Source of the DNA: Bacteroidaceae bacterium
Lineage (GTDB): Bacteria > Bacteroidota > Bacteroidia > Bacteroidales > Bacteroidaceae
DNA: 64,000 nt
Reading direction: 5' to 3'
Assembly (NCBI GenBank): GCA_017631315.1
Contig: JAGBTN010000015.1
Coordinates: forward strand, 1 to 64,000
Positions 1 to 64,000 of this stretch are shown piece by piece. Under the pieces are notes generated by a model. It saw only the letters and a program-made list of their open reading frames with translations, searched no databases and was not told the DNA's origin. Both the position numbers and the translations under genes were made by a program. Positions within the stretch are counted from its first letter, which is position 1. Each line of letters opens with the position of its first letter.

Positions 1-1269
1 ATGCGTATCATCCTTATAGTATTTGGCATGCTGCACAATATCTGCAAAACGACTATAATTAGGATTACTCTTTATGACTTCCCATAATGTCGCTGTCTCC
101 GTTGAAGCAGAGCCATCGATATTGTAATGATCATCCCATGTCTTCACTTCACCATAATGTGGTACACCATCAATGAGCACATATGCTCGATAGTAGTAAA
201 CCCCATAACCTAGAGGAGGAAGCTTGACCGTGTATCTATTTTCTTCGTCCACTTCATCTGAGGTCACCGTCATGTTAGAGATTGTTGGTTGTTCTGTTGT
301 ACCATAACAAACACCAAGAACGAGAGAACTATATGCTCCGCCGCCGATGGTAAGGCGTGAAGTCACTGCCAGTGTCTCCTCGTCAATAGTACCAGTCTCT
401 ACTACATTGTCATCGAGAGTGCGAAATGTGCGGACCGTCCCATAGTATATTTGACCGTCGACAATGGCATATGTGCGATAGTAATAAATAGTACTGCCTA
501 ACAACCGCCGTAACTGTAAAGCAAATTCATTTGACGTTGCAGGCACCATATTATCATTTAATGTTGGTTTAATACCTGTTCCATAACAAATACCACATTC
601 CAAGGTAGAATAGGGCGATTGTATATCTACACAACCAGATACTTTGGCACTAAAGCATGTAATAGATGTCGCTACACCAGTTGTTGCAAAGTTCGCATTA
701 GAACTGTCGGTAACAAAAGATTTTATCTTGCCATAGAACCAAAGTCCACTTTGATAGACAAATGAGCGGAAATAGTACGTGGCATCTGACAGGAGGTTAG
801 TTATCGTCTTGGAATAGCGTCCGTCTTCTGCAACTTCATTAGCACTTACATCTACTTGAATGCCATTATTCTTATTGGGCGTTCCATCAAGGCTATATAT
901 AAAGCCTACACGAAGATCATTCGAAAGGTTGTCGCGAATACTACTCGCATAGCCCACAAGGGTCGCGGACATATTAGTAATATCAATAGCACCACCCGTT
1001 ACTGATGGATCTGTAACATCGTCGTTCTCCGAAGAGTCTGTCTGAACGAATGTAATACTGTCTAATTGCTGGGCACTATATTCTGCTACATGCTTGTTTA
1101 CGAAATGAAGCGACACTTTTTGTTTCGTAAACGCCAAACTGTCTATTTGGGCAGTATTGTACTCGGCACTTTGATTGTTAATCATATTAAGCACCACTTT
1201 CTGTGCTTTTGCCATTTGAATACCTGCTGCTATCAAAAGAATGGTAGCGATAATTGTCTTGACTTTCAT
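1..1269 (-). CDS. Secreted multi-domain Fn3-like protein, partial (C terminus beyond window)
   Basis: The frame is open from the ATG at 1269-1267 to the window edge (423 codons, no stop), so the C-terminal end is missing. It starts with a signal peptide (MKVKTIIATILLIAAG, then KAQ). A short stretch follows with two related lines ending in IDSLAF and LDSITF, typical of Bacteroidetes surface proteins. Three Fn3-like units come next. Their strands read YYFRSFVYQSGLWFYGK, YYYRTYAIVDGQIYYGTVR and YYYRAYVLIDGVPHYGEVK, and two contain GICYGT or GVCYGT. The last visible residues (TLWEVIKSNPNYSRFADIV) resemble the start of a fasciclin (FAS1) domain, which is an inference from pattern alone. It is probably surface-exposed and adhesive or ligand-binding. 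No lipobox is visible. The existence of the gene is secure; the function is not. Confidence 0.8.
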   Translation of the reverse strand, partial: MKVKTIIATILLIAAGIQMAKAQKVVLNMINNQSAEYNTAQIDSLAFTKQKVSLHFVNKHVAEYSAQQLDSITFVQTDSSENDDVTDPSVTGGAIDITNMSATLVGYASSIRDNLSNDLRVGFIYSLDGTPNKNNGIQVDVSANEVAEDGRYSKTITNLLSDATYYFRSFVYQSGLWFYGKIKSFVTDSSNANFATTGVATSITCFSAKVSGCVDIQSPYSTLECGICYGTGIKPTLNDNMVPATSNEFALQLRRLLGSTIYYYRTYAIVDGQIYYGTVRTFRTLDDNVVETGTIDEETLAVTSRLTIGGGAYSSLVLGVCYGTTEQPTISNMTVTSDEVDEENRYTVKLPPLGYGVYYYRAYVLIDGVPHYGEVKTWDDHYNIDGSASTETATLWEVIKSNPNYSRFADIVQHAKYYKDDTH

Positions 1270-1445
1270 AATATTGAATTTCTGCTGCGAAGTTACAAAT
1301 TATAATTATTATTACGAAAGGAGAAACACGAAATTTGCTAAATGAAATAAAACTCTTCGTTTTTGCTGTCTGATATAACATACTTGTAACCAACAAAACT
1401 GGGACATAGTAAAAACACAAGTACCTTTGAAATGTACAAAAAATC

Positions 1446-1520
1446 TCTGCAGAGAAGTTTGCGAACTTCTGCAGAGAAGTGGAGAAAGTTCTGCAGAGAA
1501 GTCGGGCGACTTCTCTGCAG
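1446..1520. repeat. 22-bp tandem repeat, class III (TCTGCAGAGAAGT)
   Basis: Three complete units of exactly 22 bases (1446-1467, 1468-1489, 1490-1511) and a partial copy to 1520. Each unit starts TCTGCAGAGAAGT and ends in CT or GT with a variable middle. CTTCTCTGCAGAGAAG is self-complementary. The array lies between the convergent-side end of the transporter gene (stop at 1544, minus strand) and the promoter side of the gene starting at 1269. Related units recur at 49690-49777. The rest of 1270-1543 shows no gene. Confidence 0.85.
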
Positions 1521-1543
1521 GTGTTATGCGGTTTCTTGTGCTG

Positions 1544-3247
1544 CTATACGAAGCAGAGCAGCAAGATGATGAGTTGAGCTGTAAGGATGCGCAGGAACAT
1601 GCTGAGGGGGTAGACTGTGCTGTAGCCTACTGCGGGCGCGTCGCTTGTGGTCGACTGGTTGGCAAATGCGAGTGCCGGTGGGTCGGTATTGCTGCCGGCT
1701 ATCAGTCCCATCAGGGTGAAGTAGTTCGTCTTGTAGCAGAGTCGTGCTATGAGTCCGACTATCAAAATGGGGAGTACTGTTATGAGGAAGCCGCACCAGA
1801 CGTAGGTCAGGCCATCGCCTGCGACGACGGTGTTGACGAAACTTGCGCCTGCCTTGATGCCGACGCTGGCAAGGAAGAGGGCAAGGCCTATCTCACGAAG
1901 CATGAGGTTGGCACTCGTGGTGGTATAAGCCACGAGTTTGGCGCGATATCCGAAGCGTCCGATGAGGATGGCTACGATGAGGGGACCGCCTGCCAGACCG
2001 AGTTTGACGGGTGTGGGGATGCCTGGAAGTGCTATGGGTATTGCGCCAAAGATGATGCCGACAAAGATGCCGATGAAGATGGCCGAGAGGTTGGGATGCT
2101 CGAGTTTCTTGACGCTGTTGCCCATCACACGTGCCACACGATCTACTGCATCTTCGGGGCCTACCACCACGATGCGGTCGCCTATCTGCATTCTGAGGCT
2201 GTGGTCGGCAAAAAGGTTCATATCGCCTCGGCGGATGCGTGTGACATTGACGCCATGGACTGAGCTGAAGTGCATCTGTCCGAAGGTTTTGCCGTTCATA
2301 GACGGCTGTGTAACGAGGATATGTTTGCTGACCATGGGGACATCCTGTTCTTCCCAAACGACATCTTCCTCTGGGCCGATGAAGGCTCGCACGGCTTCTG
2401 CATCGTCCTTGGCACAGGTGATGAACATCTTGTTGCCCTCGGCAATGACGGTGTCGCGAGTGGGGATGCTGACATGTCCGTCCTGAAGGATTCGGCTGCA
2501 AACGAAGTCGCGTCCGAGGAATTGGCGTATCTGCAAGATGGTCTTGCCTGAAAGATAGGCATTCTGCACAGCGAGTGTCATGCGATGCGGAACGACATGC
2601 AGATTGGCTGCCTGCTCTTTTTCCATTCGTTTCTGCTCGTCCTTCATGCTGATGTTACACAGGAATCGGATGGCGATGATGGCACCGATGATGCCCACCA
2701 CACCGAGCGGATAGGCGCAGGCATAGCCGTTGGTGATGGCCGGGGCACTGGCTCCGAAAATCTGATTGCAGGCTTCTGTTGCCGCACCAAGGCCGGGTGT
2801 ATTGGTGACGGCACCACAAAGCACGCCTACCATCATGGCAAGATTGCGGGAATTATCTGTGGCAGAGGCATCGCCATCGTAGAAAACGAGGAAGTACAAC
2901 CCTATGCAACACAAGACGTTGAGCAAGATGATGCTCATTGCCATCAGGTTCAGTTGGACGCCACCTTTCTTGAAACTCTCGAAGAAGCCCGGGCCCACCT
3001 GCAAGCCTATACAATACACGAAAAGAATGAGACCAAAGTCCTGAACGAACGTCAATACATTGTAGGTTCCAGTAAAGCCAAAATGGCCTGCCACAATACC
3101 TGCAAAAAGCACGAACGTGACGCCCAACGAGACACCGCCAACCTTAATACGCCCAAGACCAATACCCACAGAAATGACCAACGCATAGAGCAACACAATG
3201 TGTGCCACACTGTCAGTCGAAAAGAATAATGATTGCAACCAATCCAT
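1544..3247 (-). CDS. AspT/YidE/YbjL-type membrane transporter with two TrkA-C domains
   Basis: A 567-residue inner-membrane protein. An N-terminal block of about five or six hydrophobic helices (residues about 15-190) is followed by two cytoplasmic RCK/TrkA-C-like domains (about 215-290 and 305-385; the second contains [14 protein letters not shown]). A second hydrophobic block runs to the C terminus (about 390-567). This duplicated arrangement is that of the aspartate:alanine exchanger family, whose AspT member exchanges L-aspartate for L-alanine. Many YidE/YbjL-like members have unknown substrates, so I do not name one. The start MDWLQSLFF follows a TACCTTTG box at 3305-3312. The gene is monocistronic and divergent from mutA. 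Confidence 0.85.
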
Positions 3248-3304
3248 CTTTACTTTGACGATTTGACAATTTACTAATTACGGTTTATTACCTCTTTTCG
3301 GCTG

Positions 3305-3312
3305 CAAAGGTA
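3305..3312 (-). promoter_or_regulatory. Promoter -7 box for the AspT-like transporter
   Basis: Reverse strand TACCTTTG, matching the Bacteroidetes TAnnTTTG -7 element, 58 bases upstream of the transporter ATG. Confidence 0.6.
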
Positions 3313-3394
3313 CAAAATAATAGCATACGTTATTATCATAACGACAGAAAACCTGCCATTAAGGTACTGAAATAAATGATTTCCCAAAAAAAAG

Positions 3395-3425
3395 TTTGCC
3401 GATAGCATAAAATTGCGTACCTTTG
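3395..3425 (+). promoter_or_regulatory. mutAB promoter (-33 TTTG, -7 TACCTTTG)
   Basis: TTTG at 3395-3398 and TACCTTTG at 3418-3425 are spaced as expected for the Bacteroidetes housekeeping promoter. The implied leader is about 45 bases. I see no cobalamin riboswitch in it, although the enzyme uses B12. Confidence 0.7.
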
Positions 3426-3474
3426 CATGCTACTTAGCGTATAATCGTAAACATTATTATAATAACTAACAATC

Positions 3475-5322
3475 ATGGCAGATAGTAAAGAAAGACTCTT
3501 TTCTGACTTCACCGCCCCCAGCCGTCAGGAATGGCGCGAGAAGATTGAGGCCGACCTCAAGGGAGCAGACTATCAGAAGAAAATGGTGTGGAGAACCAAT
3601 GAAGGCTTCAGCATGGAGCCCTTCTACCTCAAGGAAGACGCGGACAAACTGCCCCTCGTCAATGCCTTGCCCGGTGAGTTCCCCTATGTGCGTGGCAACA
3701 AAGCCGCCGACAACGAATGGTATGTCCGTCAGGACATCAAGTGCGAATGTCCAAAAGAAGCCAACGCCAAGGCTCTCGACATTCTGAACAAAGGCGTAAC
3801 AAGCCTCGGTTTCTGCATTCCCAAAGACAAAGTCAGCGCAGAGTACATCGAGACACTTCTCGAAGGCATCTACGTGGATTGCATCGAACTGAACTTCTGC
3901 ACTTGCCAATGCAAGTCGCTCGAACTCGCTCAAATCCTTGTGGCATACTTCCAGAAGAAGGGTGCAGACGCACAAAAGATTGAAGGCAGCATCAGCTTCG
4001 ACCCCCTGGAGAAAATGATTCTCAAAGGCAAAGACACCACACAGGCACTGGCAAACGCCAAGGCACTCGTTGAAACCTTTGCCGCTTATCCCAAATTCCG
4101 TCCCATTGCAGTAAATGCCTACAAACTCACCAATGCAGGTGCGTACAGCTATCAGGACCTCGGCTACGCCTTGGCTTGGGGTAACGAATACATGGCAGAA
4201 CTGACAGAAGCCGGCGTTGCTCCCGAACTCGCTGCACAAAGCATCAAGTTCAACCTGGGCATCAATGGCGTCTACTTCATGGAAATTGCCAAACTCCGTG
4301 CCGCTCGCATGCTGTGGGCTCAGATTGTAAGCCAGTACACAAGCGACCAGGAGAGTGCAAAAATGCACGTATGCGCTTTCACCACAACCTACAACATGAC
4401 CGTCTTCGACAGCTATGTCAACATGCTTCGCACACAGACAGAAGCCATGTCGGCTGCTCTCGGCGGTGTAGACAGCATTGTCGTAACACCTTTCGATGCT
4501 CCCTACGAAGTGCCCACAGAATTTGCAGAACGCATCGCTCGCAACCAGCAGTTGTTATTGAAGGACGAGTGTCACTTCGACCGCATGGTCGATGTTGCCG
4601 GTGGTTCCTACTTCATCGAAGAACTGACAAACGCTCTTGCAGGCCAGGCATGGAAACTCTTCCTCGCTGTTGAAGAAGAAGGTGGTTTCCTCGCTGCAGC
4701 AAAGGCAGGTTCTGTGCAGAAAGTCATCAACGAAACAAATGCCAGCCGCCATGCCAATGCCGGCAAGCGCAAAGAGTTCCTGCTTGGCACAAACCAGTTC
4801 CCCAACTTCACAGAAAAGAGCGAAGGCAAGCAACCCGTCGAAGCATGCTGCAAAGGCTGCGGTTGCGAAAGCAACATTCCTGCCATCGAGACTTCTCGTC
4901 TGGCAAGCGACTTCGAGTCACTGCGCCTCACAACCGAAAACGCAGCAAAAGTACCCGTTGCATTCATGCTGACCATCGGTAACCTGGCAATGCGTCAGGC
5001 TCGTGCCCAGTTCAGCTGCAACTTCCTGGCTGCTGCAGGCTATCAGGTCATCGACAACCTCGGCTTCAAGACTGTTGAAGAAGGTGTTGACGCTGCCATC
5101 GCTGCCGGTGCAGACATCGTTGTTATCTGCTCAAGCGACGACGAATATGCAGAGTATGCAATCCCTGCCTTCAAGTATTTGAACGGTCGTGCGCTCTATG
5201 TCGTAGCAGGTGCACCTGCTTGCGCAGAAGAACTCAAGGCTGCAGGCATCGAGAACTTTATCAATGTAAGGTCTAACCAGCTTGAAACTCTCAAAGAGTA
5301 TAACGCTAAACTCGGTATCTAA
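3475..5322 (+). CDS. mutA: Methylmalonyl-CoA mutase, small subunit
   Basis: A 615-residue protein with the mutase TIM-barrel fold. It pairs with MutB to interconvert succinyl-CoA and (R)-methylmalonyl-CoA, the route to propionate in many Bacteroidales. In known heterodimers the small subunit is non-catalytic. The C-terminal B12-like domain (about residues 490-615) lacks the DxHxxG cobalamin-ligand motif that is present in the partner. Between barrel and C-terminal domain there is a cysteine cluster ([11 protein letters not shown], about residues 459-469). MutB starts two bases after this stop, so the two are co-transcribed. The start [12 protein letters not shown] lies about 50 bases after a clear promoter. 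Confidence 0.95.
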
Positions 5323-5324
5323 TT

Positions 5325-7496
5325 ATGGCACGCAAATCATTTAACAACATAGACATTTACGCAGGCATTGAGGCTAAGAACGGCCAAGCCTGGCAAAAGG
5401 AGAATGGTATCACTGCCAACTGGAAGACAGCCGAGCAGATTGACATTCAACCCGTTTACACCAAGGAAGACCTTGAAGGCATGGAGCATTTGGACTTCGC
5501 TGCCGGCATTCCTCCCTTCCTTCGTGGCCCGTACAGCATGATGTATCCCTTCCGTCCGTGGACTATCCGTCAGTATGCCGGCTTCTCTACAGCAGAAGAG
5601 AGTAATGCTTTCTATCGCAGAAACCTCGCTTCCGGCCAGAAAGGTCTGTCCGTAGCGTTCGACCTTCCCACACACCGTGGCTACGACCCCGATAACCAGC
5701 GTGTGGTAGGCGACGTAGGTAAGGCAGGTGTTAGCATTTGTTCTTTGGAGAACATGAAGGTTCTGTTCGATGGTATCCCCTTGAACAAGATGTCTGTCTC
5801 CATGACGATGAACGGCGCTGTGCTGCCTGTACTTGCTTTCTACATCAATGCAGGTTTGGAGCAGGGCGCTCAGTTGGAGGAGATGGCTGGTACCATCCAG
5901 AACGACATCTTGAAGGAGTTCATGGTGCGTAACACTTACATCTACCCACCAGCATTCTCCATGAAGATTATTGCCGACATCTTTGAGTTCACTTCTCAAA
6001 AGATGCCTAAGTTCAATAGTATTTCTATTTCCGGTTATCACATGCAGGAGGCTGGTGCTACGGCCGACATTGAGTTGGCATACACTCTTGCCGACGGTAT
6101 GGACTACCTGCGTGCTGGTATCAATGCCGGCATCGACGTTGATGCCTTCGCTCCTCGCCTCAGCTTCTTCTGGGCTATTGGCATGAACCACTTTATGGAG
6201 ATTGCGAAGATGCGTGCAGGCCGTTTGCTTTGGGCAAAGATTGTGAAGAGTTTCGGTGCGAAGAACCCGAAGTCTATGGCTTTGCGCACTCACTCTCAGA
6301 CTTCTGGCTGGTCTTTGACAGAGCAAGACCCCTTCAACAATGTCGGCCGCACTTGTATCGAGGCTATGGCTGCCGTGCTTGGTCACACTCAGTCGTTGCA
6401 CACCAACGCTCTGGACGAAGCCATTGCTCTGCCTACTGACTTTAGTGCCCGCATTGCCCGCAACACTCAGATTTACATCCAGAACGAGACTGAGGTCTGC
6501 AAGCAGATTGACCCATGGGCTGGTTCCTATTATGTTGAGAAGCTCACCTACGAGTTGTATCACAAGGCTTGGGAACATATCCAGGAGATTGAGAAGCTGG
6601 GCGGTATGGCTAAGGCTATCGAAACCGGCCTGCCCAAGATGCGTATTGAGGAGGCTTCTGCACGTACTCAGGCTCGCATCGACAGTGGTGTTCAGACTAT
6701 TGTTGGTGTTAACAAGTTCCGCCTTGAGCATGAGGATCCCATTGACATTCTTGAGATTGACAACACCGCTGTTCGTCTGCAGCAGGAGGCTTCCTTGAAG
6801 GAGGTTCGTGCTAACCGCGACGAGGCTCAGGTGAAGAAGGACCTTGAGGCTATCACCGAGTGTGTTCGCGAGTTCAGCGAGGGCAAGAAGAGCGAGAAGA
6901 ACCTGCTCGACCTGGCTGTTACGGCTGCCGGACACCGTGCCACATTGGGTGAAATCAGCGATGCCTGCGAAGCTATCGTGGGCCGTTATAAAGCAGTAAT
7001 CAGAACTATTTCAGGCGTGTATAGAAGCGAAAGCAAGAACGACGAGCTCTTCGACAAGGCTTGTGCCATGACCGACGAGTTCGCTAAGAAGGAAGGCCGC
7101 CGTCCCCGCATCATGGTTGCCAAGATGGGACAGGATGGTCACGACCGTGGTGCTAAGGTTGTTGCCACGGGTTATGCCGACTGTGGCTTCGACGTGGACA
7201 TGGGACCGCTGTTCCAGACTCCTGCCGAAGCAGCGCGTCAGGCAGTGGAGAACGACGTAGACATCGTAGGTGCCAGCTCTCTGGCAGCAGGTCATAAGAC
7301 CTTGGTTCCTCAGCTCATCGAGGAGTTGAAGAAGTTGGGTCGCGAGGACATCATGGTCATTGCCGGTGGTGTTATTCCTGCTCAGGACTACGAAACGCTC
7401 TACGAGGCAGGTGTTGCAGCCATCTTCGGCCCTGGCACACCCGTGCCCTACTCTGCCTGCGAGATGATGAAGATACTGATGGGAGTGGAGGAGTAA
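5325..7496 (+). CDS. mutB: Methylmalonyl-CoA mutase, large catalytic subunit
   Basis: A 723-residue catalytic subunit of the B12-dependent mutase. It has the N-terminal substrate-binding barrel ([12 protein letters not shown] near residues 114-125; [16 protein letters not shown] near 322-337) and the C-terminal cobalamin-binding domain. The ligand motif D604-G-H606-D-R-G609 is intact, where His606 would be the lower axial cobalt ligand as in well-studied homologues. The gene lies two bases after mutA and is followed by paired hairpins at 7555-7641. Codon choice is visibly different from mutA (more Gct, Ggt, ttg), as mentioned in the findings. Confidence 0.97.
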
Positions 7497-7554
7497 TCCT
7501 CCTTCCCTCCCCCACCTCTGTGCCGCCGAAGTTTCAAGGCTACGGTGGCACAAA

Positions 7555-7596
7555 AATAATGGTGTACCTTTCTTGCGATAAAGGTACACCATTATT
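7555..7596 (-). terminator. 17-bp perfect inverted repeat, likely panC-panD terminator
   Basis: Arms AATAATGGTGTACCTTT (7555-7571) and its exact complement (7580-7596) around an 8-base loop. On the minus strand the stem ends in a run of T, which fits termination of the panD transcript. It lies between convergent mutB and panD. Confidence 0.65.
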
Positions 7597-7603
7597 TATA
7601 TAT

Positions 7604-7641
7604 AGGTTAACCATTATTGCAGGAATGGTTAACCTTTTTTT
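7604..7641 (+). terminator. mutAB terminator built from a 22-bp class I repeat
   Basis: Arms AGGTTAACCATT (7604-7615) and AATGGTTAACCT (7624-7635) form a 12-bp stem with an 8-base loop, followed by T at 7636-7641. The stem is made of one complete class I unit (7605-7626) plus a partial second one (GGTTAACCT...). Confidence 0.7.
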
Positions 7642-7662
7642 GTGACTATGCCTAAAGGGGAT

Positions 7663-8004
7663 TCAGGGACGGTTGTTTTGGGGGAAGACAATGCTGGGCT
7701 TGAAGGTGCGAGCCTCCTCGAAATCCATGAGCGCATAGGATATGATTATGACCGTATCGCCCACGACTACCTTGCGTGCTGCTGCACCGTTGAGGCAGAT
7801 GCAGCCGCTGCCGCGTTCGCCACGAATGACGTATGTTTCAAAGCGTTCGCCATTGTTGTTGTTCACCACCTGCACCTTCTCGCCTGCAATGATTCCGGCC
7901 GCGTCCATCAAGTCTTCGTCGATGGTGATGCTGCCCATGTAGTTGAGGTTCGCCTCCGTAACGGTGACACAGTGCAGTTTCGACTTCAATACTTCTATCA
8001 TCAT
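7663..8004 (-). CDS. panD: Aspartate 1-decarboxylase proenzyme
   Basis: A 113-residue pyruvoyl enzyme that makes beta-alanine from L-aspartate for pantothenate and CoA. The self-cleavage site Gly24-Ser25 lies in YMGSITID, where Ser25 becomes the pyruvoyl group. Lys9 and the [10 protein letters not shown] strand are conserved. Length is close to the family norm. The start is ATGATG at 8004-7999; either ATG could be used. The gene follows panC with a 6-base gap on the same strand, so it is the second gene of a pantothenate operon. Confidence 0.95.
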
Positions 8005-8010
8005 ATCGTC

Positions 8011-8853
8011 CTATTTATATCTTATATGGTCAATAAGTCGGATAGGCTTCTCGCCGCAGAAAACCGTGATGCAGCCTACAACGCTCTGCGCCTCGTCCCA
8101 CGAAGACACATCTGCAAGCGTGTCGCCGTCGACGATGTTGAAATACTGCACCTCGAGCATGGGGATGGCGTCGATTTCGTTCACCACATAATCGTGCGTC
8201 TGCTGCACCGTCAGGCCAAGCGTACGGCTCTCATTCAGAACACGATAGATATGGGCAGCCGTCTGCCTCTCCTCGTCGGAAAGAAGCGTGTTCCGACTGC
8301 TCATTGCCAAGCCATCGCTCTGGCGGATAACCGGGCACGGAACAATCTCCAGCCCAAAGCCAAGGTCTGCCACCATACGTCGAATGACGGCAATCTGCTG
8401 ATAGTCCTTCTCGCCAAAATAAGCCTTGTCCGGTTCAACATACGAGAACAACTTGCTCACAATCTGGCAGACGCCATTGAAATGGCCCGGGCGCATGGCA
8501 CCCTCCATCACACTGTCCGTCGGCGGATAACTGAAGCAACGCGTATCCGGCTCAGGATAAATCTCCTCAACACCTGGCGCAAACACAATGTCCGCACCAC
8601 ACGCATCGAGCAACTCACAGTCGGCCTCCAACGTACGCGGATAGCGTTCCAAGTCCTTCGGGTCATTAAACTGAGTAGGATTGAGAAAGACACTGACCAC
8701 CGTCACATCATTCTCCGCCACACTCCTCCTTACGAGCGAAGCATGACCCTCGTGCAAAGCACCCATCGTGGGCACCAAACCTATGCTGCAACCCCTGCCA
8801 CGACATTCGTCCAAGGCAAGGCGTAGTTCGCTGATTTTGTTAACTATATTCAT
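8011..8853 (-). CDS. panC: Pantothenate synthetase (pantoate-beta-alanine ligase)
   Basis: A 280-residue ATP-dependent ligase joining pantoate to beta-alanine to form pantothenate. It uses the product of PanD, its neighbour. The family motif [14 protein letters not shown] (ATP-binding HxGH-type HEGH) is near residues 28-41, and FGEKDYQQ and SSRNTLLS follow in the usual places. I take the ATG at 8853; a GTG at 8856 immediately upstream is in frame and gives only one more residue. A weak promoter is at 8874-8881. panB is not in this window. Confidence 0.95.
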
Positions 8854-8873
8854 CACAATAATAGAAAATCATG

Positions 8874-8881
8874 CAAAATAA
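8874..8881 (-). promoter_or_regulatory. Possible panC -7 box
   Basis: Reverse strand TTATTTTG, one mismatch to TAnnTTTG, 21 bases upstream of panC. Confidence 0.35.
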
Positions 8882-8954
8882 CATAGTTTTTATGAAACAA
8901 GGAAACATTTGGTGCATTTTTATTCCAAAAAGTTCGAAAACGCGAACCAAAGCA

Positions 8955-8984
8955 TTGTAAATCGGGAAAAAAGTCGTACCTTTG
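8955..8984 (+). promoter_or_regulatory. Promoter of the glycogen synthase-like gene
   Basis: TTG at 8955-8957 and TACCTTTG at 8977-8984. Because this promoter lies inside any reading frame begun at 8909, it decides the start of the next gene in favour of 9014. Confidence 0.65.
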
Positions 8985-9013
8985 CACTGATAGTAAGCAA
9001 AAATAATAAAGAG

Positions 9014-9850
9014 ATGACCAAAGCCAAAAAGATACTCTATATCACCCAGGAAATGGTGCCTTTCGTGCCCGAAACAGACATGGCCCAAATGGGGCGATAC
9101 CTACCCCAAGCAACCCAGGAGAAAAGCAGGGAAATACGCTCCTTTATGCCCAAATGGGGTATCATCAACGAGCGACGCAACCAATTGCACGAAGTCATCA
9201 GGCTGAGCGGCATCAACATAGTCGTCGACGACACAGACCATCCGCTCGTCATCAAAGTGGCAAGCATCACCGCAGCCAGAATGCAAATATACTTCATCGA
9301 CAACGACGACTTCTTCACCGGACGCGGCATGGGTACAGACGACGACGGCAAAGAATACAACGACAATGCCGAACGCGCAGCCTTCTATGCACGAGGCGTG
9401 CTGGAAACCATCAAAAAACTCAAATGGTCGCCCGACATCATACACTGCATCGGCTGGATGAGCAGCTTCGTACCCCTCTACATCAAAACTGCATACGCAG
9501 AAGAACCCTCCTTCCGCGACTGTAAAGTCGTCTTCACACCCTCCACACAAATACTCACATCACCCATCCCCGCAAACATGGACGGCATCATAGCCTTCCG
9601 CAATGCCACCATATCCGCCACACAAGGACTGGGCGAGAAGAAACTCATACCCATGCTCAACAAGCTCGGCACCAAATACGCCGACGGCATAGGCTTCATC
9701 GAAGAAAACGAAACACTACGAAACTACGCCGAAGGACTCGGCAAACCCTGCATGCAGCCCATCGCCAAAGAAGAATACGGCGCAAACTACCCAACCTTCT
9801 ACGACAACGTTTGGAGCATCGGCAGGCCCGACGACGAAGACACAAAATAA
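9014..9850 (+). CDS. Single-domain glycogen/starch synthase-like protein (GT5 N-terminal domain)
   Basis: A 278-residue protein matching only the N-terminal ADP-glucose synthase-like domain of GT5 enzymes: ILYITQEMVPFVPETDMA at the start, then IIHCIGWMSSFVPLYIK. A complete GT-B glycogen synthase needs a second nucleotide-binding domain (about 450-500 residues in total), which is absent here and not in the next frame. Single-domain versions next to panC/panD and a DUF4270 gene are familiar in Bacteroidales annotations, so this is probably the native form. Catalytic activity is uncertain. The upstream in-frame ATG at 8909 is rejected because the promoter lies after it. Confidence 0.8.
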   Translation: MTKAKKILYITQEMVPFVPETDMAQMGRYLPQATQEKSREIRSFMPKWGIINERRNQLHEVIRLSGINIVVDDTDHPLVIKVASITAARMQIYFIDNDDFFTGRGMGTDDDGKEYNDNAERAAFYARGVLETIKKLKWSPDIIHCIGWMSSFVPLYIKTAYAEEPSFRDCKVVFTPSTQILTSPIPANMDGIIAFRNATISATQGLGEKKLIPMLNKLGTKYADGIGFIEENETLRNYAEGLGKPCMQPIAKEEYGANYPTFYDNVWSIGRPDDEDTK

Positions 9851-9878
9851 CATCCCCCTCAACAAACAACCACAACGC

Positions 9879-11348
9879 ATGAAATACGCCACAAAGGCAT
9901 GGAACGCCATCATATTGGCAATAGTACTCATCCTCGCCGGATGCGACGAAGACACTGGCTCACTGGGAGTCTACCCGCAGCAAGATGACATCACAACATC
10001 CAGCGACTTCGTCAACGTACTCTCAAGCGACTTCGTCAACAACGTCGTACCCGCAGGCAGCACAACATGCTACCTGGGAAAAGTCCTTGACCCGGAAACC
10101 AACCAAGCCATCACAGCAACCTTTGCCGCACAGTTCCACACCTTCGAAAACTACACCTTTCCCGCAAAAGAAAACATCGTAGCCAACAAAGAAACAGGCT
10201 TCCTCTGCGACTCCATCGAATTACGCCTCTTCATCAAAGATACCTTCGGAGACAAAAACAATCCCATGAAGGTAGAAGTCTGGCCACTCAGCATGAGCGA
10301 AGACAAACTCCTGAACGAAGCAGCAGAACTCTACACAAACACAGACCTGTGGCAATACGTAGACGACAGCAATGGCCCTATCGCCACCAAAGTCTTCACC
10401 GCCACAGACTATGCTCTAAGCGATGCACAACGCGCCGACGGCAACTACTCAGACAACATACGCATCGTACTTCCACGCGAAATAGGAGAAAGCATCATGC
10501 AAAAATTCTATAGCGACCCCAACAACTTCCGCGACTCCTATTCCTTCATTCGCAACGTCTGCCCCGGGTTCCTCTTCCGCACAGTCAGCGGAACAGGCAC
10601 AATGGTCAACCTCGAAGTCTGCACCATGAACCTCATCTTCAAATATAAAAACGACAAATCAAACGATAAAGAATTACAAGGGTTATGTCGCTTTGCAGCA
10701 ACACCAGAAGTCATTCAAAGCACACAATTCGAGAATAGCAATGTCGACCAACTCATTGGCAACGAAGAATACACAATGCTCAAAACACCGGCAGGCATAT
10801 GCACAGAACTGATACTGCCCATCAACGACATATACAAAGGTCACGAAAAGGACAGCATCAGCCGAGCTTCACTCACACTCACACGAATCAACAATAGAGA
10901 CACGGAATTGGACGTAAGCTATGCCTTCGGTATTCCTAAGAACCTTTTACTCGTTCGCAAAAAAGACTTCAAAAACTTCTTCAAGAACAACCAAGTAAGC
11001 GACTCACAACAATCATATACCACCCAATTTAACGAGACATACAATTGCTACACCTTCGACAACCTTAGTCGACTTATCTCCTACTGCCAACACGAAAAAC
11101 AAGCAGGCATAGAGGCACTCGGCCCCATAGAAGATGCAGAAAAAGTATGGGAAGCAGCAAACCCAGACTGGAATCATGTCCTACTCGTGCCAGTAACCGT
11201 AGCATCCGCCACCGATAGTTATGGCACAACAACACAAGTTTCTGTCAACCAAGACCTGAGCCTTTGCAGCACAAAACTTGTGCGAGGAACAGAAACAAAT
11301 CCTATCAAGATGCAAGTTATATACAGCCGTTTTGCCGGCCAACAATAA
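9879..11348 (+). CDS. DUF4270-type surface lipoprotein
   Basis: A 489-residue lipoprotein. The lipobox LILAGC sits at the end of the signal peptide, with the lipidated Cys followed by DEDTGSLG. The rest is predicted mostly beta, with GKVLDPETNQAITATFAAQF and LLVPVTV segments that I associate with DUF4270. The function of the family is unknown. It follows the synthase-like gene by 28 bases and is probably in the same operon. Codon usage changes within the gene: the first 800 bases favour C-ending codons and the rest is more mixed. Confidence 0.8.
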   Translation: MKYATKAWNAIILAIVLILAGCDEDTGSLGVYPQQDDITTSSDFVNVLSSDFVNNVVPAGSTTCYLGKVLDPETNQAITATFAAQFHTFENYTFPAKENIVANKETGFLCDSIELRLFIKDTFGDKNNPMKVEVWPLSMSEDKLLNEAAELYTNTDLWQYVDDSNGPIATKVFTATDYALSDAQRADGNYSDNIRIVLPREIGESIMQKFYSDPNNFRDSYSFIRNVCPGFLFRTVSGTGTMVNLEVCTMNLIFKYKNDKSNDKELQGLCRFAATPEVIQSTQFENSNVDQLIGNEEYTMLKTPAGICTELILPINDIYKGHEKDSISRASLTLTRINNRDTELDVSYAFGIPKNLLLVRKKDFKNFFKNNQVSDSQQSYTTQFNETYNCYTFDNLSRLISYCQHEKQAGIEALGPIEDAEKVWEAANPDWNHVLLVPVTVASATDSYGTTTQVSVNQDLSLCSTKLVRGTETNPIKMQVIYSRFAGQQ

Positions 11349-11375
11349 TTATTAACCATCTAAACCCAAAAGACT

Positions 11376-11780
11376 ATGAAACATTTCATGCACATTGCGG
11401 TCATGTTCCTAAGCCTGACCGTCATTTCGCCATCTTTTGCCCAAGCAGGCAAGAAGAGAGACACACGTATAGCCTATATCTTGAAGAACCTACGCCTTAA
11501 AGCAGATGTCCAGGAGAAATTCAAGCCTTTACTCGAAGCCTACCTTCAGGAGCTCTCCGACCTTAAGGATCCATACAAAGCCCTTAAGGACGAACTGGAT
11601 GATGCCATTATGACGAACAAGCTCACAGCAGAGCAGTGCGACCAACTCTTCGAAACAAAACAGAAACAAGAGGACAAAGAGCCGGCTTTGAACCGCAAGC
11701 ACTACGCAAAGTTCAAAACTGTTCTTACTGCACAGCAGGCATACAAGGCAATGAAATTAAGTGACGACAAACTGGAATAA
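11376..11780 (+). CDS. Small periplasmic protein, Spy/CpxP (LTxxQ)-like
   Basis: A 134-residue protein with a signal peptide (to about SFAQA) and a helical, highly charged body. Two LTxxQ-like motifs (LTAEQ and LTAQQ) are present, as in Spy/CpxP-type periplasmic chaperone-like proteins. The assignment rests on these short motifs only. It sits 27 bases after the DUF4270 gene and 15 before ettA, so it probably belongs to the same transcript. Confidence 0.6.
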   Translation: MKHFMHIAVMFLSLTVISPSFAQAGKKRDTRIAYILKNLRLKADVQEKFKPLLEAYLQELSDLKDPYKALKDELDDAIMTNKLTAEQCDQLFETKQKQEDKEPALNRKHYAKFKTVLTAQQAYKAMKLSDDKLE

Positions 11781-11795
11781 CGACTTATACTTTTT

Positions 11796-13493
11796 ATGGC
11801 AACAACAGACGATAAAAAGATTATCTTCTCGATGGTCGGCGTAAGCAAGGTCATCCAGCAGAATCAAAAACAGATATTAAAGAACATCTACCTTTCCTTC
11901 TTCTACGGAGCCAAGATTGGCATCGTAGGTATGAATGGTGCCGGTAAGTCAACGCTCATGAAGATTATTGCCGGCATTGAACAGCAGTATCAGGGAAATG
12001 TAGTATGGAGTCCAGGCTATAGCGTCGGTTATCTTGAGCAGGAGCCGAAACTTGACGACGAGAAAACAGTCATCGAAGTGGTAAAGGAAGGCGTGCAGCA
12101 CATCGTTGATGCACTGGCTGAATATGAGGAAATCAATCAGAAGTTCGGTCTTCCGGAATACTATGAGGACGAAGACAAGATGAATCAACTCTTTGCCCGC
12201 CAAGGTGAATTGCAGGACATCATCGACAGCACCGACGCATGGAACCTGGACAGCAAACTGGAACGTGCTATGGATGCGCTTCGTTGTCCACGTGCCGACC
12301 AGCAAATCAAAACGTTGAGTGGTGGCGAACGCCGTCGTGTGGCACTTTGTCGTCTGCTGTTGCAGAAGCCGGATGTACTGTTGCTCGACGAGCCGACCAA
12401 CCACCTTGATGCAGAAAGCATTGACTGGCTGGAACAGCATCTTACACAATATGAGGGCACTGTCATTGCCGTAACACACGACCGTTACTTCCTCGACGAT
12501 GTGGCAGGCTGGATTCTCGAACTCGACCGCGGTGAGGGTATTCCCTGGCAGGGCAACTATTCTTCCTGGCTCGAGCAGAAAACGAAGCGCATGGAGCAGG
12601 AGGAGAAGGTGGCAAGCAAGCGCCGCAAGACGCTGCAACGCGAGTTGGAGTGGGTACGTATGTCGCCTAAGGCACGCCAGGCAAAGGGTAAAGCCCGTCT
12701 GAACAGTTATGATAAGCTTCTCAACGAGGAGCAGAAAGAGCGTGAAGAGAAACTGGAAATCTTCATCCCCAATGGCCCTCGCCTGGGCAACAAGGTCATC
12801 GAGGCACATGGCGTGTGCAAGGCTTTCGGCGAGAAGGAACTGATAAAGGACCTCGACTTCATGTTGCCACCGGGTGGCATTGTGGGCGTCATTGGCCCCA
12901 ATGGTGCGGGCAAGACGACGCTTTTCCGTATGATTATGGGATTGGAGACACCCGATGCAGGCACTTTCGAAGTAGGCGAAACGGTAAAGATATCATACGT
13001 CGACCAGAGTCACGAAGACATCAAGCCCGATCTCTCCGTGTATCAGGTCATCAGCCAGGGCAACGAACTGATCCGCATGGGTGGCCGCGACGTCAACTGC
13101 CGCGCATACCTGAGCCGATTCAACTTCAGCGGTGCCGACCAGGAGAAGAAGTGTGGCGTGCTGTCCGGTGGTGAACGCAACCGTCTGCACCTTGCCATGG
13201 CACTGAAGCAGGAAGGCAATGTTCTGCTGCTCGACGAGCCGACCAACGACATCGACGTCAACACGTTGCGTGCTTTGGAAGAAGGTCTCGAGAACTTTGC
13301 CGGCTGTGCGGTGGTCATCAGCCACGACCGTTGGTTCCTCGACCGCATCTGTACGCACATCCTTGCCTATGAAGGCGACGGAAAGGTCTATTACTTCGAA
13401 GGCAGTTATACCGACTACGAGGCCAACAAACTCAAGCGTCTCGGTCTGGAAGAGCCGAAGAGAATCAGATATAGAAAGTTAATGGAGGACTAA
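11796..13493 (+). CDS. ettA: Energy-dependent translational throttle protein, ABC-F ATPase
   Basis: A 565-residue soluble ABC-F protein with two nucleotide-binding domains and no membrane segments. First domain: Walker A GMNGAGKST (near residue 47), signature LSGGERRRVAL, Walker B LLLDEPTNHLD. Second domain: GPNGAGKTT (near residue 367), LSGGERNRLHL, LLLDEPTNDID. The stretches VAGWILELDRGEGIPWQGN and CAVVISHDRWFLDRI, the linker and the length match E. coli EttA, which binds the ribosomal E site and gates the first elongation steps according to energy charge. Confidence 0.93.
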   Translation: MATTDDKKIIFSMVGVSKVIQQNQKQILKNIYLSFFYGAKIGIVGMNGAGKSTLMKIIAGIEQQYQGNVVWSPGYSVGYLEQEPKLDDEKTVIEVVKEGVQHIVDALAEYEEINQKFGLPEYYEDEDKMNQLFARQGELQDIIDSTDAWNLDSKLERAMDALRCPRADQQIKTLSGGERRRVALCRLLLQKPDVLLLDEPTNHLDAESIDWLEQHLTQYEGTVIAVTHDRYFLDDVAGWILELDRGEGIPWQGNYSSWLEQKTKRMEQEEKVASKRRKTLQRELEWVRMSPKARQAKGKARLNSYDKLLNEEQKEREEKLEIFIPNGPRLGNKVIEAHGVCKAFGEKELIKDLDFMLPPGGIVGVIGPNGAGKTTLFRMIMGLETPDAGTFEVGETVKISYVDQSHEDIKPDLSVYQVISQGNELIRMGGRDVNCRAYLSRFNFSGADQEKKCGVLSGGERNRLHLAMALKQEGNVLLLDEPTNDIDVNTLRALEEGLENFAGCAVVISHDRWFLDRICTHILAYEGDGKVYYFEGSYTDYEANKLKRLGLEEPKRIRYRKLMED

Positions 13494-13548
13494 CTTCCAC
13501 TACGTCCCTCCCTCGTTCGGGGGAGGGATTATATATATAATAAGGTAG

Positions 13549-14403
13549 ATGGTTGAAATCAAGGATAAGGAATTTGGTGGCGAAAGGCCGCTCTACGCCT
13601 TGCACGATGCACGTCTGGAGCGTGTGACGATACACGTTGGCGAGTCCAGCATTAAGGAAAGTGGCAACATCGAGGCATACGATTGTACGTTCCAGGGCAA
13701 GTATGTCTTCTGGGAATGTCGCAAGTTCCTTGCCCAGGACTGCCGCTTCGACGCTTCGGCACGTTCGTCGCTCTGGTATAGCGAGAACGGAAGGCTCGTC
13801 CGCTGCCATGTCGATGCGCCGAAGATGTTCCGCCGCATGCAGGGAATCGAGTTGCTGGACTGCCACTTCACCGATGCGCAGGAGACCTTGTGGGACTGCA
13901 ACGGGGTTGACATCAAGAACTGCCTGATTGAGAATGCCGATTATTTTGGCATGCACACCGACAATGTCCGCATCGACAACCTTCACCTCGAAGGCAACTA
14001 TGGCTTTCAGTACAGCCGCAATGTTGAGATAAAGAACTCGCTCCTGAACAGCAAGGATGCGCTTTGGGACAGCGAGAACGTCACCATTACGGACTGCGAA
14101 ATCAACGGCGAGTACCTGGCATGGTACAGCCGTGGCCTTACACTCGTGCGTTGCCACATCACCGGTGAGCAGCCTTTGTGCTACTGCGAGGACCTCACGC
14201 TGGTGGACTGCACCTTCGGCGCCGATGCCAACCTGATGCTGGAGTACAGCACGGTCAGAGCAAGCATCAAGGGCGACGTCACGAGCATCAAGAATCCCAC
14301 GAGCGGCAGCATCACCGTTGCCGGCCACATTGGGGAGATAATCATCGACCAGAACAGGAAGGAACCTGCCGACTGCACCATTCATGAACTACACGCAGAG
14401 TAA
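13549..14403 (+). CDS. DUF3737 family beta-helix protein
   Basis: A 284-residue cytoplasmic protein of repeated short strands (for example YDCTFQGKYVFWEC, VRCHVDAPKMF, LLDCHFTDAQETLWDC) typical of a right-handed parallel beta helix, as in DUF3737. It has no signal peptide and no pectate-lyase-like catalytic signature that I can recognise. Its function is unknown. The 3' end overlaps the start of the MATE gene by 20 bases, suggesting coupled translation. The preceding gap contains a G+C hairpin (CCCTCCC...GGGAGGG) at about 13506-13528. Confidence 0.75.
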   Translation: MVEIKDKEFGGERPLYALHDARLERVTIHVGESSIKESGNIEAYDCTFQGKYVFWECRKFLAQDCRFDASARSSLWYSENGRLVRCHVDAPKMFRRMQGIELLDCHFTDAQETLWDCNGVDIKNCLIENADYFGMHTDNVRIDNLHLEGNYGFQYSRNVEIKNSLLNSKDALWDSENVTITDCEINGEYLAWYSRGLTLVRCHITGEQPLCYCEDLTLVDCTFGADANLMLEYSTVRASIKGDVTSIKNPTSGSITVAGHIGEIIIDQNRKEPADCTIHELHAE

Positions 14404-15802
14404 AGACCAATTGCTCTCGCTCATACGAGAAGGCGGCAAGCTTGATGCATTAGCGCAGATCAAGCTTACCGCCTTGCTTAGTTTCCCCAGCATGATGGCG
14501 CAACTGGTGCACATCATGATGCAGTACATCGATGCCGCCATGGTGGGCAGCCTTGGCGCACAGGCCAGTGCGAGCATCGGCCTGGTGAGTACCACGATAT
14601 GGTTGTTCGGCAGTCTCTGTTCGGCGGCCAGTGTGGGTTTCTACGTGCAGGTGGCACACAAGATAGGGGCAGGCGACTTCGCTGGCGCGCGTCAGGTGCT
14701 GCGAGAGAGTTTCCTGTCGTGCATTTTGTTCTCTTTCCTGCTCTGCGGCATAGGCGTCGGCATCAGCAACCACCTTCCGCACTGGCTGGGAGGGGGCGAC
14801 GACATCTGTGGCGACGCCAGCACCTACTTCATGTACTTCTCGCTGTGCCTGCCATTCTCCATGCTCAACTCGCTCTGCTCCGGCATGCTCCGCTGCAGCG
14901 GCAACATACATACGCCGAGCATTCTGAACGTGCTGATGTGTCTGCTCGACGTGCTTTTCAACTGGCTGCTCATTTTCCCCACGTGCACACTCTTCGGCAT
15001 CACGTTCCCCGGAGCCGACCTCGGTGTGACGGGAGCCGTGCTGGGCACCGCACTGGCATACATCATCTGCTCACTGCTGATGTGCTACTTCACGGTTGTA
15101 AGGAGCAAAGAACTCTCGCTCCGGCAGGACTGCGGCACCTTCATCCCCCAACTGCGCACCCTGCGCGAAGGGCTTCACATCGCCGCCCCCATTGCCGTGG
15201 AGCACATCGTCCTGTGCGGCGCACAGATTGTGAGCACCGTCATCGTGGCACCACTCGGCACGATAGCCATTGCCGCCAACAGTTTCGGCATCACCGTGGA
15301 AGCCCTCTGCTACATGCCCGGCTATGGTATGTCCGACGCAGCCACCACCCTTGTGGGCCAGAGCCTCGGCGCCGGCCGCCGATATCTGGCACGCAGTTTC
15401 GGCCGCATAACACTGGGCATGGGCATAGCATTCATGACGCTGATGGCCGTCGTCATGTACACCGCATCGCCAGCCCTGCTCAGCATCATGACGCCCGACG
15501 TGGCAGTGCAGCAACTCACGGTGGAGATACTCCGCATAGAGGCATTTGCCGAACCCATGTTTGCAGCCAGCATCGTCTGCTACGGCATCTTCGTCGGCGC
15601 ACGCGACACACTCATCCCCTGCACCATGAACCTCACATGCATCTGGCTCCTGCGCATCATCCCTGCCGCACTGCTTGCCTCGCACATGGGACTGCAAGGC
15701 GTCTGGATTGCCATGGCAGTGGAACTCACCTTCCGCGGCATCATCTTCCTCATCAGATTCCGAGGGGACAGTTGGCTCTCCCACATCGACGACAAAAAGT
15801 AA
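14384..15802 (+). CDS. MATE family efflux transporter
   Basis: A 472-residue integral membrane protein with about twelve hydrophobic helices in two related halves, the MATE multidrug/Na+ or H+ antiporter architecture. PSMMAQLVHIMMQYIDAAMVG is the typical first-helix region, and PGYGMSDAATTLVGQSLGA the equivalent in the second half. Substrate cannot be told from the sequence. The start lies inside the upstream DUF3737 gene (20-base overlap). Downstream come class I repeats and then the unusual cassette. Confidence 0.9.
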   Translation: MNYTQSKDQLLSLIREGGKLDALAQIKLTALLSFPSMMAQLVHIMMQYIDAAMVGSLGAQASASIGLVSTTIWLFGSLCSAASVGFYVQVAHKIGAGDFAGARQVLRESFLSCILFSFLLCGIGVGISNHLPHWLGGGDDICGDASTYFMYFSLCLPFSMLNSLCSGMLRCSGNIHTPSILNVLMCLLDVLFNWLLIFPTCTLFGITFPGADLGVTGAVLGTALAYIICSLLMCYFTVVRSKELSLRQDCGTFIPQLRTLREGLHIAAPIAVEHIVLCGAQIVSTVIVAPLGTIAIAANSFGITVEALCYMPGYGMSDAATTLVGQSLGAGRRYLARSFGRITLGMGIAFMTLMAVVMYTASPALLSIMTPDVAVQQLTVEILRIEAFAEPMFAASIVCYGIFVGARDTLIPCTMNLTCIWLLRIIPAALLASHMGLQGVWIAMAVELTFRGIIFLIRFRGDSWLSHIDDKK

Positions 15803-15824
15803 CCCACACCGGGCTGCCGAAAAC

Positions 15825-15922
15825 CCTTAACCATTATTGCAAAATAGGTTAACCATTATGCTCGGAAAGGTTAAGCATTATTGGCAGAAAGGTTAACCAT
15901 TATTTTCGAGCAGGTCAACCCC
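15825..15922. repeat. 22-bp tandem repeat, class I, 4.5 copies
   Basis: Units at 15825-15846, 15847-15868, 15869-15890 and 15891-15912, then a partial copy to 15922. All are exactly 22 bases. The core is GGTTAAcCATTATtg with a variable 5-6 base middle and an A-rich end; the first copy starts CCTTAA. They are direct repeats between the MATE gene and the cassette starting at 16072. Confidence 0.9.
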
Positions 15923-16071
15923 TCCCGTCAGCACCTCACAGTCCCCTGCACAAAACGCCCGCCTCGGAGCACCGGCAGCCGACCGCATCTGTCATATTTT
16001 TTCGCAGAAAATTTGGAGGTTATGTGAAAGATTCATATCTTTACCGCACCTAACCACCCAAATTCAGTCCA

Positions 16072-17478
16072 ATGCGTATTATACAGACCTTTTGGACGGC
16101 AGATTTCGACCCTCTGAATTATAGCTTCGGATGGCTTCGTCCCGAACACAACCTCATGTCATGGGCACTGAGTTGCCTCTCAATTCGTGAGCACTACGAT
16201 GAAGTAGTACTCTACACCGATGAACGAGGGAAGCATATCCTCATAGACCTTCTGCATCTACCTTATTCAGAAGTAAACGTTGCATATGATAAAAACCTTT
16301 GTCTGCCTCAGCATTGGGCATATGCAAAAATAAAGACGTATTCGGTCCAGACAAAACCATTCATACATATTGATGCAGACATCTACCTGCCCTGCCCAAT
16401 ATCCGAGGAGATTATTGATGCGGATCTTATCACTCAAAACGAAGAAAAAGGGACGGAATATTATAGGCAAATGATGAATAGCCTCATACAAGAGTCCAAC
16501 CTTATTGAACTTCCTTTATACATGAGGAACAATTTCATACAAGACGACTCTCTTGCATCGCATAACATGGGGCTTTTCGGAGGAAATAACCTTACCTATA
16601 TCCAAGCCTACTGCGAAGAAGCAATCAATCTTTATAATACCAATAGAACTACATGTTCGAATGGCAACTTCAATCTACTCTTCGAGCAGATACTTTTCGC
16701 CTACAAGGCTAAAAAAGAGAAATGGTCTGTCAAGACCATCTTCCCACATGTCTATAAGGACAATGGTTATACTGCAAATGAATTTTGCCAATTAGACGAC
16801 TATGAGCATAAACGCTGCTTTCACCTTCTTGGCGGGCATAAAAGAAACCGGAATTTAACCGCCTCTCTTGAAGAAATACTTATCACACGTTACCCCGATT
16901 ATTATAAAAGAATCGTAGAACTCTTTCCGCACATCATACAAAGAGGCGTTGGAAACAACATTATTTGCATCCCCACAATGAATGACGACCTTCCGATTCA
17001 GTCATATATAGACTTCCTAAACAAGACGGAATTGGAATGGAGCAAACTTTCTTGGGAAGACTTGTTCGAAGTAGAAAAAAGACGCCTCAATGGCAAGATG
17101 CTTTCGTTAGAAGAAAACAGGCTGAAAGCAGACATACTTATTTACCGCAATCCGTACCTCAGATGTTTTGATGTTCCTGCATCGTGGAACGAAACAGAAC
17201 TACAGACAATACGGAAACGCTTGCTTGCAAACGCAGATGTACCAGTTGAACGAATCGCAATTATCCCAACACTCACATCTGAACGTCGGAAGGAATACAT
17301 CCTTCATGAGCTGGAAAGTCAGATAATTGGATTACTGGGAAAACAACCCATGCGGATTTCTGATGTATTAAACAGACTTACATCATCATCAGAAGAGATG
17401 CGAACATTGTGGATAAATGAAATACGAATACTGCTACACGAAGGATTGTTAACTACTACAACTAATACTATTCATTAA
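16072..17478 (+). CDS. Putative glycosyltransferase-like protein (resembles DUF6734)
   Basis: A 468-residue protein without signal peptide or membrane helices. The N-terminal half reads like a nucleotide-sugar transferase fold: FGWLRPEHNLMSWALSCLSIRE, then VVLYTDE, and a DxD-type motif D101-A-D103 in HIDADIYLPCP, the usual metal/nucleotide-sugar binding site of GT-A enzymes. LASHNMGLFGGNN (about residues 162-174) also suits a sugar-transferase core. The last 100 residues are helical (DVLNRLTSSSEEM) and I do not recognise them. I recall DUF6734 as the closest family, from memory only. It is the first gene of the cassette, 17 bases before the Ser/Cys-Gly protein. Base composition is more AT-rich than its neighbours. 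Confidence 0.6.
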   Translation: MRIIQTFWTADFDPLNYSFGWLRPEHNLMSWALSCLSIREHYDEVVLYTDERGKHILIDLLHLPYSEVNVAYDKNLCLPQHWAYAKIKTYSVQTKPFIHIDADIYLPCPISEEIIDADLITQNEEKGTEYYRQMMNSLIQESNLIELPLYMRNNFIQDDSLASHNMGLFGGNNLTYIQAYCEEAINLYNTNRTTCSNGNFNLLFEQILFAYKAKKEKWSVKTIFPHVYKDNGYTANEFCQLDDYEHKRCFHLLGGHKRNRNLTASLEEILITRYPDYYKRIVELFPHIIQRGVGNNIICIPTMNDDLPIQSYIDFLNKTELEWSKLSWEDLFEVEKRRLNGKMLSLEENRLKADILIYRNPYLRCFDVPASWNETELQTIRKRLLANADVPVERIAIIPTLTSERRKEYILHELESQIIGLLGKQPMRISDVLNRLTSSSEEMRTLWINEIRILLHEGLLTTTTNTIH

Positions 17479-17495
17479 CTCTAAATTTTAAAACT

Positions 17496-18386
17496 ATGGC
17501 TGCAAAAGGTTCAAGAAAAAATCCCTACACACTGAGTGAATACAATTCCAACGGCGATTGGCGTGGTGGCTGGATAATAGACAGCGACGAGTTTCTAATT
17601 TATCGAACAACAATACGGGTAATAACATATACCGGACAGTGTAGCAAATACAATCCCGTTCCTGGGGATATCTACGAGGAGATGAGACAAAACCGCATTT
17701 GGTTGGGAGGATGGGTTAAATTTGGAACAACACTTAAGTATGTTGACTCCAATGAAAACGAATATAATAGCACTTTGGGAAACCAGAGCAATCCCTGTTC
17801 TACAGCTATTTACAACGAAATGGTGTCGAATGGCATTTGGGAGAGTGGATGGATAATAGATAGTTTTGGAGAGTCTCGCTATATACAGAGTTTTGATTTG
17901 ATCTTAACATCCGGTAGCGGATGTGGATGCGGAAGTGGAAGCGGATCAGGTTCGGGGAGTGGCTGCGGATGTGGCTCAGGATCTGGTTCAGGTTCGGGTT
18001 GTGGCTGTGGCTGTGGTTGTGGCTGTGGTTGTGGCTGTGGAAGCAACGTAGGAAGCTCACCCTTTGAAGGATATCCCATATCGGCTGGCACCCATAATGC
18101 CGGCAATGTGAGTGCTAAATTCGAAAACGGGAAAAAAAATATCGGTGACTTTTACATTACTTGGACAGCCGGAAACACTAACGGGCAAGAAAATTTGTCA
18201 GAAGTTACAGCGTCAATTAGAATCTCTGATTATACATTTTGTGTTCTCGAAAATCATTCATATGTTTCATGGGTTGCTCCATATGTGATGTCAATTCACG
18301 GAACATTCAAAATTCAGCACAATCATGACCAACACGATTTTTCAATAGATGGCAGATTTTATATTCCCACAGAATATTATAAATAA
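17496..18386 (+). CDS. Unrecognised protein with three W-GGW repeats and a Ser-Gly/Cys-Gly dipeptide tract
   Basis: A 296-residue protein of unknown function with no signal peptide. It has three parts. Residues 9-131 hold three related units about 45 residues apart: N9-P10 to W22-RGG-W26, N53-P54 to W69-LGG-W73, N99-P100 to W115-ESG-W119, the last two also sharing IY-EM before the Trp. Residues 139-182 (17910-18041) are 22 uninterrupted dipeptides, 11 Ser-Gly and 11 Cys-Gly, ending with seven Cys-Gly in a row. Residues 183-296 are a beta-rich domain (FYITWTAGNTNG, SIRISDYTFCV). Ser codons in the tract vary (tcc, agc, agt, tca, tcg, tct), so the amino-acid pattern seems selected. The stop overlaps the next ATG (TAATG). 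Confidence 0.8.
   Translation: MAAKGSRKNPYTLSEYNSNGDWRGGWIIDSDEFLIYRTTIRVITYTGQCSKYNPVPGDIYEEMRQNRIWLGGWVKFGTTLKYVDSNENEYNSTLGNQSNPCSTAIYNEMVSNGIWESGWIIDSFGESRYIQSFDLILTSGSGCGCGSGSGSGSGSGCGCGSGSGSGSGCGCGCGCGCGCGCGSNVGSSPFEGYPISAGTHNAGNVSAKFENGKKNIGDFYITWTAGNTNGQENLSEVTASIRISDYTFCVLENHSYVSWVAPYVMSIHGTFKIQHNHDQHDFSIDGRFYIPTEYYK
17910..18041 (+). repeat. Dipeptide-coding repeat (Ser-Gly / Cys-Gly)x22
   Basis: 132 bases coding 22 xGly dipeptides in the order 2 SG, 2 CG, 5 SG, 2 CG, 4 SG, 7 CG. The final block of tgtggc/tgtggt is nearly uniform at the DNA level, which suggests recent slippage expansion, while the Ser-Gly blocks use six different Ser codons. Confidence 0.9.
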
Positions 18387-19354
18387 TGACTACACGCAGT
18401 TACATACTCACAACTGTATTGTTTCTCTTCGGTTTATTTGCCTACAGCCAAACACCTTTGGATTCCACATACCAATGGGCAGAAATGGAAGATTCTATGA
18501 AGGCCATCTCCATCGTCTACATAGAAAAGCCCGAAGAAGTGCTGGACAGCATCATAGAGCAGGTGATTTATGATTACTGGCAAAAACCTATTGCGTGCAA
18601 GTATCTTACAACACATGCTTCTACCAAAGATGCCCCTTCTCACTGTTTCTACCAATGCATCCTTCATACCAAAGCGAATATACAGATTAAGACAACTGGA
18701 GTAGCGGAGAATTTCCACTATGAAGGAAGAAGAAAACTCAAAAATCTGAATGATACAGCCGTACTGTACAACGATTTGAAAAGTTACGTTGAACTTGATG
18801 ATTGCATATTAAGAGAGGTACTGATAAGAAGTGACGAAAACAATGTAACGTCACTCTTTCAAACCTTTAAGAATCTTATGCAACGACATCATATAAAAGT
18901 ATACCGCATCAGCTATGAATCCGGAGAAGGAGTGTATCGCATAGATTTCTCGCCAAACACCAAATATAAATACTATGTTTTTGGTAGATTTACCGGCACA
19001 GCGTATGTTGACAAAAAAACCTTACGCATGAAACGAATTGCGGCTGACATAGTTTCTCCGACATCATTTGATAAACACGGAATAAAGTCAAAGAAACTAC
19101 TCTCACATATTCATCATACACGCTATCAAATGACTTTCGAGGATATAGGTGGCACCCTTGTTGTGAAACATCGGGAAGCGGCTGAGTCTGTAGACGACGA
19201 AAAGCCACTATGGAAGAGAACTGCTACGCTACTTTCTCTGTCAAACGACACCGACAGCCAGGCAATTGAATCACTGAAAAAGCAAGCCGTGCTTATATCG
19301 AAAGGGATGAACAATCATACTTCCTCACCCAAAGAAGCGAGCACTGGGGATTAA
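18386..19354 (+). CDS. Secreted protein of unknown function, apparently frameshifted near its 3' end
   Basis: A 322-residue open frame starting at the TAATG shared with the upstream gene. It has a signal peptide (ILTTVLFLFGLFAYSQ) and a body with KPEEVLDSIIEQVIYDYW and YVFGRFTGTAYVDKKTLRMKRI. This recalls the region after carboxypeptidase-regulatory-like domains in Bacteroidetes surface proteins, although that domain itself is missing; this is a weak inference. After SPKEASTG the frame hits a stop at 19352, but the +1 frame continues as sensible protein for 46 codons to a stop at 19488-19490, just before a terminator. Losing one G from GGGG at 19346-19349 would restore a protein of about 367 residues. 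Confidence 0.65.
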   Translation: MTTRSYILTTVLFLFGLFAYSQTPLDSTYQWAEMEDSMKAISIVYIEKPEEVLDSIIEQVIYDYWQKPIACKYLTTHASTKDAPSHCFYQCILHTKANIQIKTTGVAENFHYEGRRKLKNLNDTAVLYNDLKSYVELDDCILREVLIRSDENNVTSLFQTFKNLMQRHHIKVYRISYESGEGVYRIDFSPNTKYKYYVFGRFTGTAYVDKKTLRMKRIAADIVSPTSFDKHGIKSKKLLSHIHHTRYQMTFEDIGGTLVVKHREAAESVDDEKPLWKRTATLLSLSNDTDSQAIESLKKQAVLISKGMNNHTSSPKEASTGD

Positions 19355-19490
19355 TGAAATTCCCATTTTTAATGGCTACCGCGAACTCTTTACAATCCTT
19401 CACCAAGATATATTTAAGACTATTGCTGTCCGGGGAAATGTTGTTTTTGAAACGATTCATGATTTTTACGCCAACAGAAAGAGATGGTAA
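19350..19490 (+). pseudogene. Out-of-frame C-terminal extension of the 18386 gene
   Basis: 46 sense codons beginning INEIPIFNGYRELF and ending HDFYANRKRW, then TAA. The composition is protein-like (alternating hydrophobic and charged residues) and the frame stops 10 bases before the terminator hairpin. It is one base out of frame with the upstream gene and joined to it at a run of four G. It could be a real mutation, a sequencing error, or a recoding site. Confidence 0.55.
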
Positions 19491-19500
19491 GCATAAAGAA

Positions 19501-19536
19501 AAACCCCGAAAGTCTTCTGCAGGACCTTCGGGGTTT
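19501..19536 (-). terminator. Bidirectional terminator between the cassette and aspS
   Basis: AAACCCCGAA (19501-19510) pairs with TTCGGGGTTT (19527-19536). On the minus strand the stem is followed by a T-rich run (complement of 19494-19500), so it best serves aspS. It also lies right after the extended stop of the cassette. Confidence 0.8.
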
Positions 19537-19541
19537 CGTTG

Positions 19542-21326
19542 TTATTCCTTTATCTTGATGCAAAGCTCATCGAGTTGCTGCTGGTCGATAAATCCGGGAG
19601 CGTCGAGCATCACGTCTCTGCCGCTGTTGTTCTTGGGGAAGGCAATGCAGTCGCGAATGCTGTCGAGTTCTGCAAAGAGGCTGACAAAGCGGTCGAGGCC
19701 GTAAGCCAGTCCACCATGTGGAGGAGCACCATACTTGAAGGCATTCATCAGGAAGCCGAACTTCTCCTGAGCCTGTTCGGGTGTAAAGCCCAGTATCTCG
19801 AATATCTTCTGCTGCAACTTGGCATCGTGGATACGAATACTGCCACCGCCAACCTCAACACCGTTCACCACCATGTCGTAAGCATTGGCGCGCACCCTTG
19901 CCGGGTCAGTGTCGAGCAGAGGAACATCCTCTGGCTTTGGCGAAGTGAACGGGTGGTGCATAGCCATCAGGCGCTGCTCCTCGTCGCTCCACTCGTACAT
20001 AGGGAAGTCCACAATCCAGAGGCAAGAATACTTGCTCTTGTCCCTCAAGCCCATACGGCTGCCCATCTCAAGGCGAAGCTCGCACAACTGCTTGCGCACC
20101 TTCATGGCATCCGGACCACACAGGATAAGGATAAGGTCGCCCGCCTTTGCATTCATCTTCTCCTTCAACACATCGAGTGTCTCGGGAGTATAGAACTTGT
20201 CCACCGAACTCTTCACGCTGCCATCGTCCTGCACACGAGCATAAACCAAGCCCTTGGCACCCACCTGCGGACGCTTCACAAAGTCTGTCAACTGGTCCAA
20301 CTGCTTGCGAGTATAGGCAGCCTGGCCCTCACAACAGATGGCACCAATGTAGGCTGCCTCATCAAATACAGGGAAGCCGGCAGGGAAGATGCTCTCCACC
20401 AACTCACGCGAAGCATTGTCGGGCTGCTCGTTCTTCAGTTCCACAAACGTCATCTCGAAGCGTGTGTCGGGCTTATCACTGCCATAGTATTTCATGGCGT
20501 CTGCCCAAGACATACGAGGCAAAGCAGGAATATCGATACCCTTCAGCGCCTTGAAGAGGTGACGGCTCATGCCTTCGAACGTCTGCAACACGTCCTCCTG
20601 GTCAACAAACGACATCTCACAGTCAATCTGTGTGAACTCAGGCTGACGATCGGCACGCAAATCCTCATCGCGGAAACACTTCACAATCTGGAAATAACGG
20701 TCCATGCCCGACACCATCAGCAGCTGCTTCAGTGTCTGGGGGCTCTGGGGAAGCGCATAGAATTGCCCCGGATTCATACGGCTGGGCACAACAAAGTCGC
20801 GAGCACCCTCGGGCGTGCTGTTCACCAAAATAGGTGTCTCAATCTCAAGAAAACCTTGCTCGTCGAGGTAACGGCGTACCTCGAAAGCAAACTTGTGACG
20901 TAACTCCAGGTTCTGACGTACATTGGGACGACGTAGATCAAGGTAACGATACTTCATACGGATGTCATCGCCACCATCACTCTCCTCCTCAATCGTAAAG
21001 GGAGGCGTAAGGCTCTCGTTCAAAATGTTCAGTTCGGTAACAAGAATCTCAATCTCGCCCGTTGGCAAATTCTTGTTCTTCGAATAACGTTCCGCAACCT
21101 CACCGGTTGCCTGAACAACAAACTCACGGCCCAAACGACCAGCCTTCTGGCGGAGCTCCTCGGCAGCATCCTCATTGAAGGCAAGCTGAGTGATACCGTA
21201 ACGATCGCGCAAATCAACAAAAGTGAGTGCGCCCAGGTTGTGAACACTCTGCACCCAGCCGGCCAGAGTCACTTTCTCTCCGATGTTGGCGAGGCGAAGC
21301 TCGCCGCATGTCTTAGTTCTATACAT
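19542..21326 (-). CDS. aspS: Aspartyl-tRNA synthetase
   Basis: A 594-residue class II synthetase that charges tRNA-Asp. It has the N-terminal anticodon-binding OB fold ([22 protein letters not shown]), class II motif 2 ([19 protein letters not shown]) and motif 3 with GLAYGLDR near the C terminus. The bacterial GAD insertion domain lies between. I start at 21326 ([11 protein letters not shown]), the canonical N terminus; an upstream in-frame codon at 21362 would add residues of no family character. It may be transcribed from its own weak promoter or past the tRNA terminator. Confidence 0.96.
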
Positions 21327-21423
21327 ATTTATTATATTAAGCCCCAACTGAACTCTCCTCAAGGAAAGAGAAACATTCTTCTTCGAAGAAGAGCCAAAGG
21401 GGAACTGTTTACTCCTTAACGAA

Positions 21424-21456
21424 AGAAGGATGAGCTGTTATCCAGCCCATCCTTCT
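21424..21456 (-). terminator. Terminator after the tRNA-Lys pair
   Basis: AGAAGGATG-GCT arms (21424-21436 and 21444-21456) with one mismatch and a 7-base loop, directly downstream of the second tRNA-Lys on the minus strand. Confidence 0.65.
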
Positions 21457-21462
21457 CTTCTG

Positions 21463-21535
21463 TACGCCCTCAGGGGCTCGAACCCTGGACCCATTGATTA
21501 AGAGTCAATTGCTCTACCAACTGAGCTAAGGACGC
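21463..21535 (-). tRNA. tRNA-Lys (CTT anticodon), copy 1
   Basis: A 73-base cloverleaf. Acceptor GCGTCCT pairs with AGGGCGT, D arm GCTC-AGTTGGTA-GAGC, anticodon loop CTCTTAA with CTT at its centre, T arm CAGGG-TTCGAGC-CCCTG, discriminator A. CCA is not encoded. It differs from copy 2 by one base in the T loop (C versus T before the 3' T-stem strand). Confidence 0.93.
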
Positions 21536-21558
21536 ATCGCAAACTTTTCCAAATCTTG

Positions 21559-21631
21559 TACGCCCTCAGGGACTCGAACCCTGGACCCATTGATTAAGAG
21601 TCAATTGCTCTACCAACTGAGCTAAGGACGC
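21559..21631 (-). tRNA. tRNA-Lys (CTT anticodon), copy 2
   Basis: Same 73-base structure and CTT anticodon as copy 1, with TTCGAGT in the T loop. It is 23 bases upstream of copy 1 in transcription order and 24 bases after a TACCTTTG promoter box. Confidence 0.93.
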
Positions 21632-21654
21632 GTAATATCTTTGTTTTGCGGCTG

Positions 21655-21662
21655 CAAAGGTA
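21655..21662 (-). promoter_or_regulatory. tRNA-Lys promoter -7 box
   Basis: Reverse strand TACCTTTG, 23 bases before the first tRNA. Confidence 0.65.
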
Positions 21663-21709
21663 TGAACTTTTATTTAATTCGCCAAATGTTTTGCTTTGTT
21701 TTTTTCGAT

Positions 21710-22513
21710 TTACGTAAGAGAATATAGTTCTGAAGGCGTTTTTCGCTTCAATATATCAAGTCCAAAGTCAACACCCGGAATGATTCCATGCTGACGAAGC
21801 ACCGCATCTACCGTCTTGCGAGCAAGAACCGGATGATTATTTTCCTCGCTCAAATGACAAAGCCATACATGGCGAAGTTGCGGAGTTGCAAACTCGGCCA
21901 GCAAATACGCAGCCTGTTCGTTGCTCAGGTGGCCCTTATCGCTACTGATGCGGTTCTTCAAGAAAGCCGAATACTTGCCCATGCGTAGCATATTCACATC
22001 ATGATTCGACTCCAACACCAAATAATTGGCCAGCCCCACCTGTTCGCGTATGGTATCCGTAACATGCCCGACATCGGTTATAAGACAGAAACGCACGCCA
22101 TCTGCTTCTACAACATAACCCACACAATCGCGGCTGTCGTGCGGAACATCAAACGGAGTAATGCGGAAAGGTCCGACCTCCAGCACACAACCTTTCTCTA
22201 AGAATGCCCTACATTCCGTCGGGACCTTAACCTTTAAGCAACGATTGCAAGAGATGCCCTCATGCACATGTTGCGTTGCATATATCTTTTTACCACAATC
22301 ACAAGCTATGTTTCCTACCGATTTGATGTGGTCGGCATGATCATGCGTTACGAACACAGCTGAAATATCTTTATCCAGACTAATACCGAAATCCTTGAGA
22401 TGCTTCTTCAAGGAACGCATACTGATACCTGCATCAAGCAGTATGGATGTTTCGCCCGACTGTAACAAGTAGCAATTTCCACTACTACCAGAGCCAAGTG
22501 ACACAAATTTCAT
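21710..22513 (-). CDS. MBL-fold metallo-hydrolase, YycJ/WalJ-like
   Basis: A 267-residue metallo-beta-lactamase-fold hydrolase. It starts MKFVSLGSGSSGNCYLLQ, typical of the YycJ/WalJ group, and has the metal-binding VTHDHADHIKS motif (HxHxDH, near residues 56-62). Later metal ligands are plausible in PHDSRDCVGY and LESNHDVNML. WalJ-type proteins are phosphodiesterase-like enzymes thought to act in DNA or cell-wall homeostasis; the exact substrate here is unknown. It has a TAATTTTG promoter box at 22538-22545. Confidence 0.85.
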   Translation of the reverse strand: MKFVSLGSGSSGNCYLLQSGETSILLDAGISMRSLKKHLKDFGISLDKDISAVFVTHDHADHIKSVGNIACDCGKKIYATQHVHEGISCNRCLKVKVPTECRAFLEKGCVLEVGPFRITPFDVPHDSRDCVGYVVEADGVRFCLITDVGHVTDTIREQVGLANYLVLESNHDVNMLRMGKYSAFLKNRISSDKGHLSNEQAAYLLAEFATPQLRHVWLCHLSEENNHPVLARKTVDAVLRQHGIIPGVDFGLDILKRKTPSELYSLT

Positions 22514-22537
22514 CCTCTACCTATTAATTTTTATTTG

Positions 22538-22545
22538 CAAAATTA
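22538..22545 (-). promoter_or_regulatory. Promoter -7 box for the MBL hydrolase
   Basis: Reverse strand TAATTTTG, 25 bases upstream of the ATG. Confidence 0.5.
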
Positions 22546-22584
22546 AAGAAAAAAGCCCACAACGCAAAATTTCATAAGAATTTA

Positions 22585-22615
22585 TTTGTGCGAGAGTCTT
22601 ATTTTTATAACTTTG
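22585..22615 (+). promoter_or_regulatory. Promoter of the large type IX cargo gene
   Basis: TTTG at 22585-22588 and TAACTTTG at 22608-22615. This places the transcript start after the in-frame ATG at 22586 and so supports the ATG at 22658. Confidence 0.65.
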
Positions 22616-22657
22616 CAAGCAAATTTACTTTTTATTAACCTTATAACAAAAACTAAC

Positions 22658-25600
22658 ATGATGAAGAAAACATTACTTCTTTGCGCTGTTGCTCTTTGCT
22701 CATTGGTAGCAAAAGCTGGCGACGGTCTTCTTGCTGTTGGTGCAAACGTTATTGTACTGCCATCTACGCAGTACGACGGCGACATCGAGTGGAAGGCTTG
22801 GACATGGGTTTACAATTCTGGTGTTGCCTATGGCGACTGGAATACAGACAACCCTAACTACAACATGGTTTTCGGAGCACCTTCTGATGATGCCGAAGGC
22901 AGAAAATGGTACGAACCTGGTTATGATATGGGTCCAAAATATGACCTGGACAACTTGATGGGCGACATCAACTGGGACACTAATGAGCCCATTGTTTGGG
23001 AAGAGCACACAGCTCCTTTCAGCAGTGATGAATATTATAACGGCCGTCCTTCGTACCGATGGACTACATCTGACATTATGGCTGACATCTATGTTCGCCG
23101 TACCTTCACAACAGACCAGCTCCTTTCCGGTCCTGTTTACTTGGCTTGCGGCCATGACGATGCTCCCTGCGAATACTACATCAACGGCGAACTTGTTTTC
23201 TCCAAGACCGGTTACGAAACCGATGACAATGGCAACATCCTCAATGGTTGGAACAATGGCGAGTACATTCTCTTGACCGACGAGCAGAAAGCACTTATCA
23301 AGCTCAACGGCGAAGAGAACGTTATTGCATTCTATGTTCACCAGAACTGGGGTGGTGCTTTTGCAGACTGCGGTATTTACACAAGACTTGAAGGCGGTCT
23401 CGACATGGGTTACACCACACCTTGGGAAGGCAAAGTGCTCTTCAACAACATTGGTGGCTACAACTTTGACGGTCAATCTCCCAGCAACAACCCCAGACAC
23501 CCCTGGTCTAAGCTTTATGAAGCTCAGGAAGGCGACGAATACACCTTCATGCTTCCCGGTTCTGTTACCGAGGATGTATGGATGGAACGTTTGCAGTTCA
23601 AGACTCCTATCAGAATCGAAGAAGGCCGCACCTATAACTTCAAGGCTACATTCCAGGCTGACAAGCCTTTCGAGGCATTCATCCTGAAACTTTCTGACAA
23701 TGACGACGATGCTATCGAACTGGCATACGAAGAAATGACAATTGACGCTCCCGTAGAAGGAGAGGAATATGAGGGCACTACTGTTAACATTGATTTCGAG
23801 GGTCAGCCCGGTGTTAACAACTTCATGATTGACCTCGATTTCGGTGGCGGTCAAGACAGCACCACAGTTACCATCAAGGACATTTCTTTGGTTGACGTAA
23901 CAGAAACCGGCGATGAAAAGGAACTTTGGGTCGGCACACACTACTTCAACTACATTGCCATGCACAAGACTACCATCAAGTACATGGTATGGGACGACAC
24001 TCTTAACGATGGTATGGGCGATTACAGAGAGGCCAAGACTGAAGAAGAGAAGGAGTATGCTGACATCGAAACCCACTTTGAAGAAATCGATGCTCCCGAG
24101 ATTAGCGGCCGTACAGAGACTTTGGCTTGGACTTTGCCCGACTTTGACGACTCTATGTGGGACGACCAGATGATGCCTGTAGGCCAAGAAGGTTACATGC
24201 CCGAATTGCAGAGCATCTGGCCCGGCGGCGACAATACAAACTACTGGATTCGCCGTAACTTCGAGCTCGACAAGGTTAACGAGCGCCTTTCTTACGAGTT
24301 GAATGTTTGCCACGATGACGTTTACGAGACATACGTTAATGGTCACCTGTTGCAGAAGAATGTAGGCTGGACCGACGGCAAGAACCCCGTACAGGTTCAC
24401 ATTCCTGCTCGTTACCTCAATGTTGGTAAGAATGTTATTGCAACCTACATCCAGCAGAACTGGGGTGGCAAGTTCTACGACTGTGGTATCAATGTTACAG
24501 AGGTTAACTTCGAAGAGTGCTACCAGATGTTGGTTGATGCTATTGAGTATGCCAAGACCGACACTCTGCTGACCAATGCGATGAAGGATTCTATTCAGGC
24601 CATCATCGATGAAGCAAACCACGAACTTGCCAACAACAAGGATGCTGCTGAACTGAGAAACTATGCACGCGAGTTGCGTCCTCGTGTAAATGCAATCTTC
24701 GCTTACAGCAGTACTGTTAAGACATTGATGGACACTTATGCCATCTGCCGCAAGATGCAAGACAAGGGCTACTGGGGCACTGCTCTGACTGATGTTGCTG
24801 CTGCTCTCGACACTTGCGCTACTGCAAACGAGCTGAATCCTTACATCGACAGACTGCGTGACGCTCGCATGGCTACTGCAATGGAACGTCGTACTGAAAA
24901 CTTCAAGGGCTCTGTTCCTACTGTTGTAGGTCCTGAATATCTTGGCGATCCTTTCTCTTCAGAGGATGAAGCTCCCAAGTATTATTTATATAATGTAGGC
25001 GCGAAGTTGTTGCTGGGTGCTGGCGAGGCTTATGGCACACACCTTGCTCTCGTATACGAATCTAACCCCATGTTGCTTGTTCAGTCCATCAAGGAGAATT
25101 ATGACGAGGAGACTGGCGAGTTTATTGACGAGGAAGTTGTTGAAGGTGCCGTTCGCATCGAGACCTTCCGTCCTAACGGTGCTTATGGTGAGGGTGACTT
25201 CGTAGGTTGGAACGGCTTTATTGATGCTGTCTGCACCGACGCATGGGAGATTATCCCCGTTGAAGGCAAGGAGAATGTATTCAACATTGCCCAGTACGGC
25301 ATGACCTTCCCCACAGACACAACTCTCACTGAAGAAGGCGAGGAAATCGTTACCGGCGGTGGCAAGAAGTACTTGGGTCTGCGTAGTGGCGACAACCAGT
25401 ATGCTCCCTCTTACTACCTTGTTGACACAGACATGCACACTCCCGAGCTGGAGACCAACCAGTGGATGTTCATTTCTCGCGCCGAGATGCTCAGCTTCAT
25501 CTCCAAGGCAACTGCCGAGACTCCTGCCGACATGACATTCCTCATCAAGAACCCTGGCTACGACCAGCGCTTGAGCATGGACGATTGGATTTCTCTCACC

Positions 25601-26305
25601 GATGGTGGCAATGTAATGGTGAATGGTGGTGACTACCGCGTATATGAGGCTTACAACAGCAACGAATTCTCTATCTACCAGGAACTCTGGCCAGATGAAT
25701 ATGACGCAGCTCTGCCCGTAGGTACCTACAAGCTCAGCGTACAGGCATACTATCGCGACGGCATCGAGCAGGCTCACGTTAACAAGCTTCTCAACAACGA
25801 ACCTATTGCAGAACGCGCTCTCCTCTTCGCAGGTGCAGATCCTACCGACATGGCATCTTGCCAGACAATGCCTCTCGCACTCGTAACGAAGGAAGCTAAC
25901 CAGGTTCCCGGTATCGGTTGGACTTCTAACCCCGGCAATCTCCGCATGCCCGGTCAGGGTGACGGTTGCTACAACGCCGGCAGATACTACTTCCCCAGCG
26001 GTCTCTACAAGAACGACCTCGTGTTCACAATCAACGAAGGCGAAGAGGGTCACCTGGCCATCGGTATCTACAAGGCTTACGACGAGAACAACCCCGGTAG
26101 CGACTGGGTAGTTATGGACAACTGGCGCCTGACTTACTACGGTAACGGCGAAATCGATCCCGACGGCATCCGTGGCGTAGAATCAGACGAAATCAAGAAA
26201 GTATCTCCCGCAAGCAAGGGTATCTACAACATGCTCGGCCAGCGCATGAGCAAGGTTCAGAAGGGTCTGAACATCGTAGACGGCAAGAAACTCATCAAGA
26301 AGTAA
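22658..26305 (+). CDS. Large secreted type IX cargo protein with two galactose-binding-like modules
   Basis: A 1215-residue protein with a signal peptide (MMKKTLLLCAVALCSLVAKA). Two related beta-sandwich modules of the type found beside glycoside hydrolases lie near residues 138-240 (ADIYVRRTF, CGHDDAPCEYYINGELV, NVIAFYVHQNWGGAFADCGI) and 528-618 (NYWIRRNFEL, CHDDVYETYVNGHLL, NVIATYIQQNWGGKFYDCGI). A helical stretch near 625-745 follows. The last 28 residues (IYNMLGQRM...GLNIVDGKKLIKK) match a type IX sorting domain. No catalytic domain is recognised. Start at 22658 chosen because the promoter lies downstream of the earlier in-frame ATG. It is followed by a strong terminator. Confidence 0.8.
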   Translation: MMKKTLLLCAVALCSLVAKAGDGLLAVGANVIVLPSTQYDGDIEWKAWTWVYNSGVAYGDWNTDNPNYNMVFGAPSDDAEGRKWYEPGYDMGPKYDLDNLMGDINWDTNEPIVWEEHTAPFSSDEYYNGRPSYRWTTSDIMADIYVRRTFTTDQLLSGPVYLACGHDDAPCEYYINGELVFSKTGYETDDNGNILNGWNNGEYILLTDEQKALIKLNGEENVIAFYVHQNWGGAFADCGIYTRLEGGLDMGYTTPWEGKVLFNNIGGYNFDGQSPSNNPRHPWSKLYEAQEGDEYTFMLPGSVTEDVWMERLQFKTPIRIEEGRTYNFKATFQADKPFEAFILKLSDNDDDAIELAYEEMTIDAPVEGEEYEGTTVNIDFEGQPGVNNFMIDLDFGGGQDSTTVTIKDISLVDVTETGDEKELWVGTHYFNYIAMHKTTIKYMVWDDTLNDGMGDYREAKTEEEKEYADIETHFEEIDAPEISGRTETLAWTLPDFDDSMWDDQMMPVGQEGYMPELQSIWPGGDNTNYWIRRNFELDKVNERLSYELNVCHDDVYETYVNGHLLQKNVGWTDGKNPVQVHIPARYLNVGKNVIATYIQQNWGGKFYDCGINVTEVNFEECYQMLVDAIEYAKTDTLLTNAMKDSIQAIIDEANHELANNKDAAELRNYARELRPRVNAIFAYSSTVKTLMDTYAICRKMQDKGYWGTALTDVAAALDTCATANELNPYIDRLRDARMATAMERRTENFKGSVPTVVGPEYLGDPFSSEDEAPKYYLYNVGAKLLLGAGEAYGTHLALVYESNPMLLVQSIKENYDEETGEFIDEEVVEGAVRIETFRPNGAYGEGDFVGWNGFIDAVCTDAWEIIPVEGKENVFNIAQYGMTFPTDTTLTEEGEEIVTGGGKKYLGLRSGDNQYAPSYYLVDTDMHTPELETNQWMFISRAEMLSFISKATAETPADMTFLIKNPGYDQRLSMDDWISLTDGGNVMVNGGDYRVYEAYNSNEFSIYQELWPDEYDAALPVGTYKLSVQAYYRDGIEQAHVNKLLNNEPIAERALLFAGADPTDMASCQTMPLALVTKEANQVPGIGWTSNPGNLRMPGQGDGCYNAGRYYFPSGLYKNDLVFTINEGEEGHLAIGIYKAYDENNPGSDWVVMDNWRLTYYGNGEIDPDGIRGVESDEIKKVSPASKGIYNMLGQRMSKVQKGLNIVDGKKLIKK

Positions 26306-26331
26306 TCACACTTCATACAAACCTATTCAGC

Positions 26332-26370
26332 AGGCAGGCTCGGCAGACATGTCGGGCCTGCCTCTTTTTT
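26332..26370 (+). terminator. Rho-independent terminator of the cargo gene
   Basis: AGGCAGGC (from 26332) pairs with GCCTGCCT (to 26363) with an internal CG/CG step, then a run of T at 26365-26370. Confidence 0.85.
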
Positions 26371-26397
26371 CCCCTACACAAGCAAAGGGGACCACAA

Positions 26398-26459
26398 ATA
26401 ATGGTTAAGCCTTTTGCCCATAATCCTTAACCATTCCGGCAATAATGCTTAACCATTCT
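26398..26459. repeat. 22-bp tandem repeat, class I, reverse orientation
   Basis: About three units reading GGTTAAGCATTATTG, GGTTAAGGATTATGG and GCTTAACCATTATT on the minus strand. Two of the spacings are 22 and one is 21 bases. They occupy the 338-base gap between the cargo gene and the GH127-like gene together with the terminator and a promoter. Confidence 0.8.
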
Positions 26460-26581
26460 CCACACCAGCATACAGGCATACCACAAACAACCTATAACCT
26501 CCAAATTTTCAACAAACTACGCCATCAAAGCAGCCACAGCGTTCCAAATTCAGGCTATTAAACAAAAAATAAAAGGCCACA

Positions 26582-26613
26582 TTTGCTTTTCGAGAGGAAA
26601 AATCGTACCTTTA
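26582..26613 (+). promoter_or_regulatory. Promoter of the GH127-like gene (variant)
   Basis: TTTG at 26582-26585 and TACCTTTA at 26606-26613, the last base differing from the usual G. Confidence 0.45.
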
Positions 26614-26643
26614 CACGCAAATTGCACAAAAACACCCATTCCA

Positions 26644-28665
26644 ATGCGCAAAAAGTCACTTTTCGCCCTTCTCGGACTACTACTCAATCTGCCACTGTCG
26701 GCACAAGAATCGAGCATGGTTTCCCCCGCAGAAATCAAGCCCACAGCAACACTATACGTCAATAACCGTGCGCCACTGCCGGCCAACCCATTCATCAAAC
26801 TGCCACCCGCAGCCGTCACACCACGCGGATGGGTAGGCGAAATGCTGACAAGACAAAAGAACGGACTGAGCGGACAACTCGGTGAAATCAGCGACTGGCT
26901 CGATAAAAAAGGCAACGCCTGGCTCGAACCGAAAGGAGACCACGGATGGGAAGAAGTACCCTACTGGCTCCGAGGCTACGCCTGCCTCTCATACATCCTG
27001 AACGACGAAGCAATGCTCAACGAAACAAAGTTCTGGATAGAAGGCATCCTGCGCAGCGCACAGCCCGACGGATTCCTCGGTCCCATCAACGAAGACAACG
27101 GCAGAAGAGAGCTCTGGGCAAACATGCTCGCACTCCAAATCCTCCAAGACTACTACGAATGGTGCGGCGACGAACGCGTCATACCCATCCTCACCGCCTA
27201 CTACAAATGGCAACTCGCCTACCCCGACGAGAAATTCCTCCGACACTACTGGGAAAACAGCCGAGGCGGCGATAACCTCCTCTCCGTCATCTGGCTCTAC
27301 AACAGAACAGGAGAACCCTTCCTGCTCGACCTCTGCCGCAAAATACACCGCTGCACAGCCAACTGGATGCAAGAAAGCGGATTGCCAAACTGGCACAACG
27401 TAAACGTAGCAGAATGCTTCCGCGAACCCGCAACATGGTACCTCGTCAGCGGCGACAAAGCAGCCCTCAAAGCCACATACAACAACTTCTGGCTCATCCG
27501 ACGCATCTACGGACAAGTGCCCGGAGGCATGTTCGGCAGCGACGAAAACTGTCGACACGGATACATCGACCCACGACAAGGCACAGAAACCTGCGGCTTC
27601 GTAGAACAAATGCTCTCCGACCAAATACTCATGGCACAGACAGGCGACCTCCTCTGGATGGAAAACCTCGAAGACGTCGCCTTCAACGACTACCCCGCAG
27701 CACTGACAGAAGACATGAAAGCACTGCGCTACCTCACCTGCCCCAACATGGTGCAAAGCGACTCACGCAACCACAACCCCGGCGTAGACAACAGCGGACC
27801 ATTCTTCAGCATGAACCCCTTCAGCAGCCGATGCTGCCAACACAACCACGCAATGGGATGGCCCTACTACGCACAAAACCTCGTCCTCGCTAGCGCCGAC
27901 GGCGGAGCAGCACTACTCATCTACGGTGACTGCACCGCACGCCTCAAAGTAGCCGACGGACAAGAAATAACCATCGACGAACAAACACAATACCCCTTCA
28001 GCGAAGACATCAAAGTCAGCATCTCAGGACTCAAAAAGAAAACAACCGCCACCTTCCCCCTCTACCTCCGAATACCCACATGGACAGAGGGCGCACACAT
28101 CACCATAAACGGCAAAACCATAGACTGCAAACCCAATAGCGGCCTGCTTCGCATCAACCGCCAATGGCAGAACGGCGACCAAGTCAACCTCCATTTCCCC
28201 ATGCGCCTTACTAAACGCACATGGGCACTCAACAAGAACAGCGTCTCCGTCAACTACGGACCACTCACCATGAGCCTGAAAATAACCGAACGCTACGAGA
28301 AGAAAGACAGCCGCACAACGGCCATCGGCGATAGCCATTGGCAAGAAACAGCCGACCCCGGCAAGTGGCCAACCTACGAAATCTATGCCGACAGCCCATG
28401 GAACTACGCACTGAACAGCAATCTGAACAACATGAAAATCGAGTTCCGCCCATGGCCCGAGAACAACTACCCCTGGAGCCACGAAGGCACACCCATCACC
28501 ATTAAAGCCAAAGGAGCACGCGTAAAAGGCTGGGGAATGGACGCCAGCGGACTGTGCGAGATACTGCCCGATGCCGATGCACCTCGTGGAAAAATGGAAA
28601 ACATCACACTCATTCCCATGGGAGCCGCACGCCTTCGCATCAGTGCATTCCCACCAATTAAATAA
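26644..28665 (+). CDS. GH127/DUF1680-type beta-L-arabinofuranosidase-like enzyme, secreted
   Basis: A 673-residue protein with a signal peptide (ending LPLSAQ). The body is the (alpha/alpha)6 barrel of the DUF1680/GH127 group. The metal-site residues are in place: E315-T-C317 in GTETCGFVEQML and C397-C398 in SSRCCQHNHAMG. These correspond to the Glu/Cys/Cys/Cys zinc site and nucleophilic Cys of Bifidobacterium HypBA1. GH127 and related families act on beta-L-arabinofuranosides or other plant sugars; the exact substrate is not determinable here. Codon use is strikingly C- and A-ending (cga, gga, aca, caa) compared with the next gene. Confidence 0.85.
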   Translation: MRKKSLFALLGLLLNLPLSAQESSMVSPAEIKPTATLYVNNRAPLPANPFIKLPPAAVTPRGWVGEMLTRQKNGLSGQLGEISDWLDKKGNAWLEPKGDHGWEEVPYWLRGYACLSYILNDEAMLNETKFWIEGILRSAQPDGFLGPINEDNGRRELWANMLALQILQDYYEWCGDERVIPILTAYYKWQLAYPDEKFLRHYWENSRGGDNLLSVIWLYNRTGEPFLLDLCRKIHRCTANWMQESGLPNWHNVNVAECFREPATWYLVSGDKAALKATYNNFWLIRRIYGQVPGGMFGSDENCRHGYIDPRQGTETCGFVEQMLSDQILMAQTGDLLWMENLEDVAFNDYPAALTEDMKALRYLTCPNMVQSDSRNHNPGVDNSGPFFSMNPFSSRCCQHNHAMGWPYYAQNLVLASADGGAALLIYGDCTARLKVADGQEITIDEQTQYPFSEDIKVSISGLKKKTTATFPLYLRIPTWTEGAHITINGKTIDCKPNSGLLRINRQWQNGDQVNLHFPMRLTKRTWALNKNSVSVNYGPLTMSLKITERYEKKDSRTTAIGDSHWQETADPGKWPTYEIYADSPWNYALNSNLNNMKIEFRPWPENNYPWSHEGTPITIKAKGARVKGWGMDASGLCEILPDADAPRGKMENITLIPMGAARLRISAFPPIK

Positions 28666-28716
28666 TTTCACCCAGCATAAAAACTATTTTTATCAATTAA
28701 CTTTAATAAAAACCCT

Positions 28717-31272
28717 ATGAGAAAAATTCTTATCTCCGCACTTATGGCTGTAACCACCACAGTAAGTGCACAGACAGCTGACTTCTTCAAGCCCTACACG
28801 GCAACCGACTTGCGTTTGCCCTCTGTACCCTTGATTGTCAACGACCCCTATTTCTCCGTTTGGAGCCCCTACGACAAGCTCACAGACGGCACAACACGCC
28901 ACTGGACAAACGACGAGAAACCCATCCTCGGCCTCATCCGTGTTGACGGTACCACTTATCGTTTCATGGGTGCACAGCAGGACTATATCCTCGCTGCCAT
29001 TGCCCCCATGTCCGACGAACTGCTGTGGGAAGGCAAAGTTAATCGTGAGAAACAGAACAACGAGGACTGGACAAAGCCCTCTTTCGACGATAGTTCTTGG
29101 AAAACCGAGAAGGCTGCATGGGGCAGCGAGGGCGAGAACATCAGCAGTCGTTGGGGACGTGCAGGCAGCGACATCTACATCCGTCGCGAAGTAAAACTCA
29201 GCGATGCCGACCTCCAGGAAGACCTTTATGTTAAGTACAGCCACGACGATGTATTCGAGCTCTACGTCAATGGCAAGAAAGTTGCCGATACCGGCGAGAC
29301 ATGGCGCAATGGTATTGTGTACCGCCTCGGTGACGATGTGAAAAAACTTCTCAAGAGTGGAAGCAACGTTATTGCCGCTCATTGCCACAACACAACTGGC
29401 GGTGCATATGCTGACTTTGGTCTGTATAAGAATGTTAAGCCTAAGGGTCAGGACGTGAAGCTTGCCGAGCAGAAGAGTGTTGATGTTCTTGCAACGAACA
29501 CTTACTACACCTTCTCTTGCGGTCCTGTTGAGCTTGATCTTGTTTTCACAGCACCTATGCTGATTGATGACTATGATCTTATCTCTATGCCCATCAACTA
29601 TATTTCTTATCAGGTTCGTTCTACCGACCAGCAGAAGCACGATGTTCAGGTTTACTTCAGTGCCAATCCTCTGCAGGCTGTCAACAAAGCTAGCCAGCCC
29701 ACCGTTACCAGCATGGGCGCCGAGGACGGCGTTCGCTATGTTCGCACCGGTACTGTTGAGCAACCTATCCTTGCCAAGACGGGCGACCACATCTGCATTG
29801 ACTGGGGTTACTTCTACATTCCTGCCATCAATGGTCAGGTTATGATGGGTATGCCTTCTGAGATTGAGAATGCTTTCATTGAGAATGGTCAGATTTTCCC
29901 CCGTCGTCAGCAGGGCGCACGCCAGCAGGGCAACCGCAGAGCAGGCTTCGGTTTTGCTCGTGAGATTGTGGCTCGCAAGGCAACTGATATGCCCACTTTG
30001 GCTTACATGCACAACTTCGGTTCTGTGGAGACTGCATCTAACTTCATGATGATGGGTTATGATGAGATTGAAGACATTGAGTATTTCTACAATCGCTATA
30101 AGGGCTATTGGGCACACGGTGGTAGCGTAAGCATCTTCCAGGCCTTCAAGTCTATGCAGAGCCGTTATGCTAACATCATGCAGCGCTGCCGTCAGTTCGA
30201 CAAGATGATTTACGACGATGGCATGAAGGCTGGTGGTAAGGAATATGCTGAGCTTCTTTCTGGTTCATATCGCCACGTTATGGCTGCTCACAAGTTGTTC
30301 GAGGACAAGGACGGCAACCTGCTTTGGTTCTCTAAGGAGAATAACTCTAACGGCTGTGTGAACACTGTTGACTTGACTTATCCCGAGGCTCCTCTCTTCC
30401 TCGTTTACAATCCTGAGTTGCAGAAGGCTATGATGACTTCTATTTTCGACTATAGCCTCTCTGGCCGTTGGACAAAGCCTTTCGCTGCTCACGACCTCGG
30501 CACTTATCCTCGTGCAAATGGTCAGGTTTACGGTGGCGACATGCCTCTTGAGGAGGCTGGCAACATGATTACTTTGGCTGCTACTATCTGCATGCTCGAG
30601 GGTAACACTTCTTATGTTGAGAAGTACTTCGACATCATGACTACTTGGACTGACTACCTCGTTGAGAACGGTTTGCATCCTGCCAACCAGCTCTGTACCG
30701 ACGACTTCGCAGGCCACTGGGCTGGCAACTGTAACCTCGCCATCAAGGCTATCATGGGTATTGCCGGCTATGCCGAAATCGCTAAGATGATGGGCAAGGA
30801 CGACGTTTATGAAAAGTACAATGCCAAGGCTAAGGAAATGGCTGCTGCATGGGAGAAGGAGACTAAGGTGAAGGATCACTACGAACTTGCTTATGGTGCA
30901 GGCAGCAAGACCTGGAGCCAGAAGTACAACATGATCTGGGACAAGCTTTGGAAGACTAACATCATCCCCAACAATGCTATGCAGACCGAGGTGAAGTACT
31001 ACCTGAAAAAGCAGAACAAGTATGGTCTTCCTCTCGACGTTCGTAAGGACTACACGAAGAGCGACTGGATTATGTGGACTGCTTCAATGGCAGACAGCGA
31101 CGAGGACTTCAAGGCGTTCCTCATGCCTCTCTACAAGTACACCAACGAGACCAAGAGCCGTGTTCCTGCTTCCGACTGGTATGACACAAAGACCGGCAAC
31201 ATGGTTGGCTTCAAGGCACGTAGCGTTATCGGTGGTTACTGGATGAAGGTTTTGGCCGACAAGATGAAGTAA
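28717..31272 (+). CDS. Secreted glutaminase-family protein (DUF4965/DUF5127-like) with inserted galactose-binding-like module
   Basis: An 851-residue protein with a signal peptide (to TTTVSAQ). The N terminus (DLRLPSVPLIVNDPYFSVWSP) and the C-terminal helical region (DLGTYPRANG, MPLEEAGNMI, DDFAGHWAGNCNLAIKAI, SDWIMWTASM) match the fungal-type GtaA glutaminase family, also found in Bacteroidetes. Residues about 116-242 are an insert resembling the modules of the 22658 protein: YIRREVKL, SHDDVFELYVNGKKVA, NVIAAHCHNTTGGAYADFGLY. Activity on glutamine is a family inference and may not hold. Transcription probably continues from the GH127-like gene; a TAACTTTA box near 28699 is a weak alternative. 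Confidence 0.85.
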   Translation: MRKILISALMAVTTTVSAQTADFFKPYTATDLRLPSVPLIVNDPYFSVWSPYDKLTDGTTRHWTNDEKPILGLIRVDGTTYRFMGAQQDYILAAIAPMSDELLWEGKVNREKQNNEDWTKPSFDDSSWKTEKAAWGSEGENISSRWGRAGSDIYIRREVKLSDADLQEDLYVKYSHDDVFELYVNGKKVADTGETWRNGIVYRLGDDVKKLLKSGSNVIAAHCHNTTGGAYADFGLYKNVKPKGQDVKLAEQKSVDVLATNTYYTFSCGPVELDLVFTAPMLIDDYDLISMPINYISYQVRSTDQQKHDVQVYFSANPLQAVNKASQPTVTSMGAEDGVRYVRTGTVEQPILAKTGDHICIDWGYFYIPAINGQVMMGMPSEIENAFIENGQIFPRRQQGARQQGNRRAGFGFAREIVARKATDMPTLAYMHNFGSVETASNFMMMGYDEIEDIEYFYNRYKGYWAHGGSVSIFQAFKSMQSRYANIMQRCRQFDKMIYDDGMKAGGKEYAELLSGSYRHVMAAHKLFEDKDGNLLWFSKENNSNGCVNTVDLTYPEAPLFLVYNPELQKAMMTSIFDYSLSGRWTKPFAAHDLGTYPRANGQVYGGDMPLEEAGNMITLAATICMLEGNTSYVEKYFDIMTTWTDYLVENGLHPANQLCTDDFAGHWAGNCNLAIKAIMGIAGYAEIAKMMGKDDVYEKYNAKAKEMAAAWEKETKVKDHYELAYGAGSKTWSQKYNMIWDKLWKTNIIPNNAMQTEVKYYLKKQNKYGLPLDVRKDYTKSDWIMWTASMADSDEDFKAFLMPLYKYTNETKSRVPASDWYDTKTGNMVGFKARSVIGGYWMKVLADKMK

Positions 31273-31296
31273 CCATCCGTCCCGACGGAATAAAGC

Positions 31297-31328
31297 AAGC
31301 CCCTTCTCTCTTGCGAGGGAAGGGGCTT
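31297..31328. terminator. Strong hairpin between convergent genes
   Basis: AAGCCCCTTCTCTC (31297-31310), a TTGC loop, and GAGGGAAGGGGCTT (31315-31328) make a 14-bp stem with one wobble pair. There is no long T run on either side, so termination is likely but not certain. Confidence 0.6.
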
Positions 31329-31386
31329 ATTGTTGACGTAACATCTTTATCCTCAGCCTTATTCGCCTCAACCAACATCGGCAGGA

Positions 31387-31474
31387 AAAACATCTACTGC
31401 CTTTTTGTTCAACAAGGCAGTAGTTATCGTCCGGAAAGGTTAAGCATTATTGGCAGAAAGGCAGTAGATGTTTT
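31387..31474. repeat. Nested inverted repeat enclosing one class I unit
   Basis: An 18-base perfect inverted repeat, AAAACATCTACTGCCTTT at 31387-31404 and its complement at 31457-31474. A third copy of AAGGCAGTAG at about 31414-31423 allows an alternative small hairpin. One 22-bp class I unit (31438-31459) lies between. No gene is visible in 31273-31541. Confidence 0.8.
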
Positions 31475-31541
31475 CGGGCAAGGCACGGGGAGTCTGTTTC
31501 TGCCCTATACATTATTATATTGATGCCTGTCGCCTGGGACA

Positions 31542-33455
31542 TTAAAAGTCGAGCGACACACCGCCCATGAAGGTTGCCCTGGGCATGGGGTAGCCATACT
31601 CTATCTCGTATTGCTCTGCGAGCAGGTTCTCTCCCCTAGCCCAAATCTTGACCTGCGGGCAAAGGCGATAGGCAAGCGTCATATGGAGCAGAGTGGCATT
31701 CTCCTTGTCGAATCGGGTATGCAGGCCCACCAGTTGCTGCAATCCTGCCGTAGCCGTGAATCGGCCATACACACAGTCGGCACCGACGTAGCCCTTGTAG
31801 TCCGGCGCACCGGCTATGGGCTTGTCCATGTGCAGGTAACTGTGGTTGGTGGAGAGGCGCCAGTGGCTGTTCACCTTCCATGCAGCCTCTGCCTCCACAC
31901 CCATGTTGCGGAACTCGCCCGTGTTGATGTTGCGCCTGTTCACCGTCATAATCATGTTGTCGCCATCAATAAGGAAAAGATTGACACCATAAGTAAGACG
32001 CCCGTCCGTCAAACGCTGACGCCAGCCGATTTCATAGTTGAGCATACGCTCGGCACGCAGTTCCTCGTTGGCCTTAGGATAGAGATACAACTCCATATTC
32101 GTAGGGTTACGGAATCCCTTGCTGAACATGAATTTGAATTCGCCCGTCCCGATGGGGCGCACAACAAGCCCCGCCTGCGGAATCCATTCGCCGCCGGCAG
32201 CGGAATGATGGTCGTAGCGAAGTCCCGCACTGAGCGTTACATACTTGGTCACCTCCTGACGAACATCGGCATAGGCAGCCACCTCGTTCTCATGAGCATG
32301 CCCGCTCTGCCTCATCGTTATGCGCTGACCGCTCGTAACCATAGCCCCGGTCGCCTTGTCCTCGTACCACGCACGGCCATAGATATGCTGATAGTCGATG
32401 CCGGCCGTAATGCTCGTTGTAGAAGAAGCCTGAAAATTCTGAAACAACGACACGCCCGCAACAGCATCGCGAGAACGGAAAAAATCCGTCTGCGCAGCCT
32501 TGCCAGCCACATAGCCATCGTCGATACGGTGATTTCCATAGTTGTTGTAAACGCTCAAGGCACCGCTCGTCCGCTCATAACGGTTTTCAAAAACAAGATT
32601 TGCCGAACCACGCACAATGCCCTGGTCGTTGTCGGAAATCGGCTCCACCAGCCCATTGTCCGACACCTTCACCGGATTGCTCGCATTGAAGCGCGTAATG
32701 TCTGCCATCGCACTCGCATTCCAATGGTCGGAAAGCCTGTAGCCCAGACTCACAAAACCGCCATATTGCTCAAAACCCATATTGGGACGATGGTTGTCCG
32801 AACGCTGATATTGAGCGGCAACATTGCTCGAAAAACGTCCCACGCGCAAGCGGTTGCTGCCCTCCACCTGCACCGTACCATAACTGCCCGCACCCGCATT
32901 CAGCGTCGTATGCTGCGAAAGTTTCCCGTCAGCAACAGGCTCCTGCTTGCGTGTCACAATGTTCACAACACCACCCATTGCATTGGAGCCATACAGAAGA
33001 CTTGCCGGACCACGAAGCACCTCCACCCTGTCGGCAATCATCGTCTGGTAACTGTCGCCTATGCCATGACCGAAAACACCCTGATACTGAGGATGACCGT
33101 CAATAAGAACCAACATCCGTCCGCTACTCGAACTGAGGCCACGGACATTGATGCTGCCCGTACCACCCGTACTTACACCGTAACCCATCACACCTCTACT
33201 GGTAACAACAACACCAGGCACCTCCTCCATAACAGCAGGCAACACACTGGTCCGCTCGTTCATCAAGAGCCTTTCGCGGTCAATGGTGCTCACCGTCATG
33301 GGAAGATGACGGACATCTGTGGCAGAACGGCTGCCCGTAACAACCACCTCGCCAAGCTGAGTCGTGTCCCTCAGAACATCGTCCTTGTCGTTGGCCAGTG
33401 TCGTGATGGTTGCCACACCGATGGCAAGTAGTGAAAGTATAGTTCGAAATTGCAT
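31542..33455 (-). CDS. TonB-dependent outer-membrane receptor
   Basis: A 637-residue receptor. It has a signal peptide (MQFRTILSLLAIGVATITTLA), a plug domain (GEVVVTGSRSATDVRHLP, then VEVLRGPASLLYGSNAMGGVVNIVT) and a 22-strand-type barrel ending in aromatic F (GGVSLDF). There is no CarboxypepD_reg N-terminal extension, so it is of the classical siderophore, haem or cobalamin type and not a SusC. The substrate is not determinable. The start at 33455 is chosen because longer in-frame starts (33557) lack signal-peptide character; a TACTTTTG box is at 33555-33562. Plug motifs run in the expected order. Confidence 0.9.
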   Translation of the reverse strand: MQFRTILSLLAIGVATITTLANDKDDVLRDTTQLGEVVVTGSRSATDVRHLPMTVSTIDRERLLMNERTSVLPAVMEEVPGVVVTSRGVMGYGVSTGGTGSINVRGLSSSSGRMLVLIDGHPQYQGVFGHGIGDSYQTMIADRVEVLRGPASLLYGSNAMGGVVNIVTRKQEPVADGKLSQHTTLNAGAGSYGTVQVEGSNRLRVGRFSSNVAAQYQRSDNHRPNMGFEQYGGFVSLGYRLSDHWNASAMADITRFNASNPVKVSDNGLVEPISDNDQGIVRGSANLVFENRYERTSGALSVYNNYGNHRIDDGYVAGKAAQTDFFRSRDAVAGVSLFQNFQASSTTSITAGIDYQHIYGRAWYEDKATGAMVTSGQRITMRQSGHAHENEVAAYADVRQEVTKYVTLSAGLRYDHHSAAGGEWIPQAGLVVRPIGTGEFKFMFSKGFRNPTNMELYLYPKANEELRAERMLNYEIGWRQRLTDGRLTYGVNLFLIDGDNMIMTVNRRNINTGEFRNMGVEAEAAWKVNSHWRLSTNHSYLHMDKPIAGAPDYKGYVGADCVYGRFTATAGLQQLVGLHTRFDKENATLLHMTLAYRLCPQVKIWARGENLLAEQYEIEYGYPMPRATFMGGVSLDF

Positions 33456-33554
33456 AACACAGTCAGTTTGGTTTGTTTTCAAAGCTAATATCATCGACCG
33501 TACAGAAATGAAGTGAAATCCATGTTGCACGACACTTCCGCACACTTCGCACCA

Positions 33555-33562
33555 CAAAAGTA
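33555..33562 (-). promoter_or_regulatory. Promoter -7 box for the TonB receptor
   Basis: Reverse strand TACTTTTG, 100 bases upstream of the ATG. No Fur-like or riboswitch element was recognised in the leader. Confidence 0.5.
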
Positions 33563-33647
33563 CATAAATTAGTTCATAGATTATAGCGCGTTGTCCCTAA
33601 TTATTAAGATATCTCCACAAAAAAGATGTACTGTAAACTATTTTTCG

Positions 33648-33655
33648 TACCTTTG
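33648..33655 (+). promoter_or_regulatory. Promoter -7 box for the aminotransferase-permease pair
   Basis: TACCTTTG, 27 bases upstream of the ATG at 33682. Confidence 0.6.
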
Positions 33656-33681
33656 CATACACAAACGAACAGATAAAAGAT

Positions 33682-34878
33682 ATGCCACAAATTTCCGTTC
33701 GAGGCATTGAAATGCCCGAATCACCCATCCGCAAGTTGGCTCCCCTGGCCTATGCCGCCAAGGAGAAAGGAATACATGTTTACCACCTCAACATCGGTCA
33801 GCCAGACCTCCCGACACCGAAAGCGGCAATCGATGCCATAAAGAATATCGACAGGAGCATCCTCGAATACAGCCCCAGCCAAGGTTATCTCAGCTATCGC
33901 AAGAAGTTGGTCGGCTACTACAGCAAGTACAACATCAACCTCACACCTGAGGATATCATCATCACCAGCGGTGGCAGCGAGGCCGTGCTGTTCTCCTTCT
34001 TGGCATGTTTGAACCCCGGCGACGAGATAATTGTGCCGGAACCTGCATACGCAAACTACATGGCGTTTGCCATCTCGGCTGGTGCCGTCATCCGTACCAT
34101 CACCACAACCATCGAAGAAGGCTTCTCCCTTCCGAAGGTCGAGAAGTTCGAGGAACTTATCAACGAAAAGACGCGTGCCATACTTATCTGTAACCCGAAC
34201 AACCCGACGGGCTACCTCTACACCCGTCGCGAAATGAATCAGATACGCGACCTGGTCAAGAAGTATGACCTTTATCTGTTCAGCGACGAGGTTTATCGCG
34301 AGTTCATCTATACTGGCAGCCCTTACATCAGTGCTTGCCACCTTGAGGGGATTGAGAACAACGTTGTGCTCATCGACAGTGTGAGCAAGCGTTACAGCGA
34401 ATGTGGCATACGCATCGGCGCCCTCATCACCAAGAATGAAGAGGTCCGAAAGGCAGTGATGAAGTTCTGCCAGGCACGCCTCAGCCCCCCACTCATCGGG
34501 CAGATTGCGGCAGAAGCGAGTCTCGACGAACCAGCGGAATACGGTCGAGAGGTCTATGACGAATATGTTGAAAGGCGAAAATGCCTCATCGATGGGCTGA
34601 ACAGGATACCAGGCGTCTATAGTCCCATCCCGATGGGAGCATTCTATACCGTCGCCAAGTTGCCCGTCGACGATGCAGAAAAGTTCTGCGAATGGTGTCT
34701 GAGCGAGTTTAATTACGAGGGCGAGACAGTCATGTTGGCACCTGCTGCCGGCTTCTACACTACACCCGGCATCGGCAAGAACGAAGTCAGATTGGCTTAT
34801 GTGCTGAAGAAAGAAGACCTTGTCCGTGCTTTGTTCGTACTCAGAAAAGCACTCGAAGCATATTCCGGAAAAGTATAA
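33682..34878 (+). CDS. PLP-dependent aminotransferase, class I/II
   Basis: A 398-residue fold-type I aminotransferase. The PLP-binding Asp/Tyr region (LFSDEVYREF), the substrate carboxylate region (CNPNNPTGYLY) and the Schiff-base lysine in DSVSKRYSECGIRIG are all present. The N-terminal LNIGQPDLPTP is typical of the aspartate/aromatic aminotransferase group. The substrate cannot be named; a second aminotransferase at 46518 sits in the aromatic operon. It is joined to the next gene by a TAATG overlap, so the two are translationally coupled. Confidence 0.9.
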   Translation: MPQISVRGIEMPESPIRKLAPLAYAAKEKGIHVYHLNIGQPDLPTPKAAIDAIKNIDRSILEYSPSQGYLSYRKKLVGYYSKYNINLTPEDIIITSGGSEAVLFSFLACLNPGDEIIVPEPAYANYMAFAISAGAVIRTITTTIEEGFSLPKVEKFEELINEKTRAILICNPNNPTGYLYTRREMNQIRDLVKKYDLYLFSDEVYREFIYTGSPYISACHLEGIENNVVLIDSVSKRYSECGIRIGALITKNEEVRKAVMKFCQARLSPPLIGQIAAEASLDEPAEYGREVYDEYVERRKCLIDGLNRIPGVYSPIPMGAFYTVAKLPVDDAEKFCEWCLSEFNYEGETVMLAPAAGFYTTPGIGKNEVRLAYVLKKEDLVRALFVLRKALEAYSGKV

Positions 34879-36119
34879 TGTTCACTTGGTACGTCGCTAA
34901 ACGGCTCTTCTCGCAAGGCGGGAGTAACGAGCGGGCATCGCGTCTTGCCACTGGCATTGCCACCTTTGGTGTTGCCATCGGCTTGGCTGTCATGCTGGTC
35001 AGTGTTGCCATTGTGCAAGGTTTCCAGCGCGAGGTGGAGAGCAAGGTGTTGGGGTTTGGTGCCCACATCAAGGTGATGAACTACAAGAGCCTTGGCCAGC
35101 AGGAGTACAGCCCCATTGTTATCGACGATTCCATCACGTCGCGTCTCTCTGCCATCCCCAATGTGGCTTCGGTTGCACGCTACTGCATCAAGCCGGGCAT
35201 GCTGAAGACTGATGCGAACTTCAAGGGTATTGCCATCCAGGGCATTGGGCAGGACTACGATCGCAACTTTATTTGCAGCCACTTGGTGAAGGGCGAAATG
35301 CCTGAGTTCACAGACTCTGTCAACTCGGGCAAACTGGTTATTTCTCAGGCAATGGCTCGGGAGATGCAGATTGATGTCGGCGAAACCATCTATGCTTACT
35401 TCTTTGAACAAACGGTCAGGGCAAGGAAGTTTACTGTGGCAGGCATTTACAAGACGAATCTTACCGACTTCGACAAGAACTTTGCCTACACTGACCTCTA
35501 TACTATCCACCGTCTTCTGGGCTGGGACTCGCTGCAATATGCGGGTGCGGAACTGAGGTTATGCGACTTCGAACGCCTCGACGAGACGCTGATGTCTGTG
35601 GTGAACGAGGTCAACCGCAAGCAGGATGCCTATGGCGAATACTACTCAAGCATAAGCATCCGCATGGAGCATCCGCAGATTTTCGCTTGGCTGCAACTGC
35701 TCGACATGGACGTCATCGTCATTCTCATCCTGATGACTTGTGTTTCTATCTTTACGACGATAAGTGGTTTGCTTATCATCATTCTGGAACGCACCAATTT
35801 CATCGGCATCATGAAGGCTTTGGGAGCGCGCAACAGGCAGGTGCGTCACTTGTTCCTCAATTATGCCATGCTGATTATTCTGCGAGGCATTGTGTTGGGC
35901 AACGTGCTTGCCTTCGCCATCATTCTACTGCAGAAACATACTGGTCTCATCACGCTCGACCCGGAGGTTTACTATGTGGAGGCTGTTCCTGTGCTGGTGA
36001 ACTGGTGGTGGGTGCTTGCCATCGACCTCGGCACGCTTGTGATAAGTGTCCTGGCTATGATTGTTCCGAGTTTCGTGGTGTCAAACATTACGCCCGCCAA
36101 GAGCATTCGCTTCGAATAG
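34878..36119 (+). CDS. FtsX-like ABC transporter permease, LolC/LolE-type
   Basis: A 413-residue permease with an N-terminal membrane helix (about residues 25-50: LATGIATFGVAIGLAVML), a large periplasmic domain (about 60-265) and three C-terminal helices with the FtsX core. This is the arrangement of lipoprotein-release permeases LolC/E, which extract lipoproteins from the inner membrane with the ATPase LolD. No LolD gene is nearby. It is coupled by a TAATG overlap to the aminotransferase. The 3' end overlaps the prmA 3' end by 39 bases on the opposite strand. Confidence 0.85.
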   Translation: MFTWYVAKRLFSQGGSNERASRLATGIATFGVAIGLAVMLVSVAIVQGFQREVESKVLGFGAHIKVMNYKSLGQQEYSPIVIDDSITSRLSAIPNVASVARYCIKPGMLKTDANFKGIAIQGIGQDYDRNFICSHLVKGEMPEFTDSVNSGKLVISQAMAREMQIDVGETIYAYFFEQTVRARKFTVAGIYKTNLTDFDKNFAYTDLYTIHRLLGWDSLQYAGAELRLCDFERLDETLMSVVNEVNRKQDAYGEYYSSISIRMEHPQIFAWLQLLDMDVIVILILMTCVSIFTTISGLLIIILERTNFIGIMKALGARNRQVRHLFLNYAMLIILRGIVLGNVLAFAIILLQKHTGLITLDPEVYYVEAVPVLVNWWWVLAIDLGTLVISVLAMIVPSFVVSNITPAKSIRFE

Positions 36120-36950
36120 GAGCATTGCCCATTCGTCTTCCTTTTCTGTTTTCTTCAGACTAAGCCCCTGTTGCTCTGCGGCTTCTGCCAGAGCAGGAAT
36201 GTCCTGCAGATAAAAGCCGCTCAGTATCATTTTTCCTTCCGGTTTCAGCGAAGCGGCGAAACGCGGCAGGTCCTGAAGCAGGATGTTCCGGTTGATGTTG
36301 GCAATGAGGAGGTCGGCCTTCTGCTGTCCCTCGAGCAGCGCACTGTCGCCGACACGGACTTCTACATTATTATATATGTGGTTCAGGAGCAGATTGTCCT
36401 TCGTATTCTCCACACTCCATTCGTCGATGTCGTAGGCAAAGACACTCGACGCGCCTCGTTTAATCGCCATAATGGCCAGTATGCCTGTACCCGTTCCGGC
36501 ATCGACGACGTGCTTGTCTGCCAAGTCGAGTTGGGCAAGAGTGCGCAGGATGAGCCGTGTTGTCTCGTGGCTACCGGTGCCGAAAGCCAGGCGAGGCGTG
36601 ATGATTATGTCGTACTCCACCTGCGGCACATCCGTGTGCTTGACGTCGTGGACAACTATCTCGTCGCTCACAACCACAGGCTGAAAGCCTTCTTCTTCCC
36701 AGACCTGATTCCAGTCCTCGTCGGGTGCCTCTGCCAATGTGTAAGCAATGCCTACCTCTGGCATAAAGAAGTTGCGGATTGCCTCCTGCATCATCTCCTC
36801 GTTCCACATGCTTTGCTGTATGTAGGCCGTCAGCCCATCGTCGTTGACCGAAAACGCCTCGAAGCCAATCTCGGCAAGCGAAGCAGAGAAAATATCTGCA
36901 GCCATCTCGCTGAAAGGCTGCAACTTGCAAGTCACTTCGAAGTATTTCAT
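36081..36950 (-). CDS. prmA: Ribosomal protein L11 methyltransferase
   Basis: A 289-residue SAM-dependent methyltransferase that trimethylates ribosomal protein L11. The SAM site VVDAGTGTGILAIMAIKRGA (motif I) and the downstream ANINRNILLQDLP are present, and the N-terminal substrate-recognition domain precedes them. Start at 36950 (MKYFEVTCKL) matches the family; the longer in-frame start at 37031 runs into class II repeats. The last 39 bases overlap the permease gene's last codons. Confidence 0.92.
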   Translation of the reverse strand: MKYFEVTCKLQPFSEMAADIFSASLAEIGFEAFSVNDDGLTAYIQQSMWNEEMMQEAIRNFFMPEVGIAYTLAEAPDEDWNQVWEEEGFQPVVVSDEIVVHDVKHTDVPQVEYDIIITPRLAFGTGSHETTRLILRTLAQLDLADKHVVDAGTGTGILAIMAIKRGASSVFAYDIDEWSVENTKDNLLLNHIYNNVEVRVGDSALLEGQQKADLLIANINRNILLQDLPRFAASLKPEGKMILSGFYLQDIPALAEAAEQQGLSLKKTEKEDEWAMLLFEANALGGRNV

Positions 36951-37003
36951 ACGCCAATCTCCTATGTTTGTCTGCCCCAGACGACAAGAGAGGTTCGTTG
37001 TTT

Positions 37004-37069
37004 GGTCATGACCCAACAATTGAATGGTCATGATGCAACGATTGAATGGTCATGACCAAACAATCAACA
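37004..37069. repeat. 22-bp tandem repeat, class II (GGTCATGA)
   Basis: Three units of exactly 22 bases: 37004-37025, 37026-37047, 37048-37069. Each begins GGTCATGA and continues through variable bases to AACnATTGAAT or a variant. GGTCATGACC is self-complementary. They lie 54-119 bases upstream of the prmA ATG, inside its predicted 5' leader. Confidence 0.85.
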
Positions 37070-37141
37070 TCCCACGTCATGTTTTCCAAGACAATCTGCC
37101 ATCCCGGGCATTACATTGTGATAAGTCTGTCATTTTCTCTG

Positions 37142-37149
37142 CAAATATA
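37142..37149 (-). promoter_or_regulatory. Predicted prmA promoter -7 box
   Basis: Reverse strand TATATTTG. If used, it makes a leader of about 190 bases containing the class II repeats. Confidence 0.45.
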
Positions 37150-37223
37150 AGGTTTTTTATCCATTTGGGGAAATTTCCTCCACAAAATAGGTGTTTCCCC
37201 TTCGCCCATTACATAAAAGTCTG

Positions 37224-37231
37224 TAACTTTG
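37224..37231 (+). promoter_or_regulatory. Promoter -7 box for the 37257 gene
   Basis: TAACTTTG, 26 bases upstream of the ATG. Confidence 0.55.
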
Positions 37232-37256
37232 CATCAAACATTAAGAGTAGTACGCT

Positions 37257-38333
37257 ATGAAAGCAAAGATTATTACCCTTTTGATGTCCTCACTCGTATG
37301 CCTTGCCATACAGGCTCAGGACGACGACATGTACTCCTTCTCGTCCAAGAAGAAAGCACAGAAGAACACAACCGTCTATCTGCCGGAAGAAACACAAACC
37401 GGCTACGATGACGACAGAGACCCTAATGCCGACTACCACACCGGCCAACTTCGCGACATAGACGAATACAACCGACGTGGCAGCACACAACAGGCAGAAA
37501 TGCCCTCATACCAATTCAAGGGCGACACACTCCTCGTAACAACCACTCCCGCACAGGAAGAGATGGCAGACTACGACGCAGGCTATTATGCAGGATACAC
37601 CGACGGCTTCCACGACGGAGACTTCTACTACACCTCCCGACTGACACGCTATCGCGGCCTGCGCATCTACGATCCCTACATCTGGGACATCACCTATGGC
37701 TGGTACTCACCATGGTACGACCCCTGGTACGGCTGGCATTCTCCCTATTACCACTACGGCTACACCGGCTGGTACAACTGGGGATGGGGATGGCCTCACT
37801 ACGGATGGGACTACGGATGGCACCACCCACCACACCACGGAGGCGGACATCACGGCGGACATAAGCCAACACCGTCACGCCCACACCCAACGCCAAGCCG
37901 CAACCTCGGACAACGCTCCGCCACCTACAACGGCAGAATCACAAGCAACAGAGCTGGCAACGGCCGCGTAGGCCCCTCACGTTCCGCCACAACAACAACA
38001 TCGCGCGGAACAAACAGAGGCATAAACACACGACCAACAACAAGCAACGGCACACGCAGAAGCAATTCAACCATTACAACAAACACAACGCGTGGCACAC
38101 GACAAACACCATCGCGCAGCACTACAACCACATCCACAAGCAGAAACTACAACAGCAGCCCAAGCAGAAGCAGTAGCAGTTTCAGCAATTCATCAAGCAG
38201 AAGCAGCAGTAGTTTTAGCAGCGGAAGCAGTCGAGGAGGCAGCGGCTTCAGCAGCGGTGGCAGCAGTCGAGGCGGAGGAGGCTTCAGCAGCGGTGGCGGC
38301 AGTCGCGGAGGAGGAGGCGGAGGTCGCAGATAA
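37257..38333 (+). CDS. Secreted low-complexity Tyr/Trp/Gly then Ser/Arg/Gly-rich protein
   Basis: A 358-residue protein with a signal peptide (to IQAQ). After a polar N-terminal segment there is a Tyr/Trp/Gly/His-rich stretch (about residues 135-205; WYSPWYDPWYGWHSPYYHY). Then a Ser/Arg/Thr-rich stretch (about 215-310) and a Gly/Ser/Arg C-terminal tail with repeated SRGG and GFSSGG follow. No domain is recognised. Similar tyrosine-rich envelope proteins occur in Bacteroidales without known function. It may be in an operon with the next gene, 55 bases downstream. Repeats make slippage-driven length variation likely. Confidence 0.75.
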   Translation: MKAKIITLLMSSLVCLAIQAQDDDMYSFSSKKKAQKNTTVYLPEETQTGYDDDRDPNADYHTGQLRDIDEYNRRGSTQQAEMPSYQFKGDTLLVTTTPAQEEMADYDAGYYAGYTDGFHDGDFYYTSRLTRYRGLRIYDPYIWDITYGWYSPWYDPWYGWHSPYYHYGYTGWYNWGWGWPHYGWDYGWHHPPHHGGGHHGGHKPTPSRPHPTPSRNLGQRSATYNGRITSNRAGNGRVGPSRSATTTTSRGTNRGINTRPTTSNGTRRSNSTITTNTTRGTRQTPSRSTTTTSTSRNYNSSPSRSSSSFSNSSSRSSSSFSSGSSRGGSGFSSGGSSRGGGGFSSGGGSRGGGGGGRR

Positions 38334-38388
38334 CAGATAACAGAAGCCCCTTGAACACATTACAAAACGCTTAACCCATTATCCTAAC

Positions 38389-39939
38389 ATGAAACGCTAT
38401 ATCCTACTACCACTCCTTGCCATCGCATTCACAACCCAGGCACAGGACACCTACATGAACGAACGGCTCACCAACAACTCCGGTGAAGTCATCGGCACAG
38501 CACGCTACGTCGGCATGGGCGGCGCACTCGGTGCACTCGGTGCAGACATGAGCGTCATCAGTTGGAACCCCGCAGGCATCGGCCTCTACCGCAAGCACGA
38601 CGTTGCCTTCACCTTTGGCGGAACATGGGGAAAGTCAAGCATCGTCGAAGAAAATCGCGGCAAAGGAACCATAGATCAAGCAGGCTTCGTCTTCAACATC
38701 AAAACCGGCAACGAAACCTGCCCCTATCTCAACCTCGCCTTCAACTATCAGAAGAAACTCAACTACAACCAAAACTTCTATGCCGACAACAACTATCTGT
38801 ACGGACTAAGCCAAATGGACCAGGTGGCAGAACTCACCGATTGGGACCAAGGATGGCAAGAAAACCTTGCAGGAATGGCATTGGAAAACGGATACTTCTC
38901 AACAGGGAAAAACGCCAATGGCGAGGAATATCGCTACAACAGATACTCCTCCTCTGCCAACGAATACACACATCATAGCGAAGGCTCACTGAAGGCAATC
39001 GACCTAAACATGAGCACAAACATCAAAAACCGTGCATTCATCGGTCTGACCATCGGTGTAGATAACCTGAACTACAACAGCTGGACATACTATAGGGAAT
39101 ACGATATGGACGGATATGCAAAGTATGACCTCAACAACGACTACCGCATCACCGGAACAGGCGTTAACGTAAAACTCGGCACCATCGTACGTCCCTTCGA
39201 GAACAAACCTTTCCGATTCGCCTTTGTGGTTGAGACACCTACCTGGTTTCGCCTTACGAACAGCACCTTATTCGACCTTTCAAGAGGTGACTACTATGGC
39301 GGAACCCGCATTGACCCATGGGAAAGTTATCTCAAATTCAACTTGCGTTCGCCCTGGAAGGTTCGCACCGGCATCGGAAGCACCGTGGGTTCAGTACTTG
39401 CATGGGACATCGACTACGAATTCGCCGCATATGCCGGAACACATTTAGGCTATCCGAATGACGATTCCTGGGATGGGGCTGGCAACATTAAGGACGTGGC
39501 GATGAACCAATTCACCCGTGACATTCTGCGCGGAACACATACCTTGCGTGCCGGCATCGAAGTCAATGCCACCAAGAGTCTTGCATTCAGAGTCGGTTAT
39601 AACCTTAGTACATCGGCTTATGAGAAGAACATTGGTTTCGATCAGTACAACCTAAACAGCGCAACGATGGACTATGCCACAAGCACAAACTATATGCGAC
39701 TGGGCAATACGAACATCCTTACTTTAGGTATGGGCTATCGTTACAAGAAGTTCTACGTTGACCTTGCATACAAGATTCGCAACCAAAAGGGCGACTTCTA
39801 TGCCTTCGACACAAGTTTTGCACAAGGCGACACGCAATTCACGGCAGACAATCCTGAACTAAGCGGCTTGACAATCGACCCTGTGGGTGTTGATTTGACA
39901 CGTCAGACCATCACCTGTACGCTTGGCTTCAAGTTCTGA
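38389..39939 (+). CDS. OmpP1/FadL-like outer-membrane beta-barrel protein
   Basis: A 516-residue barrel protein with a signal peptide (to TTQAQ). The first segment GTARYVGMGGALGALGADMSVISWNPAGIGLYR is the characteristic N terminus of FadL/OmpP1-like transporters in Bacteroidetes, which import hydrophobic compounds. Alternating strands continue to the C-terminal TITCTLGFKF with its terminal F. The substrate is unknown. Its 3' end is 5 bases from the end of the convergent GH130 gene; its terminator lies within that gene. Confidence 0.85.
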   Translation: MKRYILLPLLAIAFTTQAQDTYMNERLTNNSGEVIGTARYVGMGGALGALGADMSVISWNPAGIGLYRKHDVAFTFGGTWGKSSIVEENRGKGTIDQAGFVFNIKTGNETCPYLNLAFNYQKKLNYNQNFYADNNYLYGLSQMDQVAELTDWDQGWQENLAGMALENGYFSTGKNANGEEYRYNRYSSSANEYTHHSEGSLKAIDLNMSTNIKNRAFIGLTIGVDNLNYNSWTYYREYDMDGYAKYDLNNDYRITGTGVNVKLGTIVRPFENKPFRFAFVVETPTWFRLTNSTLFDLSRGDYYGGTRIDPWESYLKFNLRSPWKVRTGIGSTVGSVLAWDIDYEFAAYAGTHLGYPNDDSWDGAGNIKDVAMNQFTRDILRGTHTLRAGIEVNATKSLAFRVGYNLSTSAYEKNIGFDQYNLNSATMDYATSTNYMRLGNTNILTLGMGYRYKKFYVDLAYKIRNQKGDFYAFDTSFAQGDTQFTADNPELSGLTIDPVGVDLTRQTITCTLGFKF

Positions 39940-39944
39940 ATCAC

Positions 39945-42251
39945 TTAACGAAGTAATACTTTCTGCCCGGACTTTATGTAGAGTCCGGGCTTTTGTTTAC
40001 CCTTTTCTACCTTGATGCCTGAAAGTGTATATATGGTTTCGTCGTCCTTGTCTGAAGGATTGGCACTGGGTATTTGTCCGATGGCGTCATCGTCTTCCGC
40101 CAATGTGCCGTAGATGTGGAAGGCATAGAGTGTGGGTGATTCGGCATTATTCATGCCTGAAGAGGTGCGAGGGAAGAGGAGTTTGACGTATCGGCCACGG
40201 ATTGGTGTGGCGAGCGAAACGGTTTTCTTGTTGATGGAGCCTGTGTTTTTCTTGTCTGCAACCTGTGTCCAGCATGTATTCGTATCGCCTGATTTGGTGA
40301 TAAGGCTGAGGTTTGGCGTTTCTTCGCTGATGTATATTTGGTAGGCATTCATGTTGGTTGCGGCGGCATCGATGCTTTTTGCGTCCCACAGGAGCAGTCG
40401 TTTGATGTCGTAGGTCTGTTCCAAATCGACTATGACGTAGCGGTATGGGTCTGTTCCCTGAACGGGTGTTGTTGGTTTCCAGGGGCGTTCGGCAGCCGGT
40501 GTGCCAGTGAGAAGATTGAGTGCACTATGGGTTGCGTTGGGTGTGTTGTGTGCGGCAAGGATGGTTTTGCCGATGCTAATGTTGCTGTCGGAACGTGGTA
40601 TTTCGCTCACAAAGCTGCCGTAAACGTCGCAGCCGTAGAGGCGTATGGCATTGTCCGGTTCACCGCTTGGGCGTATGCCTCGTGAGAAGACGAGTTTGAG
40701 GTAGCGCACTTCTGCCGGAGGGAACGAGATGTCTTTCGTTGCCTGGTTGCCTACGCCGTCTTCGTGGGCCAGGAGTGTCCAGTCTTCGCTTGTCTTTGTT
40801 CTGCCGTAAACCCAGTATTCGGGCACATTGCCGCAGTTCGTCTCGTGTCCTTCCACGTCGCGAAAGACCAGACGGTTCACCTCGTAGATGGCTGTGAACT
40901 CCAGGATGAGCCATGGTTGCTCTGTGCTTGAGTCGCACCATTTCCTGCCGGGATAGATGTAACTGGTGTTCATGTGTTGCGGTTTCTCGCTTTCGGAGAC
41001 GTATCCGCTGCTGGAGTTTACGAAACAGGCCATCTTTCCTGTGCCCAATGTGGTCTGCTGATTGATGACGCCTGGCGGTACTTGTGCCGAAATGATGGGG
41101 TCGCCTTCGTGCGACGAGGTTGTGGGGTCGCAGACGGCAACGCCGACGAAGGAGTCGGCACAGCCATAGTAGAGAAACCATTTGCCTTGGTGCCAGACGA
41201 GACCTTGCGTGAAGACTGTGCCGGCAGCGTACTGGCCGCTCTTCTCGAAGTCTGCAATGGGGCGGAAGAAGGGTTTGTCGAGCCGGTCGAGGAGTTGGAG
41301 GGGATTGTCTCGGCTGAAGAGCATTTGTCCGGCTGCATAAGTGCCAGAGGCATAGCAAGGGTCGCCGCTGCTGCCGCTTGCGTTCTTGCCGTTGTAGATG
41401 AGCACTATGCCGTCTTTGGTGATGACTGCCGGCGGACCACATTCTGCGAAGGTGCTGTCGAAGTATCCTTTACGGGTCCTTGCCAGGTAGAGCAGTTCCT
41501 TGTTTGCATCCACGATGGGGGTCCAGGTGATGAGGTCGTCGCTTGTTGCACCGCACACCCACGACTCGCCCCAGTACATAAAGTACTTGCTTTCGCCGTT
41601 GACCATTATCTTTGCTGCCTGCAGGCGTCCGTCTTTGATTTCTGTGACGATGGAACCCGACTTGCAGGCAAGGTTGGCAAACTTGCCGTCGTGTGCTGTG
41701 CGGAAGCATGGGCCGTGGTGTGTCCATGTCTTGAGGTCGCGGCTTGTGGCAACACTCAAGCGTGCTGTCTTACGGTTCCACGATGTGTGTATCATGACGA
41801 AGAGGGGCTTGCCGTCCACTTCTGCCTCCACCACACGCGGGTCTTCTACGCCGCCCGGCCACTCGTACTCCTGCGAGATGGCCGACTGGTCGGGGTACAT
41901 GACGGGCGATGGCGAGCGATAGTCGATGCTTAGGCCGTCGGCACTTTCCACAAGGCCGATGCGCGAGGTGCGCTTCCCGATGCCGGCATTGGGGTCGTCT
42001 TCAGCCCTGTAGAGCACACACACCTTGCCGTCCTTCACCACTGCTGCAGGATTGAACGTATCGGCGCACTCCCATTTCACCTGTGCCTTCTTCATCGGGC
42101 AATAGAAGAGGTTGTTTGCGATGGGCTCCACCATCGGGTTTTTGCCTTCGGGGCGAACAAAGCCGCCTATGGCCCAATAGGGCAGAACATTATCGCCCGC
42201 AAGAGATGCAATGCAGACAAACAGGAGTGGAAGAAGGTGGTAACGTCTCAT
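39945..42251 (-). CDS. Secreted GH130-family protein with two discoidin-like domains and a type IX C-terminal domain
   Basis: A 768-residue protein with a signal peptide (MRRYHLLPLLFVCIASLAG). The N-terminal half matches the five-bladed propeller of GH130 beta-mannoside phosphorylases/hydrolases: CVLYRAEDD, RIGLVESADG, PGGVEDPRVVE, IHTSWNR, VATSRDLKTW. Two F5/8 type C (discoidin-like) segments follow (about residues 430-560 and 575-715; WLILEFTAIYEVNRL and YVIVDLEQTYDIKRL). The last 40 residues (IYTLSGIKVEKG...PGLYIKSGQKVLLR) look like a type IX sorting signal. Phosphorylase versus hydrolase cannot be told. Start at 42251 avoids a frame running into class I repeats. Confidence 0.88.
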   Translation of the reverse strand: MRRYHLLPLLFVCIASLAGDNVLPYWAIGGFVRPEGKNPMVEPIANNLFYCPMKKAQVKWECADTFNPAAVVKDGKVCVLYRAEDDPNAGIGKRTSRIGLVESADGLSIDYRSPSPVMYPDQSAISQEYEWPGGVEDPRVVEAEVDGKPLFVMIHTSWNRKTARLSVATSRDLKTWTHHGPCFRTAHDGKFANLACKSGSIVTEIKDGRLQAAKIMVNGESKYFMYWGESWVCGATSDDLITWTPIVDANKELLYLARTRKGYFDSTFAECGPPAVITKDGIVLIYNGKNASGSSGDPCYASGTYAAGQMLFSRDNPLQLLDRLDKPFFRPIADFEKSGQYAAGTVFTQGLVWHQGKWFLYYGCADSFVGVAVCDPTTSSHEGDPIISAQVPPGVINQQTTLGTGKMACFVNSSSGYVSESEKPQHMNTSYIYPGRKWCDSSTEQPWLILEFTAIYEVNRLVFRDVEGHETNCGNVPEYWVYGRTKTSEDWTLLAHEDGVGNQATKDISFPPAEVRYLKLVFSRGIRPSGEPDNAIRLYGCDVYGSFVSEIPRSDSNISIGKTILAAHNTPNATHSALNLLTGTPAAERPWKPTTPVQGTDPYRYVIVDLEQTYDIKRLLLWDAKSIDAAATNMNAYQIYISEETPNLSLITKSGDTNTCWTQVADKKNTGSINKKTVSLATPIRGRYVKLLFPRTSSGMNNAESPTLYAFHIYGTLAEDDDAIGQIPSANPSDKDDETIYTLSGIKVEKGKQKPGLYIKSGQKVLLR
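39964..39994 (+). terminator. Terminator of the OmpP1-like gene, inside the GH130 coding end
   Basis: GCCCGGACT (39964-39972) pairs with AGTCCGGGC (39982-39990), followed by TTTT. The same bases encode the KPGLYIKSGQK part of the GH130 protein's sorting signal on the other strand. Confidence 0.75.
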
Positions 42252-42283
42252 GGAAATCAAGTGTTTACGGTTCGTGTCGGAAA

Positions 42284-42366
42284 GGTTAACCATTATTGCC
42301 AAATAGGTTAAGCATTATGGTCGGAAAGGTTAAGCATTATGGGGAGAATGGTTAACCATTATTTCC
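42284..42366. repeat. 22-bp tandem repeat, class I, four units
   Basis: Units at 42284-42305, 42306-42327, 42328-42349 and a partial one from 42350, beginning GGTTAACCATTATTGCC, GGTTAAGCATTATGG, GGTTAAGCATTATGG and GGTTAACCATTATTTCC. They lie 33 bases upstream of the GH130 ATG, in its predicted 5' leader, within a 375-base gap between divergent genes. Confidence 0.9.
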
Positions 42367-42446
42367 ACCTCCCACAGCGGCATCCTCAGCAAGTGTTCTT
42401 CGGGGCTCGTTTCCTCTCTCAACGCGAAATCATTATCTCTGTGGCA

Positions 42447-42454
42447 CAAAGGTA
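42447..42454 (-). promoter_or_regulatory. GH130 gene promoter -7 box
   Basis: Reverse strand TACCTTTG. It implies a leader of about 190 bases containing the class I repeats. Confidence 0.55.
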
Positions 42455-42597
42455 CGAAGAAAAAGCAACAACTGCAAAAAGTGAAGAAAAAGAATTGACC
42501 TGCGGCAGCAAACCGTGGCGAACATCATGCTGCCTTCGCCATAGTTAATTATTCTTAAAATCCTTCACAGCAAGCAACAACGTGACAATTCGAGCGT

Positions 42598-42605
42598 TAT
42601 CTTTG
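42598..42605 (+). promoter_or_regulatory. TlpA-like gene promoter -7 box
   Basis: TATCTTTG, 22 bases upstream of the ATG at 42627; this rules out the in-frame ATG at 42582. Confidence 0.6.
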
Positions 42606-42626
42606 CAGAAACAAAACACATCCGAA

Positions 42627-43673
42627 ATGAAAAAACAACTCCTCATCATGCTGCTTGCCCTTGCCGGCATAGCCGCACAGGCACAGACAAAAGTCAACAT
42701 CCGCGGCAACGCCCCCAAAGGCATCAAGTCCGTATTCATCATCAAGAACATGGATGGCAGCGGAGGCTCCGACAGCGTCAAAGTGAAACGAGGCAAATGG
42801 AAATACGAAAAGACCTTGCCGGCCGACGTACACACACTCTACATCGCCCCATTCGAATCACTGAAACAAGACAACAAGAAAGGCGTCGTCACCATCATGG
42901 CAGACAGCATACCCACAGAAATAGACCTTATCGAAGGAACAGTCAAAGGCTCGAAAGCATCGGTGACCATAAGCACCATCTTCCAGGAAATGATGTCCGC
43001 CATGAAAAGCAACAACAGGACAGACGCCCTCAAACTGCTTCGCAACGCAACCATGGGTAATCTCGACTCCATGTTCCCCATCATCTTCGTGCCCATGATA
43101 CACGAAGCACTCTCGCTCAAAGACCTGCAAAAGATATTCTACACCGGCGCACCATACGAAAACCACCCCTCCATGCAAAAAGCAAAAGAGCATCTCGCCA
43201 AACTCCAAAAGGAACAACAGGACATGGCCTCAAGCCAAGCACCCCGCGCCATTGGCAAAATGTTCACAGACATCGCCATGAACGACACCACAGGCCAGCA
43301 GCGCCGACTGAGCGAATGGTGCGGGAAAGGCCGATATGTACTGGTCGATTTCTGGGCTTCGTGGTGCGGTCCGTGCCGCGCCGAAATGCCCAACGTCTCC
43401 AAATGTTATGAAAAATACCACGAAAAGGGACTCGACATCGTCGCCATCTCATTCGACATGAACAAAGAAGCATGGCTTCGCGCCATCAGAACCATGAACA
43501 TGCCATGGGTACACCTGAGCGACCTTGCCGGATGGGACAGCCTCGGAGCAAAAACATACAACATCAGAGGCATCCCCGCCAACATCCTTTTGGACAAAGA
43601 AGGAAAGATAATCGCCATCGATCTGCGTGGCGACGAACTCGGCGAGACACTGGCCGAAATCCTCGGCGAATAA
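42627..43673 (+). CDS. TlpA-like periplasmic thiol-disulfide protein with DUF4369-type N-terminal domain
   Basis: A 348-residue protein with a signal peptide (to IAAQAQ). The N-terminal beta domain (about residues 20-115) resembles the DUF4369 domain often found before thioredoxin folds in Bacteroidetes, followed by helices (about 120-205) and a thioredoxin-like domain (about 215-348). The redox motif is C247-GP-C250 in FWASWCGPCRAEMP, and cis-Pro lies in IRGIPANILLD. It likely reduces or isomerises disulfides in the periplasm. It is convergent with the lysozyme gene at 43705. Confidence 0.88.
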   Translation: MKKQLLIMLLALAGIAAQAQTKVNIRGNAPKGIKSVFIIKNMDGSGGSDSVKVKRGKWKYEKTLPADVHTLYIAPFESLKQDNKKGVVTIMADSIPTEIDLIEGTVKGSKASVTISTIFQEMMSAMKSNNRTDALKLLRNATMGNLDSMFPIIFVPMIHEALSLKDLQKIFYTGAPYENHPSMQKAKEHLAKLQKEQQDMASSQAPRAIGKMFTDIAMNDTTGQQRRLSEWCGKGRYVLVDFWASWCGPCRAEMPNVSKCYEKYHEKGLDIVAISFDMNKEAWLRAIRTMNMPWVHLSDLAGWDSLGAKTYNIRGIPANILLDKEGKIIAIDLRGDELGETLAEILGE

Positions 43674-43704
43674 CCTCTTCTGCAGACTTCCCCAACCCTG
43701 TGGC

Positions 43705-44517
43705 CTACTTCTTCCCTTTCTTCAGGGGCGGAAGCATAATGTCTGCCACAGAATAGCGGTCCAAAAAGACACTGCGGTCAACGTCTCCCTTGATGCCATC
43801 CACTTCCCCTGTGCACGAATACTGCCAGATAAGGATGGGAACATCTTCACACAAACCGGGAAACTCCTCAGCGTAACGGGCCACCATGAAACGGTATTGG
43901 GTGAACTTCCCCCGCAGATACTTGGCATAGAAGTTAACGCCTGTATAGATAATGGGCTTGACTCCGAACATTCGCTCCACACCTTCGAGGAACGCACGCA
44001 AGTTCCTTTGGAAGTGTACGAGCGAGCCTCTGCCGCGTTTTTCCACGTCGACAATGGGAATCAGGTCTTGCTGTCGTGGGTCAACGTTGTCGCGAAAGTT
44101 CTCCAACTGCGTTAGTACACTGGCCGTAGGGCGATAGAAGTGATAGACTCCGACGGGGATGCCAGCCTGTTTTGCACCGTAAAGGTTGCGCAAATAGTAG
44201 TCGTCTACGTAGCCGGAGCCTTCCGTTGCTTTGACATAGACGAAGCGTATGTCCTTGTTGTGTGCTACTATTTCCCAGTTGATGCGTCCCTGGTAGTGCG
44301 AAACGTCGATGCCTTGCTGCGGAACATCTGTATGAATTACGACAGGACGCAGTTCGGCCACCGGCTGCAAGGGACGGTCGGGCTGTGGTATGCTCAGTGG
44401 CTTTTCGGGTTCGGGAAGGAGGTAGAGGGGAGAAATGGGTGTGCCGTCCTTCTTTTCTGCAAGGGCGAGGGTTGCCACGCAGAGAAGGGCGGTAAGGAGT
44501 ATCGTACGGAATTGCAT
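43705..44517 (-). CDS. Secreted GH25 lysozyme (N-acetylmuramidase)
   Basis: A 270-residue protein with a signal peptide (MQFRTILLTALLCVATLALA). The GH25 domain starts at GIDVSHYQGRINWEIV, with the catalytic DxE motif in IPIVDVEKRG and the usual VYVKATEGSGYVD and GVYHFYRP strands. GH25 enzymes cleave the beta-1,4 bond between N-acetylmuramic acid and N-acetylglucosamine. The start at 44517 is chosen by the signal peptide; the longer in-frame start at 44571 would add a poly-basic segment before it. It is 53 bases after the unknown gene on the same strand. Confidence 0.92.
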   Translation of the reverse strand: MQFRTILLTALLCVATLALAEKKDGTPISPLYLLPEPEKPLSIPQPDRPLQPVAELRPVVIHTDVPQQGIDVSHYQGRINWEIVAHNKDIRFVYVKATEGSGYVDDYYLRNLYGAKQAGIPVGVYHFYRPTASVLTQLENFRDNVDPRQQDLIPIVDVEKRGRGSLVHFQRNLRAFLEGVERMFGVKPIIYTGVNFYAKYLRGKFTQYRFMVARYAEEFPGLCEDVPILIWQYSCTGEVDGIKGDVDRSVFLDRYSVADIMLPPLKKGKK

Positions 44518-44570
44518 GAAAGGTGTAGTGGCAGGGCTTCTCTTCTTGAGGGGAAGAGCAGGGAGAAGCA

Positions 44571-45104
44571 TCAGTTTCCCAAGTAATTGTATGTGAAGTT
44601 TTGACTCTTTATGCTGGGGAACTGGCTACGAACGTCTATGTCCTGACGGCCACGCAGATGGGCTATTACCTTGTTGTAGCACTCCTGAACGCTGTCGGCT
44701 TTCACTTTGCAGGCGAAAGTTGTGTCAATGTAGTGGGACTTTTGCGTTTCGGGAAGTGAGATGACACGTTTGAATACCAGGCGTGCCTCGTACCATCCGG
44801 GCTGCGACTTGGTGTACTGCGACTGTGTTTCCTTCTGTGCCGGCTTCTCGGTCTTCACTTGATTTGCGCCTTTTGTCTTGAACTCTTCCAGTGTGTTTGC
44901 TGTTGTCTTAATGGCGATAAAGAAAGAGCGTGTGTTCACTTTGACGTGTTTGGGATACAGGGCACTGCTGGCCATGAACCTCTCCAGCTCGCCGGTCATT
45001 TCCTCGGTGACTTCCACGCCGTCCAGAGAAGAGAGGAAGTGCAATGCTTCTGCCGCGTTGCTGACAAGTGTTTCTTCGTCGAAGTATCTGATATAAAGAT
45101 TCAT
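44571..45104 (-). CDS. Conserved-looking hypothetical protein
   Basis: A 177-residue protein without signal peptide or membrane helix. It starts MNLYIRYFDEETLVSN and has a middle low-complexity stretch (KTEKPAQKETQSQYTKSQ) linking an N-terminal alpha/beta segment to a C-terminal one (GWYEARLVFKRVISLP; then HLRGRQDIDVRSQFPSI). I do not recognise the family. It lies directly upstream of the lysozyme gene on the same strand. The start was taken at 45104, about 100 bases after a TAATTTTG box (45202-45209); a longer frame to 45185 exists. Confidence 0.65.
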   Translation of the reverse strand: MNLYIRYFDEETLVSNAAEALHFLSSLDGVEVTEEMTGELERFMASSALYPKHVKVNTRSFFIAIKTTANTLEEFKTKGANQVKTEKPAQKETQSQYTKSQPGWYEARLVFKRVISLPETQKSHYIDTTFACKVKADSVQECYNKVIAHLRGRQDIDVRSQFPSIKSQNFTYNYLGN

Positions 45105-45201
45105 CCTTGTAGGTTTAATAGTGTAGGGCGCTCCCATAACGAGCGCATCGAAATAAAATTTATCTTCTTGGATTTGAATATACAACCCTCAAAATTGCCT
45201 G

Positions 45202-45209
45202 CAAAATTA
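45202..45209 (-). promoter_or_regulatory. Possible promoter -7 box for the unknown-lysozyme pair
   Basis: Reverse strand TAATTTTG, 98 bases upstream of the ATG at 45104. Confidence 0.4.
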
Positions 45210-45314
45210 GGAAAAAGACAACACATTATGAAATTTTATCATTACAAAAGTACACTAAGCGGAAGAATTCGCACGAAAGGCAAACAGAAACAGGTGTGGC
45301 AGGCCTGCCGGAAA

Positions 45315-45390
45315 GGTTAACCATTATTGCCAAATAGGTTAAGCATTATGGACGGAAAGGTTAACCATTATGGCAAGAATGCTTAACCTT
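45315..45390. repeat. 22-bp tandem repeat, class I, three units plus partial
   Basis: Units at 45315-45336, 45337-45358, 45359-45380 and a partial copy to 45390. The first two units are almost identical to units 1 and 2 of the array at 42284. It lies upstream of both the unknown gene (minus) and the aromatic operon promoter (plus). Confidence 0.9.
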
Positions 45391-45473
45391 TCCTGGAGCA
45401 CTGCTCTATGGGTGGCTGACACGGGGCTGACTCATTTTTTTCCGTGCCTTAACAAAAAAAATGGATTATTTTC

Positions 45474-45505
45474 TTGGAAGGAATTGAGAAAATAGCGTAT
45501 CTTTG
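45474..45505 (+). promoter_or_regulatory. Aromatic operon promoter
   Basis: TTG at 45474-45476 and TATCTTTG at 45498-45505; transcription would start near 45512, leaving about 12 bases before the leader peptide ATG. Confidence 0.7.
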
Positions 45506-45523
45506 CCCTACAAACATACGAAA

Positions 45524-45589
45524 ATGGCATACAGCAGCAACTTTTATTTTGGTTTTTACTATTACTTTTACTTTGACAAAACAAGGTGA
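45524..45589 (+). CDS. Phe/Tyr-rich leader peptide of the aromatic operon
   Basis: A 21-codon reading frame, ATG at 45524 and TGA at 45587-45589, between the promoter and pheA. Its centre reads FYFGFYYYFYF; in all it has 5 Phe and 6 Tyr. This is the hallmark of a leader peptide whose translation senses charged tRNA-Phe and tRNA-Tyr. It is not homologous by name to E. coli pheL. It is too short for routine gene calling. The stop codon overlaps the segment GTGAAGCGGG that competes with the terminator, as attenuation requires. Confidence 0.85.
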   Translation: MAYSSNFYFGFYYYFYFDKTR

Positions 45590-45680
45590 AGCGGGTTGCT
45601 CGTATATATAAGATATAGATAAGGTATAACAAAGACAACATAAAGGAACATCCCGCTCACACAGTGAAGCGGGATGTTTT
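45586..45680 (+). promoter_or_regulatory. Transcription attenuator of the pheA operon
   Basis: Segment GTGAAGCGGG occurs twice, at 45586-45595 and 45664-45673. Segment CCCGCTCAC (45652-45660) can pair with either copy. Pairing with the second forms the terminator (45647-45678). Pairing with the first forms an antiterminator. The first copy includes the leader peptide stop codon, so a ribosome that completes the peptide hides it (termination), while one stalled at Phe/Tyr codons leaves it free (read-through). Confidence 0.75.
45647..45680 (+). terminator. Attenuator terminator hairpin
   Basis: AACATCCCGCT (45647-45657) and AGCGGGATGTT (45668-45678) form an 11-bp perfect stem, extended by CAC/GTG with one bulged A, and followed by T up to 45680. 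The U run is short. Confidence 0.75.
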
Positions 45681-45694
45681 GGTATAAAAACAGT

Positions 45695-46537
45695 ATGAAA
45701 CGCATAGCAATACAAGGCATCGAAGGCAGCTTCCACGACATAGCCGCTCATCGCTTCTTTGAAGGAGAAGAGGTGGAACTCGTCTGCTGCAACACCTTCG
45801 AAGAGATGTTTGCCCAACTCAAAACAGACGCCGACCTGCTGGGGCTCATGGCAATAGAAAACACCATTGCCGGAAGTCTGCTCCACAACTACGAATTGCT
45901 GCGCGACAGCGGCATGACTATTGTGGGCGAACACAAGCTCCGCATCAGCCACAGCATCATGTGTCTGCCCGACGAAGACTGGAAAGACCTCACAGAGGTC
46001 AACTCACATCCCGTCGCACTCATGCAATGCCGCAAGTTCCTCTCGGAGCATCCGAGCCTGAAGGCCGTCGAAACAGACGACACAGCAGGGGCCGCTGCCG
46101 ACATCAGCCGCGAACGCCGACACGGACATGCAGCCATCTGCCATCGCGACGCTGCCGACATCTACGGCATGAAAGTGCTGCAAGAAGGCATCGAAACGAA
46201 CAAACACAACTTCACACGCTTCCTCGTCCTCGCCCACCCCGAGAAGGCTCAGACCATTCGCTGTACCAAACACATCGACAAAGCCAGCCTCGTCTTCACA
46301 CTTCCACACGAAGAAGGCTCTCTGAGCGCCATCCTGTCGGTCCTTTCCTTCTACAAACTCAACCTGACTAAAATACAAAGTCTGCCCATCATCGGTCAGG
46401 AATGGCAATACATGTTCTACATCGACCTCTCGTTCAACGATGAGAAACGCTACCAACAGGCCGTCAACGCAATCACTCCGCTGACCCGAGAACTCAAACA
46501 ACTTGGCATCTACGAAAATGGAAGACAAAGCATATAA
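45695..46537 (+). CDS. pheA: Prephenate dehydratase with ACT domain
   Basis: A 280-residue enzyme converting prephenate to phenylpyruvate. The N-terminal bilobed catalytic domain starts IAIQGIEGSFHDIAAHRFF and includes the family MAIENTIAGSLLHNYELL; the usual TRFLVL motif appears as FTRFLVLA (about residues 167-174). A C-terminal ACT domain (about 190-278; LVFTLPHEEGSLSAILSVL) is the typical Phe-feedback site. No chorismate mutase is fused here; it is fused to the DAHP synthase downstream. Start at 45695 is 15 bases after the attenuator terminator. The 3' end overlaps the aminotransferase start. Confidence 0.95.
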   Translation: MKRIAIQGIEGSFHDIAAHRFFEGEEVELVCCNTFEEMFAQLKTDADLLGLMAIENTIAGSLLHNYELLRDSGMTIVGEHKLRISHSIMCLPDEDWKDLTEVNSHPVALMQCRKFLSEHPSLKAVETDDTAGAAADISRERRHGHAAICHRDAADIYGMKVLQEGIETNKHNFTRFLVLAHPEKAQTIRCTKHIDKASLVFTLPHEEGSLSAILSVLSFYKLNLTKIQSLPIIGQEWQYMFYIDLSFNDEKRYQQAVNAITPLTRELKQLGIYENGRQSI

Positions 46538-47705
46538 CATCCAGCCGGCCGACAGACTGACCGACGTCACAGAGTATTACTTCAGTCGCAAACTGAAGGA
46601 AGTGGCAGCAATGAACGCCGAAGGGAAAGACGTCATCAGCCTCGCCATCGGAAGCCCCGATATGCCTCCCTCGCCCGAGACAGTCGAAACACTCTGCCAG
46701 GAAGCCCAAAAGCCCACAGCTCACGGGTATCAGCCCACCATTGGCATCCCCGAATTGCGCCGGGCAATGAGTGGATTCTACAAACGCTGGTATGGTGTCG
46801 ACCTCGATCCGAGCAGCGAGATTCAGCCTCTCATAGGCAGCAAGGAAGGCATCCTGCATGTTACTTTGGCATTTGTCAACGTCGGAGATGAAGTTCTCGT
46901 GCCCAATCCCGGCTATCCCACCTATACAAGTCTCTCGAAACTGCTTGGTGCAAAGATTGTCAACTACGACCTCCTGCCCGAAAACGACTGGCAGCCCGAC
47001 TTTGAGCAACTCGAGAAGATGGACCTCAGCCACGTGAAACTCATGTGGACAAACTACCCGAACATGCCGACAGGGGCAAGGGCAAGACGAGAGACATACG
47101 AGCGACTCGTCGATTTCGCCTTACGCCATAACATCATTGTGGTAAACGACAATCCCTACAGCTTCATCCTGAACGACGGAGAACGACTTTCAATCTTGCA
47201 AGTTCCGCGTGCAAAAGAATGCTGCATCGAGTTCAACTCGATGTCGAAGAGCCATAATATGCCAGGCTGGCGCGTCGGCATGCTGGCAACTAACGCTCAG
47301 TTCGTACAATGGATACTGAAGGTAAAAACGAACATAGACAGCGGAACTTTCCGTGCCCTGCAGCTTGCGGCAGCCAAAGCATACGACAACACCGACCTCT
47401 GGCACAGGCTTGCCAACGTCGATATCTATGCCGGACGACGTCGTATGGCAGAGGAAATCATGCGACTCCTCGAGTGTCAGTTCGACCCTAAACAAACGGG
47501 TATGTTCCTTTGGGGACGCATCCCCGACAAATATAACGATGTGGAAGAACTCACGGAACGTGTCCTCCACGAAGCAAGAGTGTTCATCACGCCCGGCTTC
47601 ATCTTCGGAAGCAACGGCAAACGCTACATCCGCATCAGTCTTTGTGCCAAAGAAGACAAGTTCGCCGAAGCATTGGAACGCATCAAAACAAACATTATAC
47701 AATAA
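46518..47705 (+). CDS. PLP-dependent aminotransferase, likely aromatic, in the Phe/Tyr operon
   Basis: A 395-residue class I/II aminotransferase. SLAIGSPDMPPSPET, GSKEGILHVTLAFVNVGDEVLVPNPGYPTY, the Asn/Asp-Tyr segment VVNDNPYSFI and the Schiff-base Lys in EFNSMSKSHNMPGWRVGM are all present. Its position between prephenate dehydratase and DAHP synthase suggests it transaminates phenylpyruvate and 4-hydroxyphenylpyruvate; this is inferred from context. I take the ATG at 46518, giving a 20-base overlap with pheA; an ATG at 46503 is also in frame. Confidence 0.88.
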   Translation: MEDKAYNIQPADRLTDVTEYYFSRKLKEVAAMNAEGKDVISLAIGSPDMPPSPETVETLCQEAQKPTAHGYQPTIGIPELRRAMSGFYKRWYGVDLDPSSEIQPLIGSKEGILHVTLAFVNVGDEVLVPNPGYPTYTSLSKLLGAKIVNYDLLPENDWQPDFEQLEKMDLSHVKLMWTNYPNMPTGARARRETYERLVDFALRHNIIVVNDNPYSFILNDGERLSILQVPRAKECCIEFNSMSKSHNMPGWRVGMLATNAQFVQWILKVKTNIDSGTFRALQLAAAKAYDNTDLWHRLANVDIYAGRRRMAEEIMRLLECQFDPKQTGMFLWGRIPDKYNDVEELTERVLHEARVFITPGFIFGSNGKRYIRISLCAKEDKFAEALERIKTNIIQ

Positions 47706-47774
47706 TACAGACCTTAATAAGTCCTTCCCTTTAGGGGAGGATTTAGGAGAGGCTAACACATAGAATCATCATAT

Positions 47775-48839
47775 ATGGAACTCCAACTACAACCCCTGAA
47801 CCTGCCAAGCGACCAGGAACGTGCATTCATCATTGCCGGTCCTTGCAGTGCTGAAACCGAAGAACAAGTGATGACAACGGCCAAACAACTTGCCGGCAAA
47901 GGTTGTCACATATTCCGCGCCGGTGTATGGAAACCGCGAACAAAGCCCGGAGGCTTCGAGGGGCACGGCGAACCGGCACTTTCCTGGATGAAACAAGTAA
48001 AGGAGGAAACAGGCATGCTTACTGCAACGGAAGTGGCTACACCTGAGCATGTCGAACTGGCTCTCAAGTATGGCATCGACGTTCTCTGGATTGGTGCTCG
48101 CACCACAGCCAATCCCTTTGCCGTACAAGCCATAGCCGATGCACTGAAAGGAACTGACGCAACGGTGCTCGTGAAGAATCCCGTCAACCCGGACCTCGAG
48201 TTGTGGATTGGTGCACTGCTACGCATAAACGGTGCCGGCATACAGAAACTGGGAGCCATCCATAGAGGTTTCACCAATTACGAAAAGAAACTCTACCGCA
48301 ACGAGCCGATGTGGCAAATCCCAATCGAACTGAAACGTCGCCTGCCCCATCTGCCTGTAGTTTGCGACCCAAGCCACATCAGCGGACGCCGCGACCTGAT
48401 TGCTCCTCTCTGTCAGCAGGCATTGGACCTCGGTCTCGACGGTCTCATTGTGGAGAGCCACTGCGACCCCGACAAGGCGTGGAGTGACGCTTCGCAACAG
48501 GTGACACCCGAGGTGCTCGACTTCATCGTGTCACGCCTCATCTTCCGCGACAAGACAGAACATTACGACAAGCTGAAAGACCTCCGACACGAGATTGACG
48601 AGTTGGACGACGAACTCATCGAACTGCTTGCCAAACGCATGAAGATATGCCGTAACATTGGCGAATACAAGAAAGAGAAAGGGCTCACAGTCGTGCAGAC
48701 ACGCCGCTATAGCGAGATACTCGACAAGCGAGGTGCACAAGGTTCGCTGCTGGGCATCGGTCGCGAGTGCATAAAGAACATCTTCGAAAACATACACGAA
48801 GAGAGCGTCCGTCAGCAAATGGAGATTATCAACAAGTAA
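47775..48839 (+). CDS. Bifunctional DAHP synthase / chorismate mutase
   Basis: A 354-residue fusion. Residues about 1-255 are the KDO8P-like type of DAHP synthase that joins phosphoenolpyruvate and erythrose 4-phosphate (IIAGPCSAETEEQ, RAGVWKPRTKPGGFEG, VVCDPSHISGRRD, VESHCDPDKAWSDA). Residues about 268-354 form an AroQ-type chorismate mutase helix bundle (LKDLRHEIDELDDELIELLAKRMKI, IGEYKKEKGL). The fusion links the first step of the shikimate pathway with the branch to prephenate and allows feedback via the mutase. It follows the aminotransferase by 69 bases containing a small G+C hairpin. Confidence 0.93.
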   Translation: MELQLQPLNLPSDQERAFIIAGPCSAETEEQVMTTAKQLAGKGCHIFRAGVWKPRTKPGGFEGHGEPALSWMKQVKEETGMLTATEVATPEHVELALKYGIDVLWIGARTTANPFAVQAIADALKGTDATVLVKNPVNPDLELWIGALLRINGAGIQKLGAIHRGFTNYEKKLYRNEPMWQIPIELKRRLPHLPVVCDPSHISGRRDLIAPLCQQALDLGLDGLIVESHCDPDKAWSDASQQVTPEVLDFIVSRLIFRDKTEHYDKLKDLRHEIDELDDELIELLAKRMKICRNIGEYKKEKGLTVVQTRRYSEILDKRGAQGSLLGIGRECIKNIFENIHEESVRQQMEIINK

Positions 48840-48889
48840 CAGCCCCCTCCCCGCTCCCCCTGGGGGGAGTGTTCTTAACATATTACACT

Positions 48890-49663
48890 ATGAAGATTCT
48901 TATCTTGGGCGCAGGCAAGATGGGCAGTTTCTTCACCGATGTCCTGTCGTTCGACCACGAATGTGCCGTCTATGAGATTGACCCACGGCGCATGCGCTTT
49001 CTCTACAACACACAGCGTTTCACTACACTCGACGAGATACGCAACTTCCAGCCCGAGCTCGTCATCAATGCCGTAACCCTAAAATATACCATCGATGTCT
49101 TTGAGCAAGTCATTCCATGCCTGCCTAAAGACTGCATCATATCGGACATCTCTTCCGTAAAGACCGGGCTGAAAGACTTCTACGAACACTCTGGGATGCG
49201 ATATGTTTCTACCCATCCGATGTTCGGCCCCACGTTTGCCAACCTCGGAGCCCTTTCGTCGGAGAACGCCATCGTCATCAACGAGGGCGACTACATGGGG
49301 CGCATCTTCTTCCTCGACCTCTACAGACGACTCGGTCTGAACGTCCACGAATACACTTTCGACGAGCACGACGAGGCAATGGCATACAGCCTGTCGGTGC
49401 CTTTCGTCAGTTCCTTCGTTTTCTCCGCAGTGATGAAACATCAGGATTCACCCGGCACGACATTCAAGCGACACCTGAAGATAGCCAAAGGTGTTTTGGG
49501 AGAAGACAGCACGCTGCTGCGCGAAATCCTCTTCAACCCACGCACAAAGACACACGTAGAAGGCATTCGCACCGAACTGAAAGAACTGATACAGATTATA
49601 GACAACCGCGACGAGAAGGCACTCGATGCCTACCTCGCCAAGATACGCAACAACATCCGCTAA
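48890..49663 (+). CDS. tyrA: Prephenate dehydrogenase
   Basis: A 257-residue NAD(P)-dependent enzyme converting prephenate to 4-hydroxyphenylpyruvate, the last gene of the operon. The nucleotide site is ILGAGKMGSFF (GxGxxG) at residues 4-14; DISSVKTGLKDFYEH and STHPMFGPTFA (about residues 80-115) carry the prephenate dehydrogenase signature. There is no ACT domain. Start at 48890 (MKILILGAG) is chosen because the 48767 frame is only the end of the previous gene read in another phase. Confidence 0.93.
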   Translation: MKILILGAGKMGSFFTDVLSFDHECAVYEIDPRRMRFLYNTQRFTTLDEIRNFQPELVINAVTLKYTIDVFEQVIPCLPKDCIISDISSVKTGLKDFYEHSGMRYVSTHPMFGPTFANLGALSSENAIVINEGDYMGRIFFLDLYRRLGLNVHEYTFDEHDEAMAYSLSVPFVSSFVFSAVMKHQDSPGTTFKRHLKIAKGVLGEDSTLLREILFNPRTKTHVEGIRTELKELIQIIDNRDEKALDAYLAKIRNNIR

Positions 49664-49689
49664 CACTCCTCGCAAGAGATTTCCTAAAC

Positions 49690-49777
49690 ACTCAAGAGAA
49701 CTTCGCCGACTTCTGCAGAGAAGTCTGGCAACTTCTCTGCAGAACTTTGGCAATTACTCACGAGTAGTTTGGGAGCC
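49690..49777. repeat. 22-bp tandem repeat, class III, degenerate
   Basis: Four consecutive 22-base units: 49690-49711, 49712-49733, 49734-49755, 49756-49777. The second (TCTGCAGAGAAGTCTGG) is close to the array at 1446; the others drift but keep phase (CTC..GAGAACTT, TCTCTGCAGAACTT, ACTCACGAGTAGTT). The rest of the 335-base gap 49664-49998 shows only a terminator. Confidence 0.7.
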
Positions 49778-49945
49778 CGACGAGTGGCAGATTTTCGCGC
49801 CTGCAGTCCACTGGGCGAAATGGACGCGTGGTGTTGAGACTCCTACCCTTTTGTATGCAGAACAGGCACATCTTTGGTTGGGGTGTATGCTGAGCGAACG
49901 GCTGCAACAAGAGGTTAAACACACTGACTCTTCCTGATACAAAAA

Positions 49946-49977
49946 TGCCCCGGCGAGACAGAAGTTTCGTCGGGGCA
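49946..49977 (-). terminator. Terminator of the glyS-FKBP transcript
   Basis: TGCCCCGGCGAGAC (49946-49959) pairs with GTTTCGTCGGGGCA (49964-49977), including two G-T pairs, with an AGAA loop. On the minus strand it is followed by five T. Confidence 0.85.
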
Positions 49978-49998
49978 CTCTTATTCTTTCGGCTTATG

Positions 49999-50640
49999 TT
50001 ATCTCCAGCCCGGCATTCCCGTACCACTCTTGTGGACGCGTTCCACTCTGATGCGGAAGAGTAGTGTGCTGTATGCCGGTATGGCATCGGATGCTTTCGC
50101 GCCGTATGCAAGTTCGCTCGGAATATACACAGACCAGTCGTCGCCCTCGACCATGTACTGGATGGCTGTGGTAAATCCTTCTACAAGTGCCGATGCTGCC
50201 ATTGCAACCGGTGCTGCCGTTGCCGGATTGAAGTCGCCATAATACGTCTGGCTGAAGACGGTCATATTGTCCTTGCTGGCAGGATAGTTATCGTCCATAA
50301 TCCAGCCACGATAGTAGAGGCGGACGCTATCGGTATAGGCAGGGCTCCAATCGCCATCGCCCTTCTCGTTTATCTTGCAGACAACGTAGTCCGACGGGGG
50401 GCCTTGCACGTCCTGACTCTTCAGCAGCGTCTTATAGACACGCCAGTTGCAGTGCTTCTCCCAATCGTTGCCATACTGTGCCTTTGCAGTTTCTATTTCT
50501 GCACGAGCGGCATCGTAGATCTCGGCAAACCATTGGACATTGCGTTCCGGCCAATTCTGGCGGACATTGCTTTCTGCCTCGCTGTCCTTGCAAGAGGCAA
50601 GAAGCAGTAACGGGACTATAAGGAGAAGGACTTTTTTCAT
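49999..50640 (-). CDS. FKBP-type peptidyl-prolyl isomerase lipoprotein
   Basis: A 213-residue lipoprotein (lipobox LLASC, Cys17 followed by KDSEAE). The C-terminal part (about residues 105-205) is an FKBP domain: DSVRLYYRGWIMDD, then ALVEGFTTAIQYMVEGDDWSVYIPSELAYG and AYSTLLFRIRVERV. It would assist folding of envelope proteins. It lies 6 bases after glyS and shares its transcript. Confidence 0.88.
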   Translation of the reverse strand: MKKVLLLIVPLLLLASCKDSEAESNVRQNWPERNVQWFAEIYDAARAEIETAKAQYGNDWEKHCNWRVYKTLLKSQDVQGPPSDYVVCKINEKGDGDWSPAYTDSVRLYYRGWIMDDNYPASKDNMTVFSQTYYGDFNPATAAPVAMAASALVEGFTTAIQYMVEGDDWSVYIPSELAYGAKASDAIPAYSTLLFRIRVERVHKSGTGMPGWR

Positions 50641-50646
50641 TGTTTC

Positions 50647-52200
50647 TTAAAGGAGATTCTTGAGAAGAGAGGTGATGCTCACCTTGTCCTCGATGATGCT
50701 ACGCAGTTCGCTGATGTGTACACGCTTCTGTTCCATGGTGTCGCGGTCGCGCAGCGTTACGGTGTTGTCCTCGAGTGTCTGGGGGTCAACAGTAACACAA
50801 TAGGGGCAACCGATGGCGTCCATGCGACGATAGCGTTTGCCTATCTGGTCTTTCTCCTCGTACTTGCAGTTGAAGTGGAAGCGCAGGTCGTTGATGATTT
50901 CCTGTGCCTTCTCCGGCATGCCATCCTTCTTGGTAAGGGGGAAGACGGCGAGTTTGACGGGAGCAAGTGCAGCAGGCAGGTGCAGAACGGTACGTGTCTG
51001 GCCGTCGGGCAACTGCTGTTCTTCGTAACTGTGGCACATGATGGAAAGGAACATGCGGTCTACACCGATAGAGGTCTCGATGACATACGGCGTGTAACTT
51101 TCGTTACGCTCGGGGTCGAAGTATTCGATTTTCTTACCACTGTATTTGGCGTGCTGCGAGAGGTCGAAGTTAGTGCGGCTGTGTATGCCTTCCACTTCCT
51201 TGAAGCCAAATGGCATGCGGAACTCGATGTCTGTAGCAGCATTGGCGTAGTGTGCCAGTTTGTCGTGGTCGTGGAAACGATAGTTCTCCGCACCGAAGCC
51301 GAGGTTCTGGTGCCACTTCATGCGGGTTTCCTTCCACTTGGCAAACCAGTCGAGTTCTGTTCCGGGCTGAATAAAGAACTGCATCTCCATCTGTTCGAAC
51401 TCACGCATACGGAAGATGAACTGACGTGCTACGATTTCGTTGCGGAAAGCCTTACCAATCTGTGCAATGCCGAAAGGCAGTTTCATGCGGCCGGTCTTCT
51501 GCACATTGAGGTAGTTGACAAAGATGCCCTGTGCCGTTTCGGGACGAAGATATATGGTGCTTGCGCCGTCGGCAGTGCTGCCCATCTCTGTCTTGAACAT
51601 GAGGTTGAACTGACGTACGTCGGTCCAGTTGCGTGTACCGCTGATGGGGCATACGATTTCCTCGTCGAGGATAATCTGCTTGAGAGCCTCGAGGTCGATG
51701 CCGCCCTCTGCATTCATGGCATCCTGGAAACGCTGATGCAAAGCGTCGCGCTTCTGCTGGTTCTCAAGAACACGCTCGTTTGTAGCGCAGAACTGTGCCT
51801 CGTCGAACTTGTCGCCGAAACGCTTCTTTGCCTTTTCTACCTCCTTCTGTATCTTATCTTCGTACTTTGCCATCTGGTCCTCGATGAGGACATCGGCACG
51901 GTAACGCTTCTTGGAGTCGCGATTGTCGATGAGGGGATCGTTGAAGGCATCAACGTGTCCGCTGGCCTTCCATGTGGTGGGATGCATGAAGATGCCGGCA
52001 TCGATGCCGACAATGTTCTCGTGCAGAAGCACCATGCTCTGCCACCAGTACTGTTTAATGTTGTTCTTGAGCTCTACACCATTCTGTCCGTAATCATAGA
52101 CAGCGCCCAGACCATCGTAAATATCGCTTGAGGGGAAGACAAAGCCGTACTCCTTACAGTGCGACACGATCTTCTTGAAAACTTCATCTTGTTGTGCCAT
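50647..52200 (-). CDS. glyS: Glycyl-tRNA synthetase (homodimer type)
   Basis: A 517-residue class II synthetase of the eukaryote/archaea-like alpha2 type. It has the class II motif 1 region (IYDGLGAVYDYGQNGVELKNNI), motif 2 (GIAQIGKAFRNEIVARQFIFRMREFEQMEMQFF) and motif 3 (TSIGVDRMFLSIM). A C-terminal anticodon domain (ALAPVKLAVFPL, IGKRYRRMDAIGCPYCVTVD) follows. Start at 52200 (MAQQDEVF) is 40 bases after the TATCTTTG box. Bacteroidetes use this form instead of the GlyQ/GlyS pair. Confidence 0.96.
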   Translation of the reverse strand: MAQQDEVFKKIVSHCKEYGFVFPSSDIYDGLGAVYDYGQNGVELKNNIKQYWWQSMVLLHENIVGIDAGIFMHPTTWKASGHVDAFNDPLIDNRDSKKRYRADVLIEDQMAKYEDKIQKEVEKAKKRFGDKFDEAQFCATNERVLENQQKRDALHQRFQDAMNAEGGIDLEALKQIILDEEIVCPISGTRNWTDVRQFNLMFKTEMGSTADGASTIYLRPETAQGIFVNYLNVQKTGRMKLPFGIAQIGKAFRNEIVARQFIFRMREFEQMEMQFFIQPGTELDWFAKWKETRMKWHQNLGFGAENYRFHDHDKLAHYANAATDIEFRMPFGFKEVEGIHSRTNFDLSQHAKYSGKKIEYFDPERNESYTPYVIETSIGVDRMFLSIMCHSYEEQQLPDGQTRTVLHLPAALAPVKLAVFPLTKKDGMPEKAQEIINDLRFHFNCKYEEKDQIGKRYRRMDAIGCPYCVTVDPQTLEDNTVTLRDRDTMEQKRVHISELRSIIEDKVSITSLLKNLL

Positions 52201-52239
52201 TTCTTGTACTTTATTAACTATATATAGATTTTCCGCCTG

Positions 52240-52247
52240 CAAAGATA
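52240..52247 (-). promoter_or_regulatory. glyS promoter -7 box
   Basis: Reverse strand TATCTTTG, 40 bases upstream of the ATG. The rest of 52248-52455 shows no gene. Confidence 0.6.
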
Positions 52248-52455
52248 GTCAATTTTGACGAAAGTCGGTGCAGTTCCTCCACTTTTTCTTCGACAAATAG
52301 ACTCGTCGGCAATCTCCTGTATGCATTTAGAGCAAAAGCACAACCTATTTCAACCATTAAAACACCGCTCCCGACAAATCGGCATACACGATGCCTGCCA
52401 AACACTCAAAAAGCAAAAAACATCCCTTCCACTTGGCTGAACGCAAGAAAAATTG

Positions 52456-52463
52456 TACTTTTG
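52456..52463 (+). promoter_or_regulatory. Promoter -7 box of the type IX secretion operon
   Basis: TACTTTTG, 62 bases upstream of the porP-like ATG. The leader contains a small GGCCAT/TGGCC inverted repeat. Confidence 0.55.
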
Positions 52464-52524
52464 CACAAAATTATACTCAAGGCCATACAATAAACTGGCC
52501 ATTCACATCGTTATATAACACAGG

Positions 52525-53463
52525 ATGAAAAGACTGCTCTGGATAGGTATGCTCCTCTTGACCCTTACAGTAAGGGCACAATTCGACGCAGCGTTTACCA
52601 ACACCTGGGCGCTGCAGTCCTACTATAACCCCGCAGCGGCGGGACTGGACAGCAAACTAAATGTCCAGGGAGCCTACAGTCTGCAAATGGTAGGATTCGA
52701 AGGAGCACCCAAGACAATGGTCATCAATGCCGACATGCCATTGTTCTTCATCGGACCAAAGCACGGCGTGGGCGCAGCCTTCCTCAACGACGCCATTGGA
52801 GCCTTCACAAACAAGAAGATACAACTCCAATACGCTTTCCACCAGAAACTCTTCGGCGGACGAGTAAGTGCCGGCATCAGACCTGCACTCCTTATGGTAG
52901 GATTCAACGGCTCAGACCTCGACCTCAACGATAGTGGCGACCCTGCCTTCGCACAAAACGACATCAAAGGCAACGCCTTCGACCTCGACATCGGTTTGCG
53001 CTACACATACAAGAAACTCTGGTACGTCGGCGTCAGCGCAACACATCTGCTCGGTCCCACCGTCACACTCGGAGACGAAAAGACACACGAAGTCACCATA
53101 GACCCAACCATCATGGTGCAAGGCGGATACACATACACCTTCCGCCAGCCACGATACAAATTGGCAACAGACGCCATGGTAAGGTCCGACCTCACAAACT
53201 GGAGAGGCGACATCAATGCCCGACTCATGTACGACGGCAACAAACACAAACTCTACGGAGGTCTCATGTATAGCCCCACCATCAGTGTCGGACTGCTACT
53301 CGGCTTCGACTTTCACGGCATCAACATCGGATACTCCTACGAAGTTTATACCGGAGGCATCGGAGCACTCAACGGAACACACGAAATACTCATCGGATAC
53401 CAGCACGACATCGACATCACAAAAAAAGGAAAAAACCTACACAAAACCGTCCGTCTGCTATAA
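52525..53463 (+). CDS. PorP/SprF-family type IX secretion membrane protein
   Basis: A 312-residue outer-membrane protein with a signal peptide (to VRAQ). FTNTWALQSYYNPAAAGLD and the beta barrel ending GTHEILIGYQHDI are typical of PorP/SprF. PorP-like proteins help anchor or deliver cargo of the type IX secretion system at the surface. It is the first gene of the porP-gldKLMN cluster (53 bases before gldK), matching the order in Porphyromonas and Flavobacterium relatives. Confidence 0.88.
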   Translation: MKRLLWIGMLLLTLTVRAQFDAAFTNTWALQSYYNPAAAGLDSKLNVQGAYSLQMVGFEGAPKTMVINADMPLFFIGPKHGVGAAFLNDAIGAFTNKKIQLQYAFHQKLFGGRVSAGIRPALLMVGFNGSDLDLNDSGDPAFAQNDIKGNAFDLDIGLRYTYKKLWYVGVSATHLLGPTVTLGDEKTHEVTIDPTIMVQGGYTYTFRQPRYKLATDAMVRSDLTNWRGDINARLMYDGNKHKLYGGLMYSPTISVGLLLGFDFHGINIGYSYEVYTGGIGALNGTHEILIGYQHDIDITKKGKNLHKTVRLL

Positions 53464-53516
53464 TAACAACCAGAAAATACCTAGTAAAACCTAGGACAGC
53501 CTATTAAAAATAAAAT

Positions 53517-55040
53517 ATGAATAAGAAAATTCTGCTATTAGTAGGTGCAGCCATCAGCTGCATGGTCTTGGCCTCCTGCTTCGGTTCCAGCTCGTCGGCA
53601 AATGCCGTCGGAGGAGAATTGACAGGTGTCAAAGGCACATCTTTCTCGGAACCCACGCCCTTCGGTATGGTTCCCATACACAAAGGCTCACTCCGCATCG
53701 GCCTTGAAAAGAACGATACCCTCTGGGGCACAGAGTTCCCTCTGCGCGACATCAGTGTGGACGGATTCTGGATGGACCAGCACGAGATAAGTAATGCCAA
53801 GTATCGCCAGTTCGTCAATTGGGTGCGTGACAGCATCATCCGCGAACGTCTGGCCGATCCCGCATATGGTGGCGACGAGACCTACAAGATTGAAGAAGAC
53901 GACGAAGGCAACCCCGTTACTCCACACCTCGACTGGAGCAAGAGTATTCCCTGGCGCAAAGCCAACGAAGACGAAGACCGTGCCATTCAAAGTGTCTACG
54001 TCATACACCCCATCGACGGCACAAAAATGCTCGATGCCAGCCAGATGAACTACCGCTACGAAGTCTACGACTACGTGGCAGCAGCACAGCGTAAATATCG
54101 CCTCAACCCAGAAGAACGCGATCTCAACACAGACCACGCTGTCAGCAACGAGCAAGTCATCATCAGCAAGGACACCGCATGGATTGACGACGACGGACGC
54201 ATCGTACGCCAGACCATCACGCGTCCGCTCTCTGGTCCATGGGACTTCCTCAACACATACATCGTCAACATCTATCCCGACACTACATGTTGGGTCAATG
54301 ACTTCCAAAATGCCAACAACGAGCGATACATGAAGTTGTACTTCTCCAATCCCGCCTACGACGACTATCCCGTAGTTGGCGTTAGTTGGGAACAGGCAAA
54401 TGCCTTCTGCGCATGGCGTACAAACTTCCTCATGAAAGGTTTGGGCGGATATGCTAAACAAATACAGCGTTACCGTCTGCCAAGCGAGGTGGAGTGGGAA
54501 TACGCAGCTCGTGGAAAAGAAGGCAACCCCTTCCCATGGGAAAGCACCGAAGTCAAGAGCGATAAAGGCTGCTTCTATGCTAACTTTAAACCAGACAGAG
54601 GCAACTATACACAAGACGGCTCGCTCATTACAAGCAAGTGCGGCATCTTTAGTGCCAACAGCAACGGCCTCTACGATATGGCTGGCAATGTGGCAGAATG
54701 GACAAGCACAGTCTACACTGAAGCTGGCGTAGAAAGCATGGCCGACATCAATCCCGAACTTTCCTACAACGCTGCCAAGGAAGACCCCTATCGCCTGAAG
54801 AAAAAATCCGTGCGCGGTGGTTCATGGAAAGATCCGGAAAGCATGATACGCAGTGCATGGCGTTCCTACGAATACCAAAATCAACCAAGAAGTTTTGTAG
54901 GCTTCCGATGCGTACGCACAATGGTCAGCGACAGAACGGGCAGCAACAAAGTAAGTGGCAGTTCGGCTAAATCCAGCAGTAAGAGTAGTAAATCCACCTC
55001 TTCCGGTCAGACACTCAGCACTCGCAAAACACGTCGATAA
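53517..55040 (+). CDS. gldK: Type IX secretion/gliding lipoprotein GldK (PorK)
   Basis: A 507-residue lipoprotein (lipobox LASC, Cys21). The body is the formylglycine-generating-enzyme-like/SUMF fold seen in GldK and PorK: GFWMDQHEISNAKYRQFVNWV, YPVVGVSWEQANAFCAWR, RLPSEVEWEYAARG, GLYDMAGNVAEWT, VRGGSWKD. GldK with GldN forms a periplasmic ring associated with the outer membrane. A Ser/Lys/Thr-rich tail ends the protein. Confidence 0.93.
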   Translation: MNKKILLLVGAAISCMVLASCFGSSSSANAVGGELTGVKGTSFSEPTPFGMVPIHKGSLRIGLEKNDTLWGTEFPLRDISVDGFWMDQHEISNAKYRQFVNWVRDSIIRERLADPAYGGDETYKIEEDDEGNPVTPHLDWSKSIPWRKANEDEDRAIQSVYVIHPIDGTKMLDASQMNYRYEVYDYVAAAQRKYRLNPEERDLNTDHAVSNEQVIISKDTAWIDDDGRIVRQTITRPLSGPWDFLNTYIVNIYPDTTCWVNDFQNANNERYMKLYFSNPAYDDYPVVGVSWEQANAFCAWRTNFLMKGLGGYAKQIQRYRLPSEVEWEYAARGKEGNPFPWESTEVKSDKGCFYANFKPDRGNYTQDGSLITSKCGIFSANSNGLYDMAGNVAEWTSTVYTEAGVESMADINPELSYNAAKEDPYRLKKKSVRGGSWKDPESMIRSAWRSYEYQNQPRSFVGFRCVRTMVSDRTGSNKVSGSSAKSSSKSSKSTSSGQTLSTRKTRR

Positions 55041-55085
55041 TTAAACACTCCAGCATAAACAATCACAGATAAAGTAACAATAGAT

Positions 55086-55928
55086 ATGAATCCTATAATA
55101 AAAATACAAAAGTGGATGGACTCTCCGTCCGGGCAATTGTTCATGAACTATGCCTATAGCTGGGGTGCAGCAATCGTTATCCTCGGCACACTCTTCAAGT
55201 TGACACACATTCCCGGAGCCAATGCTATGCTCTTCATCGGCATGGGCACAGAGGTGTTCGTCTTCTTTCTCTCCGGTTTTGAAAAGACCTACGAAAAAAC
55301 TCCACACACAGACAACGAGGTTGCAGCCATCGCAGGACAGCCCGTCATTATTGCTGGCGGCACACCTTGCCCCGAAAACATTGAAACGCAAGGTCCTATC
55401 GTCATTGGCGGAGGTAGTCCAGTAGTGGGCAGTGGCACAATTGACCCAGAAGCCCTTAAAGCCGGAGCCGGCTTGAGCGCTGCAGCTGCCAACCTTGCAG
55501 CAGCAGGACAGGCTGCAGCACAAGCACAACTTGCACTCGAACAACTCCAGAACGGAACTCCTCTCATCGACCCCAACCAGATAAAGGCAACAGATCCCGC
55601 CACCGTAGAGGAAGCAATCAAGAACTACACCGAAGAACTTGCCGAACTGACCGAGGTGTTCTCACGTGTCAAGAAACAAGCAGAACGCATGACTACAGAC
55701 AGCGAAGAAATGGAAAACCTCAACCGTTCCATTACCGGCATTGCCACTGTCTACGAACTTCAGTTGCGCAACATCAGCAAGCAAGTTAGCACAATCGAAC
55801 AAATCGATGAGCAAACACGTCGTATGGCACAACAAATTGAAGAACTCAATAATGTCTATGCACGTATGATAAATGCCCTCACCATCAATATGAATGGTGT
55901 AGCCGGCACTCCGGCAAACGAGAAATAA
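55086..55928 (+). CDS. gldL: Type IX secretion inner-membrane motor protein GldL (PorL)
   Basis: A 280-residue protein with two N-terminal transmembrane helices (about residues 22-40 and 46-65; AYSWGAAIVILGTLFKLTHI and AMLFIGMGTEVFVFFLSG). A Gly/Ala-rich linker and a helical, coiled-coil-prone cytoplasmic C-terminal half (EEAIKNYTEELAELTEVFSR, MAQQIEELNNVYARM) follow. GldL with GldM forms the proton-driven rotary motor that powers type IX secretion and gliding. Start is 45 bases after gldK. Confidence 0.92.
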   Translation: MNPIIKIQKWMDSPSGQLFMNYAYSWGAAIVILGTLFKLTHIPGANAMLFIGMGTEVFVFFLSGFEKTYEKTPHTDNEVAAIAGQPVIIAGGTPCPENIETQGPIVIGGGSPVVGSGTIDPEALKAGAGLSAAAANLAAAGQAAAQAQLALEQLQNGTPLIDPNQIKATDPATVEEAIKNYTEELAELTEVFSRVKKQAERMTTDSEEMENLNRSITGIATVYELQLRNISKQVSTIEQIDEQTRRMAQQIEELNNVYARMINALTINMNGVAGTPANEK

Positions 55929-55985
55929 AACGGATTCTTCAAAAAAGAGTCAAAGTGCTCTGAATAATCAGAAAGCAATAAAACA

Positions 55986-57545
55986 ATGCCTATAAAGAAA
56001 AAAAGGATATCACCTCGCCAGAAGATGATCAACCTGATGTACGTTGTCCTTATGGCAATGCTTGCACTGAACGTGTCGAGCGACGTGCTCAATGGTTTCT
56101 CTCTTGTGGCTGACGGATTGAAGAAAAGTGCCGAGAATGCTAGCAAATCTAATTTAGGCATCTACAATACTCTCGAACAGCAGATGAAAAACAATCCTGC
56201 TAAGGTGAAAGTATGGTACGAAAAGGCGCAATATGTTCGTGGCATGAGCGATTCGCTTTATAATCTTGCAGAAGAACTCAAGGAGGCAATTGTAAGGAAG
56301 AGCGATGGCAAGGATGCCGATGTCAACAATATACGTAACCGCGAAGACCTGGAAGCCAGCACTCAAATAATGCTTGCTCCTGGCACAGGACGAGGCGAAG
56401 AGCTCTACAATGCCATCAATCGTTATCGCGAACGTATCGTCCACATGGTGACAGACAAAGAGAAGAAAGACATCATCACCAGCAGTCTTGACACCGAAGT
56501 TCCAGATAAGAACCTTGGCAAGAACTGGCAAGAATACACTTTCGAGAATATGCCTACAGCCGCTGCCGTAACCTTACTCACAAAGTTGCAAAACGATGTG
56601 CGCTACGCAGAAGGCGAGGTGCTTCATAACCTTATAAGTAATGTAGACGTTAAGGACATCCGCGTTAACCAAATCAGTGCATTTGTCATTCCAAACGCGC
56701 AAACAATTGTGCAAGGCGGACGTTTCAGTGCACAGATTATCATGGCTGCAGTAGATACTACCCGCAGACCTACCATCTACATTGGCGGCAAAGAGATACA
56801 AAGCGACAAAGGGTACTATGAAACTGTGTGCAGCAAAACTGGTGACTTCACCTTCAGCGGTCATATAGAAATGCTAAACGGCTCAGGCGAAAAGGTGCGT
56901 CGCGACTTCTCGCAGAAATACAGCGTCGTGGCTCCCAGTGCTACGGTTAGTGCAGACATCATGAATGTTCTTTATGCAGGCTATGACAACCCAATGAGCA
57001 TCTCTGTTCCCGGTGTACCCAGCAGTAAGTTGCGTGTCAGCATGACCGGCGGCACCTTCGAACAGAAAGGAGAAGGCAAATACAATGCTCGTCCTACAAC
57101 GCCTGGCACAGAAGCTGTCATTACAGTTGCTGCAGAGAGCGAAGGGCGTATGCAGGAGATGGGTAAGTTCACATTCCGAGTGCGTAAATTGCCCGACCCA
57201 ACTGCCTTTATTGCCTATGCCGCCGAAGGAGGTGGCGAAGAACACTTTACGGGTGGTTCGCTTTCGAAACAAATTCTTATGAGTACTGAAGGCATCGGTG
57301 CTGCCATCGATGATGGTCTGCTCAACATTGCCTTCCGCGTGAACAGATTTGAAATTGTCTTCTTCGATGCGATGGGCAACGCTGTTCCCTATCAAAGCAA
57401 TGGTGCCAAGTTCTCCGACCAACAGAAGGCACAGATGCGCGGGTTGGCTCGTAACAAACGATTCTACATCAGAGAAATACATGCCACTGGTCCTGACGGC
57501 GTAGAACGCACGCTCAACGGGGTTATGGAGGTCATTATTAAATAA
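55986..57545 (+). CDS. gldM: Type IX secretion motor protein GldM (PorM)
   Basis: A 519-residue protein with one N-terminal transmembrane helix (NLMYVVLMAMLALNVSSDVL, about residues 17-36), then several periplasmic beta domains (VNQISAFVIPNAQTIVQGGRF, RLSFFD-type strands). It is the partner of GldL in the motor and spans the periplasm to reach the GldK/GldN ring. The preceding 57 bases contain no recognisable signal except an AATAA-rich leader. Confidence 0.92.
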   Translation: MPIKKKRISPRQKMINLMYVVLMAMLALNVSSDVLNGFSLVADGLKKSAENASKSNLGIYNTLEQQMKNNPAKVKVWYEKAQYVRGMSDSLYNLAEELKEAIVRKSDGKDADVNNIRNREDLEASTQIMLAPGTGRGEELYNAINRYRERIVHMVTDKEKKDIITSSLDTEVPDKNLGKNWQEYTFENMPTAAAVTLLTKLQNDVRYAEGEVLHNLISNVDVKDIRVNQISAFVIPNAQTIVQGGRFSAQIIMAAVDTTRRPTIYIGGKEIQSDKGYYETVCSKTGDFTFSGHIEMLNGSGEKVRRDFSQKYSVVAPSATVSADIMNVLYAGYDNPMSISVPGVPSSKLRVSMTGGTFEQKGEGKYNARPTTPGTEAVITVAAESEGRMQEMGKFTFRVRKLPDPTAFIAYAAEGGGEEHFTGGSLSKQILMSTEGIGAAIDDGLLNIAFRVNRFEIVFFDAMGNAVPYQSNGAKFSDQQKAQMRGLARNKRFYIREIHATGPDGVERTLNGVMEVIIK

Positions 57546-57568
57546 TAAACAGAACTAAAGATTAAGAT

Positions 57569-58648
57569 ATGAAGCGCATACTTTCTCTCATAACGGTCAC
57601 ACTACTCGTGGCAAGTGTTGCAACGGCACAGCCGCAAAAGCGTCGCCCAACAACACAATCTGCAACAGAAAAAGCAGCAAAAGCCGCAGCGACTGACCGT
57701 GCATCACTCATGTTCCCTACAACAATGTCTATGCCTGAAGATGTTGTATGGAAAAGAGATATCTACCGCCAACTTGACCTGACGAAAGACAAGAACGCAC
57801 CTATGTACTATCCTGTAGAGCCTGTGGGCCGGCAAGTGAACCTCTTTACCTACCTTTTCCGCCTTATCCTTACAGGACGTGTCACAGCCTATACATACAA
57901 ATTGGACGGTAACGAGTCATTTGAGGACAAGGATAAACTTGCCGTGAAGGACATGCTGGAACGCTATGGCATTTACTATGAAGAGAAGGATGGTAAGTTG
58001 ACTGTTGCCGACAGCGATGTTCCAAGTGCCGAAGCCACACGCTACTATATCAAGGAAAGCATCTATATGGATCAGCGCACAGGAACTTTCTCGACCAAAG
58101 TAACTGCGCTTTGCCCCATCCTTATGCGTGGTGCAGATGAGTTCACCACAGATGCGACACCCTACCCGCTCTTCTGGGTGAAGTATGACGATGTGGCATC
58201 ATGGTTTGCAAAATTACCCATGATGGCAAGCAACCTGAACAATGTTACCAATATGACTGCGGACGATTTCTTCACAATGAACCGCTACGAGGGTAAGATC
58301 TACAAGACTAACAACATGCAGGGCAAAGTCCTGGCCAATTATTGTCCTACCGATAGCGCCATGGTGGCAGAGCAGACACGCATCGAGAAGGAGATAAGCA
58401 ACTTCGAAAAGAATGTATGGGGCAGCGGTTTCATGCCGGATACGACGAAGAAGGACAGTGTGGATGCAGAGATGGATGTAAAGAAAGAGAAAACAACGAG
58501 AGGTCCTCTTTTCGGTCGCAGCAAGAGTAAAGACACTATAAGCAAGAACAGCAGCGCAAACACGAACAGAGCAACGGCCAAGGAGGAAAAGAATGATGCT
58601 CCGGCAAGTGCCTCTCCTCGTGTCAGTGCACGCCGTCAAAGAAGATAA
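57569..58648 (+). CDS. gldN: Type IX secretion protein GldN (PorN)
   Basis: A 359-residue periplasmic protein with a signal peptide (to VATAQ). MSMPEDVVWKRDIYRQLDLTKDKNAPMYYPVEP is the characteristic GldN/PorN region. It forms the ring with GldK. The C-terminal tail is Lys/Ser/Asn-rich. It is the last gene of the cluster and is followed by a 15-bp terminator. Confidence 0.92.
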   Translation: MKRILSLITVTLLVASVATAQPQKRRPTTQSATEKAAKAAATDRASLMFPTTMSMPEDVVWKRDIYRQLDLTKDKNAPMYYPVEPVGRQVNLFTYLFRLILTGRVTAYTYKLDGNESFEDKDKLAVKDMLERYGIYYEEKDGKLTVADSDVPSAEATRYYIKESIYMDQRTGTFSTKVTALCPILMRGADEFTTDATPYPLFWVKYDDVASWFAKLPMMASNLNNVTNMTADDFFTMNRYEGKIYKTNNMQGKVLANYCPTDSAMVAEQTRIEKEISNFEKNVWGSGFMPDTTKKDSVDAEMDVKKEKTTRGPLFGRSKSKDTISKNSSANTNRATAKEEKNDAPASASPRVSARRQRR

Positions 58649-58692
58649 TGTGACATTGCCAAAATCAGAATAAAACAGATTATACATGTATA

Positions 58693-58726
58693 AGAAGAGC
58701 CCCCGAGAATCCTCGGGGGCTCTTCT
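58693..58726. terminator. Bidirectional terminator between gldN and groEL
   Basis: AGAAGAGCCCCCGAG (58693-58707) and its exact complement (58712-58726), a 15-bp perfect stem with an AATC loop, between convergent genes. Confidence 0.9.
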
Positions 58727-58749
58727 ATGTTAGTAACTTCTTGGCAGGA

Positions 58750-60396
<1,647 letters not shown>

Positions 60397-60421
60397 TTAA
60401 TCGTTTACCATTTACTTTTTA

Positions 60422-60694
60422 TCACGCAAGTACTGCCACCACGTCGCTTTGGCGCATGATGAGATACTTCTTGCCTTCAATTTCGAGTTCTGTGCCGGCA
60501 TACTTGCCATAGAGCACTACGTCGCCCTCTTTGAGCACCATATCTTCATCCTTTGTGCCGTTGCCTACGGCTACGACTGTTCCCTTCAAAGGTTTTTCCT
60601 TAGCGGTATCGGGGATGATGATGCCGCCTACTGTCTTTGTCTCTGCAGGAGCGGGCTCGATGAGCACGCGGTCTGCCAATGGTTTTACGTTCAT
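60422..60694 (-). CDS. groS: 10-kDa co-chaperonin GroES
   Basis: A 90-residue co-chaperonin. [21 protein letters not shown] and the mobile-loop region [21 protein letters not shown] are typical, as is the C-terminal [14 protein letters not shown]. It caps the GroEL cylinder. First gene of the groES-groEL operon. I see no convincing promoter; a CACTTTG near 60740 lacks the TA. Confidence 0.97.
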
Positions 60695-60850
60695 TGTCTT
60701 ATTTAGGTTAATTAGTTAAACATTCTGCTTACTTATATACAAAGTGCGTGCCAAACTCACGCTCCGCGGCAGTTTCCCTGTCACGACTGACATTTTTTCA
60801 TAGCCTCGTCAGTCCCTTTTCCAAAATGGTTGGGGGAGCCTGACAAAAAA

Positions 60851-60929
60851 GGTTAACCATTATGGGCAGAATGGTTAAGCATTATTGCAAGAAAGGTTAA
60901 CCATTTTGGCAATAATGGTTAACCTTTCC
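60851..60929. repeat. 22-bp tandem repeat, class I, three units plus partial
   Basis: Units at 60851-60872, 60873-60894, 60895-60916 and a partial copy to 60929. It ends GGTTAACCTTTCC like the arrays at 7605 and 45315. It lies 58 bases beyond the YfhO stop (minus strand) and 157 upstream of groES. Confidence 0.9.
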
Positions 60930-60986
60930 GAAGGGGTATCTACGGCACGAGCAATATCGCGCTGCAGCCCATGGCTGAGAGTGCCG

Positions 60987-63527
60987 TTAGCGGCGAGTTT
61001 TTCTGTACACGCTAATGGCCAAAAGAAGCACCAGCATCAGTGCCAACAACACAAGAGAACCATAGGCAACGGTCTCGGTGATGTGAACGGTCTGCGGGTC
61101 GAAACTGAAAATCAATTCATGTTCTCCGGCAGGAACGCGAACGGCACGCAGCACATAGTCGGCACGGGCAATGTCGGTCGGCTCGCCGTCTATGGTGCAA
61201 GTCCAGCCCGGATAGTATATTTCGCTCAACACAACAACACCGCCATTACGGCTCTTCACCTTATAGGAAAGACGGTTGGCCTCGTAGCCCGTGAGTTCAA
61301 CAGTCGCCGTCGAATCGCTCTGCAAAGCATCGGAACCAAGGATGTCGGCAAACTTGCCATCCACCACAGCCACACGGGCAAGGTCCGTACTGCCAAGAGC
61401 CGCCAGTTCGGCATCGGCATCGGCCACATAAGCCACCTCGTCCACGAACCATCCGTTGCCCAAAGCCCATGGATTCAGCACAGGCAACTTGCCGTTGTCC
61501 TTCAAGCCGACAATGGCATACTTCGTGTTCAGCATGTTAAGCACAGGGAACAGACGGTCGCCACTGCAAGAATCCAAACGGCCTTCGCCCTCGAAAACAG
61601 CCTTGTGGAACACCTGCATCTCAGGCTGAATATGCGCCTCGATAAGTTCCTGATAACGGCGCAACTTGGCAGGATGGTAACCGCCAATGCTCTTGTGGTA
61701 GTACGACGTAGAGTTGTCGTTGAAAGTACTTACACTGAGATTCAGCACACGATAGTAAGTCGTATCCTGACAAATAATCCTGTCGGCATCACTCATCGGG
61801 AAAGCCTGCTCGTTTGTCTGAGGTCTGCGGAACATACCATCGTTGAGATAACGCTTGTTCACACCCCACATGTCAACCAGGCAAAGCACAATAATGCAAG
61901 CCACCATAGGCGTCGCCTTCAGTTTCCCCGCACGGAAAGCCAACAGCAGAACAGTGCCGATGGCAACAATCACAAAGCTGCGCAAAGCATCGGCAGTAAA
62001 CATCGCACAACGCATCTCGCTCATGTTGGCAAAAATCCGTGCCACCATCTCCTGAGGAATGTAGCCCGCACTCACATACTGCTGCATGTAAGCCTGATCC
62101 GACGTGGAAATATAATTGCCGAAGAACACGTCGGGCATAAGCCAGAAGAGCAAAGCCATACCACCCGTCAAGGCAAAAGAAACCGTAATGTAATGCACAC
62201 GGGGCAAATGGTCCTCCCTGCCACGCAAACAATCAGGGTCCTCAACCACCTTCTTCAATGCCAACATGGCAAGCATCGGAATAGTAAACTCCGCAATAAC
62301 CAGTATGCTCGCCACCGTACGGAACTTGTCGTACATCGGAATGTAGTCCAAAAAGAAGTCGGTCAGCCCCATAAAATTCTTGCCCCACGACAGCATAATG
62401 CTCAACGCCGTAGCAGCCAACAGGCACCACTTCATAGGACCCTTCACAACAAAGAAGCCCAACCAGAAGAGCATCAACACGAAAGCACCGACATATACAG
62501 GGCCGCTCGTGCCGGGTTGCTCACCCCAATACTGCGTAAAGGCACGGTAAAGAGGCGCAAAGGTTGAGTCCGCATGCTTCATCGCCGTTTCATTGTCGGC
62601 CAAAAGCTGGCTTGCTCCGCCCTTTGTGTTAGGCACAAGCAGCGTCCAGGTCTCGCCAATGCCGTAACTCCACATGGTGATATAGCTTCTTTCCAGTCCG
62701 CTGTCGGTTTGGTCGGCAGGGTCTTTTGTCTTTTGGGTTAACTCACTCTTGCTTCGCATGCTTTCCTTGCTGTATTCCCATGTGTGATACAGGTTGCTGA
62801 GGTTAATGCAAACGCCCAGAATGCCACCGATGGCAAAGCAACAGGATGCTTTGAGCCACTTGGCAAACGCTTTCTTGCGAATGGCATCGACAAGGAACGC
62901 GAGGGACATAAGGCCAATGACGAAGAGGAAATAGTATGTCATCTGGACGTGATTGCTGAGCACTTGCATGGCTGTAAAGAAGCCTGTGACGACAATGCCC
63001 AGGAGGTATTTGCCTCTGTAGCACAGCAACATGCCGCCTATTGTTGGGGGAATGAAGCTGAGGGTCAGCAGTTTCCAGATGTGTCCGGCTTGTATGATGA
63101 TGAAATAGTAGCTGCTGAAGGCCCACAGCACTGCACCGAGTGCTGCCATCCAAACGCGGAAGTCGAAGGCTCGGAGCATGATGTAGAAGCCCAGAAGCAT
63201 CATGAAGACGTAGGCTGCGTAGGCCGAAAGTTCGGGCAGCCCGAGTTGATAGACGCGTTCCAGCGTGCTGAGTGTTTCGGTGCTGCGGTAGCTGGGGCTC
63301 ATCTGGTAGGTGGGCATTCCGGAGAAGAGGGTGTTGGTCCAGCGTGTTCGTTCGCCGTTGTGGGTTGCTCTGTACTGCTCCATTTCCACACCACTGCCTA
63401 CGGCTCCTGTGTGGTCGTGCCCTGTCAGGACGAGTCCGTCGCGGATGGGCACATAGAAATATGCTATGCTGACGGCCACGAAGAAGAGGACTGCCAGCAC
63501 ATCGGGGAGGATACGTTTATAGTTCAT
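60987..63527 (-). CDS. YfhO-family membrane protein
   Basis: An 846-residue membrane protein with about a dozen transmembrane helices and a large extracytoplasmic C-terminal domain (about residues 570-790; FRRPQTNEQAFPMSDAD, NGKLPVLNPWALGNGWFVDEVAY). A final helix ends the protein. YfhO-family members are GT-C-like and proposed to transfer sugars to envelope polymers; the substrate here is unknown. The N terminus (YKRILPDVLAVLFFVAVSIAYFY) is typical. It lies 82 bases after rpsO's stop, with a terminator between. Confidence 0.85.
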   Translation of the reverse strand: MNYKRILPDVLAVLFFVAVSIAYFYVPIRDGLVLTGHDHTGAVGSGVEMEQYRATHNGERTRWTNTLFSGMPTYQMSPSYRSTETLSTLERVYQLGLPELSAYAAYVFMMLLGFYIMLRAFDFRVWMAALGAVLWAFSSYYFIIIQAGHIWKLLTLSFIPPTIGGMLLCYRGKYLLGIVVTGFFTAMQVLSNHVQMTYYFLFVIGLMSLAFLVDAIRKKAFAKWLKASCCFAIGGILGVCINLSNLYHTWEYSKESMRSKSELTQKTKDPADQTDSGLERSYITMWSYGIGETWTLLVPNTKGGASQLLADNETAMKHADSTFAPLYRAFTQYWGEQPGTSGPVYVGAFVLMLFWLGFFVVKGPMKWCLLAATALSIMLSWGKNFMGLTDFFLDYIPMYDKFRTVASILVIAEFTIPMLAMLALKKVVEDPDCLRGREDHLPRVHYITVSFALTGGMALLFWLMPDVFFGNYISTSDQAYMQQYVSAGYIPQEMVARIFANMSEMRCAMFTADALRSFVIVAIGTVLLLAFRAGKLKATPMVACIIVLCLVDMWGVNKRYLNDGMFRRPQTNEQAFPMSDADRIICQDTTYYRVLNLSVSTFNDNSTSYYHKSIGGYHPAKLRRYQELIEAHIQPEMQVFHKAVFEGEGRLDSCSGDRLFPVLNMLNTKYAIVGLKDNGKLPVLNPWALGNGWFVDEVAYVADADAELAALGSTDLARVAVVDGKFADILGSDALQSDSTATVELTGYEANRLSYKVKSRNGGVVVLSEIYYPGWTCTIDGEPTDIARADYVLRAVRVPAGEHELIFSFDPQTVHITETVAYGSLVLLALMLVLLLAISVYRKTRR

Positions 63528-63548
63528 AGTTCTTTATTATAAAATGAG

Positions 63549-63586
63549 AAAGGCTGCATACCCGCTGAGGGAATGCAGCCTTTTGT
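63549..63586 (-). terminator. rpsO terminator
   Basis: AAAGGCTGCAT (63549-63559) pairs with ATGCAGCCTTT (63575-63585) and is flanked by a T run on the minus strand. Confidence 0.8.
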
Positions 63587-63609
63587 TTTTTCCAGCGGTG
63601 CTGCGCAGA

Positions 63610-63879
63610 TTACTTACGCAGGCCGAGAGCCTTGATGATGGCACGATAGCGGTTGATGTCGCGACGCTTGAGGTAGTTGAGCAGGGCGCGACGCTTACCT
63701 ACGAGGCCAGTAAGAGCACGTTCGGTGCTGTGGTCCTTGCGGTTTTGCTTCATGTGCTCGGTCAGGTGCTTAATGCGATAGGTGAACAGAGCGATTTGGC
63801 TTTCTGCGCTACCTGTGTCGGTCTTGCTCTGGCCGTACTGACCAAAGATCTCTTCTTTCTTAGCTGAATCTAAGTACAT
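63610..63879 (-). CDS. rpsO: 30S ribosomal protein S15
   Basis: An 89-residue protein that binds 16S rRNA early in 30S assembly. GSAESQIALFTYRIKHLTEHMKQNRKDHSTERAL and LVGKRRALLNYLKRRDINRYRAII are characteristic. Start at 63879 (MYLDSAKKEE) is the family start; the longer frame to 63921 adds a non-homologous segment. A TACCTTTG box is at 63954-63961. Confidence 0.97.
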   Translation of the reverse strand: MYLDSAKKEEIFGQYGQSKTDTGSAESQIALFTYRIKHLTEHMKQNRKDHSTERALTGLVGKRRALLNYLKRRDINRYRAIIKALGLRK

Positions 63880-63953
63880 AATGATATTTGTTATGTGTTG
63901 AACTTGTTTGTCGAACAGCACCTCTCGTCGGCACTGTTTCGCAAATGCGGGTG

Positions 63954-63961
63954 CAAAGGTA
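63954..63961 (-). promoter_or_regulatory. rpsO promoter -7 box
   Basis: Reverse strand TACCTTTG, 75 bases upstream of the ATG. Confidence 0.6.
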
Positions 63962-64000
63962 CGAAGAAAAGTGAAAAGCGAAAAGCAAATGAAGAAAAAT

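Follow-up and report, generated by a model that had tools for sequence, protein, structure and literature searches.

The trp attenuator of Escherichia coli operates through alternative RNA pairings designated 1:2, 2:3 and 3:4, of which the 1:2 hairpin is a standard part of attenuators of this type, and the E. coli pheA leader likewise combines an open reading frame (ORF) of Phe codons, alternative hairpins and a terminator placed before pheA. In the tandem attenuators of mgtCBR the two signals differ, and the Bacteroid-trp RNA (RF01692) is presumably a trp leader. Flavobacterium psychrophilum belongs to the same class of bacteria as the host of the DNA described here. In the available portions of the relevant papers, the Bacteroid-trp RNA is tabled as a cis-regulatory candidate of Bacteroidetes (PMC2864571), a structured 5' element of pheA without an Rfam hit is conserved in Flavobacteriaceae, including F. 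psychrophilum and its relatives, with clues for leader-peptide attenuation at amino-acid operons in the same study (PMC9723704), two leader ORFs precede a single operon in Salmonella mgtCBR (PMC3641672), and short ORFs in the long 5' UTRs of B. thetaiotaomicron recall leader peptides (PMC7366714). Within their accessible text, PMC2864571, PMC4833913 and PMC8305728 add no Phe/Tyr leader, and the literature searched, outside which lie many subscription papers and supplements, yielded no description of such a leader in Bacteroidales. Attenuation of this kind is an established mechanism and, with the flavobacterial pheA 5' element published, the general fact is already known in part.

Here we describe a locus which very likely constitutes a ribosome-mediated transcription attenuator, sensing charged Phe-tRNA and Tyr-tRNA jointly and controlling an operon of the Phe/Tyr branch. 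It lies in a stretch of 64 kb (the window) from a 2.68 Mb assembly of a Bacteroidaceae bacterium, estimated as 86.6% complete, whose nearest named relatives are metagenome-assembled genomes from gut and rumen filed as Bacteroidaceae or Prevotellaceae. Pfam matches give the gene order, all on the forward strand, as pheA, encoding prephenate dehydratase (45695–46537; PF00800; start in agreement with relatives), a class I/II aminotransferase (46518–47705; PF00155; start inferred), a fusion of DAHP synthase and chorismate mutase (47775–48839; PF00793 and PF01817) and tyrA, encoding prephenate dehydrogenase (48890–49663; PF02153; start inferred). An earlier, sequence-only reading had suggested that the Tyr content of the leader suits an operon containing tyrA as well as pheA; the enzymes of the operon make both Phe and Tyr, which fits a sensor of both amino acids. 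By ORF layout, the neighbouring upstream gene (44571–45185) is on the minus strand. Elsewhere in the window, two tRNA-Lys (CTT) genes are adjacent on the minus strand (21462–21631).

The promoter (45474–45505, forward strand) comprises TTGG at 45474–45477, a 20-nt spacer and TATCTTTG at 45498–45505, with the transcription start probably a few nucleotides downstream, and is followed after 18 nt by the ATG of the leader; it is of the Bacteroidota type, for which the consensus is TTTG / TAnnTTTG. Within the 75 nt 5' of the leader ATG, the motif TAnnTTTG occurs in 79 of 83 leaders (non-redundant relatives and the window). The leader ORF (45524–45589, forward strand) begins with ATG at 45524, ends with TGA at 45587–45589 and encodes the peptide MAYSSNFYFGFYYYFYFDKTR; read directly, it has 21 codons, of which 5 are Phe and 6 are Tyr. 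Promoter and peptide are thus as the sequence-only reading had described them. Defined as an ATG-started ORF of 8–45 codons in which a stretch of 10 codons holds 6 or more Phe/Tyr, it is the sole ORF of its kind on either strand of the window.

Four regions of the forward strand account for the alternative pairings. Region 1 (45529–45575), delimited from a predicted fold, has an outer arm at approximately 45529–45541, in the codons preceding the Phe/Tyr run, and an inner arm at approximately 45566–45575, in the TTTTACTTT-type codons, and is predicted to pair with region 2. Region 2 (45582–45605) contains GTGAAGCGGG (copy 1, 45586–45595) with its flanks and is a partner of either region 1 or region 3. 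Region 3 (45647–45660; AACATCCCGCTCAC) is both the 5' arm of the terminator and the partner of copy 1. Region 4 (45664–45680; GTGAAGCGGGATGTT) holds copy 2 at 45664–45673 and a U-tract extending to 45680, and 3:4 is the intrinsic terminator. The 11-bp terminator stem claimed by the sequence-only reading is formed by AACATCCCGCT (45647–45657) with AGCGGGATGTT (45668–45678), beyond which there are a bulged A and three further pairs (CAC/GTG), and has a calculated energy of –21.5 kcal/mol with one flanking pair included; its U-tract is short in this species, being TTTT followed by GG. The repetition of GTGAAGCGGG was also correctly noted, being exact at both sites with the first copy overlapping the leader stop codon, and either copy is able to pair with CCCGCTCAC; the calculated energy of the 2:3 antiterminator duplex is –17.5 kcal/mol. 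A third predicted hairpin, 1:2 (–17.4 kcal/mol with the leader folded alone), had been overlooked; in it, copy 1 together with its 3' flank is paired to the Phe/Tyr codons and those preceding them, and it would complete a trp-type switch. Visual inspection of the folds listed among the 84 leaders shows it in most, with L040 and L046 as exceptions. The start codon of pheA lies 16 nt past the terminator stem and 105 nt from the leader stop; an in-frame ATG at 45674, within region 4, is probably not used.

The E. coli pheA leader (RF01859, Phe_leader) aligns weakly to 45528–45683 (19.6 bits, E = 0.55, against a gathering score of 55), from which the locus differs in having as many Tyr as Phe codons, an operon that also includes DAHP synthase/chorismate mutase and tyrA, and a promoter of the Bacteroidota type. 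It shares the pairing logic of the E. coli trp attenuator, differing in its control codons and phylum. No Rfam family matches the locus at threshold. Membership of RF01859 was rejected on that score below gathering, as was membership of RF00506 (Thr_leader; 21.7 bits, E = 0.056, against a gathering score of 55); RF01692 has no match in the window and none in the whole genome of its host at E values up to 10, and a T-box is not among the Rfam matches at the locus. The flavobacterial element precedes the same gene and may belong with the Phe/Tyr leaders, an identity that draws on its published description, as far as available, rather than on its sequence or codons.

Hairpins with U-tracts are common by the scan rule (2 terminator-like sites, where chance predicts 2.3) and a consensus terminator scan calls the hairpin on the minus strand only, not on the forward strand; the locus might accordingly be taken for a chance peptide-like ORF beside the terminator of a neighbouring gene. 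The distribution of the leader among relatives makes this most improbable, to the point of being negligible. From 126 loci we obtained 116 distinct regions upstream of pheA, mostly of the same genus or family with 12 at the level of the order. The sequence-only reading had named relatives lacking the leader peptide as an observation that would count against it, and a leader was found in 106 of the 116, comprising 99 by rule, one by a relaxed rule (L028) and six located farther upstream (L005, L051, L054, L055, L104, L111). Two pheA regions are cut by contig ends (L043, L118), and in eight the leader was not found within the stretch fetched (L013, L031, L070, L080, L083, L085, L113, L120); in the genome of L031 it precedes the aminotransferase instead. 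A promoter-like TAnnTTTG is situated near the pheA start in L013, L070, L080 and L083, with no leader or model match, and in these four the attenuator has probably been lost. More distantly, 66 loci at the level of the order or class were assembled from 55 of 58 class-level loci (the window, partial G082 and G179 being dropped) and 11 order-level loci (L043 being dropped) that are also counted in the 116 regions. Of these, 48 have a leader, the same number a leader with terminator and 47 a copy in addition, against 2, 0 and 0 respectively in 198 dinucleotide shuffles of upstream regions; in three loci that missed (L136, L139, L168), a shorter aromatic leader can be recognised by eye. A chance association of peptide and terminator is rejected by the absence of the combination from all 198 shuffles and by the uniqueness of the ORF in the window, conservation at 106/116 and 47/66 loci argues against it likewise, and a terminator belonging to the neighbour is rejected because the upstream gene is divergent and points away.

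A model of the off state (R1), built in part from the same genus that was later scanned with it, matched 122 of 139 genomes of that genus at E ≤ 0.1, including 119 at E below 3e-6 and all 18 of good quality; the 17 genomes without a match were 57–89% complete. When the window's own genome was searched with the model for a second element, all matches other than the locus itself and its minus strand were weak (E 0.6 to 4.8). Carriers with established names include Phocaeicola vulgatus ATCC 8482 (L077), Paraprevotella xylaniphila (L079) and Bacteroides caecigallinarum (L098). Outside the class and within the same phylum, one of 20 loci has a leader by eye (L227), these being hand-picked, one or two per family from 17 families and with fused proteins excluded, out of 172 genomes in which prephenate dehydratase was matched. 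We lean, with moderate confidence, towards an ancient, class-wide family in Bacteroidia that senses Phe-tRNA and Tyr-tRNA jointly, has no counterpart in Rfam, follows its genes when they are split, is found ahead of a phenylacetate-CoA ligase operon in two genomes and is doubled in series in several lineages. This breadth, the split operons and the tandem units had, like the 1:2 hairpin, escaped the sequence-only reading.

Where the operon is divided, a unit of aminotransferase and DAHP synthase has its own Phe/Tyr leader in G018, G017, G326, G279 and G015; both parts have a leader in G326, G279 and G015, although the pheA genes of G326 and G279 were recognised as homologous DNA only. Judging from these sequences, the leader accompanies the genes when the operon splits. 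In G031 and G286 a close relative of the leader (109–111 bits; L189:3143–3294 on the minus strand and L190:201–351) precedes four genes. Their products are a possible porin (below cut-off), a thioesterase that matches PF03061 with its PaaI model below cut-off, a protein resembling phenylacetate-CoA ligase (553.6 bits against an NCBIfam cut-off of 646.3) and an ACT-domain protein. These genes might have a part in the salvage of phenylacetate for Phe synthesis. Relatives of the ligase are present in 98 of 151 genomes of the family, the window's own included, and no leader with terminator was found by rule near phenylacetate-CoA ligase genes in 16 regions fetched, in some of which the first gene of the operon may lie outside. 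Two further loci have unusual arrangements: in L194 (G019), approximately 950 nt separate the leader from pheA, leaving room for an extra gene, and in L197 (contig 180 of G299) the contig end carries a second leader of the Phe/Tyr type, MYGRFYSFFYYFAKECKVG.

In six distant relatives (L040, L046, L140, L157, L176, L179), two Phe/Tyr leaders precede pheA, each with a copy and a terminator, and 6 to 43 nt separate the first terminator from the start of the second leader. No TAnnTTTG occurs between the units at any of the six loci and the motif is present 5' of the first unit in two (L046, L140), from which we infer that both units belong to one shared transcript. The arrangement resembles Salmonella mgtCBR, as far as that system is described in the available text, in placing two leaders before one operon; in these relatives both leaders are rich in Phe/Tyr, so that the same predicted signal would be read twice.

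From 109 annotated loci, duplicates included, we derived 84 non-redundant leaders (ORF and terminator being set by hand in L035 and L040), of which 72 were aligned (A2), leaving out L028, L033, L040, L041 and L046, and by hand L035, L039, L042, L044, L045, L048 and L100. In the 2:3 helix 91.8% of cells are paired, against 32–53% in slid controls, and two-sided changes occur in 7 of 8 pairs; in the 3:4 helix 93.2% are standard pairs, with two-sided changes in 8 of 11. Covariation of both pairings in relatives, proposed beforehand as a check, is thereby observed, and that of 2:3 bears out the proposal that the first GTGAAGCGGG competes for CCCGCTCAC. At the positions where the helices conflict (7 positions in 72 leaders, or 504 cells), 2:3 is Watson-Crick with 3:4 a wobble or mismatch in 66 cells and the reverse holds in 9; the antiterminator is the better kept of the two and so is maintained for its own sake. 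L048 has a degenerate copy 1, and region 3 there pairs best with a displaced stretch, CTGAGCGT (–8.9 kcal/mol), as though the antiterminator had moved along the RNA.

For the 1:2 hairpin the evidence is of two kinds. The inner helix is 92.9% paired against 50–72% in slid controls, with zero two-sided changes in A2 and covariation not above shuffles; such a lack of two-sided change is expected from fixed Phe/Tyr codons and is not proof. In the outer arms, native pairs have a mean energy of –10.62 kcal/mol and swapped pairs –7.82 (sd 0.26), the best of 10,000 permutations reaching –8.92, and in 24% of cases an outer arm is bound more strongly by the region-2 flank of another leader than by its own; on these predicted energies, the outer arms are coadapted across leaders. 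Over the 84 leaders, the folds also exceed in stability both synonymous permutations (mean z –1.02, s.e. 0.10) and synonymous sequences weighted by codon usage (mean z –1.57, s.e. 0.12); the shuffle and permutation controls throughout take leaders as independent, uncorrected for relatedness. The window itself is not a strong case for 1:2 stability, its own fold having z = +0.78 against permuted codons, i.e., not more stable, and –0.97 against usage-weighted sequences.

We simulated ribosome positions by omitting from the fold everything between the leader start and a point 12 nt beyond the A site, a model that takes in no refolding behind the ribosome. When the RNA extends to the end of region 3, copy 1 is paired with region 3 in 49 of 84 leaders if no ribosome is present; a ribosome at the first, middle or last Phe/Tyr codon gives 79, 83 and 67, and one at the stop gives 0. 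In full-length RNA the corresponding counts of terminator formation are 83 (no ribosome), 78, 59, 69 and 84 (stop). As the full-length fold favours the terminator in most states, even when the ribosome is stalled, the decision must be kinetic. In the window, RNA ending with region 3 pairs it with copy 1 in all states except the stop, that without a ribosome included, and the full-length RNA forms the terminator in every state tested; with 2:3 prevailing in the absence of a ribosome, an untranslated transcript may partly read through, unlike the textbook case. Copy 1 ends 7–17 nt past the stop in 49 leaders, 21 nt past it in one and before the end of the stop codon in 34, that is, no more than 20 nt past the stop in 83 of 84, and a ribosome at the stop keeps 2:3 in 0/84. 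The leaders fall into two layouts, with copy 1 ending after the stop codon (50) or inside the ORF (34).

The preference of full-length folds for the terminator would also suit a fixed partial brake without sensing, or a leader ORF that boosts translation of pheA by reinitiation, as Korolev et al. propose, in the available text, for leader ORFs near genes (PMC4833913). Such uses are improbable here, because 105 nt, the terminator among them, separate the leader stop from the pheA start, and because they would leave the covariation between copy 1 and region 3 unexplained. Under attenuation, by comparison, the predicted sequence of events is as follows. When both tRNAs are charged, the ribosome would reach the stop codon and cover copy 1, and the 3:4 terminator would form; when either is scarce, the ribosome would stall in the Phe/Tyr run and open 1:2, leaving copy 1 free, so that 2:3 could form before region 4 is made and transcription would continue into pheA. 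Without a ribosome, 1:2 would compete with 2:3.

The same RNA switch could lie downstream of a different sensor, namely a Phe/Tyr-rich nascent peptide which, in the manner of TnaC, stalls the ribosome on free Phe or Tyr, the codons having importance solely through the peptide they encode. Peptide ends of the FYF-S/T type do recur in close relatives. However, Phe and Tyr interchange freely, the length and N-terminus vary and no residue is seen to be fixed across the class; it is the number of Phe and Tyr codons together that is retained, and we regard peptide arrest as unlikely. Phe and Tyr codons occur together in 83 of 84 leaders, with means of 5.1 and 4.5. Sensing of charged tRNAs remains our favoured reading. 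It draws on what the sequence and its relatives show, namely a leader ORF with its stop codon suitably placed and three predicted alternative pairings, of which 2:3 and 3:4 covary and 1:2 has coadapted outer arms. Anatomy, covariation and distribution fit the mechanism of the E. coli pheA and trp type that the sequence-only reading had proposed, and that reading, right on its facts, is very probably right on the mechanism too.

The interest of the locus lies in its breadth, its joint sensing, its tandem forms and its bearing on transcription-translation coupling in Bacteroidota, and for the Phe/Tyr operon of a major phylum of the gut it offers a candidate amino-acid sensor that can be tested. 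Bacteroidia mostly lack Shine-Dalgarno initiation and, if our reading is true, coupling in this group would be tight enough for attenuation; since attenuation needs a ribosome close behind RNA polymerase, these leaders would provide a natural assay for coupling. A tandem transcript may ask the same question twice, such that the responses multiply, and the tandem forms would show how an attenuator can be sharpened by duplication.
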